Below, in pieces: positions 1 to 64,000 of a stretch of 64,000 bases of DNA. The translations under genes and the position numbers were made by a program. Within the stretch, counting starts at the first letter, position 1. Each line of letters opens with the position of its first letter. Below the pieces are notes generated by a model. That model worked only from the letters and a program-made list of their open reading frames with translations, ran no database searches and had not been told where the DNA came from. The stretch is from Clostridia bacterium (GTDB taxonomy: Bacteria > Bacillota > Clostridia > UMGS1810), in assembly GCA_017436905.1 (NCBI GenBank), contig JAFSCF010000014.1, forward strand, positions 62,001-126,000, in the 5' to 3' direction.

Positions 1-1837
1 CGGCTATTACCTGCTGACGCACCTGTTCAACGGCACGGTTAGCCTCTTTTAAATCTTTCTTTTTCATAGCGGCACGGATGTCGGCAAGTGCAAGTTCACT
101 CTCAGCACGAGCATCTTCAATAATCTTCTGCGCCTCTTTGTGTGCTGCTTCTATTATTTTATCCGTTCTGCTCTCTAACGATTTATTTTTATTGGCAATT
201 CTGTCTTTTAAAAGTTCAATCTCCTGCTTGTATGCCAGGGCATTATCACGCTCACGCTCGGTATCACGGCGTGCGTTCTCCAAACTTGAAAGAACATCTT
301 CAAAATGCAGATTTTCACCGGCGATGCGTGATTTGGCATCTTCTATAATATCGCTGCTGATACCAAGTTTCTGTGATATTGCAAAAGCATTACTCTTACC
401 CGGTATACCGATTAGCAGTTTATAAGTAGGCGCAAGAGTTTCCACATCAAACTCGCACGACGCATTTTCTACTCTTGGGTTTGAAAGTGCATACGATTTA
501 AGTTCGCTGTAGTGGGTGGTAGCGGCAGACTTTGCACCTCGCAGGCGGATATTTTCGAGTATGCTTACGGCAAGTGCCGCACCCTCTACGGGGTCAGTAC
601 CTGCGCCAAGTTCGTCAAACAGACAAAGCGAACGATATGTTGCCTGCTCTAAAATCTTAACGATATTCACCATATGCGATGAAAACGTGCTAAGGCTTTG
701 CTCTATGCTCTGCTCGTCACCGATATCTGCAAAAACATCGTCAAATACTGATACCACAGAGCCCTCTTTAGCAGTTATGTGCATACCGGACTGCGCCATC
801 AATGTCATAATGCCGATTGTTTTTAGCACAACAGTTTTACCGCCGGTATTAGGACCGGTAATAACGAGTGTGTCAAAATCTTTACCGAGGTAGATGTCTG
901 TTGGCACAACCTTTTTGCGGTCGAGTAAAGGGTGTCGTGCCTGAATAAGATTTATATATCCGTCATCATTTAATATAGGTCTGAATGCATCATATTTAAG
1001 CGCAAATTTTGCCTTTGCAAATATAAGGTCAAGGTCTGCAATGCAGTTGTATGTCATCTCTAACAGTTGGCAATAGCCTGCAATTTCGCCCGAAAGTTCC
1101 CTTAAAATGCGCTCAATTTCTTCTTTCTCTTTGTTTTTGAGCATGCGGATTTCATTGTCTGCCTCAACAACTGCATCAGGCTCTATAAAAAGGGTAATTC
1201 CGCTTGACGATGTATCGTGCACAATACCACGTATACTTCCCTTGTGCTCTGCTTTTACAGGCACAACGTATCTATCAGAACGCATAGTTATAATCGGCTC
1301 TTGCAGATACTTTGAATTCTTTGCAATAATATTATGCAGAATTTCTTTAACTTTACCCTCGGTAGAACGGATTTTTCTGCGTATTGCAGAAAGTTCGCTG
1401 CTGGCGGTATCAGAAATGGTTTCTTCGTCTTCTATACAATCGAAAATTTTGCTTTCGAGTTTTTTATCTTCAAAAAGTGCCTCGATGTATTCCTCTATTG
1501 CTTCACATTCAATATCATCAGGATAAGATTTTAACTTGCGTGATGTTTTTAAAACCTTTCCAATATCAAGTATATCAGCAGGAGAAAGCACACCGCCCAT
1601 ATCGGCACGTTTTAAACTGCTGCGTATGTCCGATTTACAGTAAACGGGCGGATTTCCCTTTTTGACAATAAGGTTCATAGCGCAGGCAGTCTGCTCCTGC
1701 ATCATATTAATTTCTTTTATGTCGGAAGACGGCTCAAGCGAGAATGCACGCATACGTGAAAGTTCAATTACGGCAAATTCGCTTAGCATAGAACGTATTT
1801 TATCAAATTCCAAAGTTGTATATACTTTTTCGTTCAC
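1..1837 (-). CDS. mutS2: Endonuclease MutS2 (3' end outside window)
   Basis: MutS-family ATPase that in Firmicutes acts on branched DNA or stalled ribosomes. It reads right to left from a GTG at 1835-1837 preceded by GAAAGGA; no ATG fits. About 612 residues are visible, against roughly 790 in the family. The N-terminal core runs into an ATPase with Walker A GPNTGGKT near residue 328 and a Walker B-type LFDELGAGTDP, followed by a Lys/Glu-rich coiled coil that runs off the window. The C-terminal KOW and Smr nuclease domains would lie beyond base 1 and cannot be seen. It is separated from rdgB by a terminator. The family is certain; which of the two described roles applies is not readable here. 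Confidence 0.95.
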   Translation of the reverse strand, partial: MNEKVYTTLEFDKIRSMLSEFAVIELSRMRAFSLEPSSDIKEINMMQEQTACAMNLIVKKGNPPVYCKSDIRSSLKRADMGGVLSPADILDIGKVLKTSRKLKSYPDDIECEAIEEYIEALFEDKKLESKIFDCIEDEETISDTASSELSAIRRKIRSTEGKVKEILHNIIAKNSKYLQEPIITMRSDRYVVPVKAEHKGSIRGIVHDTSSSGITLFIEPDAVVEADNEIRMLKNKEKEEIERILRELSGEIAGYCQLLEMTYNCIADLDLIFAKAKFALKYDAFRPILNDDGYINLIQARHPLLDRKKVVPTDIYLGKDFDTLVITGPNTGGKTVVLKTIGIMTLMAQSGMHITAKEGSVVSVFDDVFADIGDEQSIEQSLSTFSSHMVNIVKILEQATYRSLCLFDELGAGTDPVEGAALAVSILENIRLRGAKSAATTHYSELKSYALSNPRVENASCEFDVETLAPTYKLLIGIPGKSNAFAISQKLGISSDIIEDAKSRIAGENLHFEDVLSSLENARRDTERERDNALAYKQEIELLKDRIANKNKSLESRTDKIIEAAHKEAQKIIEDARAESELALADIRAAMKKKDLKEANRAVEQVRQQVIA

Positions 1838-1858
1838 TTTATCATTCCTTTCAAAATG

Positions 1859-1887
1859 GTAAAAAAGGCGTAGCATTGCCACGCCTT
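1859..1887 (-). terminator. Intrinsic terminator after rdgB
   Basis: On the minus strand a 7-bp stem AAGGCGT/ACGCCTT (1881-1887 with 1865-1871) is followed by a T-run. It sits between rdgB and mutS2, so mutS2 probably relies on read-through or a promoter I did not identify. Confidence 0.75.
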
Positions 1888-1895
1888 GCGTATCA

Positions 1896-2468
1896 TTATT
1901 TATTCAAAAATTCCGCCAATGCTTTAAGTGCTTTTGCTCTGTGGCTGATTTCGTCTTTTATGCTGCTGCTAAGTTGACCAAATGTTTTGTCGTAGCCGTC
2001 GGGAATAAATATCGGGTCGTAGCCAAAACCGTTTGCGCCCTTGGACTCAAAATCAAGCGTGCCACGCACAATGCCCTCAAATATATGTTTTTCGCCATCA
2101 GGCAGAATAAGTGCCATGGCGCAAGCAAACTGTGCACCACGGTTTTCGGCATTTTCAACCTCTTCCAAAAGTTTTACCACTCTGTCCTCGTCGGTTGCAT
2201 CTTCGCCACAGTATCTCGCGCTGTATATGCCCGGGGCACCGTTTAATATGTCTACCTCAATGCCTGAATCGTCTGCAATAACTGCGCACGAGGTATGCTC
2301 TGCCACGGCAGCGGCTTTGAGCATAGCATTTTCGGCAAAAGTAGTGCCGTTTTCGTCAACGTCGATATTAACGCCGATTTCCGCCTGGCTCATAACATTG
2401 TGGTCGCCGAGTATTTTTTTGATTTCTTTAATTTTACCTTTGTTTTTTGTTGCTACTATTATATCCAT
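1896..2468 (-). CDS. rdgB: XTP/dITP pyrophosphatase (RdgB/HAM1 family)
   Basis: Hydrolyses non-canonical purine triphosphates (XTP, dITP, ITP) to monophosphates and keeps them out of DNA and RNA. The 190 residues match the family length. The N-terminal ATKNKGKIKEI nucleotide-binding motif, IADDSGIEVD and the C-terminal FGYDPIF and SHRAKAL signatures are all present. The ATG is preceded by AAGGTG. It starts 11 bases after the galK stop and so is probably co-transcribed with it; a terminator follows. Confidence 0.95.
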   Translation of the reverse strand: MDIIVATKNKGKIKEIKKILGDHNVMSQAEIGVNIDVDENGTTFAENAMLKAAAVAEHTSCAVIADDSGIEVDILNGAPGIYSARYCGEDATDEDRVVKLLEEVENAENRGAQFACAMALILPDGEKHIFEGIVRGTLDFESKGANGFGYDPIFIPDGYDKTFGQLSSSIKDEISHRAKALKALAEFLNK

Positions 2469-2479
2469 TTATTTTCACC

Positions 2480-3664
2480 TTATTTGAGTTCTTTTCCGCC
2501 ATCGCCTAATTCCGTTACATAAAAATCTGCAGTTAAGCCTGTGATCTCAGTATATGCTTTTCCCACTTTTTCTATAAATTCATCAACGCAGTCCTGTTCA
2601 ACAATGCTTACGGTTGAGCCGCCAAAGCCCGCACCTGTCATACGTGAGCCTACAGTACCGCTTATTTTGCGTGCTTCGTCAACGAGTGTATCAAGTTCTA
2701 AGCAGGTAACTTCGTAAAGGTCACGCAAAGAATCATGCGATGCGTTCATAAGTCTGCCAAACTCAGCAATATCGCCTTTGCCAAGTGCATCAACAGAACG
2801 CAGAACTCTGTCGTCCTCGCAGATAACGTGCTCTACCCTTTTAAGAACAATTTCGTCGTCAATAAGATGCTTGTGTGCTTCAAATTCTTCTCTGCTGATT
2901 TCGCCTAAGCAGGTTTTAGCGGGCATAGCCGTTTTTAAAATTTCAAGTCCTGTTTCACATTCGAGTCTTCTCTGGTTATACGCAGAAGAACCGAGTGAGT
3001 GTTTTTTGTTTGTGTTGGCAATAACAATCTTCTTACCTTTTAAATCAAGTTCTACATATTTATAAGATAAATCTTTGCAGTCTAAGAAAATAGCATGTCC
3101 TTCTTTACCCATAGCAGAGGAAAACTGGTCCATAATTCCGCATTTAACGCCTATGTAATTGTGTTCTGCCATCTGGCTGATTTTAGCCATTTCAATCATA
3201 TCTACGGGGGTAGTGATACCGTTTTTCTCATTAGACAATGTTGCAATGCAAAGTGCCGTTGAAACCTCTATAGCGGCAGAAGATGAAAGACCGCTGCCGT
3301 GGGGTGTGGTGTCGTCGTAGAGCATATCCATACCCATAACGTCATAGCCGTTTTTAAGCATCTCATATGCAACACCAAGTTGATAGTCGCCCCATTTGAT
3401 GTCTTTGTAATTTTCGAGGTTGTCAATATCTGCCTCAACCATAATTTTAAGGTCTGATGCCATAAGGCGGATTTTTCTGTCACCTCTTACTCTGCAGAGA
3501 ATGGTTGTTTTCATTTTAAGAGCACCGGGAAATACATAACCACCATTATAGTCGGTATGCTCTCCAATAAGGTTCACTCTGCCAGGTGATGCAAAGGCAC
3601 GTATATCTTTATCTTCGCCACCGAAATATTCTAAAAACATAGATTTCATTTCTTTAATTTCCAT
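2480..3664 (-). CDS. galK: Galactokinase
   Basis: GHMP-family kinase that phosphorylates galactose to galactose 1-phosphate, the first step of the Leloir pathway. The galactokinase signature GRVNLIGEHTDYN lies near residue 30, the ATP-binding GSGLSSSAA near residue 125 and the C-terminal GAGFGGS motif near residue 340. I chose the ATG at 3662-3664 because GGAG lies 9 bases upstream and it gives 394 residues, the usual length; an in-frame ATG 12 codons earlier lacks a ribosome site. No galT, galE or sugar transporter is adjacent, so galK stands apart from a galactose operon. Confidence 0.95.
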   Translation of the reverse strand: MEIKEMKSMFLEYFGGEDKDIRAFASPGRVNLIGEHTDYNGGYVFPGALKMKTTILCRVRGDRKIRLMASDLKIMVEADIDNLENYKDIKWGDYQLGVAYEMLKNGYDVMGMDMLYDDTTPHGSGLSSSAAIEVSTALCIATLSNEKNGITTPVDMIEMAKISQMAEHNYIGVKCGIMDQFSSAMGKEGHAIFLDCKDLSYKYVELDLKGKKIVIANTNKKHSLGSSAYNQRRLECETGLEILKTAMPAKTCLGEISREEFEAHKHLIDDEIVLKRVEHVICEDDRVLRSVDALGKGDIAEFGRLMNASHDSLRDLYEVTCLELDTLVDEARKISGTVGSRMTGAGFGGSTVSIVEQDCVDEFIEKVGKAYTEITGLTADFYVTELGDGGKELK

Positions 3665-3702
3665 GTGAACACGCTCCGTTTTGTTAATATTTATATACAA
3701 TG

Positions 3703-3731
3703 ATTATATACTGAATTGCGCTTATAGTCAA
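3703..3731 (-). promoter_or_regulatory. Sigma-A promoter for galK-rdgB
   Basis: On the minus strand TTGACT (3726-3731), a 17-bp spacer and TATAAT (3703-3708) point at galK about 40 bases away. Confidence 0.8.
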
Positions 3732-3770
3732 GATAATGTAAGTTTAATTAACATTAAAACACAAAATATA

Positions 3771-3799
3771 TTGAAATATGGCAAAATATATTGTATAAT
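3771..3799 (+). promoter_or_regulatory. Promoter of the 23-codon peptide gene
   Basis: TTGAAA (3771-3776), 17 bp, TATAAT (3794-3799). It predicts a leader of about 90 nt starting near 3806. The leader can fold by pairing TGGCATAA (3819-3826) with TTATGCCA (3861-3868). Confidence 0.8.
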
Positions 3800-3896
3800 A
3801 ATTGGCGTCAGAGAAATCTGGCATAAAGGTAAGACTGAAAACAGTGTAAAAACTGGGCGGTTATGCCATCATCTCTATAAAAGGAGGTGATCGCTT

Positions 3897-3968
3897 ATGG
3901 ACGAGAATTACATAATTACTTTTATGATAATTTTATTGCTTTCGTTAGCATTAACCATAAAAAAATAA
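3897..3968 (+). CDS. Putative type I toxin-like membrane peptide (23 aa)
   Basis: A 23-codon frame, MDEN followed by one hydrophobic helix rich in Ile/Leu and ending in KK. It is preceded at 3881-3892 by AAGGAGGTGATC, a full-length match to the anti-Shine-Dalgarno end of 16S rRNA. It has its own promoter and its stop codon lies within an 11-bp terminator stem. A strong promoter runs toward it from the other side (see the antisense RNA). One short hydrophobic peptide, an exceptional ribosome site and a converging antisense RNA together describe small holin-like type I toxins of Firmicutes. The toxin role is inference; no family match could be run. The gene is too short for ordinary gene callers. 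Confidence 0.7.
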   Translation: MDENYIITFMIILLLSLALTIKK

Positions 3969-4042
3969 CACGCCCCGTCAAAGCCGTGTTATTTTAAAAT
4001 AATACCGTTTTGGCATAACCGTTTGAAGTCTTGCCTTTTTCT
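3955..4042 (-). ncRNA. Antisense RNA converging on the 23-codon peptide gene
   Basis: Predicted ~85-nt transcript from the minus-strand promoter at 4049-4077, ending at the shared hairpin 3962-3995 followed by a T-run. It overlaps the last codons and terminator of the peptide mRNA. Its 5' part carries AAAGGCAAGACT and CGGTTATGCCA. The peptide leader carries AAAGGTAAGACT and CGGTTATGCCA on the other strand, so the two RNAs have related leaders. Its UUAUGCCA can pair with UGGCAUAA in the peptide leader. This is the arrangement of type I antitoxin RNAs; the function is inferred. Confidence 0.65.
3962..3995. terminator. Shared bidirectional terminator of the toxin-like locus
   Basis: Perfect 11-bp arms AAAATAACACG (3962-3972) and CGTGTTATTTT (3985-3995) with a 12-base loop. 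The T-run is strongest on the minus strand, which terminates the antisense RNA. Confidence 0.8.
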
Positions 4043-4048
4043 ATGTTT

Positions 4049-4077
4049 ATTATATTAAATCTAATATATTTTGTCAA
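4049..4077 (-). promoter_or_regulatory. Consensus promoter of the antisense RNA
   Basis: On the minus strand TTGACA (4072-4077), exactly 17 bp, TATAAT (4049-4054): a perfect sigma-A match, stronger than the peptide promoter. An excess of antitoxin RNA would be expected from this. Confidence 0.85.
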
Positions 4078-4126
4078 CATATTTTTTAAATTTTTATTCG
4101 GATAACGATCTTTGTACAAAAACATA

Positions 4127-4155
4127 TTGCAAAATCACACACTTAATGATATAAT
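4127..4155 (+). promoter_or_regulatory. Promoter of hairpin RNA copy 1
   Basis: TTGCAA (4127-4132), 17 bp, TATAAT (4150-4155), then four bases to TTGCGACATA. Copy 2 at 38.5 kb has the same four-base spacing, so the promoter appears to be part of the repeated unit. Confidence 0.8.
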
Positions 4156-4161
4156 AAATTT

Positions 4162-4305
4162 GCGACATAGTTTAATATTATATACCTGCAAGTTTACGTT
4201 TGTTAAAAACGTATGCTTTGTTTGTTATACTTGTAGGTATAAACTATGTCGCAATAGGAACAAGGCTGCGTTTTTTTGCGTGGCTTTGTGCCACGCATTT
4301 TTTAT
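4162..4305 (+). ncRNA. Hairpin small RNA, UUGCGACAUA family, copy 1
   Basis: Predicted ~144-nt RNA. The 5' arm TTGCGACATAGTTTA (4160-4174) pairs with TAAACTATGTCGCAA (4240-4254). A second helix, 4181-4193 with 4229-4241, continues the rod, with a bulge on the 5' side. A linker containing AGGAA follows, then a terminator stem TGCGTGGC/GCCACGCA (4277-4284 with 4290-4297) and a T-run. No reading frame with a ribosome site lies inside. Copy 2 at 38343-38489 has the same promoter spacing, closing sequence, linker motif and length. The inner helices differ in sequence but keep the fold. I do not recognise the RNA family. Confidence 0.7.
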
Positions 4306-4381
4306 TTTAAGAGGGTGATACCTTTGGGCATTTAAAGAACATATCATATGGAACAAGTAACAGAAAAAATATTTTCCTGCT

Positions 4382-4397
4382 TTGCGACATAACTGAA
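4382..4397 (+). repeat. Solo copy of the TTGCGACATAACTGAA sequence
   Basis: Sixteen bases identical to the 5' end of hairpin RNA copy 2, without the second arm and without a promoter at the usual spacing. It abuts the terminator of the XRE gene. Probably a remnant of a third copy. Confidence 0.6.
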
Positions 4398-4424
4398 AAA
4401 GGGCACGGATAACTCCGTGCCCTT
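4396..4424 (-). terminator. Terminator of the XRE regulator gene
   Basis: Stem GGGCACGG (4401-4408) with CCGTGCCC (4415-4422), followed on the minus strand by TTTTT. Confidence 0.8.
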
Positions 4425-4432
4425 CCTCATTT

Positions 4433-4678
4433 TTACTTTTCTTCAAAAAGTTTTTCCATACTTACATTTAGTATTTTTGAAATTACAAATAATTCTATAT
4501 CAGTCGCTATGCGATGCTGCCCCTCCAGTTTAGAATAACTGGTAGGGTTAATGTCACACCCCATCGTTTGCATTTTAGAAATAAAGTCTTTTTGTTTTAT
4601 ACCCTTTTCCTTACGAAGCCGTTCAATATTTCTGCCAACCATATTGATGTTTCCGTAACCGTTTTTCCTCAGTTTCAT
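4433..4678 (-). CDS. XRE-family helix-turn-helix regulator
   Basis: An 81-residue DNA-binding protein. Residues 17-77 form a Cro/C1-type helix-turn-helix (NIERLRKEKGIKQKDF, then SYSKLEGQHRIA). No sensor domain is present, so it probably acts as a simple repressor. The ATG follows AGGAGGG. It is transcribed away from the small gene at 4805. A perfect 19-bp-arm palindrome between the two genes overlaps the -10 region of the 4805 promoter, so mutual or autoregulation is likely. Targets beyond this pair are unknown. Confidence 0.85.
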   Translation of the reverse strand: MKLRKNGYGNINMVGRNIERLRKEKGIKQKDFISKMQTMGCDINPTSYSKLEGQHRIATDIELFVISKILNVSMEKLFEEK

Positions 4679-4728
4679 TATCCGTACCCTCCTGCCCTCC
4701 TATAGAGAAAGTATATCTATAAAAAGTA

Positions 4729-4780
4729 TTGACATAATTCCGTAAAAGAATTATAATTAAAATAATTCTTTTACGGAATT
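4729..4780 (+). promoter_or_regulatory. Consensus promoter with overlapping palindromic operator
   Basis: TTGACA (4729-4734), 17 bp, TATAAT (4752-4757), directed at the gene at 4805. A perfect inverted repeat with 19-base arms AATTCCGTAAAAGAATTAT (4736-4754) and its complement (4762-4780) covers the spacer, the -10 box and the start site. A repressor bound there would block polymerase; the adjacent XRE protein is the obvious candidate. Confidence 0.8.
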
Positions 4781-4804
4781 AAAATTTGGGTAAGGGGAAT
4801 GTCT

Positions 4805-5107
4805 ATGAATTTTAGAGAAATGGCTGACAGAGCAGATATTGCAAATATACATTCGTTTATTACATACGGTGCAGAGGGCTTTAAAGATTTATCAGAAAAA
4901 AATTATGCCGAGCGCATAAAGGAAGCACAACTAAAAATAAGCGATTACCTACAAAACAGTTTTAAAAATCAGGAACAACTTGACGAAATGCTGGAACTTA
5001 TTTTCAGTATGACCGAGGTTTACGAAGATGTGTATTTTGAGGCTGGTATGCTATTGGGCGCAAAACTTGGTTACACTCTTAAAGAAAAGATGAAAGAACT
5101 CGAATAA
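4805..5107 (+). CDS. Small helical protein with C-terminal FExGxxLGxK motif
   Basis: A 100-residue, charged, predicted all-helical cytoplasmic protein that I cannot assign to a named function. The ATG at 4805 has AAGGGG at a 7-base spacing; an in-frame ATG at 4799 is too close to the ribosome site. The C-terminal part, YFEAGMLLGAKLGY, resembles FFEMGFILGWKKE of the protein at 38017-38322, and both are ~100 aa and helical before that motif. It is driven by a consensus promoter under a palindromic operator and divergent from an XRE gene, which suggests tight repression. Both paralogues lie near copies of the UUGCGACAUA hairpin RNA. It may belong to a clostridial domain of unknown function; I could not check. 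Confidence 0.75.
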   Translation: MNFREMADRADIANIHSFITYGAEGFKDLSEKNYAERIKEAQLKISDYLQNSFKNQEQLDEMLELIFSMTEVYEDVYFEAGMLLGAKLGYTLKEKMKELE

Positions 5108-5150
5108 CAACAGCACATTTTTGCATATGCAAAAATGTGCTGTTGTTGTT
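5106..5150. terminator. Terminator after the small helical protein
   Basis: Perfect 20-bp arms at 5106-5125 and 5128-5147 with a two-base centre, then TTTT on the plus strand. Confidence 0.85.
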
Positions 5151-5157
5151 TTATAAG

Positions 5158-5203
5158 ACAAAACCTCTCAAAAAGGCTTTAATATGCCAATTTGAGAGGT
5201 TTA
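5158..5203. terminator. Terminator of rpoBC
   Basis: Arms AAACCTCTCAAA (5161-5172) and TTTGAGAGGTTT (5191-5202), 9 bases past the rpoC stop. T-rich on both sides, so it can stop transcripts from either direction. Confidence 0.8.
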
Positions 5204-5211
5204 ATTTTTTA

Positions 5212-8200
5212 TTACAGTTCAGATATATCAATCTTATCGTCTGTATGAACGATAGGAGTAACAACGTCAACATCAGAGTAAATCTGCATACCTGTACCTG
5301 CAGGAATGAGTTTACCGATGATAACATTTTCCTTAAGACCGATAAGCGGATCAATTTTACCCTTGGTAGCGGCGTCTGTAAGAACTCTTGTAGTTTCCTG
5401 GAACGACGCTGCCGACAGGAACGAGTCTGTAGCAAGAGCAGTTTTGGTAATACCAAGCAATACGGGCTTGCAAACAGGAGGTGTTTTACCCTCTGCAACC
5501 GCCTCTTCATATACTGCGTCAAACTCAGCCTTATCAACCATTGAGCCGATAAGCAGGTTTGTATCGCCCTGTTCTTCTACACGCACCTTTCTGAGCATCT
5601 GGCGAACGATAACCTCGATATGTTTATCGTTAATATCGATACCCTGCAGACGGTATACACGCTGTACTTCCTGAATAAGGTAATCCTGAACAGCGGTAAC
5701 GCCTTTAATACGGAGCAGGTCATGCGGGTATACAGAACCTTCTGTAAGTTCGTCACCTGCTTTAAGCGCCTGACCGTTCTCAACTTTAATTCTTGAGCCG
5801 TATGGGATAAGGTAAGTGTTTTTCTCGCCTGTTTCCTGATTGGTAACAACGATTTCACGTTTCTTATTGGTTTCAACAAGTTCTGCCACACCGTCGGTAT
5901 CTGTTACAACAGCCAGACCCTTAGGTTTACGTGCTTCAAACAATTCCTCAACACGGGGCAGACCCTGAGTGATATCTTCACCCGCAACACCACCGGTATG
6001 GAATGTTCTCATTGTAAGCTGTGTACCGGGCTCACCGATAGACTGAGCAGCGATGATACCAACTGCTTCACCGGCATTAACAAGTTTGCCGTTTGAAAGG
6101 TTAGAACCGTAGCACTTAGCACAAACGCCCACACGTGAGTGACAGGTAAGAATACTTCTTATTTTAACAGCCTTAATACCTGCAGCCACAACTTTAGAAG
6201 CATCTGTTTCTGTCATAAGTTGTTCAGCAGCAACGATAAGTTCGCCTGTTTCGGGATGGAAAATATCTTCCATAGAAACTCTGCCAACGAGTCTGTCATG
6301 CAGTGACTCGATAAGTTCATTGCCGTCTTTAATATCCACCGCAATGATACCATCGTGAGTTCCGCAGTCGTGCTCGCGGATAATAACGTCCTGAGATACG
6401 TCTACCAAACGTCTTGTAAGGTAACCAGAGTCCGCTGTACGCAGAGCAGTATCGGCAAGACCTTTACGTGCACCGTGAGTTGAAATAAAGTATTCAAGTA
6501 CGTTAAGACCTTCACGGAAGTTAGCCTTGATAGGAATTTCGATTGCTCGACCTGATGTATCTGCCATCAGACCACGCATACCGGCAAGCTGTTTAATCTG
6601 GTCTTTACTACCACGCGCACCGGAAGTTGCCATCATATAGATGGGGTTGAATTCGTCAAGGTTATCCATAAGCGCATTAGAAATGCTGTCAACTGTTTCG
6701 TTCCATGTTTTGATAACGCTGTTATAACGCTCTTCATCAGAAATACGTCCACGTTTGTACTGCATTGTAATCTTGTCAACTGCTTTTTCTGCCTCAACAA
6801 GGATTTCGTTCTTAGACTCAGGAATTTCCATATCAGATACGCTGATGGTGATAGCGCCTCTTGTAGAGAATTTAAAGCCAAGTGCTTTAATTTTATCAAG
6901 AACTTCTGCAGTTTCGGTTGTGTTATGAACACGTATGCAGTTATCAACAATTTTACCGAGAACTTTTTTATCAACAACGAAGTTTACTTCAAGTTCAAAT
7001 TCGTTATCGGGGTTAGTTCTATCAACAAAACCTAAATCCTGAGGGATATTGGCATTGAATATAAGACGACCAACGGTTGCGTCGATAATCTTTGATCTGC
7101 GCTCGCCGTTTAAGCCGATTTTCTCTCTGAGCACTTTAATAGGTGCGTGCAGACCAACTGCGCCCATATTATATGCAAAGATTGCCTCGTCATAAGATGA
7201 GAAATATTTGCCTTCGCCGGGCTCGCCGGGTTTCTGTATAGTAAGGTAGTAACTACCAAGAACCATGTCCTGAGTAGGTACTGTTACGGCTTTACCGTCC
7301 TGGGGTTTAAGCACGTTGTTTGCAGAAAGCATTAAGAATCTTGCCTCTGCCTGAGCCTCGGGTGAAAGCGGTACGTGAACAGCCATCTGGTCACCGTCGA
7401 AGTCGGCGTTGTACGCTGTACATACCAACGGGTGCAGTTTGAGTGCTCTGCCTTCAACCAAGATAGGCTCAAACGCCTGAATACCAAGTCTGTGAAGTGT
7501 AGGAGCACGGTTCAAAAGAACGGGGTGCTCTTTGATAACGTCTTCAAGCATATCCCAAACTTCGGGACGAACACGCTCAACCATACGTTTAGCGCTCTTG
7601 ATATTATGGCAGAAGCCATCGCTTACAAGGCGTTTCATTACAAAAGGTTTAAAAAGTTCGAGTGCCATTTCTTTAGGCAGACCGCACTGATAAATCTTAA
7701 GTTCAGGGCCTACAACGATAACCGAACGGCCTGAATAGTCAACACGTTTACCGAGCAGGTTCTGTCTGAATCGTCCCTGCTTACCTTTAAGCATATCGGA
7801 AAGCGATTTCAAAGGACGGTTTGAAGAACCTGTAACAGGTCTGCCGCGTCTGCCGTTATCGATAAGTGCGTCAACTGCTTCCTGAAGCATTCTCTTTTCG
7901 TTTCTAACGATGATATCAGGTGCTTCAAGTTCTAACAGTCTTCTTAAGCGGTTATTTCTGTTAATAACACGTCTGTAAAGGTCGTTAAGGTCAGATGTTG
8001 CAAATCTGCCGCCGTCAAGTTGTACCATAGGACGGATTTCGGGCGGAATTACGGGCACAACGTCCATAACCATCCACTCGGGCTTATTGCCTGAAAGTCT
8101 GAATGCCTCTACAACTTCAAGGCGTTTAACTATTCTTACTTTTTTCTGGCCCTGCGCTTCTTCAAGTTCTTTTTTGAGTTCTTCGGAAGTCTTTTCAAGG

Positions 8201-8751
8201 TCGATTTCAGCAAGCAGTTCTTTAATAGCCTCGGCACCCATTCCTACACGGAATTTGCCTTCGCCGTATTTTTCCAAGTTATCGCGGTATTCTTTTTCTG
8301 CAAGAATTTGTTTCTTTGTAAGGTCGGTCTTGCCAGGGTCGATAACTATATATGCTGCAAAGTACAGCACTTTTTCCAGCGCTCTGGGAGATACGTCAAG
8401 CATAAGTCCCATACGGCTGGGGATACCTTTAAAATACCAGATGTGAGATACAGGGGCTGCAAGTTCAATATGGCCCATACGCTCACGGCGTACTTTAGAA
8501 CGTGTAACCTCTACGCCGCATCGGTCGCAGACGATACCCTTGTATCTTATTCTTTTATACTTACCACAGTAGCACTCCCAGTCTTTTGTGGGACCGAAAA
8601 TGCGCTCACAGAACAAGCCGTCACGTTCGGGTTTGAGTGTGCGGTAGTTTATGGTTTCGGGCTTTTTAACCTCGCCTCTTGACCATTCTCTGATTTTTTC
8701 AGGAGAAGCCAGAGCGATTTTTATTGCATCAAAATTATTATATTCTAACAT
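5212..8751 (-). CDS. rpoC: RNA polymerase subunit beta'
   Basis: Catalytic subunit of RNA polymerase, 1179 residues, close to the Firmicute norm. The N-terminal zinc finger ([20 protein letters not shown], residues ~59-80) is intact. The Mg-binding [10 protein letters not shown] lies at ~449, and the second zinc site spans HDCGTHDG (~795) to [13 protein letters not shown] (~872). The ATG is preceded by GGAGA. It starts 15 bases after the rpoB stop and is the last gene of the operon before a terminator. Confidence 0.98.
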
Positions 8752-8766
8752 GGCATATCTCCTCTC

Positions 8767-11700
8767 TTAAAACTCGTCATCTTCAAAGGAATCTAAATCC
8801 TCTACGTTTTCCAAATCTGTTACATCGTCAAGATCTTCAAAGTCGAGCAGGTCGATGTATTCACCTTCGTCAGCCTCTTTGATAAAAGGCTCGTCATTCA
8901 TTTCTTCCATATCCATATCAGGCTCTGCATCTACATCTTCAAAATCGTCTTCGATGTAGTCCTCGTCTTCGATGATGTCATCATCGTCGTCGGCAGATTC
9001 GCCGCCGAAGTCAAGTTCATCGCCCTCAAGATTCAAGCGGAGTGATCCTACGCCGTCATCTTCATCGTCCTCTTTAATCGGGATTTCAATGCCCTCTTCA
9101 TCAAGAACAGTAACATCAAGTGCAAGGCTCTGCAACTCTTTGATGAGCACCTTGAACGATTCAGGAACTCCCGGTTTTGGTACGTTATCGCCTTTTACGA
9201 TACTCTCGTACGTTTTAACACGTCCCACAACATCGTCCGACTTAACGGTAAGGATTTCCTGAAGTGTGTATGCAGCACCGTAAGCCTCCAGTGCCCAAAC
9301 CTCCATCTCACCGAATCTCTGTCCACCGAACTGTGCTTTACCGCCCAGAGGCTGCTGAGTAACGAGTGAGTATGGACCGGTTGAACGTGCGTGAATCTTA
9401 TCGTCAACCAAGTGAGCAAGTTTGAGGTAGTGCATATATCCAACGGTTACGGGGTTATCAAAAGGCTCACCCGTTCTGCCGTCGTAAAGAACTGTTTTAC
9501 CATCCTCAGAGAACCCTGCCATTTTGAGTGTTTCTCTGATTTCGCTTTCTGTAGCACCGTCAAATACCGGTGTGGCAATCTTCCAGCCAAGTGCTTTTGC
9601 AGCATAACCCAAGTGTACCTCAAGCACCTGACCGATATTCATACGTGAAGGTACGCCCAAGGGGTTCAAAACAATCTGCAACGGTGTGCCGTCGGGCAGG
9701 AAGGGCATATCCTCTTCAGGAAGAATTCTTGAAATAACACCTTTATTACCGTGACGACCAGCCATTTTATCGCCGACAGAAATCTTACGTTTCTGTGCAA
9801 TGTAACATCTTACAATCTGGTTTACTCCGGGTGGCAGTTCGTCGCCGTTTTCACGGGTAAACACTTTAACGTCTACAACAATACCGGATTCGCCGTGTGG
9901 AACTCTTAAAGAGGTGTCACGTACATCTCTTGCTTTTTCACCAAAGATAGCACGGAGCAGTCTTTCCTCAGCAGAGAGTTCAGTTTCGCCCTTGGGAGTA
10001 ACTTTACCCACTAAGATATCGCCTGTGCGAACTTCAGCACCGATTCTTACGATACCACGCTCGTCGAGGTCTTTTAATGCGTCCTCGCCCACATTTGGAA
10101 TATCACGTGTGATTTCCTCCGGACCGAGTTTTGTATCTCTGTATTCTGACTCGTACTCTTCAATATGAATTGATGTGAACACGTCGTCTTTAACCAGTTT
10201 TTCGTTAATTAAGATAGCGTCCTCATAGTTGTAACCTTCCCATGTCATAAAACCGATAAGGATATTCTTACCAAGAGCAATTTCGCCGTTTGCGGTTGAA
10301 GGACCGTCTGCGATAACGTCGCCTTTTTCAACTTTTTCGCCTACTTCTACGATTGGCTTCTGGTTGATACATGTGCTCTGGTTAGAGCGCATAAACTTGG
10401 TAAATCTGTATTCGGTTGATTTGTTGCCTTTTTCTTTGATAATAACCTTGTTGGCGTCAACATAAGATACAGTACCTGCCTCTTTTGCGAGTACTACAGT
10501 GCCTGAGTCTTTAGCAGCCTTGTACTCCATACCGGTACCTACAATTGGCGACTCGGTAGTGAGCAGCGGAACAGCCTGACGCTGCATGTTAGAACCCATC
10601 AGCGCACGAACAGCGTCGTCGTTTTCAAGGAAGGGAATCATAGCGGTAGCAACCGATACAATCTGTCTGGGAGATACGTCCACAAAGTCAACCTTTTCAG
10701 GCTCAACCTCTATAAACTCATCTCTGTATCTTACAATAACCTTGCTGTTTGCAAAACTGCCGTCTTCGTTAATCTTTTCACTGGCAGGTGCAACTGTGTA
10801 GTTATCTTCTATATCAGCAGTCATATAAACTACTTCGTCTGTAACTTTAAGAGTTTTCTTATCAAATTTGCGATAAGGCGCTTCGATAAAGCCAAACTCA
10901 TTGATTCTTGCATAAGATGCCAATGAGTTGATAAGACCGATGTTAGGACCTTCAGGAGTTTCGATAGGACACATACGGCCGTAGTGTGAGTGGTGAACGT
11001 CACGAACTTCGAAGCCTGCTCTCTCACGGCTCAAACCGCCGGGACCGAGGGCAGAAAGACGTCTTTTATGAGTAAGTTCTGCCAGAGGGTTTGTCTGGTC
11101 CATAAACTGTGAAAGTTGTGATGAACCGAAGAACTCTTTAATAGCAGATACTACGGGACGTGAGTTGATAAGGCTCTGCGGAGTAAGCGCGTCGATATCC
11201 TGAATGGTCATTCTTTCACGTACAATTCTTTCAAGACGTGCAAGACCGATTCTGAACTGGTTCTGCAAAAGTTCGCCTACTGCTCTTAAACGACGGTTAC
11301 CCAAGTGGTCAATATCGTCTGTAGTGCCTATGCCATACTGAAGATTTAACTGATAGTTAATAGAAGCAAAGATATCTGCAATAATGATGTGCTTGGGCAC
11401 AAGTTCGTCCATTCTTCTGCGGATTTCTGCTTTAATTTCGTCTTCAGCGGTAAACTGCTCTAAGATTTCTTTAAGCACGCTGAATTTAACCTTCTCGGCA
11501 ATTTCCATATCGGAAATATCGAAAGGAACGTGATTTTCTATGCGTACCATATCGTTAGAAAATACTTTTACTTCTCTGCCGTCCACATTTAAGTAAACAA
11601 CATTGATGCCGGCATTTTCTATAGCCTCAGCCTGTTCACGGCTGATAAGGTCACCTGATTTAACTAAAATTTCGCCTGTTTCTTCGTCTATAACATCACG

Positions 11701-12570
11701 TGCTGCCATACCGTTTCTGATACGTGCAGCCATTGCAAGTTTCTGATTGAACTTAAAGCGGCCTACTTTTGAAAGGTCGTATCTTTTAGCGTCGAAGAAC
11801 AGTGAATTGATTAAAGATGTTGAACTGTCTACCGTTGGCGGCTCGCCGGGACGCAGTTTTTTGTAAATTTCAAGCAACGCCTCTTCAGTATCCTGAGTAG
11901 AGTCTTTCTCCAAAGTAACGAGAAGTTTTTCCTCTTCGCCGAACAGTTCTAAAATCTGCGCATTTGAAGAAAGTCCCAATGCACGGATAAGAACGGTAAT
12001 CGGAATTTTACGTGTTCTGTCGATACGTACCGATAAAATATCGTTTGAATCGTTTTCATACTCAAGCCAAGCACCACGGTTTGGGATAACCTGAGATGTA
12101 AACAGTTCTTTACCTGTTTTATCATGATCCATAGCGTAGTAAATGCCGGGGCTTCTTACAACCTGGCTGACAATAACACGCTCAGCACCATTGATGATAA
12201 AAGTACCCTGATCTGTCATAAGCGGAAGTTCGCCCATGAAGATTTCCTGTTCTTTTACCTCGCCGGTTTCTTTATTAATAAGCCGCACTTTGATTTTAAG
12301 AGGTTTAGAATACGTGGCATCACGTGCCTTACATTCTTCAATAGAATATTTTGGGTCGTCCTCCAGATAATAATCGCTGAATTCCAGCACAAGATTACCC
12401 GAGTAATCGCATATCGGGGAGACATCTTCCAATACTTCTTTTAAACCCTTATCAATAAACCACTGATAAGAATTTTTCTGTATTTCGATTAAGTTTGGCA
12501 TTTCAAGAACTTCGGTTGATTTTGCATAACTCATTCTCTCATTTTTGCCAAGCTTGATAGGATGTACCAT
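8767..12570 (-). CDS. rpoB: RNA polymerase subunit beta, with long acidic C-terminal tail
   Basis: Forms the polymerase active cleft together with beta'. I chose the ATG at 12568-12570 (GAGGTG, 9-base spacing), giving 1267 residues; a GTG four codons upstream lacks a ribosome site. The rifampicin region ([32 protein letters not shown]) looks wild type. The conserved body ends near VTVLDEEG. The last ~100 residues (encoded by 8770-9075) are overwhelmingly Asp/Glu with low complexity, longer than a standard beta C-terminus. No rplJ or rplL precedes it; the upstream neighbour is lonB. Confidence 0.98.
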
Positions 12571-12735
12571 AAAACTAATCACCTCATATTTTTTTTAAGT
12601 ATAAAACGTGCGGTGCAACATACCCGATTTTTAGTTAAAAGCACAAGGAATTTTAACCAAAAACAACACGAAAGATACATGGATATTTTGTAGTAATAAA
12701 CAAACTCCATGCACCAAAACGGGATATGATTGCAA
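12571..12735 (-). promoter_or_regulatory. 165-nt rpoB leader
   Basis: Untranslated leader between the predicted start site and the rpoB ATG. It can pair GTTAAAA with TTTTAAC (12634-12640 with 12651-12657), CATGGA with TCCATG (12678-12683 with 12706-12711) and, at long range, GGTGCA with TGCACC (12612-12617 with 12710-12715). No ribosomal-protein leader or riboswitch is recognisable. Confidence 0.4.
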
Positions 12736-12741
12736 TTTACA

Positions 12742-12770
12742 ATAATAACACATAACGGTCAATGTGTCAA
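12742..12770 (-). promoter_or_regulatory. Sigma-A promoter for rpoBC
   Basis: On the minus strand TTGACA (12765-12770), 17 bp, TATTAT (12742-12747), between lonB and rpoB. RNA polymerase genes therefore have their own promoter here. Confidence 0.8.
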
Positions 12771-12824
12771 GCATAAATTTTGAAAATTTTTTAAATCTTT
12801 TTTACACATTTTGTATGTATCTGT

Positions 12825-12860
12825 AAAAAGTAAAAGCGATTAGTTTAACTAACCGCTTTT
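12825..12860 (-). terminator. Terminator of lonB
   Basis: Arms 12832-12845 and 12847-12860 (AAAAGCGATTAGTT with AACTAACCGCTTTT, one mismatch) overlap the lonB stop and are followed on the minus strand by T-rich sequence. Confidence 0.75.
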
Positions 12861-14473
12861 TTGAGTATTTGACCAAAACACGCATCTACTACATCTTGGA
12901 TTGTTTTTGCACATACTATCTCCATTCCGAAATCTTCAAACATCTCCTGATAGTTTTCATAAGGGATTATTACCTTTTTAACCCCTGCCCTGCGTGCGGC
13001 ATCAAGTTTTGCCGACACTCCTCCTACGGGTTTCACCTTACCCATAATTGAAAGTTCGCCTGTCATGGCAATTTCTGCAGGAACGGGAATTGAAAGCACA
13101 GACGAGTACACTGCACAAAACATCGCTATACCTGCAGACGGTCCGTCAACAGGCACTCCGCCGGGGAAGTTTAAGTGTATGTTATAGTCTGTATGGTCTA
13201 TGCCAAAAATATTTTTAAGCACAGTCATAACATTGGTGGCTGCCGCTTTGGCCGAACTTATTTTTTTAAGTTTTTGTCCCCTGCCCTCAAACTCTTCTTC
13301 GTCCACTATGCCGGTAGTAATGAGTTTTCCGCCCCCTGATGTGCATCTGGTAGCAGACGCCTCTACCTCCATAACTGTGCCATGATCCCTGTTCGCTACT
13401 GCAAGACCGTTTATAACACCTATCTCACTTTCTTTAGTTGCAGTTTTTTCTATAATCGGGCTGTATCTGCCAAACTCTATAACCCATTCAATATCTTTAA
13501 CTTCTATTTTACGTCTGCCGTCCACAAGTACAGAACTTCCGGCTATCTGCACAATGTTTACTGCATCTCTGCCGTTACACGCATATCTCGCTATAAGTCC
13601 GGCACATTCGTCAGATAAGTCAAACCCACCCTTTGCGGCAGCGCCTTGAGAAATGCTTTCAACTTCAGAAGCCGAAAGCGGCTCAAAAAACACCTCTACA
13701 CATCTGGAACGTATTGCCTCGGGGATTTCTTCGGGTGTTCTGGTGGTTGCGCCGACCAATCGAAAATCCGCAGGGAGTCCGTTTTTAAAAATTTCGTGTA
13801 TGTGTTGCGGAATGTTTCTGTCACCGCTTGTGTAATACGCACTTTCAAAAAAAACACGTCTGTCTTCCAAAACTTTTAAAAGTCTATTCATCTGTATAGG
13901 ATGAAGTTCGCCAATTTCATCTATAAATAAAATACCGCCGTGCGCTTTTGTTACCGCACCCGGTTTTGGCTGTGGCACACCTGCATTACCATAAGCACCT
14001 GCGCCTTGATAGATAGGGTCGTGTACAGAGCCTATAAGCGGGTCTGCAATGCTTCTCTCGTCAAACCGCATTGTGGTTGCATCAGTTTCTATAAACTTGG
14101 CATCACGTGTAAACGGCGAAAGCGGGCTTTCCTTGGCACATTGAAGTATTATTCTGGCGGCGGCAGTTTTGCCTACCCCCGGAGGACCGTATATAATGAC
14201 GTGCTGAGGATTAGGTCCGCAAAGTGCGGCTTTAAGCGCACGTATCCCCTGCTCCTGCCCTATTATATCGTCCATTGTGGCAGGTCTGGTTTTTTCGCAC
14301 AGCGGAACAGAAAGGCGCACCAGTTCCATACGTTTAAGTTTGTCCATTTCCTTTTTGGAATCTGTACTGATAGCGCTTTTGCTCTCTCTTTGTGAGCGCA
14401 GAAGCGACAAAAAATATATACCCGTTATTACAGTGAATATCAACTGTACACCCATTAAAACAGTAGCGGTCAT
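12845..14473 (-). CDS. lonB: LonB-type ATP-dependent protease
   Basis: AAA+ serine protease related to Bacillus LonB, which acts in the developing spore. An N-terminal membrane helix covers residues ~2-24. Walker A GPPGVGKTAA lies near residue 97 and Walker B GGILFIDEIGEL near 180. The C-terminal Lon protease domain has the catalytic serine in PVDGPSAG and the catalytic lysine in KPVGGVSAK. The second of two near-start ATGs (14471-14473) has GGAG at 8 bases and is preferred; the first, two codons earlier, is too close. It lacks the Lon N-terminal substrate domain, as expected for LonB. It is divergent from yybS; no spore sigma-factor promoter was convincing. Confidence 0.93.
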   Translation of the reverse strand: MTATVLMGVQLIFTVITGIYFLSLLRSQRESKSAISTDSKKEMDKLKRMELVRLSVPLCEKTRPATMDDIIGQEQGIRALKAALCGPNPQHVIIYGPPGVGKTAAARIILQCAKESPLSPFTRDAKFIETDATTMRFDERSIADPLIGSVHDPIYQGAGAYGNAGVPQPKPGAVTKAHGGILFIDEIGELHPIQMNRLLKVLEDRRVFFESAYYTSGDRNIPQHIHEIFKNGLPADFRLVGATTRTPEEIPEAIRSRCVEVFFEPLSASEVESISQGAAAKGGFDLSDECAGLIARYACNGRDAVNIVQIAGSSVLVDGRRKIEVKDIEWVIEFGRYSPIIEKTATKESEIGVINGLAVANRDHGTVMEVEASATRCTSGGGKLITTGIVDEEEFEGRGQKLKKISSAKAAATNVMTVLKNIFGIDHTDYNIHLNFPGGVPVDGPSAGIAMFCAVYSSVLSIPVPAEIAMTGELSIMGKVKPVGGVSAKLDAARRAGVKKVIIPYENYQEMFEDFGMEIVCAKTIQDVVDACFGQILKKAVS

Positions 14474-14620
14474 ATGCATCTCTCCATACTTTTTTAGTTA
14501 TAATTTTTGCAAGCAGATGCAATTTATTCTGTGAAGTTTTCCCAAAATATTGATTTTGACTTTTAATATGCTGATTTTTGTGTTATCATTTAATATATAT
14601 ATTAATGTTGAAATTTATTG

Positions 14621-14649
14621 TTGTAAATATTTAAAATCCGTGTTATAAT
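14621..14649 (+). promoter_or_regulatory. Promoter of the yybS-gdpP-rplI-dnaB-tilS-hpt operon
   Basis: TTGTAA (14621-14626), 17 bp, TATAAT (14644-14649), 35 bases before yybS. The 210-bp lonB-yybS gap holds little else. Confidence 0.7.
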
Positions 14650-14684
14650 ATAATTTACTCTATTATTGCAAACGAGGTAGACAT

Positions 14685-15698
14685 ATGAAAAAGCATATTT
14701 TTGGCTTTATAATAAATATTATCATCGCAGCAGTACTGTCAGCCGGAGCTGCCTTTTTTCCGTATGCGTCTGTGCTGATAATGGCTGTAAGCACAATATT
14801 TTTTATGGTTTGCGCATATACACACAAAATAAGCGAAACACTTATTTTACTTATAGCGTCACTTTTGGCGATAATTGCGGCAAAGTGCTCTTTGTCAGTA
14901 AACGCAGATAATCTGTTTACATCGACATCGCTTTTCTGCCTTACATCTTTAAGCGGTGCGGTTATCGGTTTATTAACCAAGTTCAAAAGTAGTTTCCGTA
15001 TGGTAATTGCGGGAGGAACATTTGCAAATCTTGCGTCGTTTCTGATTGATTTTGCAGTTTTGAAATTCCGTCATAATTTAGACCTTGGCGAAGAACTTAT
15101 CAACAAGCCTGTTGCAGACTTTTTCGAAGTATACAGTCAAATTCTTTCTTCTGCAAACATAAGCGGTGCAGAAAACATCATTGAGGTAATGGGCGATCTG
15201 CAATGGTATATGCAACAGATGCTCGCCACCGTAGTGCCATCTGTGCTGATAATATTATGCGCATTTTTTGCGTATGTAACATTTGTTATCGGCAGAAAAT
15301 TTATTTTTAAAAAGCATGGCGTTGTAATGGAAAATTACCCGCACTTCTGGCAGTTGCAACTGCCAAGGTCAGCATCAATGGCGCTGGCAGTGCTTTTTAT
15401 AGTTACATTTTTTATGAATTCATCTCCCGTAGCAGGAGCAATAACAAACATTATAATAATACTATGCGCACTTTATATGCTGTGCGGACTTTCGGTTGTT
15501 GATTTCTTTTTAAGAAAAAAACGATTCCACTGGGCAATACGTATTGTAATATACGTTATTGCATTTACAGTTTTAAGTGTAATCGGTGTGCTTATACCCG
15601 TGGCAAACGCACCCTCACTTCTCCTTTTTACAGGGGTTATAGATGGTTTGTTTGATTTCAGACGATTGCGTTCAGGAGGAGAAAAATATGAAGCATAA
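14685..15698 (+). CDS. yybS: YybS-like membrane protein (DUF2232)
   Basis: A 337-residue polytopic membrane protein with about eight hydrophobic segments and almost no soluble domain. It resembles the YybS/DUF2232 family, whose function is unknown but which nearly always precedes gdpP. The fold is similar to ECF transporter S components, so transport is possible. It starts at an ATG after an AACGAGG ribosome site and overlaps gdpP by 11 bases, indicating translational coupling. The family call rests on neighbourhood and membrane topology more than on a motif. Confidence 0.75.
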   Translation: MKKHIFGFIINIIIAAVLSAGAAFFPYASVLIMAVSTIFFMVCAYTHKISETLILLIASLLAIIAAKCSLSVNADNLFTSTSLFCLTSLSGAVIGLLTKFKSSFRMVIAGGTFANLASFLIDFAVLKFRHNLDLGEELINKPVADFFEVYSQILSSANISGAENIIEVMGDLQWYMQQMLATVVPSVLIILCAFFAYVTFVIGRKFIFKKHGVVMENYPHFWQLQLPRSASMALAVLFIVTFFMNSSPVAGAITNIIIILCALYMLCGLSVVDFFLRKKRFHWAIRIVIYVIAFTVLSVIGVLIPVANAPSLLLFTGVIDGLFDFRRLRSGGEKYEA

Positions 15699-17670
15699 AC
15701 GTATATTTAAAACTCTTGCGCTTAATGTTGGCTATTATATCTGGATAATATTCACCTTTGCAGCAGTTACTTTTATGTACGATTACAAAGTGGCGATTGT
15801 TGAACTGGCACTCGCTGTTGCATTGCTTGTGTTCTTTCTTAAAATGCGTATTGTGCGCAAAAATACTATAAGCGATTATGTAAAGTCTCTCTCTCGCTCA
15901 CCTGAAAGCGACAGAGCAGATACTCTGGCAAAATTTCCTCTGCCGGTTGTTATGCTTCAACTCGACGGAATGATAGTTTGGTGCAATGAACTTTTTAACA
16001 ATATGATTGGCGAACAGCACCTTGCAGACACGCCCATAACAGACTTTGTACCCGATTTTGATATTGACCTGTTCCGTAAGGAAGATACAAAAGTATCGTA
16101 CGATTTAGAGCATAACGGCAGATACTACCATGTTTTTGGTAATATCACCCGTGCACGCCATATGCCCGACGACCACCTGATAGTTCTTTACTGGGACGAC
16201 CGCACAGGTTATGAAATGATTAAAAAGAAATATTATCAGGAAAAGTCGGTCTGTGCCGCAATTATTATTGATAACTACGAAGATGTTATGCAGGATACCC
16301 CAAATGCAGACAAACCTCAACTTGCCGCTGCGATTGAAGAAAAAATTGAAGCATTTGCAAGTGACAACAATGCTATTGTGCGCAAATACGAAAAAGACAG
16401 ATACATTATGTGCGTGCAAAAGCAGTACGTTGATAAAATGATAGAAAAGAATTTCGACATCTTAGACACTATCCGAGAAATCAACGTCGGCAACAAAATG
16501 GCTCCTACATTAAGTATCGGTATAGGTATGGGTGGCGATACACTTGCAAAAAACGAATCATACAGTTTTTCTGCGCTTGATATGGCACTGGGCAGAGGCG
16601 GCGACCAGGCGATTATAAAAGACGATGACCAGTATTTCTTCTACGGCGGTAAAAGTCAGGAGATTGAAAAGCGTACACGTGTTAAATCAAGGGTTATCGC
16701 TCTCGCTATACGCGAACTTATATCAAATTCTGAAGACATCATCATTATGGGACACAAAAACGCAGATATTGACGTTTTAGGTGCGGCAATGGGTCTGCGA
16801 CGAGCAATAGTAAACTGCGGCAAAGACGCAAAGATACTTTTAGACACTTACAACGAAACCGTACAGCGTATGCTTTCAAAACTCGGCAGTGACTACGACG
16901 GCGTATTTATAAAACGTGGCGCCGCTAATGAAATTGCAGATAAAAACACGCTGGTGTTTGTTGTGGATACTCATAAATTTTCTCTTGTTGAAGAAGAAAA
17001 TCTTCTTAAAACGTCAGAAAAAATTGTTCTTATAGACCACCACAGACGAAGCACAGACTTTATCGACAACTCCGTTATCACCTACCACGAGCCGTATGCG
17101 TCTTCAACGTGCGAACTGGTTACAGAGGTTATACAGTATATGGACTTAAACCCCAACCTCACCGAACTTGAAGCGCAAGCGTTGTATGCAGGTATTTATA
17201 TGGACACCAAAAACTTCTCGTTCAAAACCGGTGTGCGAACATTTGAGGCAGTTTCGTATCTGCGTCGTGCGGGTGTTGATACAGCCGAAATCAAAAAGTT
17301 GTTCCGTATGAATTACGACAAAGTTATCAAAAAAATGGCAATCATAGAAAATGCTCATATGGCAGAAAAATCGTATATGGTTTCAATGTGCGAAAAAACC
17401 GATGACGATATGCCTACAATAGTTGCGCAGGCGGCAGACGAACTTTTAAATATAACCAATGTAAAAGCCGCTTTCGTTATATGCGATATGGGCGGTCAGG
17501 TAAATATAAGCGGTCGTTCTTTCGGCGATGTCAACGTTCAGGTGATACTTGAAAAACTCGGCGGCGGCGGTCACATATCCATTGCCGGCGCACAGATAAG
17601 CGGTAAAACAAAAGAGGAAGTCTACGACGACCTTTTAGCGGCAATTGCCGAATACAAAGCAAGTTTATAA
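15688..17670 (+). CDS. gdpP: Cyclic-di-AMP phosphodiesterase GdpP
   Basis: Membrane-bound enzyme that degrades c-di-AMP and so sets potassium, osmotic and cell-wall homeostasis. The ATG at 15688 has AGGAGGAG 8 bases upstream and gives 660 residues, the family length. The order is two N-terminal transmembrane helices, a degenerate PAS domain (~80-165), a degenerate GGDEF domain (~170-300), DHH (GHKNADIDVLG ~354, VVDTHKF ~430, LIDHHRRS ~449) and DHHA1 ending in GGGGH (~625). All metal-binding motifs are intact. It sits between yybS and rplI, the standard order. Confidence 0.95.
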   Translation: MKHKRIFKTLALNVGYYIWIIFTFAAVTFMYDYKVAIVELALAVALLVFFLKMRIVRKNTISDYVKSLSRSPESDRADTLAKFPLPVVMLQLDGMIVWCNELFNNMIGEQHLADTPITDFVPDFDIDLFRKEDTKVSYDLEHNGRYYHVFGNITRARHMPDDHLIVLYWDDRTGYEMIKKKYYQEKSVCAAIIIDNYEDVMQDTPNADKPQLAAAIEEKIEAFASDNNAIVRKYEKDRYIMCVQKQYVDKMIEKNFDILDTIREINVGNKMAPTLSIGIGMGGDTLAKNESYSFSALDMALGRGGDQAIIKDDDQYFFYGGKSQEIEKRTRVKSRVIALAIRELISNSEDIIIMGHKNADIDVLGAAMGLRRAIVNCGKDAKILLDTYNETVQRMLSKLGSDYDGVFIKRGAANEIADKNTLVFVVDTHKFSLVEEENLLKTSEKIVLIDHHRRSTDFIDNSVITYHEPYASSTCELVTEVIQYMDLNPNLTELEAQALYAGIYMDTKNFSFKTGVRTFEAVSYLRRAGVDTAEIKKLFRMNYDKVIKKMAIIENAHMAEKSYMVSMCEKTDDDMPTIVAQAADELLNITNVKAAFVICDMGGQVNISGRSFGDVNVQVILEKLGGGGHISIAGAQISGKTKEEVYDDLLAAIAEYKASL

Positions 17671-17691
17671 TGCAGAAAGGATTGATATATA

Positions 17692-18138
17692 ATGAAAGTT
17701 ATTTTTATGCAGGACGTTAAAGGTCAGGGCAAAAAGGGCGAAGAAAAAAACATCGCAGACGGATACGCACGCAACTTTTTGCTGCCCAGAGGATTAGCAG
17801 TTGAAGCAACTGCTGCCAACATCAACAACTTAAAAGGACAGAAAGAGTCGCAGGCATACAAAAAAGAGCAGGAAATAAAAGCCGCAGAGGAAATTAAAAG
17901 CAAACTCGAAGGCGTTACCGTTAAACTCTCTGCCAAAGCAGGCGAAAACGGAAAACTGTTTGGTTCAATAACTGCTAAAGACATTGCAGAGGCTCTTAAA
18001 AAACAGCACAATATAGATGTTGATAAACGCAAAATCGTACTTGGCAGCGACATCAAAACAACAGGCGACCTTACAGTAGATGCCAAACTTTACCCACAGA
18101 TTATAGGCAAGATTAAAGTAAGTATAACTGCACAGTAA
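17692..18138 (+). CDS. rplI: Ribosomal protein bL9
   Basis: Large-subunit protein that binds 23S rRNA at the base of the L1 stalk. Its 148 residues begin [17 protein letters not shown] and carry the signature [13 protein letters not shown]. The N-domain, connecting helix and C-domain are complete. Fourth-gene position between gdpP and dnaB is typical of Firmicutes. Confidence 0.98.
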
Positions 18139-18161
18139 AATTAGAATAAGGAAGTGTAACT

Positions 18162-19487
18162 ATGGCAGAAAATCTTGCACGCAGTATGCCGTGCAATGTA
18201 GAGGCGGAGCAGTACGTTCTTGGCTCGGTTATATTTGATAACGAGTGTATATCGGACTTACTCGAATCGCTTAAAATAGAAGATTTCTACTTAGAACCGC
18301 ACAAAAAGATTTACGAGGCGGTTATAAACTTATCAAACTCAGGCAAACCCGTTGACCTTATCACACTAAAAGCAGAACTTGAAAGTGTTTTCGACAGCGT
18401 CGGCGGAATTGAGTATTTAACTCAAATCAGCCTGATGGTATCTACCACCGCCAATTTAAAACATCATATAAAAATAATCAAAGACAAAGCAGTTCTTCGC
18501 AGACTTATAAAAGCCGCATCCGACATCAACAACATCGCATACGCCGGTGAGCAGGAAGTGGCTATGGTTTTAAACAGCGCCGAAGCAAAGATGTTCGACG
18601 TTTTGCAAACACGCACCACGGGCGATATGTCACCTATCAAGGAAATTCTTAAATCAAACCTTGAGCGTTTAGAAGAACTTATGAAAAACAAAAACAGCAT
18701 TACGGGTGTGCCCACGGGCTTTTCTGAACTTGACAAACGTATGTCTGGTTTGCAGTCTTCGGACCTTATACTTATAGCAGCACGTCCTGCTATGGGTAAA
18801 ACCAGTTTTGTGCTTAACATTGCCGCCAATGCTGCAATCCGCCACAATGTGCCCGTTGCAATATTCAGCCTTGAGATGAGTAAAGAGCAGTTGGCAACAA
18901 GAATCCTCTGCTCTGAAAGTTATATTTCAAGCGAAAAGATGCGTGTAGGCGACCTCGGTCCCGAAGAATTGCCGAAACTTGCACAGACAGTTGAGATGCT
19001 TTCAAAAGCGCCTATCTACATAGACGACACCCCAGGTATAACAATGAGCGAAATCCGTTCAAAATGCAGACGATTAAAACTTAAAGGTCAACTTGGGCTT
19101 GTTATTGTGGACTACCTGCAGTTGATGCTCGGCAGCGGCAGAGAAAGCCGTCAGCAAGATGTTGCAGACAACAGTCGTATGCTTAAAATCCTTGCAAAAG
19201 AACTTAATGTTCCCGTTATAACGCTTTCGCAGTTAAGCCGTGCGCCTGAGCAGAGAACAGACCACCGCCCGATGCTGAGCGATTTAAGAGAGTCAGGTTC
19301 TATAGAGCAGGATGCAGATATTGTAATGTTCCTCTACAGAGATGAAGTATACAACGAAGAAACCGAAAAAAAGAATGTAGCGGAATGTATTATATCAAAA
19401 TTCCGTAACGGCTCAACAGGCACAGTTGAACTTGGTTGGCGCGGTGAGTTTACACGTTTTATGAATTTAGAGAAAAGTAGGCAGTAA
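18162..19487 (+). CDS. dnaB: Replicative DNA helicase DnaB
   Basis: Hexameric 5'-3' helicase that unwinds DNA at the fork (called dnaC in Bacillus). 441 residues: N-terminal helical domain (PCNVEAEQYVLGS), linker helix, and RecA-like ATPase with Walker A ARPAMGKTSF near residue 210 and VIVDYLQLM as Walker B. It follows rplI by 23 bases. The tilS start codon follows its stop after one base. Confidence 0.98.
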   Translation: MAENLARSMPCNVEAEQYVLGSVIFDNECISDLLESLKIEDFYLEPHKKIYEAVINLSNSGKPVDLITLKAELESVFDSVGGIEYLTQISLMVSTTANLKHHIKIIKDKAVLRRLIKAASDINNIAYAGEQEVAMVLNSAEAKMFDVLQTRTTGDMSPIKEILKSNLERLEELMKNKNSITGVPTGFSELDKRMSGLQSSDLILIAARPAMGKTSFVLNIAANAAIRHNVPVAIFSLEMSKEQLATRILCSESYISSEKMRVGDLGPEELPKLAQTVEMLSKAPIYIDDTPGITMSEIRSKCRRLKLKGQLGLVIVDYLQLMLGSGRESRQQDVADNSRMLKILAKELNVPVITLSQLSRAPEQRTDHRPMLSDLRESGSIEQDADIVMFLYRDEVYNEETEKKNVAECIISKFRNGSTGTVELGWRGEFTRFMNLEKSRQ

Positions 19488-19488
19488 A

Positions 19489-20835
19489 TTGGATTTGGAA
19501 AAGATTGTACTGAAAACGGTTGATAAATACAATATGCTCTCCCCCGGTGATACGATAGTAATCGGCTTGTCGGGAGGGGCGGATTCCGTTGCGCTTTTAA
19601 CAGTTTTGTGTGCACTTAAACAAAGGTATAATATTACCCTGCACGCCGCCCACATAAACCATATGATACGTGGCAACGAGGCAGAGCGTGATGCCAAGTA
19701 TGCAAAGTCTATAGCAGAGGCAAACGGTGTTGAATTTCATCTGCTAAAATGCAATGTTCCCGCAATGGCTGAAGAACTTGGCATATCCGAGGAGATGGCA
19801 GGCAGAAAAGCAAGGTATGATTTTTTTAACTCCATATCTACAAATGCAAAGATAGCAGTAGCACACCACAAAGGCGACAGCGCTGAAACTACACTTATAA
19901 ATATGATGCGCGGCTCATCACTTAACGGGCTTAAAGGCATATCCCCCGTAAACGGCAATATTGTCCGCCCACTTATAGAGTGTGACCGTTGCCAGATTGA
20001 AAAATATCTGCTTGAAAAAAATATATCATTCGTAACAGACAGCACAAACGCAGAAAATATTTATACTCGCAATATCGTGCGCAATGTGATAATCCCTGCA
20101 ATGGAGAAGATAAACCCCAATCTGATATCCACCATTTACGAAAATTCACGTATCTTAGCAGACGACGAGGATTTTATATCGTCTGTATGTGCAGAGTACG
20201 AAAATAAGTGCATAAGCACTAACGACAACTGCATAGTACTGAATTTAGAAAACAATATGCACATATCGCTTAAAAGACGACTCGTAATGCGCTCGTGCGA
20301 GATTTTATCAGGCAGCAGGCAAGGGATATCGTCTGATAATATAGAAAGCGTGCTGTCACTACCGACGGGCGGAAAAACTTTTTTCCACGGCATATATACC
20401 GAGCGCAGTTATGACAGATTTATTTTTTCTCAATCGGTTAAAAATGCGATAGAATTTTCATATAATATTACATCGCCATGCACATTATCAATACCTGAAA
20501 CGAATAAAACATACTTATTTGAAATAATACAAATGACCGACCTATCCGCCTACGAAAACGGCGTTATATACTTAGATGCCGATAAACTCGGCACTTTAAC
20601 AGTACGCAGCAGAAAAAACGGCGACATATTCTCGCCAATCGGGCTTGGTGGCAGAAAAAAAGTCAAAGACTTTTTAATAGACCTTAAAATCCCACGTCAC
20701 CTGCGTGCAACACTACCGATACTTGAAACAGACGGCAAAACAGCGGCTATACTCTGCCAAAGGGCAGACGATGCATATAAAGTAACAACAAAAACAACAA
20801 AAATACTTAAGATAAGCGAGGGACCCACATGCTAA
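19489..20835 (+). CDS. tilS: tRNA(Ile)-lysidine synthase
   Basis: Converts C34 of the CAU-anticodon tRNA(Ile) to lysidine with ATP and lysine, which changes its reading from AUG to AUA. The PP-loop SGGADSVALL is at residues ~25-34. HINHMIRG and the C-terminal TilS domain follow. Start is TTG, one base after the dnaB stop, with only a weak ribosome site inside dnaB, so translation is probably coupled. It overlaps hpt by 7 bases. Confidence 0.95.
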   Translation: MDLEKIVLKTVDKYNMLSPGDTIVIGLSGGADSVALLTVLCALKQRYNITLHAAHINHMIRGNEAERDAKYAKSIAEANGVEFHLLKCNVPAMAEELGISEEMAGRKARYDFFNSISTNAKIAVAHHKGDSAETTLINMMRGSSLNGLKGISPVNGNIVRPLIECDRCQIEKYLLEKNISFVTDSTNAENIYTRNIVRNVIIPAMEKINPNLISTIYENSRILADDEDFISSVCAEYENKCISTNDNCIVLNLENNMHISLKRRLVMRSCEILSGSRQGISSDNIESVLSLPTGGKTFFHGIYTERSYDRFIFSQSVKNAIEFSYNITSPCTLSIPETNKTYLFEIIQMTDLSAYENGVIYLDADKLGTLTVRSRKNGDIFSPIGLGGRKKVKDFLIDLKIPRHLRATLPILETDGKTAAILCQRADDAYKVTTKTTKILKISEGPTC

Positions 20836-21371
20836 ACAAAGATTGCGAACGTATTGTAATTTCTGAAGAACAGATTGCAGAAGCGGCTGAAAGAATTGGC
20901 AAACAAATTACAAAAGATTACGAAGGCAAAGAAATTGCATTTATATCAATATTAAACGGTGCATATCCTTTTACTGCTGACGTTATGCGTAAAGTTGACG
21001 TTGACTGCACTATTGATTTTATGCAGGTATCAACTTACGGCGACAGCACATCATCTTCTGGAACACTTAAAATTAAACGTGACATTTCTGGCGACATTAC
21101 AGGAAAACACGTAATAATTCTTGAAGATATTTTAGATACCGGTTACACACTGCACAACCTTACAAACTATTTAAACAGCAAGAAACCCGCAAGCCTTAAA
21201 ATCTGCACATTTATAGATAAACCGGCACGCCGCACGGAAGATGTTCATGCAGACTACTACGGATTTAAGTTTGAAGAAGACCTTTTCCTTGTAGGCTACG
21301 GACTTGACTATGCTCAAAAATACAGAAATCTGCCTTACGTGGCAGTTTTAAAACCAGAAGTTTATGCGTAA
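20829..21371 (+). CDS. hpt: Hypoxanthine phosphoribosyltransferase
   Basis: Salvages hypoxanthine (and usually guanine) to IMP/GMP using PRPP. The 180 residues carry the PRPP-binding loop IILEDILDTGYTL (~96-108) and the SILNGAYPF pyrophosphate loop. It sits between tilS and ftsH, as in most Firmicutes, but ftsH has its own promoter here. Confidence 0.97.
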   Translation: MLNKDCERIVISEEQIAEAAERIGKQITKDYEGKEIAFISILNGAYPFTADVMRKVDVDCTIDFMQVSTYGDSTSSSGTLKIKRDISGDITGKHVIILEDILDTGYTLHNLTNYLNSKKPASLKICTFIDKPARRTEDVHADYYGFKFEEDLFLVGYGLDYAQKYRNLPYVAVLKPEVYA

Positions 21372-21432
21372 TTTTATAAAAAAAATTGCATTAATATTTA
21401 CAAATTGTTCATAATATAAATATGGTTTTGTC

Positions 21433-21461
21433 TTGAATTTAAAATTTGTTTATGATAATAT
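21433..21461 (+). promoter_or_regulatory. Promoter of ftsH
   Basis: TTGAAT (21433-21438), 17 bp, TATAAT-like TAATAT (21456-21461), 33 bases before the ftsH start, in the 123-bp gap after hpt. Confidence 0.65.
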
Positions 21462-21494
21462 TGGTTTAATATTGCGTTAAAGGAGGCGATAGAT

Positions 21495-23408
21495 TTGAAG
21501 AAATACATAAAAGGCGCAAGCTTTTATATATTGCTTCTGGCTGTCATATTTTTAATATACTTTCTGCTGAATTATCAGACAGGTCCGGTTATGAAAGATT
21601 TTTCCGACCTCGTTACGCTGATAAATAACGGCAATGTAAAAGAACTGGTGGTTGTGGAAAACACCGCCACGGTAACACTTAAAGATAACACAAAGGTTAC
21701 GTCTGAAATCCCGTCGCTCGGTGCACTGTACGAGCACGCAGGTGACCAGATTAAAAAGCAGGTTGCAGACGAAACACTCACCTACTCAACCCCCACTCCG
21801 GCATCACCGCCATGGTGGCTGTCGATGTTACCCTCGCTTATATTAATGATAATCATAATTGTGTTCTGGGTAATTTTCTTTAAACAATCCCAGGGTGGCG
21901 GCAAGGGTGCTATGAGTTTTGGTAAAAGCAAAGCAAGAGTTACCATAAACCAAAAAGATCCCATTACATTTAAAGATGTTGCGGGTGCAGATATTGAAAA
22001 AGCCGAACTTGCAGAGGTTGTTGAATTCCTTAAAAACCCTGCAGAGTTTGAAAAACTCGGCGCTAAAATCCCAAGAGGTGTGCTTTTAGTAGGCCCTCCG
22101 GGAACAGGTAAAACACTGCTTGCCAAAGCCGTTGCCGGTGAGGCGGGCGTTCCGTTTTTTTCAATATCGGGTTCCGACTTTGTAGAGATGTTTGTCGGTG
22201 TTGGCGCATCACGTGTGCGTGATTTGTTTGAGCAGGCTAAAAAAGCCGCACCCAGCATCGTGTTTATAGACGAAATTGACGCCGTAGGCCGACAGAGAGG
22301 CGCAGGTCTTGGCGGCGGTCACGACGAAAGAGAGCAAACACTCAACCAGTTGCTCGTTGAAATGGACGGCTTTGCAGCAAATCAGGGTGTTATAGTAATT
22401 GCCGCTACAAACCGCCCCGACATCTTAGACGGTGCACTGCTGCGTCCCGGACGTTTTGACAGACAGGTAGTTGTAGACACTCCCGATATTTTAGGACGTG
22501 AGGCAATTTTAAGAGTTCACTCACGCAAAAAACCGCTTGGTGCAGATGTTAATCTTTCAGTTATTGCAAAAACAACTGCTGGCTTTACGGGCGCTGACCT
22601 TGCTAACCTTTTGAATGAGGCGGCACTTTTAGCAGCACGCAAGCATAAAACCGAAATCAATATGCCCGAGATTGAAGATGCCATGATTAAAGTTATGGTT
22701 GGTACTGAAAAGAAAACCCGTAATATGAGCGAAAAAGAAAAACGCATTACGGCTTACCACGAGGCAGGCCACGCAGTTGTAACAAAACTTCTGCCCTCTC
22801 AGGACCCCGTTCACCAGATTTCCATTATTCCAAGAGGCAGAGCCGGTGGATATACAATGAGCCTGCCCGAAGAAGACAGATACTATATGACAAAGCAGAC
22901 AATGCTTGATGAGATTATAGTGCTCCTCGGCGGAAGAGCCGCAGAGAAGATTATATTGGACGACATCAGCACAGGTGCATCAAACGACATTGAACGTGCG
23001 TCAAAAATTGCACGCCAGATGGTTACCAAATTTGGTATGAGCGATAAAATCGGTCCTATATCTTTCGGCAACGAAAACAGCGAAGTGTTCCTCGGCAAAG
23101 ATTTTGTACAGTCACGTTCTGTAAGTGAACGAGTAGCATCAGAGATTGATGACGAGATTATGCACATTATAGAAACCAAGTACGAAGAGTGCATTAAACT
23201 TATCTCTGAAAATAAAGATAAATTAGAATGTGTAGCAGCGGCGCTTATGGAAAGAGAAAAACTCTCAGGAGAGGAATTTGAAATCCTCTTTGCAGGAGGC
23301 GAACTTCCCGCTATGGACCCGCTTAATCTCAATGCAGAAAAACCGGTTGAGGAAATCCCTGCTGCCGAGATACACGCAAAAGAAGAAATTATAGAAGAAA
23401 ACAAATAA
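21495..23408 (+). CDS. ftsH: ATP-dependent zinc metalloprotease FtsH
   Basis: Membrane AAA+ protease that degrades misfolded membrane proteins and regulators. 637 residues from a TTG with AAAGGAGG upstream. Two transmembrane helices (~8-25 and ~112-132) flank a short external domain. Walker A GPPGTGKT lies near 202, Walker [12 protein letters not shown] near 256, and the second region of homology is intact. The zinc site HEAGH lies at ~421. The C-terminal tail is acidic (EEIIEENK). A strong terminator follows. Confidence 0.97.
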
Positions 23409-23429
23409 TCAAAATAACTACCAAAAGAA

Positions 23430-23482
23430 AAAACAATATATTTTCGCATAAATATACTCAAGCGAAAATATATTGTTTTTCT
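23430..23482. terminator. Bidirectional terminator between ftsH and the XRE gene
   Basis: Perfect 18-bp arms at 23430-23447 and 23462-23479 with a 14-base loop and T-runs on both sides. It serves two convergent genes. Confidence 0.85.
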
Positions 23483-23510
23483 TTTTTTAATAAATCCTTA
23501 AACAAATAAA

Positions 23511-23756
23511 TTAATCGTTGTCAACATCGGTAAGTTTGTTTACCGAAACACCTAAAGCCTTACTAATCTTATACAAGGATTTGAGTGAAGGTGCATATGC
23601 CGCACTGGGTCCTTCAAGTTGTGAGATAAAATTTAATGACATACCGCTATATTCGCTCAGTTGCTCCTGCGTCATACCGGCTAACCTCCTGTAGTACCCG
23701 ACCTTTAAACCAACTTTGATTATAAACATCTGATACTCTTTTTCGTCATAAGTCAT
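23511..23756 (-). CDS. XRE-family regulator
   Basis: A helix-turn-helix protein of ~81 residues: VGLKVGYYRRLAGMTQEQLS, then SLNFISQLEGPSAAY. The preferred start is the ATG at 23754-23756, with GGTG 6 bases upstream; GTG and ATG codons lie just before it and cannot be excluded. It is divergent from the large secreted protein at 23890, with a 133-bp AT-rich gap containing that gene's promoter. It may control that gene, but no clear operator repeat is visible. Confidence 0.85.
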   Translation of the reverse strand: MTYDEKEYQMFIIKVGLKVGYYRRLAGMTQEQLSEYSGMSLNFISQLEGPSAAYAPSLKSLYKISKALGVSVNKLTDVDND

Positions 23757-23802
23757 AATCATCACCACTTATATATTGTTAATTATCTATAATTATATAC
23801 TA

Positions 23803-23831
23803 TTGACAAATAAGTATAAATGTTGTATTCT
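23803..23831 (+). promoter_or_regulatory. Promoter of the secreted beta-helix protein
   Basis: TTGACA (23803-23808), 17 bp, TATTCT (23826-23831), 58 bases before the ATG. Confidence 0.75.
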
Positions 23832-23889
23832 TAAATAAAACTACCGACACACGGAAGTTTTATTACATCTATGAAAGGACGTTTTATTT

Positions 23890-26800
23890 ATGAAAAAAGT
23901 ACTATCAATTTTACTGGTAGCAGTAATGCTGCTGGGAACAGTTAACTTTACTGTTTCGGCAGAAGCAACGTCGCTTCCTGCGGCACAAGACGGTATTATA
24001 ACATTAACCGAAGACGTAAGATTGCCTCAGGACACACGTTTTAATGATGCCATGACAATCAACCTTAATGGAAACACTTTGTACATAACAAATTGTGTTA
24101 CCTTTAATGCAGACACTACTATTTCAAACGGCACAATCAATGCTGATAACCAGACTTCTGCTGATGGAATTATCCGTGCAGATTATCATCACGGCTCATC
24201 AGTTGAACTTGAGTTAAATAATGTTACCGTAAGCGCACTCAATGCCAACTATGCAACGGGTGTATTCTATCTCCATACCGCCGATGACACATTAATTCTC
24301 GATAATGTTGATATTACTGTGTCCGGTGCTAATGACGACCCCGGCTCCGGTGTGTTCTATTCACCCAGTTCTTTTGACAGAGGTTCTGTTGTTTTGACAA
24401 ACGGAACAACTCTTACAACAAATAGAACAAATGCAATATTCTTCGCTGCAGAAGTGGATATCGCAGACTCCACCATCGTTTGCACAGACGTTAAAAGACC
24501 CGTATTCAGACAGGCAAATGGCGAGGTGGAAAATTCTACAATTACAGTTAACTCCATCGAAAACGGCAGAGCCGTTATTGCAGACGTTTCAGGTCAGAAT
24601 TCCGGTGTTATCACATTTATCAACTCCGATGTACTCGTTCCTGATGGAACAACAATGACAGATTTTTCTAACGAAGGATCATCTGTTGTAGCCGACAGTA
24701 AATCAAATGTAGGCGATGGCGAAGGAATAACTTCTGCTGTAGCCACAATAAACGGTTTTCCATACGCTACCCTTGAAACTGCACTTACTGCCGCTCAGGA
24801 CGGAGACACAATCAAACTTGCCAGCGGCACATATGCCCCGATTAATCTATCAGGCAAAAGCATTACACTTGAAGGTACTGTAGGTGAGAATGGTGAACTT
24901 CTTAGCGAAATAAAAGGTGGAAACATCGGTTTAACCTTACACAACTTTAACGGCACAATCAAAAATCTCAAAATAACAGATTCGTTTAGAGCAGCATATG
25001 GCGAGCCTGCAGGAAACATTACATTTGATAATGTCTGTGTTACGGGCGCGACATATGGGTTCCATTTGATTGCATACCAAGACAACATCACATGGAATAT
25101 TCAAAACTGCTATATGGATATTTCTTGGGCAAATTCACTTTCTAATTATAATTGTGGACACCCAACAATTAATATTAAGAATAATGTATTTGAATCTACA
25201 TCCCCCTATTATCCTGACTACGGCGCACCAATTGTTAATACGTTTTCACCCAACACAACTGTAGAAAATAATGCTTTTGGCGAAAATACAAAAATTTATG
25301 TAAGAACTGAGGAAGCAGCAGCGGGTGTTACAATTGGCACTAATTACTATGCTGAAGGAGCAGAAAATGCTTTTATAGACGATGAAGACAGTTATTTGGT
25401 TTCTATTCCATCGTGTTATGAAACTGCTGATATGGAAACAGTTATTGATGCACCTGTAATAAATGGTGAATTTACAGGTTTCTCAATTGCTGATGCTCTC
25501 GCCGTGGCAACAGACGGTGACATTATCACGGTTGCTCCAGGCACATACAATGCATTTAATGCAGGTGTGTATGCATCTCCTTTAAATAACATTACAATCA
25601 AAGCAGCTGACCCTGCAAACAAACCGGTTATTAATGTTTCTGAAGTAAACGATGGCGGTATTGAGTACCAGGGTTCCAACATTACTTTTGAAAATCTCAA
25701 ATTTGTAGTAACAGAAGATTGTGCCGCGGCAACAACATGGAATGTTTCTGTTCTTGGATATTACTATGAGAATGTTGGCATTAGCAGAGAAGGTCTTACC
25801 GTTAAAGGCTGCGAATTTATAAATAACAGCGATATTGAAATGTCAGCAATTGCTGCTAACCTTTCTACATATACTGTTGAAAATTGTACATTTACAAATT
25901 TCTTAACGGGTGTTCATTCTTATATGGACAATAGCGTAGTTGAAAATGTTTATATAAACAACAACAATTATTCAAATGTAGACATTCTCGTAAGTGTATA
26001 TTATGGTGGTGCTGCAACAGGAACATCAACATTGACGGTTACAAACAACAAATCTCTTGATGAGTCTGTAACAAAACTTTCTGTAGATGATTACGCAAAA
26101 GTAAATAATACTACTACAAAAGCGTATGATATTCTTAATGTAAACAATAATGACGCAAACGTTATTGTCCACAACTACAAAGATGGTGAGTATTCAACAG
26201 ATTTAAACAATAACACTAATGTTGTATATAATTACGCATCTAAAGATATTGCTCTTGCTTGTGCTGAAACAGGCGATGAATTCTACTTTAACTATGGAAG
26301 AAACACGCAGACAAAAGCAAAGAAAACTGCTGATGGTATTATATACACCGAAATCTCTGGAAATTCAGAAAAAGCAGTATTCTTAGATGGTGTTTACTAT
26401 AATACCATTGCTGAAGCAACTGCTTCCGCAGCAAACAACGACATAATTGTACTTCTTACCGACGGAATCGTTTTAGAAGATGCTGATGCAGCAATACTTG
26501 CAGGAAAATCTGTAACTATTGACTTAAACGGAAAAGAACTTACAATTAATTCTGCAGCAGATTACAGCGACCTTATCAGTATCCCCAAAAATTACAAATT
26601 AAACAGAACAGTTGTAGCAGATTCCGTATATACATACAGTTTGAAAAAAGTTTCCGTTGCATCTCCTGTTGGGGTAGTAGGTGGCGGCGGTTCATCTGTA
26701 TCTAAACCATCAACTCCTTCTCAGGATAAAACAGATGAAGAAACTAAGAATAATGATGAAAACAAAGAAAACAGCACCACACCAAACACAGAAAAAACTA

Positions 26801-27180
26801 CAAACAACATAGTTCTTACCATAGGTGATACAAACATTAATTTATTTGGCAACACCATCAAAAACGACGTAGCACCAAAACTTGTAAACGACAGAACTAT
26901 GCTCCCTGCAAGAATTATTGCTGAAAGCCTTGGCGCAACCGTTACATGGACTGCAGCAGAGCCAAATAAGGTATTAATAGAAAAAGGCGAAACAGTTATT
27001 ATAATCACCATAGGTTCTGACATAGCAACAGTAAACGACGAAGAAATCAAACTCGACAGCCCCGCTTTCATTGAAAACGACAGAACATATATTCCAACCA
27101 GATTCCTCTCTGAAAAACTTGGCGCAACTGTTGAGTGGATTGGCGAAACATCACAGGTAATTATCACAAAAACCGAGTGA
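23890..27180 (+). CDS. Secreted beta-helix protein with C-terminal copper-amine-oxidase-N-like domain
   Basis: A 1096-residue exported protein. A signal peptide (MKKVLSILLVAVMLLG, cleavage near VSA-EA) is followed by ~900 residues rich in Asn, Thr, Val and Ile. Recurring phrases such as AAQDGDTIKLASGTY and VATDGDIITVAPGTY are typical of right-handed parallel beta-helix (pectate-lyase-like) proteins. A Ser/Pro/Asn/Glu linker near residues 935-975 leads to two repeats, LVNDRTMLPARIIAESLGA and FIENDRTYIPTRFLSEKLGA, the copper amine oxidase N-terminal-like domain found at the ends of many clostridial surface proteins. There is no LPXTG or SLH motif. An adhesin or glycan-binding role is likely but unproven; no catalytic residues could be identified. 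Confidence 0.85.
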   Translation: MKKVLSILLVAVMLLGTVNFTVSAEATSLPAAQDGIITLTEDVRLPQDTRFNDAMTINLNGNTLYITNCVTFNADTTISNGTINADNQTSADGIIRADYHHGSSVELELNNVTVSALNANYATGVFYLHTADDTLILDNVDITVSGANDDPGSGVFYSPSSFDRGSVVLTNGTTLTTNRTNAIFFAAEVDIADSTIVCTDVKRPVFRQANGEVENSTITVNSIENGRAVIADVSGQNSGVITFINSDVLVPDGTTMTDFSNEGSSVVADSKSNVGDGEGITSAVATINGFPYATLETALTAAQDGDTIKLASGTYAPINLSGKSITLEGTVGENGELLSEIKGGNIGLTLHNFNGTIKNLKITDSFRAAYGEPAGNITFDNVCVTGATYGFHLIAYQDNITWNIQNCYMDISWANSLSNYNCGHPTINIKNNVFESTSPYYPDYGAPIVNTFSPNTTVENNAFGENTKIYVRTEEAAAGVTIGTNYYAEGAENAFIDDEDSYLVSIPSCYETADMETVIDAPVINGEFTGFSIADALAVATDGDIITVAPGTYNAFNAGVYASPLNNITIKAADPANKPVINVSEVNDGGIEYQGSNITFENLKFVVTEDCAAATTWNVSVLGYYYENVGISREGLTVKGCEFINNSDIEMSAIAANLSTYTVENCTFTNFLTGVHSYMDNSVVENVYINNNNYSNVDILVSVYYGGAATGTSTLTVTNNKSLDESVTKLSVDDYAKVNNTTTKAYDILNVNNNDANVIVHNYKDGEYSTDLNNNTNVVYNYASKDIALACAETGDEFYFNYGRNTQTKAKKTADGIIYTEISGNSEKAVFLDGVYYNTIAEATASAANNDIIVLLTDGIVLEDADAAILAGKSVTIDLNGKELTINSAADYSDLISIPKNYKLNRTVVADSVYTYSLKKVSVASPVGVVGGGGSSVSKPSTPSQDKTDEETKNNDENKENSTTPNTEKTTNNIVLTIGDTNINLFGNTIKNDVAPKLVNDRTMLPARIIAESLGATVTWTAAEPNKVLIEKGETVIIITIGSDIATVNDEEIKLDSPAFIENDRTYIPTRFLSEKLGATVEWIGETSQVIITKTE

Positions 27181-27200
27181 TTTCCATTATTCACATTAAG

Positions 27201-27236
27201 CGGACGCAGAGGAGTTTATCCCTGCGTCTGTTTTTT
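27201..27236 (+). terminator. Terminator after the beta-helix protein
   Basis: GC-rich stem 27203-27212 with 27219-27228 (GACGCAG with TGCGTC core) followed by TTTTTT. Confidence 0.8.
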
Positions 27237-27267
27237 GTGAATCATACATCAAAGGAGTAGCACACGA

Positions 27268-27480
27268 ATGAAAACGAGCACACAATTATGCCCCACTTGT
27301 GAAACAGGAGCAAAAATGTATTTATTAGACAGCCGTTCACCGGAATGTCCTTATCTTCCATGCCACAGCGAAGACGGTTGCCCCTATTATGTGCCTTTTG
27401 AAGTAAAAGAAAAGCCTGTTGAAGATAAAAAACAACATAATTTAATAAAGAAACTACTTAAAAAATTTAAAGTCCTGTAA
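27268..27480 (+). CDS. Small Cys-rich protein, possible zinc ribbon
   Basis: A 70-residue protein with five cysteines in the first half (LCPTCETG, ECPYLPCHSEDGCPYY), consistent with a small metal-binding fold, and a Lys-rich tail. The ATG follows AAGGAG. A terminator overlaps its stop codon. No family was recognised. It lies between the secreted protein and coaX and is not clearly linked to either. Confidence 0.65.
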   Translation: MKTSTQLCPTCETGAKMYLLDSRSPECPYLPCHSEDGCPYYVPFEVKEKPVEDKKQHNLIKKLLKKFKVL

Positions 27481-27495
27481 AGGGCTTTATTTTTT
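27469..27495 (+). terminator. Terminator of the Cys-rich gene
   Basis: Seven-bp stem AAAGTCC/GGGCTTT (27469-27475, 27482-27488), one G-T pair, then ATTTTTTT. Confidence 0.7.
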
Positions 27496-27497
27496 AC

Positions 27498-27526
27498 TTG
27501 AAATCTAGAAAGATTAGTAGTATAAT
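27498..27526 (+). promoter_or_regulatory. Promoter of coaX and downstream genes
   Basis: TTGAAA (27498-27503), 17 bp, TATAAT (27521-27526), 34 bases before the coaX start. Confidence 0.8.
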
Positions 27527-27559
27527 TACCTTGACAAAATAAGCAGGGAGGGCATATAC

Positions 27560-28321
27560 GTGATTTTAACAATCGATATTGGAAATACAAATATAGTTTT
27601 GGGCGGATTTTTAGGCGACGAACTGAAGTTCGTTTCACGAATATCGACAAACATCAAAAAGACCGAAGACGAATATGCTGCGCTTATTAAAAGCATAGTT
27701 TCTTTAAACGATGTTAAACGCACAGAAGTAAGCGGTGCTATAATATCATCAGTTGTACCTCCGCTTAACAAAACAATGCAAAAAGCACTTAACAAAATCT
27801 ATGGTGTATCTGCAATTGTTGTAGGCCCCGGTGTTAAAACTGGCGTAAACCTGCTTGTGGACAACCCATCTCAAGTGGGTGCTGACCTTGTATGCTCCAC
27901 AGCGGCAGTTTATAATTACTACAAAGTACCTGCCATAGTTTTAGATATGGGCACAGCCACAAAACTTTCAGTTGTAGATAAAAACGGTGCATTTGCAGGT
28001 GTATCAATTATTCCCGGTGTGGAAATCGGCATAGCGGCATTAGCCGGCGGAACTGCACAGTTGCCGCAGATAAGCCTTGAAGCACCAAAATCTGTTATAG
28101 GCAAAAATACAATTGATGCAATGCAGTCAGGCGTTGTATACGGAAATGCCAGCCTTATAGATGGTATGATAGAAAAAATCAAAGCAGAATTTGGTGATAT
28201 AGATATTATTGCAACAGGCGGTCTGGCAGGTTTTATAACCCCTTACTGCAAAGAAAAAATGATTATAGACGATAACCTTATTTTAAAAGGGTTGTATGCT
28301 ATATATAAAAAGAACTTATAA
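27560..28321 (+). CDS. coaX: Type III pantothenate kinase
   Basis: First step of coenzyme A synthesis, pantothenate to 4'-phosphopantothenate; the type III enzyme is not feedback-inhibited by CoA. 253 residues from a GTG with GGGAGG upstream. The ASKHA-fold signatures are present: DIGNTNIVLG (residues 5-14), a pantothenate-site GADLV, and DMGTATKLSV. Its catalytic aspartates are intact. It is followed by two membrane-protein genes in the same direction. Confidence 0.95.
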   Translation: MILTIDIGNTNIVLGGFLGDELKFVSRISTNIKKTEDEYAALIKSIVSLNDVKRTEVSGAIISSVVPPLNKTMQKALNKIYGVSAIVVGPGVKTGVNLLVDNPSQVGADLVCSTAAVYNYYKVPAIVLDMGTATKLSVVDKNGAFAGVSIIPGVEIGIAALAGGTAQLPQISLEAPKSVIGKNTIDAMQSGVVYGNASLIDGMIEKIKAEFGDIDIIATGGLAGFITPYCKEKMIIDDNLILKGLYAIYKKNL

Positions 28322-28336
28322 TTTCAGGAGGAACTT

Positions 28337-28873
28337 ATGCAGGTATTATCTTACATTTTAAGCACTTTAGGTCTAATATCAATGCTTGTCGCATCTGCCG
28401 TAAAGGGTAAAAGAATGAAACTTATTCTTTTTCTGGCATTTTGCGGAAACTTATTTGTTGCAACGAGTTATCACATCGGCGGCAGCGGTATAAACGGCGC
28501 AGCGGCTTGCTATCTCGGTGCGGTGATGACGATTATAAACTATTTCTTTGAATCAAAAGACATACCTCTTCCAAAATGGCTTATTTCTATCTACGCAATA
28601 TGTATGGTTGCACTCAACCTTTGGGTTGCAGGCGGATTATCCCTTTTCAGCGGAATCGCAATCATAGCATCACTCGTGTATATACTGGCAATTATTCAAA
28701 AATCAGGCGCAGGGTACCGTTTCTGGACAATTATTAATATGATTCTGTGGTGCACATACGACATCATTACAGGTTCATACAGTGTGTTGATTACTCACGT
28801 TCCACAACTTGTAACCGCTTTAGTCAGTGCATTTTTCCACGACAGAAAAGGCAAACAGAACGTAAATGTATAA
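28337..28873 (+). CDS. YgjV-like inner membrane protein
   Basis: A 178-residue membrane protein with about six hydrophobic helices. It resembles the YgjV family (bacterial inner membrane protein, uncharacterised): FWTIINMILWCTYDIITGSYSVLI and the small-residue helices fit. It lies 15 bases after coaX with AGGAGG upstream, so it is in the same operon. No function is known. The family assignment is from pattern, not a search. Confidence 0.65.
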   Translation: MQVLSYILSTLGLISMLVASAVKGKRMKLILFLAFCGNLFVATSYHIGGSGINGAAACYLGAVMTIINYFFESKDIPLPKWLISIYAICMVALNLWVAGGLSLFSGIAIIASLVYILAIIQKSGAGYRFWTIINMILWCTYDIITGSYSVLITHVPQLVTALVSAFFHDRKGKQNVNV

Positions 28874-28946
28874 TGGGATAATCCCTTTATATAAATTTTA
28901 AATGCGTTGTATCTCTTTTGAGAACGACAGCAAGGAGGAATTTTTT

Positions 28947-29546
28947 ATGACACAGACAAGTAAATTGTCTACACGCACGCTTGTGCTGGGCGCAATACTG
29001 ACGGCATTGGTATTTTTGCTGCAGTATATGGGAAGTTTCATAAGGCTCGGCCCGTTTTCCATCTCATTGGTGCTGATTCCGATAGTTATCGGTGCAGCAA
29101 CCTGCGGAACGGGCATTGCGGCATGGCTCGGACTGGTATTCGGATTTGCGGTACTTATAAGCGGTGATGCGGCTGCATTTTTAGCAGTAACCGTCCCCGG
29201 AACATTTGTAACCGTACTTTCAAAAGGTGTTCTGTGCGGTTTTTTTGCGGCACTCACCTACAAAGCAGGACTTAAAGCCTTTGCTAAATTAAAAAACGGC
29301 AGGTATCTGGCAGTAATTTTAGCCGCTATAGTATGCCCGATTGTAAATACGGGAGTGTTTCTTATCTGCTGCTCGGTATTCTTTATGGACACCATGATAG
29401 AATGGGCAGCGGCAGCCGATCTTGGCGGCAATGTAGTGCACTATATGATTTTCGTTCTCGTAGGCGTAAACTTTATAGCAGAACTTGTTACAAATATAAT
29501 TTTAAGCCCTATAGTATCAAGACTTATTGATATACGAAATAAATAA
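28947..29546 (+). CDS. ECF transporter S component (candidate pantothenate uptake)
   Basis: A 199-residue integral membrane protein with six hydrophobic segments, beginning MTQTSKLSTRTLVLGAILTA, the usual N-terminus of energy-coupling-factor S components. The ATG at 28947 follows AAGGAGG. S components bind a vitamin and share EcfAAT modules encoded elsewhere, which are absent here. Same-strand position downstream of coaX suggests pantothenate (PanT-like), but the ligand cannot be read from the sequence. A terminator follows. Confidence 0.75.
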   Translation: MTQTSKLSTRTLVLGAILTALVFLLQYMGSFIRLGPFSISLVLIPIVIGAATCGTGIAAWLGLVFGFAVLISGDAAAFLAVTVPGTFVTVLSKGVLCGFFAALTYKAGLKAFAKLKNGRYLAVILAAIVCPIVNTGVFLICCSVFFMDTMIEWAAAADLGGNVVHYMIFVLVGVNFIAELVTNIILSPIVSRLIDIRNK

Positions 29547-29557
29547 TTCAAACAAAC

Positions 29558-29591
29558 AAAAATGCTGAATGGATAACCATTCAGCATTTTT
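29558..29591. terminator. Bidirectional terminator
   Basis: Perfect 15-bp arms AAAAATGCTGAATGG (29558-29572) and its complement (29577-29591) between convergent genes. Confidence 0.85.
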
Positions 29592-29605
29592 AATTTATAT
29601 TAAAA

Positions 29606-30007
29606 TTATTTTTTAAGCATTTTGGGAACTATTGTGTGATATGCAAAACTCGCCACAAGGTAAGCAACCAGTATTGCCGCTGTAATGTATTTCATAAGTT
29701 TGATAGTTACAAAACTTACACCATGAATACAGAAAAAGCAAAACGCCATAATAACTGCAAGTGCAATATATTCAACTAAAAATTTCTTTTTAGCGGTCAC
29801 AGCCACAATAGCCATAACTACGGCTGCAACTATGCTGATTACCGACAGCACCATAACTGCGTTCTGTGTTTGCAGAATTGTCTGTGAATAACTCTGTCCT
29901 CTGTTTATAAGCAGAAGTATAACCAAAAGCGAAAGCGAAACCACAGTAGAAATCAGTAATCTGTTAGAATGTGCTTCAGTAATTTTTTTAATCTCTGTAT
30001 TTTTCAT
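29606..30007 (-). CDS. Hypothetical small membrane protein
   Basis: 133 residues with four hydrophobic helices, a charged N-terminus (MKNTEIKKITEAHSNR) and a KK C-terminus. The ATG has AAGGAG upstream. It lies 20 bases downstream of rsmE and is probably co-transcribed. No recognisable family or catalytic motif. Confidence 0.75.
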   Translation of the reverse strand: MKNTEIKKITEAHSNRLLISTVVSLSLLVILLLINRGQSYSQTILQTQNAVMVLSVISIVAAVVMAIVAVTAKKKFLVEYIALAVIMAFCFFCIHGVSFVTIKLMKYITAAILVAYLVASFAYHTIVPKMLKK

Positions 30008-30027
30008 TTATAACTATCTCCTTTTTA

Positions 30028-30759
30028 TCAGATATCCCATTCGCCGAGTGCATACATTATTGCCGATACTGTGGCAATACCTGCAGTTTCACAGCGAAGA
30101 ATTCTTTTACCCAAAGTAACTGTTTTAACGCCTGCATCAGATGCTGAATCCGCCTCCGCCTGCTCAAAACCGCCCTCAGGCCCTATATAAACGGCAATAG
30201 TGCAGTTATTTTGCGCACCTGCCAACGCATTGCTTAAATTACTCTGCCGTTCACATTCGTACGGCATTATTTTTAAATCGTGCTCTGCGGTGATTGCCTT
30301 ATCAAAACTTATTGCACCCAAAACTTTTGGAATAACACCTCTGCCGCATTGTTTGGCGGCTTCTTCGGCGATCCTTTGCCAGCGGATGCGCTTTTTTTCG
30401 TCGTCTTTAATCTTTGCAACGCAACGAGCCGTTTCAACAGGGACTATGGTATCAACACCGAGTTCCACGCATTTCTGGATAATTAAATCCATCTTATCCG
30501 ACTTCGGCAGCCCCTGATAGAGCGTAATGCTTGCATTACTTTCTGCCTCATTCGGATACGTGTTTACAATATCTGCCGTGATGCAGTTTTTATCCATCTG
30601 CGCTATTGTACAATGATAATCAGTACCCTCACCGTCACACAATATTATACTATCATTTTCCTTTAAACGCAATACCTTTGTGATATGCGCCACATCTTCA
30701 CCGGTAATGGTTGCGCATCTTTCACCAAACGCACTTTTATCGGCAAAAAACCTGTGCAT
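30028..30759 (-). CDS. rsmE: 16S rRNA (uracil1498-N3)-methyltransferase
   Basis: SPOUT-fold enzyme that methylates U1498 near the ribosomal decoding site. The ATG at 30757-30759 has GAGGTG 6 bases upstream (a GTG three codons earlier lies inside that site), giving 243 residues. The N-terminal PUA-like part begins MHRFFAD. The trefoil-knot motifs IGPEGGFEQAE and LGKRILRCETA are complete. It has its own promoter in the gap after prmA. Confidence 0.95.
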   Translation of the reverse strand: MHRFFADKSAFGERCATITGEDVAHITKVLRLKENDSIILCDGEGTDYHCTIAQMDKNCITADIVNTYPNEAESNASITLYQGLPKSDKMDLIIQKCVELGVDTIVPVETARCVAKIKDDEKKRIRWQRIAEEAAKQCGRGVIPKVLGAISFDKAITAEHDLKIMPYECERQSNLSNALAGAQNNCTIAVYIGPEGGFEQAEADSASDAGVKTVTLGKRILRCETAGIATVSAIMYALGEWDI

Positions 30760-30784
30760 TGACTTCACCTCAAATCACCATTAC

Positions 30785-30814
30785 ATTATACACAATATTT
30801 ATGGTATAAGTCAA
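30785..30814 (-). promoter_or_regulatory. Promoter of rsmE
   Basis: On the minus strand TTGACT (30809-30814, overlapping the prmA stop), 18 bp, TATAAT (30785-30790). Confidence 0.7.
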
Positions 30815-31788
30815 GAATTTTCGATAAATTTACACAATATAGATGCCCAACCGCCACTATGTACAATTTTTGATATTTCAAACCTGCTTTTTTCTATAGC
30901 GTCAGTTACGTCATCAAGGCGCTCGTCTATTATACCCGAGCATATAAACGTGCCGCCGTCACGTATAAGTTTTTCGGCAGTCGGCAAAAGCGCGATTATA
31001 ACATCTGCCACAATGTTTGCCGCCACAACGTCATATTTGCATACGTTCATTTTGTCAAACAATGTGCTGTCGCTTAAAATATCGCCGCTGTAAACGGTGT
31101 ATCTGTTGCGTTCAATTCCGTTCATATCAAGATTTTCGTAAGCCACATGGACGCAATTTTCGTCTATATCCACAGCCGTTGCGTGCTCTGCACCAAGTAT
31201 AAGCGAGATTATAGAAAGTATACCGCTGCCGCAACCGAGGTCAAGCATCTTTTCGCCGCCTTGGATTGCATTTTCAAGGTGCGCAATGCACATCTGTGTG
31301 CTGTGGTGGGTGCCTGTGCCAAAGGTCATACCGGGGTTTACTTTAAAGACTTTTCTGTCGCCGAAATCTTTAGCATCTTCCCATTCGGGGCAGATTAGCA
31401 TTTTTTCGCCAACGCAAATAGGTTTAAAATACTTTTTCCAGTTGTTTGCCCAGTCTTCTTCCAGCATAGACGCAGTTTCAACCTCTAAAGTTCCGAATGT
31501 GCCGTCGGTATCGGTTGCTTTAAGTGCAGCCATAGCCGCTTTAATCTGTGCAAGCGTGTCTGCAGCGTTTTCTGCCTCTACATACACCTTAACCTTTGTT
31601 GCGCCCTGCTTGGATTTTACCAGTTCTTCGTCTACAAAATCCCAGTATTTTGTGTTGTTTTCCAAAAACTCGGTAAAATCTTTTTCATCCTCTATCTCAA
31701 ATCCGCTTATACCGATATCGGTAAGTTTGTCACATACAATGTCAATACCATCTGTAGCAGTTGTAATGCTTACCTGAATCCATTCCAT
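30811..31788 (-). CDS. prmA: Ribosomal protein L11 methyltransferase
   Basis: Methylates lysines and the N-terminus of L11 using SAM. 325 residues with an N-terminal substrate-recognition domain and a Rossmann methyltransferase domain. Key motifs are NPGMTFGTGTHHST, LDLGCGSGILSI (SAM site) and NIVADVI. It starts 3 bases after the stop of the ABC transporter gene, an odd partner but clearly one operon. Confidence 0.96.
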   Translation of the reverse strand: MEWIQVSITTATDGIDIVCDKLTDIGISGFEIEDEKDFTEFLENNTKYWDFVDEELVKSKQGATKVKVYVEAENAADTLAQIKAAMAALKATDTDGTFGTLEVETASMLEEDWANNWKKYFKPICVGEKMLICPEWEDAKDFGDRKVFKVNPGMTFGTGTHHSTQMCIAHLENAIQGGEKMLDLGCGSGILSIISLILGAEHATAVDIDENCVHVAYENLDMNGIERNRYTVYSGDILSDSTLFDKMNVCKYDVVAANIVADVIIALLPTAEKLIRDGGTFICSGIIDERLDDVTDAIEKSRFEISKIVHSGGWASILCKFIENS

Positions 31789-31791
31789 ATT

Positions 31792-33546
31792 TTATTCCTC
31801 CATTGTCAGCCGAAGCAAATCGTAATATATTCCTTTTTGTGCCATAAGTTCATCGTGATTACCCTGCTCGGCTATGCCATCCTCGGTAAGCACCAAAATA
31901 GTGTCTGCCTTACGTATAGTAGATAACCTATGCGCAATGGTAAGTGTAGTTCTGCCCTTGGTTAAATCCTCAAGCGATTTCTGCACAAGACGCTCGCTCT
32001 CGTTATCGAGTGCGCTGGTTGCCTCGTCAAGTATCAGTATAGGGGGATTTTTAAGGAACACTCTTGCAATGCTCAAGCGCTGCTTCTGTCCACCCGAAAG
32101 TTTTACTCCCCTCTCGCCAACGTAGGTGTCGTAGCCGTTCGGGAGTGACGATATAAACTCGTGCGCACCTGCAAGTGCTGCGGCTTCTTCCACTTCTTCA
32201 CGTGTGGCGTCGGGTCTGCCGTAAAGAATATTTTCTGCAACCGTACCCGAGAACATATATACGTCCTGTTGAACAACGCCTATCTGCCTGCGCAGAGAAT
32301 TCTGCGTATATGTGCGTATATCTTTGCCGTCTATTAAAATAGAGCCGCTTGTAACCTCGTAAAATCTGGGTATCAGACTGCAGAGGGTGGTTTTGCCGCC
32401 GCCCGACGGACCTACAAGCGCCACATTTGCACCATTTGGAATAGTTAAATTAACGTGATTTAGCACGTTGCCCTTTTCAGTTTCGTAACCAAACGTAACG
32501 TCTGCAAACTCGATATCGCCATTAACCTCGGTAAGTTCCACGGCATCGGGAGCATCTTCAATATCAACGGGGGTATCCATAACCTCGGCAAAACGCTCTA
32601 TACCCGTCATACCCCTTTGGAACTGCTCCATAAACTCAACAATTCTGCGGATAGATGTAAGTAAGGTAGTAACGTAGAGCAAATATGCCATAAAGTCGCC
32701 TGCGGTAATCATTCCGCCACGCAGAAAAAACGCACCCGCCACAACCACGGCTATATACATAATACCGTCAAAAAGCCTTGTTGTGCTATGGAAACTTGCC
32801 ATACAATGATACATAGTGCGTTTAATTTTTAAAAATTTGTTGTTGCCTTTTTCAAACTTACCCTTTTCAACATCTTCGTTGGCAAAAGATTTTACAACAC
32901 GCACACCGAGCAGGCTGTCCTCAACCTGAGAGTTAATCTCGCCCACCTGAACACGTGATTCTTTGAACGCTTTTTTCATACGTCTGTTGAATTTGTACGA
33001 AAAAAACAGCATTACGGGAAGAATTGAAAAAATGATAAGAGTTAAATAAATATTAAATGACGATAAAACAGCAAAAGAAACGACTATTTTAATAGTAGTT
33101 ATAAAAAGTTCTTCCGGGCCGTGGTGTGCAAACTCGGTAACGTCAAATAAATCCGACGTAATGCGTGACATTATCTGACCGATTTTGGTGTTATCGTAAT
33201 ACGAATAAGGTAGCCTTTGCAGATGCGCAAACAAATCTCTGCGCATATCGGTTTCTATTTGCGTGCCCATAATGTGCCCTACAGACTGCATATAATAACT
33301 TGCGGCGGTGTCTATAACACGCAGAACAAGATACGCCGCCCCAAGCAGCAGAATGGTTGAAACGGAAAGTGCCGCAATATTTTCCTCTGCCTGAGAGGTA
33401 ATATAGCGCACAATAAGCGGCAACACCAGTTCGCATATAGTGGTAAGTGTAGCGCACGATAAATCTTTAAACAGCGTAACACGGTACTTTATAAAATACG
33501 GCAGTACCCTGCGCAGCAGATTAATATTTTTTCTTTTGACTTTCAT
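31792..33546 (-). CDS. ABC exporter, fused membrane and ATPase domains
   Basis: 584 residues from the ATG with GAGGCG upstream. Six transmembrane helices (~20-320) precede an ATPase with Walker A GPSGGGKTT near 380, signature LSGGQKQR near 485, Walker B ILILDEATSA near 508 and the H-loop histidine. A homodimeric multidrug- or lipid-type exporter (MsbA/BmrA-like). The substrate cannot be told from sequence. No partner half-transporter is adjacent. Confidence 0.93.
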   Translation of the reverse strand: MKVKRKNINLLRRVLPYFIKYRVTLFKDLSCATLTTICELVLPLIVRYITSQAEENIAALSVSTILLLGAAYLVLRVIDTAASYYMQSVGHIMGTQIETDMRRDLFAHLQRLPYSYYDNTKIGQIMSRITSDLFDVTEFAHHGPEELFITTIKIVVSFAVLSSFNIYLTLIIFSILPVMLFFSYKFNRRMKKAFKESRVQVGEINSQVEDSLLGVRVVKSFANEDVEKGKFEKGNNKFLKIKRTMYHCMASFHSTTRLFDGIMYIAVVVAGAFFLRGGMITAGDFMAYLLYVTTLLTSIRRIVEFMEQFQRGMTGIERFAEVMDTPVDIEDAPDAVELTEVNGDIEFADVTFGYETEKGNVLNHVNLTIPNGANVALVGPSGGGKTTLCSLIPRFYEVTSGSILIDGKDIRTYTQNSLRRQIGVVQQDVYMFSGTVAENILYGRPDATREEVEEAAALAGAHEFISSLPNGYDTYVGERGVKLSGGQKQRLSIARVFLKNPPILILDEATSALDNESERLVQKSLEDLTKGRTTLTIAHRLSTIRKADTILVLTEDGIAEQGNHDELMAQKGIYYDLLRLTMEE

Positions 33547-33587
33547 AATTATTACGCCTCGCATTTAGTACGAAAATTCATAAAATC

Positions 33588-33616
33588 ATTATACATCTTT
33601 ATTGCGCCAAAGTCAA
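33588..33616 (-). promoter_or_regulatory. Promoter of the ABC exporter-prmA operon
   Basis: On the minus strand TTGACT (33611-33616), 17 bp, TATAAT (33588-33593). Confidence 0.8.
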
Positions 33617-33626
33617 ATGAAGCAAT

Positions 33627-33689
33627 TTGTCGAAAACATTTTAGAGAAATTGCTCATTAATTTACATATTTTTACATATACTATATGCT
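33627..33689 (+). promoter_or_regulatory. spoIIE promoter region with a candidate Spo0A box
   Basis: TTGTCGAA (33627-33634) contains a perfect TGTCGAA Spo0A-binding core. Downstream TTTACA (33661-33666), 17 bp and TATGCT (33684-33689) form a plausible sigma-A promoter. Spo0A-P activates spoIIE in Bacillus, so direct control here is reasonable. The box lies about 70 bases before the predicted start site. Confidence 0.6.
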
Positions 33690-33715
33690 ACTATTTTATC
33701 GAGGAGTGATTGTAT

Positions 33716-36058
33716 ATGCAAAAAACGGCTTTGGTGCCAATACCGAAAATAAATTTCAAGCGGATAAAAAACAGATTACATATAGACAAAAAACCTGATA
33801 TAAAAAGTGCCATATACTGTGCTATGTCGCTTGCAATGTCGTGTGCGCAGGTTATGGGAAACCTCACGCCGTTCGGCACAGCTTTCTTTGCATCTGTATG
33901 CACGGCAAAAAATCTTATTCCTACGCTTACGGGCGTGGCGGCAGGCAGTTTGATTGCGCATCCGTCTGCACTTGCTATGTGCTATGTGATTACAGCGGCG
34001 GCACTTGCATTTGTAAATATACTGTGGGACAAGCCTTTAAAAACATCTTTAAAAGCGTCCTTGGCAGGCTCGCTGCTGTTTTTCGCAAAAACGGTTGCAT
34101 CGGTTAAAGGCGGACTTTTAGTATACGATATGCTCTTAAACTTTGCAGAGGCATTTTTGTGTGCAATAGGCGTTATTGCGGCAGACAAAGCAATGCCCGT
34201 TATATTTTCGGCAAGACGGCGCACAGTTTTAAGTGCAGAAGAGGCAGTTGGCGTAGTTGGCGTGTTTGCGGCGGCGCTTCTGGCGTTTAACAACATTCCG
34301 CCGATATTCGGCATAAAAATCGGTAATATAATGGGCATAACCGTAATACTTATGCTTAATATGCACGCAAATGTGCCCACGGGCGCAGTAGTCGGTATAG
34401 TGGCAGGCGCAGTAAACTGCATAGGCACATATAACGCAGGCAGCGTAATAGGTGCGTATGCTTTTTCGTCGCTTATATCGGCGCTTTTTCAAAGGTACGG
34501 TAAAACGGGTGTAACTTTAGGATTTATATTTGCCAATGCGGTAATAACAGTGTTTTTAAACGGTTCAACCGAGGTGCTTATAAATGTTTATGAAATACTT
34601 ATTGCATCTGTTCTTATGCTTGCCATACCGAAAAAATTTATAGATACAGTTGCACATATATCGGGCATAAGCACTTCTTCTGCTTACAGCGATAACGACA
34701 AGGTGCGCACCATATATAACGACCGCCTTACAAAAATAGCGGAGTCTTTAAATATTCTGTCCAGAAACTTCCCCGCCAAGTCGTCTGACGAAATAATGAA
34801 AAAAGAAATCGGCGCACTTGTAAACAGAACGGGCGAGCGTACTTGTGCAGACTGCAGTTTGCGCTATTGCTGCTGGCAGAAAAAAGGCACAGAAACAAAA
34901 AAAGCAATACTGCAGTTGCTCTCTGCCGCACAAAACCACGGCAAGGCATACATAAACGATGTTCTGCCCGAATTTAAAAACAGATGCATACGCACAGAAA
35001 ACCTGCTGCGTTCGTTTAACGACTCGTTTGAGATGTACAGAACAAATCTGCTGTGGCAGAAGCGGCTTGCCGACAGCAAATCACTGGCGTGCGTGCAAAT
35101 GGGCAGTATAGCGAAAATACTCGACGATATGGCAAACGAAAAACAAAGCATAGCAGACAATATGACACGCAGCCGCATACGCACCGCTTTGGACGGACAA
35201 GGGTTTACGCCACAGAGCATAACGGCGTATTTTAAAGGTGACGGCAATATGATAATAGAACTTAAATTTGCCCCCGAAAAGTATCGTGAAGATATGAAAT
35301 ATGCCATTGCGCCGTGCCTTACAGCGGCACTGGGCGTTAAAATAAGATTTAACGAAATACACCGTGATTTAAACCATATTCTGCTAAGTTACAGTATGTG
35401 CGAAAGATTCTGCCGTGCAACGGGTGCGGCAAGCATTAAAAAACATGGCGAAAACGTGTGCGGCGACAGTTTTACATCGCTTAACCTTACAAACGGCACG
35501 TACGTTGCCGCCATAAGCGATGGTATGGGCAGCGGCGAGGCGGCTGCAAGCGAAAGTAAAAACACTATTGATTTGCTTAAAAACTTTTTGCGTTGCGGCT
35601 TTGACGTTATGCACGCAATACGGCTTATAAACTCGTCGCTTATGCTTACGGGAACGGAAGAGATTTTCTCTACAATAGACCTTTGCAGTATAAATATGCA
35701 TACGGGAATTGCAGATTTTATAAAAATAGGCGGAGCGTCAACGTATATAAAAACGGGAAACTCTGTTGAAAAACTGACCGCATCTTCCCTGCCGGCAGGA
35801 ATTATAGAAGAAATTAAACCGAAACACTTTTCTAAAAAATTAGAAAACGACACACTTATAGTTATGGTGTCCGACGGTGTGGAGGGTGCATCAACAGACG
35901 ACAAGTGGCTTGAAAAACGCCTTAAAACGATGGACACCGTAAATCCGCACGTAATAGCGGATAAAGTGCTGGAACTTGCAGTTTACCAAAGCGGCGGCAA
36001 GGCAAAAGACGATATGACTGTTATAGCGACTCGTATTTGGGAGGAAAATAATGTATAA
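33716..36058 (+). CDS. spoIIE: Stage II sporulation protein E
   Basis: Membrane phosphatase that dephosphorylates SpoIIAA to release sigma-F in the forespore and takes part in polar septation. The ATG at 33716 has GAGGAGTG upstream; 780 residues. About ten transmembrane helices occupy residues 30-300, a cysteine-bearing central region follows (CADCSLRYCCW), and the C-terminal PP2C-type phosphatase carries AAISDGMGSGEAAASES (~598) and IVMVSDGVEG (~720). All metal-binding aspartates are visible. It is strong evidence that the organism forms endospores. The next frame overlaps its stop. Confidence 0.97.
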   Translation: MQKTALVPIPKINFKRIKNRLHIDKKPDIKSAIYCAMSLAMSCAQVMGNLTPFGTAFFASVCTAKNLIPTLTGVAAGSLIAHPSALAMCYVITAAALAFVNILWDKPLKTSLKASLAGSLLFFAKTVASVKGGLLVYDMLLNFAEAFLCAIGVIAADKAMPVIFSARRRTVLSAEEAVGVVGVFAAALLAFNNIPPIFGIKIGNIMGITVILMLNMHANVPTGAVVGIVAGAVNCIGTYNAGSVIGAYAFSSLISALFQRYGKTGVTLGFIFANAVITVFLNGSTEVLINVYEILIASVLMLAIPKKFIDTVAHISGISTSSAYSDNDKVRTIYNDRLTKIAESLNILSRNFPAKSSDEIMKKEIGALVNRTGERTCADCSLRYCCWQKKGTETKKAILQLLSAAQNHGKAYINDVLPEFKNRCIRTENLLRSFNDSFEMYRTNLLWQKRLADSKSLACVQMGSIAKILDDMANEKQSIADNMTRSRIRTALDGQGFTPQSITAYFKGDGNMIIELKFAPEKYREDMKYAIAPCLTAALGVKIRFNEIHRDLNHILLSYSMCERFCRATGAASIKKHGENVCGDSFTSLNLTNGTYVAAISDGMGSGEAAASESKNTIDLLKNFLRCGFDVMHAIRLINSSLMLTGTEEIFSTIDLCSINMHTGIADFIKIGGASTYIKTGNSVEKLTASSLPAGIIEEIKPKHFSKKLENDTLIVMVSDGVEGASTDDKWLEKRLKTMDTVNPHVIADKVLELAVYQSGGKAKDDMTVIATRIWEENNV

Positions 36059-36362
36059 ATATTTAAAAACTGTTAATAATAGCAATATAACAGATACTAC
36101 AAAGAATGGAGAGAAATCAATGACGGTTGACGACCGCAAAAAAAATACATTTATAAATAAACTGCTTTTTGTGTTTAAACCGAAGCGGTCAACAGATATA
36201 GTTGAATACGCAGATAAAATAATAGACGACTACACAGGTTTAACACTTCTGCGTACACGCCGCCGTGACAGACGGCTGAAAAAAGCCATGATAGCAATTT
36301 TCTCCATATCAACTGTGGCTTGCATCGGCATCTTGTGGTGCACCTTTAAAATATTTTTTTGA
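36051..36362 (+). CDS. Small basic membrane protein overlapping spoIIE
   Basis: 103 residues: a hydrophilic, basic N-terminal half and a single C-terminal membrane helix (AMIAIFSISTVACIGILW), so a tail-anchored topology. The ATG at 36051 has GGAGG inside spoIIE and overlaps the spoIIE stop by 8 bases. A second in-frame ATG at 36121 also has GGAGAG, giving 80 residues. Coupling to spoIIE suggests a sporulation role, which is inference. Family not recognised. Confidence 0.7.
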   Translation: MYKYLKTVNNSNITDTTKNGEKSMTVDDRKKNTFINKLLFVFKPKRSTDIVEYADKIIDDYTGLTLLRTRRRDRRLKKAMIAIFSISTVACIGILWCTFKIFF

Positions 36363-36366
36363 TAAG

Positions 36367-36412
36367 CAACAATGCTCCGTGTATGTCCCCCGGCACGGAG
36401 CATTGTTGTTTT
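36367..36412 (+). terminator. Terminator of the spoIIE operon
   Basis: Fifteen-bp arms CAACAATGCTCCGTG (36367-36381) and complement (36394-36408), then TTTT. Confidence 0.8.
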
Positions 36413-36461
36413 CTACTATTAAACGACAAAATTTCAAAAATGTTTGTTGCAAATTACGCTA

Positions 36462-37989
<1,528 letters not shown>

Positions 37990-38004
37990 CAACATATATA
38001 CATT

Positions 38005-38040
38005 AAAACTCCCCGTTTAATATAACGGGGAGTTTTCTTT
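38005..38040. terminator. Bidirectional terminator after guaB
   Basis: Thirteen-bp arms AAAACTCCCCGTT (38005-38017) and complement (38024-38036); T-run on the plus strand. It overlaps the stop of the convergent small gene. Confidence 0.85.
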
Positions 38041-38322
38041 TTTCCAACCTAAAATAAAGCCCATTTCAAAAAACAATTCTCTTTCGCATTTTATATACAA
38101 ATCTATCATTTCATTAAGTAGTTCTGTTTCGTTTTCGTTAAGTTTGGACTCTGCAATTTGGCGTATAACTTTCTTGGCAAGTTTTGTATCGCTTGAAGCG
38201 TTTTTAAAAGATAAATCGTAATCATAATGTTCATTTTCAAGTATATCTTTTAAATCTTCTTCTAAATATGTCATTCCGACGCTTGCAAGTATTCGTCTTA
38301 ATCTTGTTCTGTTTATGTCCAT
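38017..38322 (-). CDS. Small helical protein with C-terminal FExGxxLGxK motif (second copy)
   Basis: A 101-residue, charged, predicted helical protein. The ATG has GGGGG upstream. Its C-terminal FFEMGFILGWKKE corresponds to YFEAGMLLGAK of the protein at 4805-5107; elsewhere the two differ. Its ATG lies 20 bases after the T-run of hairpin RNA copy 2. The only promoter I see upstream is that of the RNA, so expression would require read-through of the terminator. Function unknown. Confidence 0.75.
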   Translation of the reverse strand: MDINRTRLRRILASVGMTYLEEDLKDILENEHYDYDLSFKNASSDTKLAKKVIRQIAESKLNENETELLNEMIDLYIKCERELFFEMGFILGWKKENSPLY

Positions 38323-38342
38323 AATAAATACCCCCTGAAATT

Positions 38343-38489
38343 AAAAAAGGTGCGTCCGCAAAGGAACGCACCCAAAAAGTGCTTCCTGTTTGTTTGCGAC
38401 ATAACTCATTCCAGTGGGTACGAGTAACAGGAGAACACCTTTTGACAGGTATTCTCCCACTGGAATTCTTGCTTATTCAGTTATGTCGC
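38343..38489 (-). ncRNA. Hairpin small RNA or leader, UUGCGACAUA family, copy 2
   Basis: Predicted ~147-nt RNA. The closing helix TTGCGACATAACT (38491-38479) pairs with AGTTATGTCGCAA (38406-38394). A second helix, 38456-38466 with 38408-38418, continues it, and a third is formed by GGAGAACACCT and AGGTATTCTCC (38430-38440, 38447-38457). The linker ACAAACAGGAAGCAC and a terminator (38349-38357 with 38363-38372, T-run 38348-38343) follow. Linker GGAAGCAC could instead pair with GTGCGTTCC of the terminator 5' arm, which would make this an attenuator for the gene at 38322. It is paralogous to copy 1 at 4162-4305. Not a family I recognise. Confidence 0.7.
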
Positions 38490-38495
38490 AAGTAA

Positions 38496-38524
38496 ATTAT
38501 ACCATATTATAAAATTAAGGTCAA
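38496..38524 (-). promoter_or_regulatory. Promoter of hairpin RNA copy 2
   Basis: On the minus strand TTGACC (38519-38524), 17 bp, TATAAT (38496-38501), four bases before TTGCGACATA, as in copy 1. Confidence 0.8.
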
Positions 38525-38530
38525 GAGAAT

Positions 38531-38715
38531 AATTTTGGCTACGAAGCCATTTTGGTTTTAGGGGTTTTTAGGGGTGAAACCCCTGAACGGTTTTAGGGGT
38601 CCGGGGGAATCCGAACCCCCGGGACTTTTGGTACTTTTAGTCATAAAAGTACATTTAAAAATTTATTTTTAAAATAAAAGATTCTCCAAGGGGGCTTCCC
38701 CCTTGGCAACCCCCT
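38531..38715. repeat. Mosaic of GC-rich and AT-rich hairpins
   Basis: Non-coding stretch with several compact palindromes: AGGGGTGAAACCCCT, CCGGGGG/CCCCCGG, GTACTTTTA/TAAAAGTAC and CCAAGGGGG/CCCCCTTGG. Local GC content jumps relative to the flanks. It resembles intergenic repeat DNA of gut Firmicutes. No frame with a ribosome site lies in it. Confidence 0.55.
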
Positions 38716-38716
38716 T

Positions 38717-38910
38717 GTCGACTGATTACAGAATTGGACAAATTAAACGCTCAGCGTTCCTGCTCTCTCACCGCCGCACAAAACGGAAACTCATTCCTAG
38801 TTGTGCTAAAACGGCGCTATATTTGTAATAGGAAATATAACCGCGCCGTTTTACGGTTAAGCAGTCACGCTTTCGCTGTAATTTGTATACCAATTCCTTC
38901 ATAGGTCGAC
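38717..38910. mobile_element. MITE-like element, ~194 bp
   Basis: Both ends carry GTCGAC (38717-38722, 38905-38910). Inside them GAATTGGACAAATTA (38731-38745) faces TAATTTGTATACCAATTC (38879-38896), an imperfect ~30-bp terminal inverted repeat. The centre holds a strong hairpin, AAAACGGCGC (38808-38817) with GCGCCGTTTT (38843-38852). It has no coding capacity. A non-autonomous transposable element is the simplest reading; no target duplication is certain. Confidence 0.55.
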
Positions 38911-38946
38911 ATTTTAAAACCGCATACCAATAAGATATACTGAAAA

Positions 38947-38985
38947 TAATAAAAATAACCCCCGTACATAAGTACGAGGGTCATT
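38947..38985 (-). terminator. Terminator of secDF
   Basis: On the minus strand CCCTCGTAC (38980-38972) pairs with GTACGGGGG (38967-38959), then a T-rich run. Confidence 0.8.
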
Positions 38986-39003
38986 TGTTATTAAAACATT
39001 TAA

Positions 39004-39861
39004 TTATTTAACTGTTTTATTTCCTTTAAACAGTACCCAGAACTGACCTGAAATGAAGATTGAAGAATAGGTACCTGCTACAATACCGATAATAAGCGGC
39101 AGAGCAAAATCTTTAATTGAAGGAACACCCAAAATGTACACCATTACGATTGTAAGCAAAGTTGTAATTGATGTGTTGATTGAACGTCCCATAGACTGCC
39201 ATACGCTTTTATTAACAACATCGCCGAAAGTTTCTTTCTTTAAGAATCTTGTGTTCTCTCTGATTCTGTCGAAAATAACGATTGTTGCGTTAATTGAATA
39301 ACCAAGTATTGTAAGAATAGCAGCAATGAAAGATGTATTTACGGGGAACTGGAAGATTGCATAAATAGCAATCATCATAAGCATATCGTGAACAAGTGCC
39401 AGCACCGCTGAAATACCCGAAAGAACTTCAAAACGGAATGTGATGTAGATAAGCATCAATATTGCCGCAATGCAGATTGAAAGTGCCGCATTTGACCAGA
39501 GTTCCTGACCAACGCTTGCGCTTACGTTATCTACTGACATAACTGTTGAGTTCTCGAATTTTGCTGTAAGCGCCTCTGTAACCTTTGTACGGAGTTCTGT
39601 GTCGATTGCAGTTGTTTTAACAAGTGCGCCGTTATCGTCAGTTTTCTGTACGCTTGAAACGGTTACACCCTCAACAGCGTCTACACAATCCCTTACAGCC
39701 GCTTCATCATATGCAGTACCGAGGTCTACATATATAGCAGTACCGCCGGTGAAATCGATATCAGTATTAAGGCCGTTGATAGCAAAGCAAACTGCACCGA
39801 TTAATAAAATAATAATTGAAATTGAAAAGAATATCTTTCTATTATTAACGATATTAAACAT
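39004..39861 (-). CDS. secF: Protein translocase subunit SecF
   Basis: RND-type membrane protein that with SecD uses the proton-motive force to pull exported proteins out of SecYEG. 285 residues, six transmembrane helices, a first external loop with DFTGGTAIYVDLG, and the conserved ATIVIFDRIREN. The start overlaps the secD stop by 8 bases. Confidence 0.96.
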   Translation of the reverse strand: MFNIVNNRKIFFSISIIILLIGAVCFAINGLNTDIDFTGGTAIYVDLGTAYDEAAVRDCVDAVEGVTVSSVQKTDDNGALVKTTAIDTELRTKVTEALTAKFENSTVMSVDNVSASVGQELWSNAALSICIAAILMLIYITFRFEVLSGISAVLALVHDMLMMIAIYAIFQFPVNTSFIAAILTILGYSINATIVIFDRIRENTRFLKKETFGDVVNKSVWQSMGRSINTSITTLLTIVMVYILGVPSIKDFALPLIIGIVAGTYSSIFISGQFWVLFKGNKTVK

Positions 39862-41146
39862 TCTGTTTGCCTCCTTTCACAGCACTGTAGAGTTTGGGGT
39901 TTTTAAGGTTGAAACCAATCATCTGTTTAAGCAGGAATCTGGTAACAAAAATTGCTGTAAACATACTTACGATTGTACCGATAAACAATGTTACTGCAAA
40001 ACCTTTGATTGTACCTGTACCAAAGTAATAAAGAACTGCTGCTGCAATCAAAGTTGTTATGTTAGAGTCAACAATTGCAGAGAATGCACGTTTGAAACCT
40101 GCCTCTACAGAAGCACGCAGTGTTTTGCCTACGCCGAGTTCTTCTTTAATTCTTTCAAAGATAATTACGTTTGCGTCAACTGCCGTACCTATTGTTAAGA
40201 TAACACCTGCTATACCGGGCAGAGTAAGGTTTACTCTGAACAGTGAAAGGATAATTGCTACGATTGAAATATAACCAACCAGTGCGATATCTGCAATAAG
40301 ACCGCACATACGATACATAACAATCATAAATATCGCTACAAGCAACAAGCCGATTGCACCTGCCAAAAGGCTATTATCAAGTGCTTTTTCACCAAGCTGC
40401 GGTCCAACGCTTCGAAGTTCTATATCTTTAAGTGCGAAAGGCAACTGACCCGACTGAATCTGTCCTGCCAGAGTTGTTGCGATTTCCTGTGTGAAGTCAC
40501 CTGTGATTACGCAGGTTTCGCTGTCGATTTTTTCAGATACTCTTGGTGCAGAAATCATCTCTTCGTCTAAGTAAATAGCGATTATATTGTTGCCGTCTGC
40601 AAGAGTAGAAATTCTTTCTGTTGCTTCAGCAAACTTTTTCTGTCCGTCTGATGTAAGTTCAAGTTGTACAAGGTAGCCTTTGTTACCGCTATTATCAATC
40701 TGCTCGTAAACAGCCTTGGCGCTCTTAACATCATCGCCGCCAACTAAGACAACATTACCCTCGTAATCTCTGAAAGTCAGTTTTGCTGTAGCACCCAAAA
40801 GTGCAACTGCCTCTTCAGGATTTGTGATTGAAGGGATTTCCACACGCACACGTTTGTCACCCTGCTGTGAAACAACTGCCTCATGGTAACCCTGCATATC
40901 AAGACGGCTTCTAAGTACCGCTTTAACTGCAGCCATATTGTCCTCAGACACGTCTTCGGCGGTGTCTGCCTCAAATACTATAACAGAACCTCCTGCGAGG
41001 TCTAAACCTCTTTTAATTCCATTTTCTGGGTCAAGCGCTTTCGGAATGGAATAGTTTCCGATAGTAAGTCCGCAAGCAGCGATGTATGCCAGAATGGCTA
41101 TAACCAAAACCGCAAGCGTAAACTTTGCAATGCTTTTTGATTTCAT
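39854..41146 (-). CDS. secD: Protein translocase subunit SecD
   Basis: Partner of SecF. 430 residues, with six transmembrane helices and a P1-type external domain. The signatures GLDLAGGSVIVFEAD and VDANVIIFERIKEEL are present. The ATG has AAGGAGG. yajC is not adjacent, although queA and tgt, its usual neighbours, lie 11 kb away. Confidence 0.96.
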   Translation of the reverse strand: MKSKSIAKFTLAVLVIAILAYIAACGLTIGNYSIPKALDPENGIKRGLDLAGGSVIVFEADTAEDVSEDNMAAVKAVLRSRLDMQGYHEAVVSQQGDKRVRVEIPSITNPEEAVALLGATAKLTFRDYEGNVVLVGGDDVKSAKAVYEQIDNSGNKGYLVQLELTSDGQKKFAEATERISTLADGNNIIAIYLDEEMISAPRVSEKIDSETCVITGDFTQEIATTLAGQIQSGQLPFALKDIELRSVGPQLGEKALDNSLLAGAIGLLLVAIFMIVMYRMCGLIADIALVGYISIVAIILSLFRVNLTLPGIAGVILTIGTAVDANVIIFERIKEELGVGKTLRASVEAGFKRAFSAIVDSNITTLIAAAVLYYFGTGTIKGFAVTLFIGTIVSMFTAIFVTRFLLKQMIGFNLKNPKLYSAVKGGKQNV

Positions 41147-41185
41147 TTATAATCCTCCTTAGTGTAATGAAATTCCAATATTATA

Positions 41186-41214
41186 ATTATATAATTTATT
41201 ATATAAATTGTCAA
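41186..41214 (-). promoter_or_regulatory. Consensus promoter of secDF
   Basis: On the minus strand TTGACA (41209-41214), 17 bp, TATAAT (41186-41191). Confidence 0.85.
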
Positions 41215-41240
41215 GAGTAAGTATGGTTTTTAAACCATTC

Positions 41241-42422
41241 TCAGTTTTTTAAGTCTAATTCTTTATGCAGCCGTTCTTTTCGTTTTGCGCTTTGTTTCAC
41301 ACCGCTTAAAGTGATTTTTTCTCTCCTGCCCGTTACAACTCCAAAAACATACCTTACAGCAAGAATAAGCCAGCAAACCGGCAGTAACATTTTATATCTG
41401 GAAATTTTAAACCATTTATACGAACGTGCGTTTAATGCGTCTACCATCTTTAAAATACTGCTTTTTTTATTCGACTCGGCATACACCGCAGCAACAAATC
41501 CGGAAGATTTATCCGTTGAATTCCCCGCACCCGACAACAAAAAGTCACTGATAAGCATATCAACAACTTCGTCTGAAAAATTATTATGTATTTTATCAGC
41601 ATTGTCAGTTTTAAAATATTTATCCGACAAGCACAGCAATGCGTCTGCCAGTTTATGGAGTTTTAATTCTTTAAGTTGCGGGTATACTTTTCCATTCCAA
41701 ACATCAGTTGAAATGCTGTCAGAAAACACAAGCCAATCAAGCAATAGTCTGAAATTAATATTATTCTCTTTCATATGGCGCTTCATATGCAACAACAATG
41801 AAACCGCCTGATGCTCAGTTTTCAATACAGGGAATTCAAACTCATCCAGCCTTCCGGTTTGAGCATCTTTTATCCAGTTGCCAACAATTCCTGCCGACAA
41901 AGCATTTTCATCTTCGCTTTCAATAATATGTTTATGTATTTCAACGCTGAATCCTTCAAAACGCAAAGCGTAATGGAATTCATGCTTTGCACTTTTCTCG
42001 TTTTTTTCCTGCCCTTGAAGAAAAATATCGACGGTTTTGTCAAAATCTTCTTCCGACACCAGAATATCAATATCACCCAAAAGTCTGAGTAACGGCTCTT
42101 TATAAAATGAAGCAACGCTGCTTCCTTTTAAAACGGCACATTTTATATTGTTCTCACGTAAAACCTTAACAACTTTGTTTTGAACAGACAGGTTATTAAG
42201 ATTTCTGAATATAAAAAGTTTTACCAATTTATCTAAATTATCAGGAATCTGAGCATCACACATTTTAAGTGCTTTCCATATAAACGCCTGACAAAAATGA
42301 CGTTTTGCTATACAAATTAATTCTTCCATATTACTTTCTTCTATAGAATAAGTTAATTTGATGTCCTCATTAAACACGCTTTTCCGTATTAAATCAATAA
42401 ATATTTTTTCTGATTTATTCAC
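41241..42422 (-). CDS. Nucleotidyltransferase-fold protein of a polysaccharide operon
   Basis: About 393 residues from a GTG (42420-42422) with AAGGTG 6 bases upstream. It overlaps the preceding gene by 8 bases; longer starts would run deep into that gene. The middle part CAVLKGSSVASFY, then LLGDIDILVSEEDF, is the GS/DxD nucleotidyltransferase motif of the large family often seen in capsule and exopolysaccharide clusters. The C-terminal half is helical and basic. The substrate is unknown. Last gene of a three-gene operon. Confidence 0.8.
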   Translation of the reverse strand: MNKSEKIFIDLIRKSVFNEDIKLTYSIEESNMEELICIAKRHFCQAFIWKALKMCDAQIPDNLDKLVKLFIFRNLNNLSVQNKVVKVLRENNIKCAVLKGSSVASFYKEPLLRLLGDIDILVSEEDFDKTVDIFLQGQEKNEKSAKHEFHYALRFEGFSVEIHKHIIESEDENALSAGIVGNWIKDAQTGRLDEFEFPVLKTEHQAVSLLLHMKRHMKENNINFRLLLDWLVFSDSISTDVWNGKVYPQLKELKLHKLADALLCLSDKYFKTDNADKIHNNFSDEVVDMLISDFLLSGAGNSTDKSSGFVAAVYAESNKKSSILKMVDALNARSYKWFKISRYKMLLPVCWLILAVRYVFGVVTGRREKITLSGVKQSAKRKERLHKELDLKN

Positions 42423-43605
42423 AGCAATCACCTTGCAATGCGTTTTCTTCATCTTCCAATAATTCCATCTCTTGTTCCGTTTCAAATTTGAAATTCAAAT
42501 TAATCATAGTAAAAATAACATAGATGGGTTTAAATACACCTAACGACATACTTAACGACATAATAATATATCCTATCAAAACAGAAAAACATATTTTTTC
42601 TTTACTCCGCCATGCACGTTTTCCAAAGGCGATATACATCAGGATTATCAAGACTAATCCGATTATGCCAAGTTCAAATAATGTTTCAATCCAAAGATTA
42701 TGCGCAACTTTTCTTGAATAAACCCTTATTGCCGCTGCCCCAACACCCGCAAAATGTCTTACAAAGCCAAAATCGGCATATTGTTCAAGCAAAGATTGCC
42801 ATATATCAAATCTGCCGGCTCCTCTGTCTTCTTCGGTATAACTCAAATCAAAACGGGCAAGAAGTTCTTCAGGCATTATTGCCATTATAATCATATATAC
42901 AAAAACAAGTATCAAAGCCGATATAATAAAACCTTGTATCTTATTTTTATTTGAATTATTTAGCAAATAACAGCAAATACATGCTCCGATAACTGCAATT
43001 AATCCGCCTCTTGAACCTGTCAGCAATACAAAGATAATCATCAGAACAAATGATACTATAGACGAAACTCTTTTTTGACGGTTAAATATATTTTTAAAAT
43101 AATATACTATCGGGTACATTAAAAAACCACATAAGTAGTTCGGGTCTTGCGCCTGTCCGCCCGACACGATAATAACCCTGAACTCACTTGTAACTCTACT
43201 GAAAAACAGCATTAACACTAAAACAAACCAACCGCTTAACACTATTGCTTTTTCTAAAAACTTTAACTCCCGTTCATTTCTTGAAATTGAACCGCATACT
43301 ATTATCATCATATAATTTAAAGATAACGATATAATTCTTTCAAGAGTATTTGATACATTACCGGAATAAAACAGCGAAAAACAGTTCCAGCAAATATACA
43401 ACGCCATTATAGATATCAGTCCAAATGAAAAGTTCATTCTTTTAATATCACCCAAAAGAGTTACACCAACAACCAAAAACGATAATAGTTTAGACACCGA
43501 TCCAAGCCCTATATTTATAAAGTCCAAAGGCAACAGAAATAAATATAGTGCAAAAACAATAGTGCTTTTAGATAATCGTTCTTCTCTTATTTCTTCAAGT
43601 TGCAT
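42415..43605 (-). CDS. O-antigen ligase/polymerase-family membrane protein
   Basis: 396 residues from the ATG with GGGAG upstream, with about ten to twelve transmembrane helices. The large loop with RFDIWQSLLEQ and the following AHNLWIETLFELGIIG are characteristic of the WaaL/Wzy family that joins or polymerises surface glycans. GSRGGL follows the fifth helix region. In a Gram-positive it probably polymerises or ligates an exopolysaccharide or teichoic-type glycan. Confidence 0.85.
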   Translation of the reverse strand: MQLEEIREERLSKSTIVFALYLFLLPLDFINIGLGSVSKLLSFLVVGVTLLGDIKRMNFSFGLISIMALYICWNCFSLFYSGNVSNTLERIISLSLNYMMIIVCGSISRNERELKFLEKAIVLSGWFVLVLMLFFSRVTSEFRVIIVSGGQAQDPNYLCGFLMYPIVYYFKNIFNRQKRVSSIVSFVLMIIFVLLTGSRGGLIAVIGACICCYLLNNSNKNKIQGFIISALILVFVYMIIMAIMPEELLARFDLSYTEEDRGAGRFDIWQSLLEQYADFGFVRHFAGVGAAAIRVYSRKVAHNLWIETLFELGIIGLVLIILMYIAFGKRAWRSKEKICFSVLIGYIIMSLSMSLGVFKPIYVIFTMINLNFKFETEQEMELLEDEENALQGDCCE

Positions 43606-43629
43606 TAAAACCGCTCCCATCACCGAAAA

Positions 43630-44691
43630 CTATTTGTAAATTTCCAAATAATTTTCAGCCATTTTTTTTGCTGAAAACCTTTCAGCCTCTGCTTTTACTT
43701 TTGTTCCGTGTTTATGTCGTAATTCAAAATCCTTATAATATTTTTCAAAACCGCCTGCGATGTCTTGTGGCTCTGTAGAAACAAAAACTGCACATTCATC
43801 ATTTAACATATCGGGAACCCCTCCCACCGCTGTCGTAACAATCGGTAATCCTGTTCCCATTGCCTCTATCAGCGCCAACGATATGCCTTCATACAAAGAA
43901 GGTAAAGTAAATATATCGGCTTTATGTAAAAAAGGAAATACATTTTCCTGTTTGCCTAAAAAGTTTACGTTATGAGAAAGTCCTTTTTTTTCAACAAGTT
44001 TTTCTATATCACTCTGAAGTTCCCCGTATCCTATTAAATTCAATTCAGTGTCGGGATACTTATTATTAAAAATTTCAAAAGCATTGATCAATCCAAAATG
44101 ATTTTTTGCTTCTTTAAAGGAACCAACGTGTAAAACTTTAAAATTACCATTTACTGAATAATCGGTTTTTTCAATGCATTTTAACAAACTGCTTCCATTT
44201 AAAACAACAGGTATTTTTTCTTTTGGCAAACCGTACTCTTCTTCAACTGTTAAACACACCTCTTTGCTTAACGCCACCGGAATGACCCCAAAGTGTTTAT
44301 AAAAGAATTTATTAAATGTTCTGTCTTTTTTACCAAGTTCCTTTGTGGCAATACTGTGAATAGTATGTACTTTTCGTTTAACTCCGGCAATCACTGCCGC
44401 CGGAAACGCATATTTACCGGTATACAAATGTGTATGTATAACATCAGGCTTTTCATTTTTCAATATTTTTAACATTTTCCAAAACATTGAAAAATCAAAT
44501 CCGCCTTTTTTACCAAGGTATCTGATTTCAACACCGGATTTCTCCATACGCTGTGCAATTTCAGAATGGTTATCATACATACTCAGAACTATAACTTCGT
44601 GATTTAAAGCAAGCAGTTCATAAACAAGATTTTCACACATAATCTCTGCTCCGCCAAATCCAAAATCGGGTATAATCTGAATTATTTTCAT
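43630..44691 (-). CDS. GT4-family glycosyltransferase
   Basis: 353-residue GT-B fold enzyme. The N-terminal PDFGFGGAE glycine loop, VIHTHLY, the C-terminal SLYEGISLALIEAMGTGLPIV (acidic EX7E motif) and VGGVPD are complete. It likely transfers a sugar from a nucleotide donor to a lipid-linked glycan. First gene of the operon; GGGAG precedes the ATG. Confidence 0.92.
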   Translation of the reverse strand: MKIIQIIPDFGFGGAEIMCENLVYELLALNHEVIVLSMYDNHSEIAQRMEKSGVEIRYLGKKGGFDFSMFWKMLKILKNEKPDVIHTHLYTGKYAFPAAVIAGVKRKVHTIHSIATKELGKKDRTFNKFFYKHFGVIPVALSKEVCLTVEEEYGLPKEKIPVVLNGSSLLKCIEKTDYSVNGNFKVLHVGSFKEAKNHFGLINAFEIFNNKYPDTELNLIGYGELQSDIEKLVEKKGLSHNVNFLGKQENVFPFLHKADIFTLPSLYEGISLALIEAMGTGLPIVTTAVGGVPDMLNDECAVFVSTEPQDIAGGFEKYYKDFELRHKHGTKVKAEAERFSAKKMAENYLEIYK

Positions 44692-44742
44692 AGTTCTCCC
44701 TCACAACAATTTATTTCCAAATGCACATAATATCACATAATA

Positions 44743-44771
44743 ATTTTATCACAAATACTTTTTAAAATCAA
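44743..44771 (-). promoter_or_regulatory. Promoter of the polysaccharide operon
   Basis: On the minus strand TTGATT (44766-44771), 17 bp, TAAAAT (44743-44748). Confidence 0.65.
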
Positions 44772-44782
44772 CATTTAATAGA

Positions 44783-44819
44783 AAAAAGCAGAGGAAAGTT
44801 TTCCTTTCCTCTGCTTTTT
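44783..44819. terminator. Terminator of mgtC
   Basis: Sixteen-bp arms at 44783-44798 and 44804-44819 (core GCAGAGGAAAG) with a 5-base loop, T-runs on both sides. Confidence 0.85.
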
Positions 44820-44834
44820 ACATTTTTCTCGGTA

Positions 44835-45524
44835 TTAATATTCAACCGTTTTAACTTTTTCGTTATCTATAAACATATCTACAAGTTTTCCTTTATTATA
44901 ATCGAGGGGGAATTTTGCGTGAATGTCAAGATTAATAATTCCCGATGCACTCTTATCCATTTTGATATTGAGAATTTCTATACCGTCCCCCACAAGTTGA
45001 GAGCGCACATAGTCCAATGTGTCGCCCGCTTCCGTAATACGGATTGAGATAAGTTCTGCAGACGGGGTACGCAACGCCTTAAAGTGCCCGTGGAACACAA
45101 ACTGCACAATCGTGATAGTAACAGCCGTTGCAATACCAACACTGTACATTCCTGCACCTATCGCCATACCGATACCGGCAGTCGCCCATATGCCTGCGGC
45201 AGTAGTCAAACCGCTTATTGCGTTTTTGCGCACAAATATGGTACCAGCACCTAGGAAACCGACACCCGTTACAATCTGCGACGCTATACGCGATGCGTCT
45301 GCCTTTCCGAATTCTGCAAGCGAGTCAGCAAATCCGTATTTTGAAACCACCATCATAAGCGCCGAGCCGAGCGCCACTATAAGGTGCGTGCGAATACCTG
45401 CCTCTTTCATTCTGTTTTTACGTTCATATCCAATTACAGCGCCACATATTCCTGCTATAATTATGCGCAAAAAATACTCGCCGTGCTCCAAAAAATGCAT
45501 CAAAATATAATCCTGATAACTCAT
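44835..45524 (-). CDS. mgtC: MgtC/SapB-family membrane protein
   Basis: 229 residues. Five hydrophobic helices at the N-terminus carry the family signature GAVIGYERKNRMKEAGIRTH. A C-terminal ~80-residue soluble domain (SIRITEAGDTLDYVRSQL) resembles an ACT-like fold. MgtC relatives affect magnesium homeostasis and ATP synthase activity. It has its own promoter and terminator, and no Mg riboswitch is visible in the short leader. Confidence 0.9.
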   Translation of the reverse strand: MSYQDYILMHFLEHGEYFLRIIIAGICGAVIGYERKNRMKEAGIRTHLIVALGSALMMVVSKYGFADSLAEFGKADASRIASQIVTGVGFLGAGTIFVRKNAISGLTTAAGIWATAGIGMAIGAGMYSVGIATAVTITIVQFVFHGHFKALRTPSAELISIRITEAGDTLDYVRSQLVGDGIEILNIKMDKSASGIINLDIHAKFPLDYNKGKLVDMFIDNEKVKTVEY

Positions 45525-45549
45525 TTTATCTATTCACTCCTTTCGAAAC

Positions 45550-45578
45550 ATTCTATCACAACAGTATATGATTGTCAA
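45550..45578 (-). promoter_or_regulatory. Promoter of mgtC
   Basis: On the minus strand TTGACA (45573-45578), 17 bp, TAGAAT (45550-45555). Confidence 0.75.
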
Positions 45579-45675
45579 CTGACAGTTTATGAATTCAGTC
45601 AAAGCACACATAAAAGCATTGGAATTTTGTGCACAATATCAACTATCAGTATCAGAAACTGTTTTTAAATTATCA

Positions 45676-45704
45676 TTGCAATTTGTTTTAATTTGGTATA
45701 CAAT
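45676..45704 (+). promoter_or_regulatory. Promoter of argH
   Basis: TTGCAA (45676-45681), 17 bp, TACAAT (45699-45704). The ~70-nt leader contains CCCGAA and TTCGGG that can pair. No ARG box was convincing. Confidence 0.65.
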
Positions 45705-45781
45705 ATATATAAATGTTTTTCGCACGCCCGAAGCGAAGAACATACGAACGATTTTTTCGGGCAGAAAGGCTTTGACTTATT

Positions 45782-47158
45782 ATGAAATTATGGGGCGGCA
45801 GATTCAGCAAAAACACCGACTCTGAGGTTAACGATTTTAACTCATCAATCCGTTTTGACGGAAGAATGTATGCTCAGGATATCCGCGGCAGCATAGCACA
45901 CGCAAAAATGCTCGGCAAATGCGGCGTAATATCGGAAAGCGACAGCGAAACACTTGTTAAAACATTAAAAGAACTTCTTACCGATATTGAAAACGGAAAA
46001 GTTGAGTTTATGACCGATGCAGAAGATATACATATGAATGTGGAAACTCTGCTTATTGAACGCATAGGCGATGTCGGCAGAAGACTGCATACCGGCAGAA
46101 GCAGAAACGACCAGGTAGCACTTGATATCAAGATGTACCTTATGGACGAAGAAAAAGATATTTATGCGCTTTTAAAAGACCTTCTTAATTGCATTATGGA
46201 TATGGCAGAGGAGCATTTAGATACCATTATGCCGGGCTATACGCATTTGCAAAAGGCACAGCCAATCACCCTGGCGCATCATCTTATGGCATATTTTGAA
46301 ATGTTCAAGCGTGACTGCACACGTCTTGCCGACTGGAGAGTGCGCACCAACGTAATGCCGCTTGGCTCGGGCGCTTTGGCGGGCACTACATACCCGTTTG
46401 ACAGACAGTTCGTTGCTGACCAGTTGGGCTTTGACTCCATCACCTTAAACTCACTCGACGGGGTATCAGACAGAGATTACGTTATAGAACTTGCAAATTG
46501 CATTTCTATTATAATGGTACATTTAAGCCGTTTCTGCGAAGAACTGATTCTCTGGAACTCAAATGAATTTTCATTTATTGAGATGGACGACGCCTGCTCT
46601 ACGGGAAGTTCAATAATGCCACAGAAGAAAAATCCCGATGTAGCAGAACTTATCCGCGGTAAATCCGGCAGAGTGTTCGGCGACCTGATGAGCATACTTA
46701 CAACTATGAAAGGTCTGCCGCTTGCATATAACAAAGATATGCAGGAAGACAAAGAATGTATATTTGATGCCGTAGATACCATAAAACTGTGCCTGCCGGT
46801 ATTTACTAAAATGATACGCACTATGAAGATAAACAAACCCGTTATGGAACAAGGAGCAAAAGGCGGCTTTACCAATGCAACAGATGCGGCTGACTATCTT
46901 GTTAAAAAAGGTATGCCTTTCCGCAAAGCGCACGAAGTTGTAGGCAAAATGGTTGCATATGCGCTTGATAAAGGAAAGAGTCTTGACGAGTTTACCATGG
47001 ACGAATTCAAAGCGTGCAGCGATATTATAGAAGATGATATATACCATGCAATTGACCTTAAAACCTGCGTAAACGACCGTAAGATTATCGGCGGTCCTGC
47101 AAAAGAAGCCGTACTGTACACAATCAACATCGAAAAAGAATGGCTTAAAAATATGTAA
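45782..47158 (+). CDS. argH: Argininosuccinate lyase
   Basis: Last step of arginine synthesis: argininosuccinate to arginine and fumarate. 458 residues; MKLWGGRFSK start, TGRSRNDQ and the fumarase-superfamily signature GSSIMPQKKNP near residue 275 are intact. No other arg gene is adjacent; argG is expected elsewhere. Confidence 0.97.
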   Translation: MKLWGGRFSKNTDSEVNDFNSSIRFDGRMYAQDIRGSIAHAKMLGKCGVISESDSETLVKTLKELLTDIENGKVEFMTDAEDIHMNVETLLIERIGDVGRRLHTGRSRNDQVALDIKMYLMDEEKDIYALLKDLLNCIMDMAEEHLDTIMPGYTHLQKAQPITLAHHLMAYFEMFKRDCTRLADWRVRTNVMPLGSGALAGTTYPFDRQFVADQLGFDSITLNSLDGVSDRDYVIELANCISIIMVHLSRFCEELILWNSNEFSFIEMDDACSTGSSIMPQKKNPDVAELIRGKSGRVFGDLMSILTTMKGLPLAYNKDMQEDKECIFDAVDTIKLCLPVFTKMIRTMKINKPVMEQGAKGGFTNATDAADYLVKKGMPFRKAHEVVGKMVAYALDKGKSLDEFTMDEFKACSDIIEDDIYHAIDLKTCVNDRKIIGGPAKEAVLYTINIEKEWLKNM

Positions 47159-47174
47159 AATGTTTCCATAAATA

Positions 47175-47227
47175 AATGTTGCCTTCCACCGCTTAGCATA
47201 TTCAGGCGGTTTCAGGCAACATTTTTT
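47175..47227 (+). terminator. Terminator of argH
   Basis: Outer arms AATGTTGCCT/AGGCAACATT (47175-47184, 47214-47223), inner ACCGC/GCGGT, then TTTTTT. Confidence 0.8.
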
Positions 47228-47253
47228 ATTCCAATTATTAATTTGGTAGTATT

Positions 47254-47296
47254 GTTATTTTTAGCCGCCTAAACATCCCAAGCGGATAAAAATAAC
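47254..47296. repeat. Inverted repeat between argH and the NlpC/P60 gene
   Basis: Fifteen-base arms (47254-47268 and 47282-47296) with one mismatch and a 13-base loop, between two terminators. It lies outside any gene; purpose unknown. Confidence 0.5.
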
Positions 47297-47316
47297 AGCA
47301 CCATTAAAAACAACGC

Positions 47317-47347
47317 ACAAAAAAGGACTTGGTTTTCCAAGTCCTTT
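47317..47347 (-). terminator. Terminator of the NlpC/P60 gene
   Basis: AAAGGACTTGG (47322-47332) with its complement (47337-47347), T-run on the minus strand. Confidence 0.85.
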
Positions 47348-47352
47348 AATTT

Positions 47353-48045
47353 TTACTGAAATATTCTTCTTGCAGTTGAGTAAGTATTTGCGTAGTATCC
47401 GCTGTTGATAGTGATAATCTCAACACTTCTGCCGGGCTGGGGTGAGTGAATCATCATACCATTGCCGACATAAATACCTGCGTGGCTGATGTTGTAACCG
47501 TTTGTTACAAAGAACACCAAATCGCCGGGGATAAGATTTTCTTTACTTACATAAACACCATTTGATGTTTGTGAAGCGGCTGTTCTGTTAAGGTTAACCC
47601 CTAACTGTGAGTAGCAGTACTTGGTAAATCCTGAACAGTCAAAACCTGCAGGTGACATACCGCCGTATCTGTAAGGTGTGCCGATATACTGCTTAGCGAT
47701 ATCAACTACTCGCTGACCTTTAGTTCTTTCTGCGGCATAACGTGAAGCCTCAGACACATCAACAACTTTTACATAATCGCTGATAAGGTAAGCGTCAGCA
47801 CCGTTATACTTAACTTTGTACCAAAGGCCTTCAACACCTATAATATCAACTATAGTACCGTAGGTGTACTGGCCTGCAATTGCGCAGTTTGTATTTGGCT
47901 GTGTGCGGATGTTGAGCACGCCCGCCAGAACCACGCCGCATTTTCCTGCTGCAAAAGTAACGCAAGCAAAGGAAGAAACTATCATTATCATCACTATCAG
48001 CGCTGCAGCAAATTTTGCTGATCTGCGCTTTAAACTATGTATCAT
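47353..48045 (-). CDS. Secreted SH3-NlpC/P60 cell-wall peptidase
   Basis: 230 residues from the ATG with AGGAG upstream. A signal peptide (KFAAALIVMIMIVSSFACVTFA) is followed by one bacterial SH3 domain (~35-90, GVLNIRTQPN) and an NlpC/P60 domain with catalytic Cys in GFDCSGFT, His in SHAGIYVGNG and a third polar residue in MIHSPQPG. It cleaves peptide stems of peptidoglycan, typically gamma-D-Glu-diaminopimelate. It has a consensus promoter. Possible roles are daughter-cell separation and sporulation. Confidence 0.92.
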   Translation of the reverse strand: MIHSLKRRSAKFAAALIVMIMIVSSFACVTFAAGKCGVVLAGVLNIRTQPNTNCAIAGQYTYGTIVDIIGVEGLWYKVKYNGADAYLISDYVKVVDVSEASRYAAERTKGQRVVDIAKQYIGTPYRYGGMSPAGFDCSGFTKYCYSQLGVNLNRTAASQTSNGVYVSKENLIPGDLVFFVTNGYNISHAGIYVGNGMMIHSPQPGRSVEIITINSGYYANTYSTARRIFQ

Positions 48046-48098
48046 TAGTAAATCTCCTGACCGTATATAAACAAATATTATATGCAACTTATATTTGT

Positions 48099-48127
48099 AT
48101 TATACCTCAGAAGAACAAAAATGTCAA
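48099..48127 (-). promoter_or_regulatory. Consensus promoter of the NlpC/P60 gene
   Basis: On the minus strand TTGACA (48122-48127), 17 bp, TATAAT (48099-48104). Confidence 0.85.
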
Positions 48128-48246
48128 ACTTTTTTAACATTTAATTAACAAATGCCCGGTTTTTCGGACTATATCCACAATAAAACTGCAATTCTTTTGT
48201 GCATATGCAACAATAGAAAAATGTAATAATTTGAAATTGTTAAAAA

Positions 48247-48648
48247 TTATGGATTTTCTTTAACAATTTCTTTTATTTCGCTATTGAGGTTTGCCTTTCT
48301 GTTATATACACGTATTACGCAAATCCACAAAATAAGAATCAGGCCGCACAAAGGCGCAGTAATATACGCAGGAGCGCCCAGCAAGTAGCAAATCCCCATA
48401 ACAGCAAACACCGCAATAATTGGCAGCATATAAACAAGAAATGCGGCAATATACACTCTTCCCGTAGGCATATACAAAATTACCTTGTCGCCCACATTTG
48501 CATTGGCAGAGTTTTTAGCCTCTATATCATAAACGGGATTTTCACACAAGCCACACGAAGAACATTCGCCCGAACATGCAGATTTTTTCTCAATACGCAC
48601 GATGGCACGAGTTCCGTTAATATTTACAACTGTTCCCTCTCCCGTCAT
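48247..48648 (-). CDS. RseC/MucC-family membrane protein
   Basis: 133 residues. The N-terminal soluble part has a cysteine cluster (CSGECSSCGLC) and a small beta domain (GDKVILYMP), followed by two transmembrane helices and a basic tail. This is the layout of the RseC/MucC family, linked elsewhere to SoxR reduction and Rnf-type electron transport. No rnf genes are nearby. The ribosome site AAAAGGAGA lies next to the palindromic repeat at 48678-48731. Confidence 0.85.
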   Translation of the reverse strand: MTGEGTVVNINGTRAIVRIEKKSACSGECSSCGLCENPVYDIEAKNSANANVGDKVILYMPTGRVYIAAFLVYMLPIIAVFAVMGICYLLGAPAYITAPLCGLILILWICVIRVYNRKANLNSEIKEIVKENP

Positions 48649-48677
48649 AGGTCTCTCCTTTTAAAAGTTTACTGTGT

Positions 48678-48731
48678 GCAGCTGATATAAAACTCACTTG
48701 AGTATATTTAGGTGAGTTTTATATCAACTGC
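48678..48731. repeat. Palindromic repeat with CTAAATAT loop, copy A
   Basis: Arms 48678-48697 and 48712-48731 (one mismatch; core GATATAAAACTCAC) around a 14-base loop. The loop, read on the minus strand, is CTAAATATACTCAA. A related element is at 56444-56480 with loop CTAAATATGCCAA. Both lie just upstream of a gene whose ribosome site reads ACTTTTAAAAGGAGA. Confidence 0.65.
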
Positions 48732-48758
48732 ATCACTTCATTTATAAACAATATACTA

Positions 48759-49232
48759 TTACTTAATTAAATACTTTTTATTAAGTTCTGCAAGCGCCGT
48801 ATCAACACAAGACTCGTCTACCAGCAAAGAAATCTCATTTACAGATGCGCTTATAAGTTTAACCATTATGTCCGCCTGCGCCAAAACACCCAAAACCTCC
48901 GCCGTAATGCCCGCATCATCAGAAAGTGCACTGCCTGAAAGGGTAAGTTTTGCATTACTGCTGCTGATATGGCATAAAAAGTGCGGAATTACGCTTCGCA
49001 TCTCACCCATAGCAGCAACTGCCCTTCCAAGATACTCGCTAAGTATAGTAAACGACATATTCATTTTACCCTTGTTGTGTGGCGTAAGTGTTATGGTATC
49101 AACATTTATACCACGGTCGGCGATTTTTTTAAAAATAGATGTGAGTATCCCACCGTCGCAGTTTAAGTCGTTAACTGTAATTAAAGTTATGCTGTCTGTT
49201 ACATCTATATCGGTTATAGCGCTTTTTATCAT
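48759..49232 (-). CDS. Stand-alone ACT-domain protein, aspartokinase-regulatory-like
   Basis: 157 residues from the ATG with AAGGGG upstream (a TTG seven codons earlier lies before that site). Two tandem ACT modules are visible: DSITLITVNDLNCDGGILTS and LTLSGSALSDDAGITAEVLG. They match the amino-acid-binding C-terminal half of aspartate kinases, but the kinase domain is absent. It lies downstream of asd-dapA-dapB, so it may sense lysine or threonine and act on an aspartokinase encoded elsewhere. Its ribosome site lies inside an inverted repeat. Confidence 0.85.
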   Translation of the reverse strand: MIKSAITDIDVTDSITLITVNDLNCDGGILTSIFKKIADRGINVDTITLTPHNKGKMNMSFTILSEYLGRAVAAMGEMRSVIPHFLCHISSSNAKLTLSGSALSDDAGITAEVLGVLAQADIMVKLISASVNEISLLVDESCVDTALAELNKKYLIK

Positions 49233-49238
49233 ATAAAC

Positions 49239-49288
49239 AATCCCCTTTTGCAATAAATTCTCTCTTTTATTATATGCAAAAAGGGGAT
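49239..49288 (-). promoter_or_regulatory. Inverted repeat that can mask the ACT-gene ribosome site
   Basis: ATCCCCTTTTGCA (49240-49252) and TGCAAAAAGGGGAT (49275-49288) are complementary. On the minus-strand RNA the downstream arm contains AAAAGGGGAT, the ribosome site of the ACT gene, so the hairpin would hide it. Confidence 0.6.
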
Positions 49289-49298
49289 ATTATGCTAA

Positions 49299-50051
49299 TT
49301 ATGCGTTAACAAGGTCTTCCATATTGTACATTCCGGGTTGTTTGCCAACTAAATATTTAGCCGCTTTAATAGCGCCTACGGCAAAAACTTCTTTGCCCAT
49401 AGCAGTGTGTTTAACCTCTATAACCTCGTCATTACCGGCAAAAATTACGCTGTGCTCGCCGACGATTGTGCCGCCTCGCACACTGTGAATACCAATCTCG
49501 CTCTGTTCTCTTTTTTTGCGAACAAAGTGGCGGTCGTAAACATAATCAACATTGCCCTTGAGTGAAGACGAAATTTCGTCTGCAATCATAAGCGCCGTAC
49601 CGCTTGGTGCGTCTATCTTCTGATTATGATGCTTTTCTATAATTTCAATATCAAAATTGCCTTCCAGCACAGACGCAGCCCTTTTAACAAGGCTTATCAA
49701 AAGATTTACGCCCACCGACATATTCGCCGAAGAAAAAACAGGAATACGTTTTGAAAGTTCGGCAACCTTTTCCCTTTGGACCGTGCTTAATCCCGTTGTA
49801 GCAAGCACAAACGGTATGCGCCTATCACCGCAGAAAGATATAAGCGAGTCAAGGCAAGCGGGGTTTGAAAAATCTATAACCACGTCAACCTTTTCTTTAA
49901 CATTGCTGAGGTCGTCATAAACGGGAAATGCGTCTGAATCGGTATTGATATCGTATCCGCAAACGATTTCTGCAGCACTGTCATTTTCAAGTATTTTGGT
50001 GATGACTTTGCCCATTTTTCCGTTGCAACCGCTTAAAAGAATATTTATCAT
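49299..50051 (-). CDS. dapB: 4-hydroxy-tetrahydrodipicolinate reductase
   Basis: Reduces 4-hydroxy-tetrahydrodipicolinate with NAD(P)H in lysine and diaminopimelate synthesis. 250 residues: LSGCNGKMGKVI nucleotide-binding loop, VDVVIDFSNP, and the catalytic EKHHNQKIDAPSGTA. It follows dapA in the operon, with a hairpin in the 68-base gap. Confidence 0.97.
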   Translation of the reverse strand: MINILLSGCNGKMGKVITKILENDSAAEIVCGYDINTDSDAFPVYDDLSNVKEKVDVVIDFSNPACLDSLISFCGDRRIPFVLATTGLSTVQREKVAELSKRIPVFSSANMSVGVNLLISLVKRAASVLEGNFDIEIIEKHHNQKIDAPSGTALMIADEISSSLKGNVDYVYDRHFVRKKREQSEIGIHSVRGGTIVGEHSVIFAGNDEVIEVKHTAMGKEVFAVGAIKAAKYLVGKQPGMYNMEDLVNA

Positions 50052-50077
50052 AAGTGTATCACTTCCTTATTTAAAAA

Positions 50078-50109
50078 TGTAGGGGCGGATACTTTCATCT
50101 GCCCCTACA
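50078..50109. repeat. Hairpin in the dapA-dapB gap
   Basis: TGTAGGGGC (50078-50086) and GCCCCTACA (50101-50109), extended by a weak GAT/ATC pair. No T-run, so more likely a REP-type or mRNA-processing hairpin than a terminator. Confidence 0.55.
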
Positions 50110-50119
50110 AAAACGTGTG

Positions 50120-51007
50120 TTATTTAAGTAATCCGTATCCGATAAGTGCTTTTTTAAGCACCTCTACGTTTTTATCTTCCATTTCGCACAGAGGCATACG
50201 CAAATCACCTGCAGGGAAACCGAGTAAGTTCATAGCAGTTTTAACGGGGATGGGGTTAACCTCACAGAAAAGTGCGCTGATAAGAGGAAGCATCTTAAGT
50301 TGGATATCAAGTGCTTTTTCTCTCTCACCATTAAGGTAAAGATGTACCATATCGTGAGTGTCTTTAGGTGCAATGTTTGCAATAACAGATATAACACCCT
50401 TACCGCCTGCCGCAAGCATAGGCACAGTAATATCGTCATTACCTGAATATATATCCATATCGTCGCCGCAAAGTGCTTTGATTTCGAGTGCTCTGGCAAT
50501 ATCACCGGTAGCCTCTTTAATTGCTACGATGTTATCCACTTTAGAAAGTTCTTTTGCAGTTTCGGGCTTAATGTCTGTACCTGTACGGCTCGGAACATTA
50601 TAAAGTATGCAAGGGATATCTATACTGTCTGCAATAGCAGAGTAATGTTTGATAAGTCCCTTCTGTGTTGCTTTGTTATAATAGGGAGTAACAAGCAGAA
50701 CTGCGTCTGCGCCAAGACGAGCAGCCTCTTTTGTAAGTTCAATGCCGTGTGCAGTGTCGTTACTGCCGGTACCTGCAATAACAGGTATAGCGCCGTTTAC
50801 TTTTTTAACAGCATACTCAACAACAGCAAGATGCTCTTTATCCGGCATTGTGGCAGACTCGCCCGTAGTGCCGCAAATTATAATAGCATCGGTAGAGTTG
50901 TCTATATGATACTTAAGAAGGCTTCCAAGCGCCTCGTAGTCTACCTGTCCGTTTTTAAAAGGAGTTATCAAGGCTACTCCTGAACCTGTGAATACGGTCT
51001 TTTTCAC
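50120..51007 (-). CDS. dapA: 4-hydroxy-tetrahydrodipicolinate synthase
   Basis: Condenses pyruvate with aspartate semialdehyde, the first committed step of lysine synthesis. I prefer the GTG at 51005-51007 with AAGGTG 9 bases upstream (a GTG four codons earlier overlaps that site), giving 295 residues. CGTTGES, the tyrosine in LYNVPSRTG and the Schiff-base lysine in VAIKEATGD are present. Confidence 0.96.
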   Translation of the reverse strand: MKKTVFTGSGVALITPFKNGQVDYEALGSLLKYHIDNSTDAIIICGTTGESATMPDKEHLAVVEYAVKKVNGAIPVIAGTGSNDTAHGIELTKEAARLGADAVLLVTPYYNKATQKGLIKHYSAIADSIDIPCILYNVPSRTGTDIKPETAKELSKVDNIVAIKEATGDIARALEIKALCGDDMDIYSGNDDITVPMLAAGGKGVISVIANIAPKDTHDMVHLYLNGEREKALDIQLKMLPLISALFCEVNPIPVKTAMNLLGFPAGDLRMPLCEMEDKNVEVLKKALIGYGLLK

Positions 51008-51050
51008 TGTAATACCCACCTTTTCAAAATAGCATAATTATTGTGGCAAC

Positions 51051-52052
51051 TTATTTGTTTTCGTTCATTTCGATAAGTTTCTGAGCAATCTGCACCGCAT
51101 TGGTTGCAGCACCTTTTCTGATATTATCTGCAACTACCCAGAGGTTTACACCGCTTTCAACGCTCTCGTCACGTCTGATTCTGCCGACGAATACTTCGTT
51201 TTTGCCTTTAGCGTTTACAGCCATGGGGTATACTGCGTTGGCAATATCGTCTTGCACAACTAAACCTTCCATATCAGCAAGAACTTTTTTAAGTTCGTCT
51301 AAATCAAAATCATTGTAGAACTCTACGTTGATAGATTCACTGTGGCAGTCAAAAACAGGTACACGAACTGTTGTAGCGGTAATCTTCATATCGTCATCGT
51401 GCAAGATTTTGCGTGTTTCGTTAACCATCTTCATTTCCTCTTTAGTGTAACCATTATCGAGGAACACATCTATCTGAGGTAAGCAGTTGTTAGCAATCGG
51501 GTGGTTGAATTTTTTAGGTGCTTCGCCTTTAAGGCCGTTTTCCAAATCCATATATCCGCCCATACCTGCGCCTGAAACAGCCTGGTATGTAGAATATACA
51601 ACTCTCTTGATTTTATATTTATCGTGCAGTGCTTTAAGCGGAACCATAGCCTGAATTGTAGAGCAGTTGGGGTTAGCGATGATGCCTTTGTTCCATGCGA
51701 TGTCTTCGGGGTTAACCTCAGGAACTACAAGCGGAACTTCGGGGTCCATTCTCCATGCGCTTGAGTTATCTATAACAACAACGCCCTTTGATGCTGCGAT
51801 AGGTGCAAACTTCTCACTTGTAGAGCCGCCTGCCGAGAACAGAGCAATGTCGATATCTTTATCAAATGAATTTTCGGTAAGTTCTTCAATAACGTACTCC
51901 TTACCCATAAATGTAACTTTTGAGCCTGCGCTGCGTGCTGACGCCATAAGATAATAATTTTCTACGGGCAGGTTTACCTCTTCCAGAACTTTAAGGAAGG
52001 TTCTTCCAACCATACCTGTTGCACCAACAACAGCAATGTTATATTTTTTCAT
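51051..52052 (-). CDS. asd: Aspartate-semialdehyde dehydrogenase
   Basis: Reduces aspartyl phosphate to the semialdehyde that feeds lysine, threonine and methionine. 333 residues; VGATGMVGRTFL nucleotide loop, catalytic cysteine in NPNCSTIQ (~130), and the C-terminal VRVPVFDCHSE. First gene of the asd-dapA-dapB-ACT operon. Confidence 0.97.
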   Translation of the reverse strand: MKKYNIAVVGATGMVGRTFLKVLEEVNLPVENYYLMASARSAGSKVTFMGKEYVIEELTENSFDKDIDIALFSAGGSTSEKFAPIAASKGVVVIDNSSAWRMDPEVPLVVPEVNPEDIAWNKGIIANPNCSTIQAMVPLKALHDKYKIKRVVYSTYQAVSGAGMGGYMDLENGLKGEAPKKFNHPIANNCLPQIDVFLDNGYTKEEMKMVNETRKILHDDDMKITATTVRVPVFDCHSESINVEFYNDFDLDELKKVLADMEGLVVQDDIANAVYPMAVNAKGKNEVFVGRIRRDESVESGVNLWVVADNIRKGAATNAVQIAQKLIEMNENK

Positions 52053-52087
52053 AAAATATCAATCCTTTCATACTTTTCCTATTCTAT

Positions 52088-52116
52088 ATCATACCACTAC
52101 GCCCCCTATAAGTCAA
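52088..52116 (-). promoter_or_regulatory. Promoter of the asd-dap operon
   Basis: On the minus strand TTGACT (52111-52116), 17 bp, TATGAT (52088-52093). The leader is under 35 nt, too short for a lysine riboswitch. Confidence 0.8.
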
Positions 52117-52166
52117 TAGCAGTTATATTAAAATCAAGTTAAAAAAACACCGTTTTCATTGACAAC

Positions 52167-52195
52167 TTGCATAGTTTTCTTTAATGTGATATTAT
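52167..52195 (+). promoter_or_regulatory. Promoter of the spoIID-like/queA/tgt operon
   Basis: TTGCAT (52167-52172), 17 bp, TATTAT (52190-52195), 27 bases before the first start codon. Confidence 0.7.
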
Positions 52196-52222
52196 AGGTG
52201 TAATATGAAATGAGGGATAATT

Positions 52223-53545
52223 TTGCGTAAAATTATATCGTTTTTTCTTGTATGTACTCTTTTACTTTGCTGCCATACAACAATATATGCCGAAGAGACG
52301 GCTGTTGACACTATTAAAATAGGTCTTTTCTACGGCTCTACCGCAAAAGAAAGCGTAAACATAAGTTCGGAAAGCGGCTTTTATATGGGATATGAAGCAG
52401 ACGGCGAGTTTGTTCAGGAAGCAGAACTTGCGGAAAACTCTGTAACTGTAACCGCAGGCGAAGGCACAACCATTGCAATAGGCTCGTACATATACGATGC
52501 CGACCAATTCCCCATTCTGTACCCCATAGAGGGCAATGTAACTGTAGACGGCACAGAGTACAGAGGCAGCGTGCAGTTTAAGCGCATAGACGGCGGTGCG
52601 CTGACGGTTATAAATGTGGTAAATATAGAACAGTACCTTTACAGCGTTATCGGCAAAGAGATGAGCCCCAGTTGGAATATAGAAGCACTCAAGGCTCAGG
52701 CGGTATGCGCAAGGGGCTTTGCCATAAGCAACTATAACAAATTTTCAAAATACGGCTTTAACTTAGACACTACAACAACAAGTCAAGTTTATAAAGGCAT
52801 ATCAACAGAAACAGAAAGTACACGGCGTGCAGTTGACGAAACTAAAGGTCAGGTTTTAAAGCACGACGGAAAAATAATTCAGTCAATCTACTGTGCTTCT
52901 ATGGGAGGTGCAACTGCCAACGCAGAAAATGTGTGGGGTGGTTCGTATCCGTATCTGGTAAGCGTTACAGACCCATACGAAAATCCCGACGAAGCAACTA
53001 GATACAGTTGGAGCATAACCTTGTCTGCAGATGATATTAAAAAATGTCTTTCCGATGCAGGTATAAATGTAGGCGATATTACATCTGTTGAGATTGTAAG
53101 TCAGGACGATGCAGGGTATGTAACAGAACTACTGTTCACGGGTACTGAAGGCACTCACACAGCAAAGAAAAGCAGTTGCCGCACAATATTCGGCGGTAAA
53201 CTCCACAGCCAGCGATACACAATAGCAGGTGGCGAAGAAACATATCCAAGCATCAGCATAATATCTTCAAACGGCATATTTACAAAACCGTCAAACGAAA
53301 TATACGTGCAAGGTGCAGGGAAGATGAGTGTGCTAAGCGTACTCTCTGCCACTTTGTCAAAAATATTTGCGCCGCAGTCAGGCGAAACATTTGCCGCAGG
53401 TGAGTACACCTTCAATGGCAACGGCTGGGGACACGGTGTAGGTATGAGCCAATGGGGCGCAAAAGCAATGGCTGATAAAGGCTTTACATACGAGGATATA
53501 CTCACATTCTACTATACTGGCACATACCTTGAAAGCGCATACTGA
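52223..53545 (+). CDS. SpoIID/LytB-domain protein
   Basis: 440 residues from a TTG with GAGGG upstream. A signal peptide (RKIISFFLVCTLLLCCHTTIYA) is followed by a SpoIID domain with EQYLYSVIGKEMSP, EALKAQAVCARGFA, the CASMGGATANAENVWGG region and the C-terminal GHGVGMSQWGA. SpoIID is a lytic transglycosylase that remodels peptidoglycan during engulfment. It is longer than Bacillus SpoIID and not next to spoIIQ or spoIIR, so it could be the true SpoIID or a paralogue. It is co-directional with queA. Confidence 0.9.
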   Translation: MRKIISFFLVCTLLLCCHTTIYAEETAVDTIKIGLFYGSTAKESVNISSESGFYMGYEADGEFVQEAELAENSVTVTAGEGTTIAIGSYIYDADQFPILYPIEGNVTVDGTEYRGSVQFKRIDGGALTVINVVNIEQYLYSVIGKEMSPSWNIEALKAQAVCARGFAISNYNKFSKYGFNLDTTTTSQVYKGISTETESTRRAVDETKGQVLKHDGKIIQSIYCASMGGATANAENVWGGSYPYLVSVTDPYENPDEATRYSWSITLSADDIKKCLSDAGINVGDITSVEIVSQDDAGYVTELLFTGTEGTHTAKKSSCRTIFGGKLHSQRYTIAGGEETYPSISIISSNGIFTKPSNEIYVQGAGKMSVLSVLSATLSKIFAPQSGETFAAGEYTFNGNGWGHGVGMSQWGAKAMADKGFTYEDILTFYYTGTYLESAY

Positions 53546-53561
53546 TTAGGAGAGATACACT

Positions 53562-55729
<2,168 letters not shown>

Positions 55730-55731
<2 letters not shown>

Positions 55732-55763
55732 AAAAAGAACGGATTTAAATCCGTTCTTTTTTT
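55730..55763. terminator. Bidirectional terminator between tgt and the HAD gene
   Basis: Palindrome centred in GAACGGATTTAAATCCGTTC (55737-55756) with A- and T-runs on either side. It overlaps the HAD gene 3' end. Confidence 0.85.
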
Positions 55764-56410
55764 ACAATATCCAAGATTTCTGTTGCATCGCCTATTATAA
55801 CATCAGCACCGGCAGCAGTCAATTCCGCTTCATCACGGAATCCCCACAGAACACCCACTGCGAAAAGTCCTGCATTTTTGCCCGTTGCAATGTCAACTTT
55901 TGTATCGCCCACAAATATTACCTCTTCACAGTTGACATCAAGTTCTTTCATTATTTCAAAAACAGCGTCGGGGGCAGGTTTAAGCGGCACACCGTCCATT
56001 CCTCCACGCACAATATCAAATGTATCTTTCCCAAATATTTTATTTACAACGTCTACAGTTGCAAAGTGAGGTTTGTTTGAAAGTACTGCCGTTTTGTAGC
56101 CGTTGTCTTTAAGGCTTTTAAGCATATCCACAATCCCGTCATACGGGGCTGTTAGATAAAGTGTGTCGGCATCGTAAAGTTCGTTATATTTTTTAAAAAC
56201 ATTATCAAACTCCTCCGCTGTCCACTCACGAGTATAACTCATAGCACGTTCAACAAGCAATTTGGCACCATTGCCAACAAAATGCTTATATTTCTCTACG
56301 GGCACGGGATTAAACCCGTATTCCTCAAGAGCAGTATTGCAATAATATTCAATTGTATCAATAGTGTTTAAAAGTGTTCCGTCAAGATCAAATATAACTG
56401 CTTTTATCAT
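55745..56410 (-). CDS. HAD-superfamily phosphatase, phosphoglycolate phosphatase-like
   Basis: 221 residues: motif I FDLDGTLLN (7-15), cap helices, motif II AVLSNKP, motif III lysine in PLKPAPDA and motif IV FVGDTKVDI. This matches the Gph/PpaX group, but substrate specificity in HADs is not readable from sequence. The ribosome site AAAAGGAGA is adjacent to palindromic repeat copy B. Confidence 0.9.
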   Translation of the reverse strand: MIKAVIFDLDGTLLNTIDTIEYYCNTALEEYGFNPVPVEKYKHFVGNGAKLLVERAMSYTREWTAEEFDNVFKKYNELYDADTLYLTAPYDGIVDMLKSLKDNGYKTAVLSNKPHFATVDVVNKIFGKDTFDIVRGGMDGVPLKPAPDAVFEIMKELDVNCEEVIFVGDTKVDIATGKNAGLFAVGVLWGFRDEAELTAAGADVIIGDATEILDIVKKERI

Positions 56411-56443
56411 TGTGTTCTCCTTTTAAAAGTTGAGTATATCAGT

Positions 56444-56480
56444 ACTAAAATTCACCTAAATATGCCAAGTAAATTTTAGT
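56444..56480. repeat. Palindromic repeat with CTAAATAT loop, copy B
   Basis: Arms ACTAAAATTCAC (56444-56455) and GTAAATTTTAGT (56469-56480), one mismatch, loop CTAAATATGCCAA. It is the same element as 48678-48731, in the opposite orientation, between the promoter and ribosome site of the HAD gene. Confidence 0.65.
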
Positions 56481-56508
56481 GATGATACACAGAATGTTTT
56501 ACACTATA

Positions 56509-56536
56509 ATTATACAACTTCACAATTTATTGTCAA
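56509..56536 (-). promoter_or_regulatory. Promoter of the HAD gene
   Basis: On the minus strand TTGACA (56531-56536), 16 bp, TATAAT (56509-56514). The palindromic repeat falls in its leader. Confidence 0.8.
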
Positions 56537-56540
56537 TAGC

Positions 56541-56580
56541 AAAAGCAAACCGTTTCCAAACAGAAACGGTTTGCTTTTTT
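56541..56580. terminator. Terminator hairpin
   Basis: Sixteen-bp arms at 56541-56556 and 56563-56578 (core AGCAAACCGTTTC), T-run on the plus strand, A-run on the other side. Confidence 0.8.
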
Positions 56581-56583
56581 ATT

Positions 56584-56832
56584 TTAGTGCTTTTTCAAGG
56601 GCTCTTTTCTACGGTAACTGTATACACTATCATATACTTCCTGAATGTTTTTTGTAACAGGCGCTGTTTGTATCAATCCCGTACATTCTGTTGCAGAAGC
56701 GGTACTACCCGGCAAAAAATCAGGAAAAAGTCTTCCGTCGCCGAGTTCATCGTCGTAAGAATCCGTCACATTTTCATTATTGAAAAAGGTTTTGTCATTC
56801 TCGCCCCATTTATATTTTCCTGCCTCGCTCAC
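56584..56832 (-). CDS. Small acidic protein of unknown function
   Basis: About 82 residues, starting at a GTG with GGGGG 9 bases upstream. Hydrophilic and acidic, with ENVTDSYDDELGDGRLFPDF in the middle and ECTGLIQTAPVT toward the C-terminus, then a basic RRKEPLKKH end. No transmembrane segment and no known motif. It lies between two hairpins and just downstream of the orphan ncRNA. It could be a spore or stress protein, but nothing in the sequence proves that. Confidence 0.55.
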   Translation of the reverse strand: MSEAGKYKWGENDKTFFNNENVTDSYDDELGDGRLFPDFLPGSTASATECTGLIQTAPVTKNIQEVYDSVYSYRRKEPLKKH

Positions 56833-56894
56833 TTTTTTCAACCCCCGCAAATATTTTGTGCGCCAAGCAGTTTTTTATTAAAGAAATTTTTTCA

Positions 56895-57134
56895 AAAAAA
56901 GAAGTGACCCTTAATTACTTTTTTATGTAATCAAGGGTCACTTCTGTTCACTTTTGAAATCTAGTTTCACTGTATTACCTCTCTTTCCTTGTCTGCCTTT
57001 TGCTTCGTTATCACATCTTTACATTCACACACAAAATTCATTTTCCTCTAGCGAGAACAACCTGATGTTGTTAGTTGTGTTTTCAGCAAAAGGTGAATTT
57101 TTAAATTCTCATTGGACTCTACCTTCCTTTCTTC
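56895..57134 (-). ncRNA. Orphan structured ncRNA, ~240 nt, own promoter and terminator
   Basis: A 490-bp gene-free region holds a promoter (57141-57169) and, 200 bases on, a strong minus-strand terminator: GAAGTGACCCTT (56901-56912) with AAGGGTCACTTC (56933-56944) and a seven-T run. Between them there is no credible reading frame. Read on the minus strand, possible helices include GAATTT/AAATTC, AACAAC/GTTGTT, and a long-range CCTTTTGCT with AGCAAAAGG that encloses ACACA/TGTGT. Length and independence fit a stable housekeeping-type RNA. A raiA-type or divergent 6S RNA is possible, but I cannot confirm either. It lacks recognisable SRP, tmRNA or RNase P signatures. Confidence 0.7.
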
Positions 57135-57140
57135 AACTAT

Positions 57141-57169
57141 AGTATATCAAACCACAAGGGCGTTTTCAA
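57141..57169 (-). promoter_or_regulatory. Promoter of the orphan ncRNA
   Basis: On the minus strand TTGAAA (57164-57169), 17 bp, TATACT (57141-57146). Confidence 0.75.
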
Positions 57170-57244
57170 TTGATAAAATGCAAAAACTATTTCACCATTT
57201 TTTATATAAATAGCAGAAATTAGAAGTAATTTTTAAAAAGGGTA

Positions 57245-57274
57245 TTTACAACGCAGTTTTATACATGATATAAT
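57245..57274 (+). promoter_or_regulatory. Promoter facing a nearby terminator
   Basis: TTTACA (57245-57250), 18 bp, TATAAT (57269-57274). Its start site would be near 57281, only ~12 bases before a terminator stem, giving a ~45-nt transcript with no gene. Confidence 0.45.
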
Positions 57275-57292
57275 TAATTTATGGTTGTGTTA

Positions 57293-57328
57293 AAAACGGG
57301 CATCTTTAAAAGATGCCCGTTTTTTATT
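57293..57328. terminator. Terminator of the oxidoreductase gene
   Basis: AAAACGGGCATCTT (57293-57306) with complement (57310-57323), A- and T-runs on both sides. It overlaps the stop of the gene at 57324. Confidence 0.85.
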
Positions 57329-58598
57329 TCAAATATTCTTTTTCATACTCAAGCACATCAATAACTTTGTTTTCAAGACGTGATTTTTCAGCCGCAAAGG
57401 TAGCAAGATGATTTTGTACTGATATCTGAATTTCGCTGAGCCATTCGTCCTTACGGTCTTCAGCAATATAGTCATACAGAGCGCTCACAATTCCTCTGTC
57501 GCCGCCACCGTGACCACCAACAATTGTGTCATCAAGTTTTTTACCGGTAGGCATAGTGGTTTCAAAAGTTCTTGTTTTAAAGTTAAAATACTCTATCGTA
57601 TTTTCGCGCATATCACCGTAAATTTCGCCATCTGTGCCCATAACGCGGATAAATCTGCTGCCTTTGTTGAAAGCACACATATTAAACGATGCCACTCCGC
57701 CGTTTTCAAATTCAAGATTTACAACCTGATGGTCTACAACGTCATTATCACATTTAAAAACGCATTTTCCGTATTGAGTAGTTTTTAAAACTTCTATAAT
57801 ATCCTCGTCTGTTGGATTAACCTTATCAGTACAATAGTCTCTGCAGCCAATATCATTTTCGTTATTAAGATAAATCTTTATCGCATTATAATAACATTCA
57901 TCAGCATATGGGCAACCGTCAATGCAATAATCCGGTGCACCTTCGGGAGCGTTTTCTTCTTTAAAGTATGAAAGCGAACCAAACGAATGAACCTTAGTAC
58001 ATTTGCAACCCATAAGCCATTGAATTATATCAATATCATGGCAAGCCTTTGCAAGAAGCATATTGGAACTTCTTTCAGTATTGCACCAATTTCCCCTTAC
58101 ATAACTATGGCTTTGATGCACATTGCCAACACACTCACTGTGATGTATAGAAATAACCTTTCCCAACTTACCCGCATCAATATATTCTTTAATTGCAGTA
58201 AAGAACGGAGCATACCTTAAAACATGGCAAACCAGCATCTTTACGCCTTTTTCTTTTGCGAAATTCGCAATATCTGCACACTCTTCGGGAGTGGGTGCTA
58301 CCGGTTTTTCTAAAAGAATGTCGTATCCTTGCTCTATCGCTTTCATCGCAGGTGCATAATGCAGGCCGTCTGATGTTGCAATAACTGCAATATCTGCAAA
58401 TTTAGGCAACGAGAGTAATTCCTCCCATGTTTCAAAGCACATATCGTCAGATACGTTATGTGTGTTTTTGATATAATCCCTGCGTGACTCAATTAAATCA
58501 GCAACTGCAACAACTTCAAACCCCATATCTTTCATATGGTTGGTATAAATGCGACCTCTGTTGCCTGCCCCTATCAAAATTACTTTTAAAGTATTCAT
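57324..58598 (-). CDS. Gfo/Idh/MocA-family oxidoreductase
   Basis: 424 residues from the ATG with GGAGG upstream. Rossmann motif ILIGAGNRGR (8-17), catalytic EKPVAPTPEE and the C-terminal dehydrogenase domain. It is longer than the usual ~340 because of a cysteine-bearing insert (CIDGCPYADECYYN). Such enzymes oxidise or epimerise sugars and inositols with NAD(P). The genes at 58905-62300 suggest it works on a sugar-derived substrate, but it is separated from them by ~300 bp. Confidence 0.9.
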   Translation of the reverse strand: MNTLKVILIGAGNRGRIYTNHMKDMGFEVVAVADLIESRRDYIKNTHNVSDDMCFETWEELLSLPKFADIAVIATSDGLHYAPAMKAIEQGYDILLEKPVAPTPEECADIANFAKEKGVKMLVCHVLRYAPFFTAIKEYIDAGKLGKVISIHHSECVGNVHQSHSYVRGNWCNTERSSNMLLAKACHDIDIIQWLMGCKCTKVHSFGSLSYFKEENAPEGAPDYCIDGCPYADECYYNAIKIYLNNENDIGCRDYCTDKVNPTDEDIIEVLKTTQYGKCVFKCDNDVVDHQVVNLEFENGGVASFNMCAFNKGSRFIRVMGTDGEIYGDMRENTIEYFNFKTRTFETTMPTGKKLDDTIVGGHGGGDRGIVSALYDYIAEDRKDEWLSEIQISVQNHLATFAAEKSRLENKVIDVLEYEKEYLK

Positions 58599-58904
58599 AA
58601 TTGTCTGCCTCCAATTATTTTCTGTAATGACACCATAGTACCACAATCAACAATTATTTACAATATTACAAACAAAAATATTTTTCTATTATAAAACTTT
58701 GCTTAAAGCGGGTTTGTATAGTTGCAAGTTCATCTTTTGCGTAGTCATATTAAACCTTAACATAAATAATATCTATTTTCTATACTTCAAAGTCAAAATA
58801 AATAGCCAAAAGAAATTCCGGGTACATAGAATTTCTTTTGGCATGCAATAATGTGACGATAAGGCAATTATTTATTGGCAGATAATAATCGCCTTATCAG
58901 GGAG
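58599..58904. other. 306-bp intergenic region with two hairpins
   Basis: AT-rich gap without a credible gene. It holds a perfect 14-bp hairpin GCCAAAAGAAATTC (58805-58818, 58829-58842) and a longer imperfect one (58858-58865 with 58891-58898, GATAAGGC) after the DUF4432 gene. Neither has a classic T-run. A weak minus-strand TTGACT-N19-TATTAT could start the oxidoreductase transcript. Confidence 0.5.
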
Positions 58905-59960
58905 TTAGCAATTTATTGAATTGATTTTTTCTTTTACTTTATCAGCATCAGTTTTGTTTATATATCCTGCTTCCATATAAAATTCAAGTGTTTCGTTCGG
59001 TGCAAGTACTTTTAACTGACCGTTATTTTTTGCATTTTCATATCCTATATGTTCAGCAGTAGCAGGAAGCACCATTCCCATAGAATCCTCATTATTGGTT
59101 CTTGAAATCCAGCGAACCCCGTTACTGAGAACATCCGTAGGATGTGACACATAGCATGCGCCATCATCTGTGTATTGCATTGTGTACGCTCTGCCGTTTT
59201 CGTCGGATTCATACTTAATACCAAAGCAGATTTCGGGGTCATAGCATTGACCTTTGGCACCTACTTTATTCATAATTGTAAGGTCTTTTTCAAGATTATC
59301 CATATAATCTGTTAATGCCTTTGTGCCGTCTGTTCTGTAAATTTTTATATGTTCTGTATCATACTTTGCACTACAGATTAATTCCGCTCCATCAAAAGGT
59401 CTGAAGTTAATATGGCATAAATACATATACTCCATAGGATACGCACGTAGATTTTCAAGTTTCACATTTATCCTGAACAAACTGCTGCTTTCATACAGTT
59501 TAATTTCTGGCGAAAATCTATATTTTCTTATAAATGCAGTATCGTGATTAAGTTCACCGCCAAGACAAATATATTTGCCTTTTTCATCTTCACCGCAAAT
59601 AATATATGCACTATCATATAAAGCATTTGGAATTTCGCCATGATGAGGATGGTTTGCGTCAGGAGCACCAAAAGAAATTACTCCGCAATGATACAAAAAC
59701 CCGCCGTAATTTTCAAGGTATGTCATAGTGTTTTGCGGTTCTTTTACTGTTGTCTGCATAGAGATTTCTTCACCGTCAACTTTGAAATGCCAGATTTGCT
59801 GACCCTTAAAGGGAGTAAATATAAATGAGCATTTTTCATTTTCTATCTCTAATGCTTCCACTCCTGAACTGTACTTAAATGCTTTAATTTTAAAACCACC
59901 GTAGGTTATGAAATCTTTCTTACTTTCTGTAAAAAAATTTTTCTGCAAATCTATTTTCAT
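58905..59960 (-). CDS. Aldose-1-epimerase-like protein (DUF4432-type)
   Basis: 351 residues, all-beta. HCGVISFGAPDANHPHHGEIPNA carries the histidine-rich segment of galactose-mutarotase-like folds, and EYMYLCHINFRPFDGAELIC matches the DUF4432 group. It is predicted to bind or epimerise a sugar. The ATG has GAGGTG. It lies downstream of the terminator following the creatininase-family gene and has no clear promoter of its own, so read-through may drive it. Confidence 0.8.
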   Translation of the reverse strand: MKIDLQKNFFTESKKDFITYGGFKIKAFKYSSGVEALEIENEKCSFIFTPFKGQQIWHFKVDGEEISMQTTVKEPQNTMTYLENYGGFLYHCGVISFGAPDANHPHHGEIPNALYDSAYIICGEDEKGKYICLGGELNHDTAFIRKYRFSPEIKLYESSSLFRINVKLENLRAYPMEYMYLCHINFRPFDGAELICSAKYDTEHIKIYRTDGTKALTDYMDNLEKDLTIMNKVGAKGQCYDPEICFGIKYESDENGRAYTMQYTDDGACYVSHPTDVLSNGVRWISRTNNEDSMGMVLPATAEHIGYENAKNNGQLKVLAPNETLEFYMEAGYINKTDADKVKEKINSINC

Positions 59961-59973
59961 TTTTTCACCTCAA

Positions 59974-60010
59974 TAAAAACAAAAAGGGCATACTTAAAAA
60001 AGGTATGCCC
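59974..60010 (-). terminator. Terminator after the creatininase-family gene
   Basis: On the minus strand GGGCATAC (60010-60003) pairs with GTATGCCC (59993-59986), then TTTTTGTTTTT. It closes the M24-ASRT-creatininase unit. Confidence 0.8.
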
Positions 60011-60017
60011 CAATTGG

Positions 60018-60752
60018 TTATACAATCTTTTTCTCTAAGTATTCAAGAGATTTTTTAACCATTTCGTCACCGATTTCAGTTGATGCTTCTGCAGCACTCT
60101 TTGTAAACCAGTGATTAATATCACCAAGTCTGTCAAGTTTAACTGCATCAGGGTAAAGTGACATAAGTATAGAGCACTCATACTTACCTGCATGATCATA
60201 GCCTGTAGCATTCTGCACTTCCGTGCTCATTGTGGGGATAACCTTAATCCATGAGAACGGATCGTCACCGCCGCCGAGGTTTTCGTAGTATGATGCGTAG
60301 TTTTCACTACCCCACCAACCTCTGCCTTGAGTTTTTTCTAAGTAACGCATTGTAGCACGTTTTGCCGCTTTCATATATGAAAGTGTCATAGGCATAAGGC
60401 TTTCCTGCTCAAACTGGTGATGGATTACTACATAGATATTGCGTAAACCTGCATCTAACATATTCATAAAAATCTGGAAAAGATATGCTTCAAAAACATC
60501 TTCTTCAATATGCACTGTACCGCTTGTTTCATCGGCAACGGCGTAACTTGATGGGCTGTAGTAAATTGTCGGAGCAATCATAATCTCTTTTTTCTCAGCA
60601 AGTTTTTTAATTAAGCCCTCTGCGATTAAAGTATCGCAGCCATATGAGCAGTGAGGACCGTGATATTCAACAGTTCCGCCACAGATAACTGTGGGAATTC
60701 TGTCTTTTTTAACACGTTCAACTTCTCTTGGAAAACTCATGTTATATTCCAT
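60018..60752 (-). CDS. Creatininase-family amidohydrolase
   Basis: 244 residues from the ATG with AGGTG upstream. The first metal cluster of the family is intact: Glu and His in VEYHGPHCSYGCD, plus its Asp. The C-terminal DHAGKYECSILMSLYPDAVKLD closely matches creatininase. The second ligand motif (NGHYEN in Pseudomonas creatininase) reads HHQFEQ, so one histidine is shifted or replaced. Family members include creatininase, formamide deformylases and peptide-maturing peptidases. Not next to a redox-peptide cluster; co-operonic with a creatinase-like M24 protein. Confidence 0.88.
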   Translation of the reverse strand: MEYNMSFPREVERVKKDRIPTVICGGTVEYHGPHCSYGCDTLIAEGLIKKLAEKKEIMIAPTIYYSPSSYAVADETSGTVHIEEDVFEAYLFQIFMNMLDAGLRNIYVVIHHQFEQESLMPMTLSYMKAAKRATMRYLEKTQGRGWWGSENYASYYENLGGGDDPFSWIKVIPTMSTEVQNATGYDHAGKYECSILMSLYPDAVKLDRLGDINHWFTKSAAEASTEIGDEMVKKSLEYLEKKIV

Positions 60753-60763
60753 TATTTTGCACC

Positions 60764-61135
60764 TCATTCTGTATAAGCGAGAGTTGTATAGAATGCAAGA
60801 TTCGGCTGAGTATTGTCGAGTCTGCCGTACTGCACAACTATTTCGCAGTTAGAAGTTAATTTCATAGCATACTGCGTTTCAAATGGAACTTTAAATCCGC
60901 ACATATCATCAATATTGTTTGTACGGAAGCAACGTACTCTGCCGGCTTTAACTGTCCATTTGATGTCTTCGTATGCGTCTTTATCCGTAAAGAAAAGTTT
61001 TACGGAAATTTCAGCGTCAACGTCGCTGTCGTTTACTATTATAACAGATTCGTGTCCTTTTGCAACACCCTCACCCTCGGGTGGGAGTTCACAATCAGGA
61101 ATAATCCATACTTTCTTTCCTATTTTATCACACAT
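60764..61135 (-). CDS. Anabaena sensory rhodopsin transducer (ASRT)-like protein
   Basis: 123 residues, all-beta. The sequence follows the cyanobacterial transducer along its length: a start like KVWIIPDCELPPEGEG, then ESVIIVNDSDVDAEISVKL, FFTDKDAY, and the C-terminal IVVQYGRLDNTQPNLAF. The superfamily is thought to bind small molecules such as sugars. There is no rhodopsin here. It overlaps the M24 gene by 8 bases and precedes the creatininase-family gene by 11, so it is an operon member, perhaps a ligand sensor or substrate carrier. Confidence 0.85.
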   Translation of the reverse strand: MCDKIGKKVWIIPDCELPPEGEGVAKGHESVIIVNDSDVDAEISVKLFFTDKDAYEDIKWTVKAGRVRCFRTNNIDDMCGFKVPFETQYAMKLTSNCEIVVQYGRLDNTQPNLAFYTTLAYTE

Positions 61136-62300
61136 CGAGTTCTATAATTCCTTTCTTAAGGTAATCTGTCATCTTGCGGCAGCCATCCTTAGTGATAGCA
61201 GCACCGATTTCCCACCTGCAACCAAATCCATTGCCCATGATAAATGTATCAACCTGGAATGTCATATTTTCTTCAAGTTTGTAGTTTGAGTCTGTTTCCA
61301 TCCATGGTGGCTCAACCTCAATCATACCTGTTCCGTGACAAGGTCCGTATACATAACTCTCTTTAAAGCCATTATCAACATACATATTATAGAAGCCCTT
61401 AGCAACATCAGATGCCATAACACCTGCTTTGAGTTGGTCAATTGTCCAGTCGTGGGCCTGCTTACAGAATTCAACAACTCTGCGTCTTTCACCTTCGAGT
61501 TTACCCATAACAACAGGCAGACCGATTGCAGGTGAATAACCGTCAATTTTTGCAGAAAGGTTAAGCTGAACAATATCACCTTTGTTAATTGTTCTGTAAC
61601 CTGAACGGCTGATAGCGTGGCTTGTTGATTTTTCGCTGAATACGTACATAGGAAGACCTTCGTATTCTGCGCCTTCTTCATAGATAACACGCTGAGCGAT
61701 ACCTACCATCTGAAGTTCTGTTACACCAGGCTTTAAGTTGCGGATAACCTCATCTGTTGCAAGGTCAACAATTCTGAAGCCTTCCTGAATACAAGCAAGT
61801 TCGTTAGCACTCTTGATTTTACGGAGTTCAACCATAATATCATTACACTTAACGATTTCTACATCAGGATAACTGTTTTTAAGACCTTCGTAAATAGGAA
61901 GTGTGCACTCAACATAACTACCAAGACCGATTTTAATATTCTTTCCTGTTACGCCGATTGCTTTGAATACATCTTCAAATGTGTTTGCTTTAAGTTCGGG
62001 ATATGAGGGGTCTGCAGATTCTCTGAACTCTCTCAGGCAGAACACCTTATCAATCTTACCAACGTCCTGAGCAAAGATAATGCACTCAGGTCCTACCATA
62101 AGTGCCGCATCGCCGTTTGCAGCAATCGCAACACCAGCACGTTCAAAAAGTGGCCAGAAGCCGCTGAAATATCTTGCGTTAGCATAGTCTGACTCGGTTG
62201 AAGAAACAACCATTACATCAAGACCTTTTGCAGCAACTAATTTTGCCGCTCTTGCGATTCTTTCTTTGTACTCATAATCAGGTATACAAATTCTTGCCAT
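61128..62300 (-). CDS. M24-family protein, creatinase-like (metal ligands missing)
   Basis: 390 residues: N-terminal creatinase-N domain (1-150) and a pita-bread domain. In metal-dependent M24 enzymes two aspartates occur in vDlG and SDiTR; here these read LNLS and SPAIG, so both are absent, as in creatinase. STSHAI places a histidine where creatinase has its catalytic His, and GPCHGTG keeps a second. It should therefore be a metal-free C-N hydrolase or related enzyme, not an aminopeptidase. First gene of its operon; its AAAGGAG ribosome site abuts a 13-bp-arm palindrome. Confidence 0.88.
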   Translation of the reverse strand: MARICIPDYEYKERIARAAKLVAAKGLDVMVVSSTESDYANARYFSGFWPLFERAGVAIAANGDAALMVGPECIIFAQDVGKIDKVFCLREFRESADPSYPELKANTFEDVFKAIGVTGKNIKIGLGSYVECTLPIYEGLKNSYPDVEIVKCNDIMVELRKIKSANELACIQEGFRIVDLATDEVIRNLKPGVTELQMVGIAQRVIYEEGAEYEGLPMYVFSEKSTSHAISRSGYRTINKGDIVQLNLSAKIDGYSPAIGLPVVMGKLEGERRRVVEFCKQAHDWTIDQLKAGVMASDVAKGFYNMYVDNGFKESYVYGPCHGTGMIEVEPPWMETDSNYKLEENMTFQVDTFIMGNGFGCRWEIGAAITKDGCRKMTDYLKKGIIELDV

Positions 62301-62311
62301 AAAAACATCTC

Positions 62312-62340
62312 CTTTAATTAATAATGTTTATTAATTAAAG
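62312..62340. promoter_or_regulatory. Palindrome at the M24 operon 5' end
   Basis: Perfect 13-base arms CTTTAATTAATAA (62312-62324) and complement (62328-62340), loop of three. It overlaps the ribosome site of the M24 gene on the minus strand. Either an operator or a hairpin that hides the ribosome site. Confidence 0.6.
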
Positions 62341-62392
62341 TATATATCAGCACAAAAAATTTGTATTTAGAAAATTTTCAATAGTTTTTGCA

Positions 62393-62422
62393 TTATATTA
62401 AATTTATTTAATTTAATATAAA
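62393..62422. promoter_or_regulatory. Inverted repeat upstream of araC
   Basis: TTATATTAAA (62393-62402) with TTTAATATAA (62413-62422), just before the araC -35 box, in the divergent gap. A plausible binding site for the AraC-type regulator. Confidence 0.5.
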
Positions 62423-62426
62423 CCAT

Positions 62427-62454
62427 TGACAAGTGAACACAAATTGATAAAATG
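62427..62454 (+). promoter_or_regulatory. Promoter of the AraC-type regulator
   Basis: TTGACA (62427-62432), 16 bp, TAAAAT (62449-62454). Confidence 0.7.
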
Positions 62455-62473
62455 TATATAAGAGGTGAATATT

Positions 62474-63346
62474 TTGGAGCATAAGTTAAAACGGTTTTCC
62501 TACGCAATTACCGTAAGCAAAATTGCAAATCTTCATTATTTTGAATTTACAAATCAGTTCCATACAACTAAAGGAAACCACGCTTTTCGTGAACTTTTAT
62601 ACGTCGACAGCGGATTTATTACCGTTGATGCTGATAATTATACGGGAATTATAAAAGAAAATCAATTAATAATACATAAAAGCAACGAAGAGCATTCTCT
62701 TTCATGTCCGGAAGACGAAGCATCGAATGTAATAATAATAGGCTTTGAATGCAACAGCGAAGAACTTGATGTTTTTTGCGAATCACCCGTTACATTAAAT
62801 GAAGTTCAAAAAAGGTTGCTTACGGAAATCATAAAAGAAGGACGAAATGTTTTTGAACCGCCTTATGATATACCGGGACAAAAAGATATGAAAAAAAGAA
62901 AGGAATACCCGTTTGGCGCTGACCAGTTAATAAAAATAAAATTAGAAAATTTATTCATCGAACTTATTCGCAGCAAAAACAATATCTCAAGCGAAGAAAC
63001 AAACGATATTTCCAACGATAAAATTCAGGAAATATGCAGATACCTGAACGAGAATTTTAAAGAAAAAATCAGGCTTTCCGAACTTTGCTTTTTATTTGGA
63101 ACAAACAGCACTACACTATGCAATAAGTTCCGTGCATCTTACGGAGAAACGGTAATATCCTACATAAATAAATTGAAAATCAAAGAAGCAAAAAAATTGA
63201 TGAGAAGCGGACGTTACAATCTTACCGAAATCGCATCAATTGTAGGTTTTTCATCTGTTCACTACTTTAGCAGAACTTTTAAACAGCATGAGAAGAAATC
63301 CCCCACCACATATATTAAAACTATAAAAGCAAGGCTTATGATTTGA
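62474..63346 (+). CDS. AraC-family transcriptional regulator
   Basis: About 290 residues from a TTG with AGAGGTG upstream (a GTG three codons earlier lies inside that site). An N-terminal cupin-like ligand domain (~20-110, HAFRELLYVDSGFITV) and a C-terminal double helix-turn-helix (~190-285, LSELCFLFGTNSTTLCNKFR, then LTEIASIVGFSSVHYFSRTF) are complete. It is divergent from the M24-ASRT-creatininase operon and very likely its activator, with the small-molecule substrate as ligand. Confidence 0.92.
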   Translation: MEHKLKRFSYAITVSKIANLHYFEFTNQFHTTKGNHAFRELLYVDSGFITVDADNYTGIIKENQLIIHKSNEEHSLSCPEDEASNVIIIGFECNSEELDVFCESPVTLNEVQKRLLTEIIKEGRNVFEPPYDIPGQKDMKKRKEYPFGADQLIKIKLENLFIELIRSKNNISSEETNDISNDKIQEICRYLNENFKEKIRLSELCFLFGTNSTTLCNKFRASYGETVISYINKLKIKEAKKLMRSGRYNLTEIASIVGFSSVHYFSRTFKQHEKKSPTTYIKTIKARLMI

Positions 63347-63426
63347 CTTCTAATAGATATCAATTGGATGAATAATATACCTTAAATTGCCAAAAATAAT
63401 AAAAAATGCAATGGAGGTAAAATTAA

Positions 63427-64000
63427 ATGTTTAAACACGAAAAAATGCTTTTTCATCCCGTAGAGGTAGAAAGACCAAATCCACAATATGCCGTATTACT
63501 TCAAGAACAACTTGGCGGTGGAAATGGAGAACTTAAAGCAGCCATGCAATATATGTCGCAGAGTTTTCGAATTAAAGACCCTGAAATCAAAGACTTATTT
63601 TTGGATATAGCAGCAGAGGAACTCGGTCATATGGAAATGGTTGCCCAAACTATTAATTTGCTTAATGGTCATGATGTAGATGCAACCAAAGTTCAGGCAG
63701 GAGAAGTTCAGTCACATGTTATTTTGGGGTTAAATCCCGGTCTTATAAATGCCTCGGGCTATTCCTGGACTGCGGATTATGTTACAGTAACCGGAGATTT
63801 GTGTGCTGATATCTTAAGCAATATTGCATCTGAACAACGTGCAAAAGTAGTTTATGAATATTTATATCGTCAAATAAATGATAAAAAAGTAAAAGAAACT
63901 ATTGATTTTCTTCTTAATCGAGAAGAAGCGCATAATCAAATGTTCCGTGACGCATTCAACAAAGTACAAAACAGCGGTTCTAACAAAGATTTTGGTACAA
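63427..64000 (+). CDS. Manganese catalase / CotJC-like protein (3' end outside window)
   Basis: About 191 residues are visible from the ATG with GGAGG upstream, nearly the whole ~190-residue CotJC length. The four-helix ferritin-like bundle has dimanganese ligands in NGELKAAMQY, AAEELGHME, ASEQRAKVVYEYL and NREEAHNQMF. CotJC is a spore-coat protein with manganese catalase fold; non-sporulation Mn catalases are longer. It starts 80 bases after araC with no terminator between, so its link to the catabolic genes is unclear. The end runs off the window. Confidence 0.9.
   Translation, partial: MFKHEKMLFHPVEVERPNPQYAVLLQEQLGGGNGELKAAMQYMSQSFRIKDPEIKDLFLDIAAEELGHMEMVAQTINLLNGHDVDATKVQAGEVQSHVILGLNPGLINASGYSWTADYVTVTGDLCADILSNIASEQRAKVVYEYLYRQINDKKVKETIDFLLNREEAHNQMFRDAFNKVQNSGSNKDFGT

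Follow-up and report, generated by a model that had tools for sequence, protein, structure and literature searches.

A class-wide family of structured RNA elements in Clostridia that probably act as promoter-driven, bistable attenuator leaders

The window analyzed here, a stretch of 64,000 nucleotides from a member of the Clostridia, contains the sequence TTGCGACATA five times as compared to 0.25 occurrences expected, a number reached by none of 100 shuffles. Two copies of an element lie in it, copy 1 at 4160-4305 on the forward strand and copy 2 at 38491-38343 on the reverse strand, and in both of them 4 nt separate a -10 box from TTGCGACATA. The sequence-only reading had described two loci with a sigma-A promoter whose -10 box lies four bases before this sequence, and both are indeed present. 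The features of the two copies and of their surroundings are as follows, with the strands of the switch described below named A to E.

4127..4155, forward: predicted promoter of copy 1, with -35 TTGCAA (4127-4132), a 17-nt spacer and extended -10 TGA-TATAAT (4147-4155; TATAAT 4150-4155); based on sequence and recurrence in the family
4160..4254, forward: rod of copy 1, with P1 (4160-4172/4242-4254), P2 (4181-4193/4229-4241) and apical hairpin A:B (4195-4201/4207-4213); based on fold z-score and P1 covariation
4204..4226, forward: strand B of copy 1, predicted to pair with A (4190-4202) or C; based on B:C duplex energy and swap test
4255..4276, forward: strand C of copy 1, the linker UAGGAACAAGGCUGCGUUUUUU, predicted to pair with B or D; based on duplex energies and swap test
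4277..4303, forward: intrinsic terminator of copy 1, with D (4277-4284), E (4290-4297) and U-run (4298-4303); based on sequence and D:E duplex energy
4362..4393, reverse: half element (P1-right, linker and C, inverted); based on sequence and homologous half elements in relatives
4401..4422, reverse: terminator hairpin of a convergent HTH gene (4678-4433; HTH_3 match), directly before the half element
38496..38524, reverse: predicted promoter of copy 2, with -35 TTGACC (38524-38519), a 17-nt spacer and extended -10 TGG-TATAAT (38504-38496; TATAAT 38501-38496); based on sequence and the family
38394..38491, reverse: rod of copy 2, with P1 arms 38491-38479 and 38406-38394, strand A 38459-38446 and strand B 38444-38425; based on fold z-score and duplexes
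38374..38391, reverse: strand C of copy 2, AAACAGGAAGCACUUUUU, predicted to pair with B or D; based on duplex energies
38343..38374, reverse: intrinsic terminator of copy 2, with D (38374-38363), E (38358-38347) and the U-run that follows; based on D:E duplex energy
38017..38322, reverse: gene after copy 2, 101 aa, with Shine-Dalgarno GGGGG (38335-38331) and its start codon 20 nt past the terminator U-run

The layout of rod and terminator proposed earlier for both copies was supported by their folding energies: rod plus terminator of copy 1 folds at -57.5 kcal/mol as compared to -30.4 kcal/mol for shuffled sequences (z = -8.1), and that of copy 2 at -63.5 as compared to -34.6 kcal/mol (z = -7.7), with none of 200 shuffles folding as well in either case. 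The linker containing AGGAA is present as had been described; it is, however, not passive, as it can pair with strand B on the 3' side of the apical hairpin, a complementarity found in all 21 copies first examined. Two further features lie nearby. A hydrophobic ORF of 23 aa, MDENYIITFMIILLLSLALTIKK, is located at 3897-3968 on the forward strand, with a strong Shine-Dalgarno sequence and within a long inverted repeat (about 3830-4035), and from its sequence it looks like a type I toxin mRNA. The palindromic, GC-rich repeat GGGGGAATCCGAACCCCCGGGACTTTTGGTACTTTT lies at 38603-38638 (forward strand); with up to 3 mismatches allowed, the genome contains 10 copies of it, four of which are found about 70-350 nt from RNA elements, on either side (C14, C7 and twice C11).

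When a pattern with both ends fixed was run against 84,980 species genomes, nine stretches were obtained, among which the sole convincing relative was a locus of an uncultured Clostridia genome (L008) with identical promoter spacing, rod, linker and terminator and a middle stem of different sequence that is yet paired; the other matches were rejected as relatives, their model scores being at or near chance. A covariance model from the two copies, which the sequence-only reading had suggested as a check, turned them into a class-wide family: this model (R1) recognized L008 at E 1e-10 together with a second copy within that locus, and it found a third copy in the genome of the window as well as further copies in relatives. 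A second model (R2), built from 20 copies with P1 alone given as pairs, matched in 14 of 16 genomes when run on the order and in 95 of 391 when run on the class, i.e., about a quarter of the class sample. In a phylum-wide sample of 399 genomes, which contains some genomes of the same class and was searched with the stricter filters that apply to searches of this size, the window's own genome was the single match at E up to 1e-4. By comparison of the R2 class search with this phylum sample, the element is specific to the class. The patterns gave no match in viral contigs (three patterns) or in plasmids (a single query); one viral contig (L018) matched a fourth, relaxed pattern and was rejected, as R1 does not recognize it. 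Longer variants (about 170-180 nt), in which the rod contains an additional hairpin, were seen at L170 1501-1668 and L173 1501-1679, and R2 matches of 170-190 nt were also present in several relatives within the order.

Copy numbers per genome are lower bounds, as the search scores a limited number of candidates, and the window's own genome holds about 8 copies or more, which are strongly diverged in sequence and differ from each other in P1, P2 and the apical stem; near-identical copies were not found among them. Tandem copies occur in the family. R2 found no element in the genomes G002 and G014, other genomes of the same genus carrying 4-10; if all copies were lost together in these two, this would point to a dedicated trans factor, or to mobility.

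In total, 91 elements with their context were collected, 83 of them non-redundant. The family RNA is predicted from sequence to be about 145 nt long and transcribed from its own promoter. Its consensus runs TTGa - 17 - TGnTATAAT, usually 4 nt, and P1-left (tTGCgACAcAa), followed by an internal loop in which T and A are conserved, then by P2 and an apical hairpin containing TTtGGtAAAAAtgcAtgCTcTnTTT, after which come P2-right, P1-right, the linker gGAGntntGcnTTTTT and the terminator. A -10 box with at least five of six matches is present in 78 of the 83 non-redundant copies, in 59 of which it stands exactly 4 nt from the element. The transcription start, expected about 7 nt past the -10 box, would fall within the first bases of P1, which would place the closing stem at the very start of the RNA. 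Conserved bases are T, A and A in the left internal loop (77-87%) and UUU after strand B (78-87%), while the AAAA of strand B and the UUUUU of strand C hardly vary. Near-invariant unpaired nucleotides are few, fewer than classic metabolite aptamers show.

The variable helices keep their pairing. On A7, a MAFFT alignment built without structure information, P1 and B:C together were paired in 92.6% of the cells, with 15 pairs changed on both sides (9 of 13 P1 pairs and 6 of 12 B:C pairs) and a covariation score of 0.356, values not reached by any of 500 shuffles, whereas slid structures paired at 39-56%. The earlier suggestion of selection for structure is upheld by this covariation, and we conclude with very high confidence that the element is a structured RNA under selection.

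The pairing partners were resolved by a swap test over the 83 non-redundant copies, in which each copy's own duplex energy was compared with that of duplexes formed with the strands of other copies. Own strands paired more strongly in P1 (-19.5 vs. -10.2 kcal/mol swapped), A:B (-11.9 vs. -8.6 kcal/mol), B:C (-17.2 vs. -12.8 kcal/mol), C:D, the antiterminator on the 5' arm of the terminator (-16.0 vs. -12.0 kcal/mol), and D:E, the terminator stem followed by the U-run (-18.0 vs. -11.7 kcal/mol). The non-neighbouring combinations A:C, B:D, A:D, B:E and A:E showed no own-strand preference and lay within about 0.2 kcal/mol of the swapped values in these copies. The strands hence form a chain of ALTERNATIVES, with A:B, B:C, C:D and D:E as alternating neighbours. 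The outcome was the same in gene-leading and in other copies taken separately, and that for B:C also held without the A/U runs. Since each strand can have one partner, two exclusive states result, either A:B with C:D (antiterminator) or B:C with D:E (terminator). For copy 1 the duplexes were calculated at -9.9 (A:B), -20.1 (B:C), -18.7 (C:D) and -16.3 kcal/mol (D:E), which sum to -28.6 kcal/mol for the antiterminated (ON) and -36.4 kcal/mol for the terminated (OFF) state, and for copy 2 at -20.0, -19.1, -13.3 and -17.5 kcal/mol, respectively, with sums of -33.3 (ON) and -36.6 kcal/mol (OFF). The summed energies of both states are close, which fits the need of a switch. With P1 and P2 intact, B:C would be a pseudoknot.

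With downstream ORFs counted from 40 codons upwards, a ribosome binding site and start codon follow 15-55 nt past the terminator U-run in 40 of the 91 copies, mostly at 15-22 nt, and in about half of the copies there is no clear gene directly downstream. The 101-aa protein encoded after copy 2 matched no Pfam family at E 0.001 and gave a weak DUF6809 match at E 0.049. Among 35 downstream proteins scanned were BspA-type LRR proteins (five), one SLH protein, M23 and CHAP cell-wall enzymes, a protein with a copper-amine-oxidase N-terminal domain, AbrB/MazE-like proteins and a TerB protein; many of the 35 are short and without family, and the set shares no single common pathway. Furthermore, two unrelated short-protein families were traced across the class and 30 loci were read for each: the element lies upstream on the same strand, at 45-100 nt according to the distances in the table, in 8 of 30 loci of the first and about 13 of 30 loci of the second family. 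Its same-strand position ahead of both families indicates that it is kept before particular genes in different bacterial families.

Taken together, we propose that the family consists of promoter-driven, structured 5' leader RNAs whose main mode would be cis-acting, bistable transcription attenuation (probability about 0.7). Such leaders would be expected to stand on the same strand 5' of a gene, as found in 40 of 91 copies and not in gene-less ones such as copy 1, and to end in an intrinsic terminator with an exclusive antiterminator, both of which were identified. In the proposed mechanism, RNA polymerase would start at the 5' edge of P1 and the 5' portion of the transcript would fold as the rod (P1, P2 and A:B). 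In the OFF state, strand C would invade the apical hairpin to take over B as its partner, by which D would be freed to form the terminator with E; in the ON state, A:B would hold and C would pair with D as antiterminator, allowing read-through to a gene whose start codon lies about 20 nt further on. The pairings would alternate during transcription and the states interconvert in the cell, with a signal, be it a metabolite, a protein or a physical condition, presumably selecting between them. In gene-less copies such as copy 1 the same switch may yield either a terminated or a longer small RNA. The leader is possibly a riboswitch. Counting against the attenuator reading are the lack of a clear gene directly 3' of about half of the copies, the lack of a common pathway among the downstream genes, the few near-invariant unpaired bases and the pseudoknot that B:C would have to form.

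The signal might instead be a physical state, such as temperature, transcription speed or nucleotide level, sensed by the switch in place of a ligand or protein. This idea arises from the A/U runs held by the switching strands, almost invariant in B and C, and from the nearness in energy of the two states computed for both window copies. Nevertheless, the B:C pairing alone also accounts for the A/U runs, and the conserved bases outside the switching pairs (T, A and A of the internal loop, UUU after B) suggest a recognized site, so we give this reading little credence. It is likewise improbable that the terminated RNA of about 145 nt is itself the product, acting in trans as a small RNA, with the terminator merely its 3' end and the nearby genes incidental or extra. 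An own promoter, a 5' end closed in P1, a strong terminator and the many gene-less copies, in which the switch pairings are equally present, are all in accordance with such a small RNA; a plain terminator, however, needs no pairing such as C:D, which is element-specific and rivals the terminator, and the nearly constant distance to the start codon in 40 of 91 copies and the recurrent gene families also speak against a small RNA.

Attenuation does not account for what accompanies the gene-less copies. Copy 1 has no gene and faces, past its terminator, a convergent half element. The sequence-only reading had taken this for a third, partial copy at 4382-4397, but it is not a broken rod: it comprises inverted P1-right, linker and C beyond the terminator of the HTH gene and recurs in relatives. 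A profile of P1-right, linker and C, run on the fetched loci and the window, gave 13 matches outside full elements. Eleven lie about 110-160 nt away from a full element and a twelfth at about 440 nt, nearly all of these being convergent and beside a terminator hairpin, whereas the match in L128 is a same-strand remnant. In the window, the half element scores below the profile threshold and was recognized by eye and by complementarity. Examples in L090 (4974-5006), L118 (4977-5007) and L123 (532-557) adjoin gene-less copies just past a gene's terminator. That half elements also flank gene-leading copies was rejected for want of support in the profile search. Their role as cis partner of the neighbouring P1-right, linker and C was rejected as well, since the swap test failed; showing no covariation with the neighbouring P1, the half element is not simply its pairing partner. 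It falls outside the attenuator model and counts against it.

These half elements bear on the question whether the family is a MITE-like mobile or repeat element with its own promoter and terminator, spread by an unseen enzyme. Multiple and tandem copies, the patchy presence with none detected in G002 and G014, and the abutting of gene-less copies on gene terminators with an inverted half element are compatible with this view. So is the site at fusA: a syntenic place there was rejected because, with a readable fusA 3' flank, only G000 and G003 of the 16 genomes of the order carry the element, and the fusA 3' flanks of the relatives are too diverged for an empty site to show. By contrast, the copies of a genome have diverged strongly but remain compensated across four pairings, near-identical copies being absent, and in different bacterial families the element keeps its register to the start codon within the same families of genes. 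Moreover, P1 is an inverted repeat that encloses neither the promoter nor the terminator, and unsystematic inspection showed no transposase beside the elements. The half elements are inverted but internal. A mobile element appears very doubtful to us, a slight chance being left to it by the unaccounted half elements and the patchy distribution. The sequence-only reading had left the choice between a new small RNA class and a MITE; covariation, class-wide spread and the lack of an Rfam match speak for a new class of structured RNA, and the MITE alternative has lost ground. What that reading had missed are the proposed switching role of linker strand C, the more diverged copies and the placement of many copies right before genes.

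The attenuator leaders proposed here apparently belong to a family undescribed so far. The sequence-only reading had not recognized it, and in Rfam 15 no family, including Clostridiales-1, 6S, T-box and riboswitch models, matched the window at gathering thresholds; around both copies, at E up to 10, there were sub-threshold matches only, and in 20 homologue loci no match coincided with the element. Sub-threshold candidates such as SR1 and Hrs12 were rejected, being located beyond the rod or owing their score mainly to the terminator. 6S RNA forms a long rod, has its own promoter and is present in more than one copy in some Firmicutes. Rod and own promoter are shared by this family, which differs in its lack of a match to the 6S model and in its rod of about 95 nt, downstream genes, terminator switch and about 8 diverged copies in the window's genome. 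Clostridiales-1 RNA (RF01699) is a non-coding RNA motif from Clostridiales and the human gut (PMC2864571), but its Rfam model gave no match around the copies even at E up to 10. Thousands of unnamed structured RNA candidates, some from Clostridiales, have been reported from gut bacteria (PMC8040213); the main-text passages compared here describe no family of promoter, rod, switch and terminator, and one of the candidates might overlap. Among the open papers searched on orphan riboswitches and RNA motifs in Clostridia no description was found; an earlier unnamed candidate from a large motif survey is possible.

Attenuating leaders and the expression platforms of OFF/ON riboswitches share with these RNAs the 5' leader position, the exclusive choice between antiterminator and terminator and the gene directly 3'. 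Here, by contrast, the promoter is within the conserved unit, P1 forms from the first transcribed bases, some copies are gene-less and face a convergent half element, and there is no Rfam homology. The alternating complementary strands ending in a terminator likewise resemble trp-type leader-peptide attenuators (1:2, 2:3, 3:4); in contrast to these, no leader ORF with a ribosome site is expected ahead of the strands from the anatomy, and the start of P1 right at the promoter speaks against a leader-peptide attenuator.

As to what the attenuator leaders would serve, we tentatively suggest, with a chance we place below even, a novel class of riboswitch or the regulon of a dedicated RNA-binding protein, in which one signal would act on as many as about 8-12 paralogous, bistable leaders in a genome, controlling surface proteins (BspA-type LRR, SLH, cell-wall hydrolases) and small uncharacterized proteins, with the gene-less convergent versions as companion RNAs. 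In this reading, B:C could form a pseudoknot or, together with strand A, a U-A-U triplex. Present in roughly one in four genomes sampled from the class, with many copies in each and without an Rfam entry, the family would represent a sizeable unread control layer, for which the strand-level model names the bases that would decide termination and the common element would define the regulon.

Follow-up and report, generated by a model that had tools for sequence, protein, structure and literature searches.

Bar of phage lambda is a minigene, a tiny frame behind a strong Shine-Dalgarno (SD) sequence, and in Bacillus thuringiensis a strong SD near the RNA 5' end (Stab-SD) binds the 30S subunit and blocks decay. 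Dual-function small RNAs such as SgrS and RNAIII also carry a short frame, which encodes a conserved, functional protein of tens of residues. On minigenes, ribosomes can reinitiate without dissociating when the SD is strong, and a mini-ORF occupied by ribosomes shields the RNA, as reported in PMC8708949, where the espADB mRNA is cited as protected by a strong SD ahead of a six-codon mini-ORF. Among the free-standing conserved RNAs of Clostridia, the raiA motif RNA (ModT) is described in PMC11706538 as abundant, stable and with a role in growth transition.

The RNA gene described here was found in a 64,000-nt window (the whole stretch of DNA analyzed) and carries two conserved micro-ORFs, ORF1 and ORF2, each behind a strong ribosome binding site (Table 1). 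A preliminary description of this DNA had reported no reading frame at this place, which was wrong; at only 3 and 10 codons, the two frames were too short to be noticed. Like Stab-SD, the RNA has a strong SD close to its 5' end, but Stab-SD is without minigene coupling and serves a long mRNA. It shares with SgrS and RNAIII a short frame carried on a small RNA, whereas the frames here have 2-11 codons and changing peptides, with a peptide start that is kept inside class A/B and is unrelated in class C and in phages. A search of the literature found no paper on an RNA family with this layout, and we are aware of no other family of free-standing RNAs with paired minigenes as its defining feature; judged from this search, the family appears to be undescribed and new in kind. 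The resemblance to lambda bar, axe-txe mg2 and the six-codon mini-ORF of LEE4 lies in the two- or three-codon frames and the strong SD. Those minigenes lie within leaders or genes, where they affect a neighbor in cis, whereas here the minigenes, usually two per RNA, belong to an RNA gene that stands free among random neighbors and has a promoter and terminator of its own.

Flanked by a Gfo/Idh/MocA-type oxidoreductase gene on one side and a small ORF on the other, the gene is outlined by the consensus-spaced promoter and the very strong terminator that had been proposed, both of which were borne out, and the -35/-10 block of the minus-strand promoter is kept in relatives. The earlier claim of an independent RNA gene also stands, as promoter and terminator bracket it and homologs show covariation. 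Its product is predicted, plausibly, to be a stable RNA.

Table 1 Features of the RNA gene and of the adjoining divergent promoter, in window coordinates.
Feature	Position	Strand	Basis or remark
Promoter TTGAAA-17-TATACT, TG before -10	57141..57169	-	10/12 matches
RNA, about 240 nt	56895..57135	-	start inferred from promoter; homologs
SD1, extended Shine-Dalgarno of ORF1	57122..57133	-	duplex of -19.7 kcal/mol with 16S tail; kept in relatives
ORF1, ATG AGA ATT TAA (MRI, stop)	57101..57112	-	relatives with early stop
Conserved helix, 5' arm CCTTTTGCT	57085..57093	-	covariation
Small conserved hairpin TTCTC-GCTA-GAGGAA	57043..57057	-	covariation, both-sided changes in 3/5 pairs
Conserved helix, 3' arm AGCAAAAGG	56996..57004	-	covariation
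SD2, ribosome binding site of ORF2, GGAAAGAGAGG	56978..56988	-	-14.6 kcal/mol; kept in relatives
ORF2, GTG start (read as Met), VKLDFKSEQK, stop	56938..56970	-	stop codon within terminator stem
Intrinsic terminator, 19 pairs + T tail	56900..56945	-	stem sequence conserved and covarying
Divergent promoter TTTACA-18-TATAAT	57245..57274	+	conserved in family
Hairpin + T tract directly behind divergent promoter	57297..57326	+	layout kept in relatives

Comparison of the whole window with Rfam 15 at gathering score gave no family match, SRP, RNase P and tmRNA included, in agreement with the preliminary failure to match these three and 6S. ARAGORN found no tmRNA, and permissive E-values yielded only chance matches to terminator hairpins at the element. 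No window match to 6S RNA (RF00013) was obtained, and a 6S identity is excluded because the true 6S gene of this genome sits elsewhere (G000:C18:39957-40152). A raiA-type RNA had been put forward as a candidate. Although raiA/ModT is likewise a free-standing conserved RNA of Clostridia (excerpt of PMC11706538), the two-minigene RNA differs from it in size, sequence and layout, and the RF03072 covariance model matched neither the window, nor the relatives, nor the class B/C loci; it matched 0 of 16 family genomes, but a control likewise matched nowhere. On the loci of 22 relatives, the sole Rfam matches beside the element were to tRNA and to a single ZTP riboswitch. The absence of a match combined with covariation in homologs marks a class absent from Rfam. 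As a separate observation, the ZMP-ZTP riboswitch adjoins one element copy (L211:626-706, plus strand).

Far from being an orphan, as it had been called, the RNA belongs to a large family of homologs. A DNA search gave matches in 10 of 60 relatives. They fall into two blocks, one made up of the promoter and the first ~35 nt, the other of the last ~110 nt, and the length of the stretch in between differs greatly. The ten aligned copies share a 5' block (AAAGGAAGGTACAGTCCAATG, with a stop within 2-3 codons) and a 3' block (AAAGAGAGG..TAAC..ATG, leading into a frame of 10 codons that stops in the terminator stem). Covariance model R1, covering the 3' block, matched 24 of 391 class genomes at E <= 0.001 and 19 genomes at E <= 1e-10, and its matches span seven families. 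Five weak R1 matches with E above 1e-6 (G008, G095, G103, G175 and G286) were rejected as terminator-only resemblance, and the model match in G011 was set aside on the same ground. The broader model R2 matched one of 398 genomes sampled across the phylum, namely the window's own. A pattern scan of GTDB genomes then extended the family to at least 120 loci; since the pattern included SD2 and the first ORF2 codons (M-L-D forced), the conservation of these parts across the loci is partly selected. From 124 matches, 122 were used (L083 and L074, whose terminators are incomplete in the DNA covered, were dropped), and removal of duplicates left 119 distinct copies.

Titles among the matches listed name Oscillospiraceae, Faecousia, one Lachnospiraceae and unclassified Clostridia or uncultured MAGs, many of them from the ruminant gut. 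An isolate, Vescimonas fastidiosa MM35, has a copy between a TetR regulator and spoVAC. Carriers (20 genomes or records chosen because they have a copy) show 1 to 9 model matches per genome, some of which are reverse-strand terminator echoes, and several copies can sit within a few kb of one another. The region between the frames is variable and partly structured, about 30-550 nt long, with no fixed ORF1-ORF2 spacing. In L036 (G359) the ORF1 block occurs twice in one RNA (MYK and MYR, each followed by a stop), and in L229 the 3' block is fused straight to the upstream hairpin, which looks like the result of a deletion of the promoter region.

ORF1 was located by its SD context and CC[AG]ATG, irrespective of the stop. 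Among the matches listed, a stop follows after 2-3 codons in 92/95 copies and at 9-11 in the remaining three, against 267/1504 (18%) for other ATGs in the same upstream stretches; a recognizable ORF1 context is absent from 27/122. The peptides are diverse (MRK, MYR, MG, MEE, MI) while entry and early stop are constant, so ribosome entry and stop appear to be kept rather than the peptide. Mean SD duplex energies among the matches listed were -16.6 kcal/mol for ORF1 (n=95) and -15.6 for ORF2 (n=122), compared with -8.2 for long ORFs (n=868) and -5.7 for random places (n=610), a gap whose size is partly selected because the ORF1 set was gathered via a GG-containing context and the ORF2 set via the pattern. 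The 16S tail used for these duplexes was exact in 1 of 9 searched records (Vescimonas fastidiosa). Across the window, 179 ATG minigenes have the length of ORF1, and only 2 of them are preceded by a site that reaches -14. By sequence and SD energy, ORF1 would thus be classed as a minigene, with a start, 1-3 sense codons, a stop and an SD.

At the other end of the RNA, the ORF2 stop falls exactly at codon 10 in 119/119 distinct copies of the matches listed (TGA 77, TAA 35, TAG 7) and lies 4-9 nt inside the stem, in the ascending terminator arm, in 122/122. Aligned stems carry only T, purine, purine in the stop columns, other stem columns change freely, and those beside the stop also take C-G and U-A pairs. 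Changes between TGA and TAA (G-to-A) are compensated on the opposite arm 16 times. This pattern in the stop columns, as read from the alignment, is not predicted by pure hairpin pressure. From species to species the ORF2 start shifts in frame, by exactly one codon, and it is GTG in the window; in known host copies the frame has about 7-11 codons. Copies found by the model rather than the pattern agree with the pattern set on SD2 and ORF2 but are few; they encode other peptides (e.g., MIEPNNEER, MIDPIIQ, MRSPEIHQN) and keep the stop in the stem; L217 and L223, where the frame is shifted and the stop comes later, do so too. The two-minigene architecture is well supported, and translation of the frames is predicted.

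The nested complementary segments noted earlier are present in the sequence and fared unequally as evidence of structure. Folding of all 242 nt gives z = -3.7, owing only to the terminator; for the remaining 157 nt z is -0.46, a fold matched by 66 of 200 shuffles. The observation thus holds as a gene outline, but this one sequence does not prove a structure. Relatives back the helix CCTTTTGC/GCAAAAGG, with both-sided changes in 8 of 11 pairs. Class A has 42 rows, of which 10 were left out of one alignment and 30 used in alignment A3. In these 30 sequences, helix CGCCTTTTGC/GCAAAAGG and hairpin TTCTC/GAGAA have 11 both-sided pairs and 25 such cells, a covariation score that 0 of 500 shuffles reach and that lies far above slid controls. 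The other two segment pairs did not hold: AACAAC/GTTGTT was paired in 38% of cells, with 489 of 500 shuffles equally good, and GAATTT/AAATTC overlaps the ORF1 end, where no conserved helix was seen by eye. Class A further contains two long-range helices around a CAC[AG]CGGTG core, which a motif search found in 20 of the 42 rows; 19 of these 20 core-bearing rows score above the mean of their own shuffles. The window copy is a reduced family member without this core domain.

A compact form occurs in some large phages. The ORF1 block GAAAG..AGGTAC..TCCAATG was found in 21 copies in 20 viral contigs, each with a strong promoter and an ORF1 reading MG, MGN, MV, MYR or MCR before the stop; host copies L113 and L159 have the same MG frame. 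A second frame of five codons (located in 20/21 by script, in the 21st by eye) follows 52-73 nt past ORF1, and then comes a terminator. Its residues change (MDNVA, MDSVA, MDTVA, MDRIA, MDNVT, MDNVN, MGYVF) and its codon number is constant. A DNA polymerase gene (PHROG 405) often lies behind the phage copies, and the nearest named relatives of this polymerase, at 40-42% identity, infect Enterococcus and Bacillus. In Enterococcus phage VRE9_4 and SPbeta, the known phages whose DNA polymerase is nearest, no RNA gene is annotated before the polymerase and the annotation leaves no room for one. With blastn, the L004 copy had no match in the whole phage collection and one in the plasmid collection, from Vescimonas. 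Host-type patterns in the viral contigs were discarded or empty: the class B 5' pattern matched once, by chance, inside an ordinary gene, the SD2 pattern matched once, in an ordinary gene, and the class C pattern not at all. One viral contig, L271 (IMGVR_UViG_3300028048_000121), holds two phage-form copies about 1.4 kb apart, before different genes.

We give about even chances to the reading that this is a new RNA family of Oscillospirales-like gut Clostridia, with a compact phage form, that docks ribosomes at both ends. In this scheme, 30S subunits would bind both extended SD sites, and ribosomes would start on the micro-ORFs, terminate within a few codons and initiate anew, renewed starts being proposed because the SDs are strong. 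Both RNA ends would so stay occupied by ribosomes, and the first effect would be to guard the RNA from decay at the 5' and 3' ends. Held on ribosomes, the RNA could tune translation by tying up initiating ribosomes, or the docked RNA could bring its structured middle part to them. Modulation of translation would be the likely purpose, although going from docking to this purpose is guesswork. If docking is true, this would be a natural RNA selected for ribosome entry and immediate exit, not for a product, and a type common to abundant uncultured gut bacteria and their phages. The cultured carrier Vescimonas fastidiosa makes the hypothesis testable. For annotation, a "noncoding" label can hide frames of 2-10 codons that are clearly preserved in evolution.

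The alternative that survives best, which we consider possible on the whole but unlikely, keeps the end docking as stabilization only: SDs and minigenes would be end caps protecting an ordinary trans-acting RNA that functions through its middle or by base pairing. An AAAGG-type SD-like sequence persists near the 5' end in copies without ORF1 (by eye), the class A middle domain is conserved with covarying long-range helices, and espADB, with its SD before a six-codon mini-ORF, offers a precedent for mRNA protection (cited in PMC8708949). Against this, class C and phage copies are nearly without a middle (about 30-70 nt between the frames), and a start with an early stop in 92/95 of the matches listed exceeds what SD binding needs. 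The docking reading also has a bolder version, a ribosome counterpart of 6S, in which multi-copy RNAs of gut Clostridia tie up 30S subunits on two re-initiating minigenes and large phages, taking up or donating the RNA, steer host translation; we hold this for rather improbable. Like 6S, which occupies RNA polymerase, it would be a free-standing RNA occupying a central machine, here the ribosome; the two-minigene RNA differs in having no 6S match and a separate 6S gene in the same genome.

It is still less probable that the ORF2 peptide (9-10 residues, MLDxKSEQK type) is the product, for instance a signal or regulator, with ORF1 as a regulatory upstream frame. The MLDxK start is conserved in class A/B, which could mean a functional peptide, the one-codon shift of the start stays in frame, and the majority peptide among the matches listed is M-L-D-x-K-[SN]-E-Q-K, with K at position 5 in 119/119. 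However, M-L-D was imposed by the search pattern, the amino-acid evidence at K5 is thin because the codon is AAG in 115/119 of the matches listed, position 4 is I, T or N, and positions 6-9 vary widely. Other classes combine the same layout with unrelated peptides, from MLDxK... to M[IT][DE]P... and phage MDNVA or MGYVF.

A cis-acting leader, in which ribosomes translating ORF2 across the terminator would govern read-through into the following gene, seems very improbable. The ORF2 stop in the ascending terminator arm in 122/122 of the matches listed is classic attenuation geometry, and phage copies often precede the polymerase gene. Species with runaway transcription may have terminators that overlap frames, which we count against this reading. 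The genes next to the RNA argue further against it: among the matches listed, the downstream gene is on the same strand in 60/113 and on the opposite strand in 53, the upstream gene is on the same strand in 51/106, and neighbor proteins form 88 clusters on each side, with some flanks common to close species. Neighbors are thus random in strand and identity, without the conserved co-directional downstream gene of an attenuator, and the RNA is therefore a gene of its own rather than a cis leader. In phage copies, a fresh promoter stands directly behind the terminator (by eye). Least probable of all is an untranslated ordinary small RNA whose tiny frames are chance by-products of a conserved purine-rich sequence: ORF2 nucleotide conservation is above what codon-level logic alone requires, but stop types switch with compensation, codon 10 is a stop in all and ORF1 ends early in 92/95 of the matches listed, and the phage ORF2 stays at five codons despite changed residues.

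Upstream of the RNA gene, the divergent promoter lies about 165-178 nt from ORF1 in 52 of 90 relatives vs 5.7% in shuffles, and across the family a hairpin and T tract follow immediately behind it. It is predicted to give a transcript of about 30-45 nt starting UGUUGG; in the window the hairpin would end this transcript at about 40 nt, and it may here also be the terminator of the upstream gene. One lead is antisense action, with UGUUGG of this mini-transcript possibly pairing with CCAAUG at the start codons, over only about 6 pairs. Two TTTTGYACAA-like sites recur between the two promoters. When the conserved upstream block was used to look for operators in six genomes, its matches lay at unrelated places and no regulon emerged. 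Downstream of the RNA gene, the small ORF (56584-56850, minus strand, about 82-88 aa) had no match in a Pfam search of 56584-56832 and has a same-place homolog in a genome of the same genus (L003, by eye). A gene for a HAD hydrolase has a perfect 12/12 sigma-70 promoter ahead of it, followed by an inverted repeat, CTAAAATTTACTTGGCATATTTAGGTGAATTTTAG, that resembles an operator or leader hairpin (56536-56509 and 56479-56445, minus strand).
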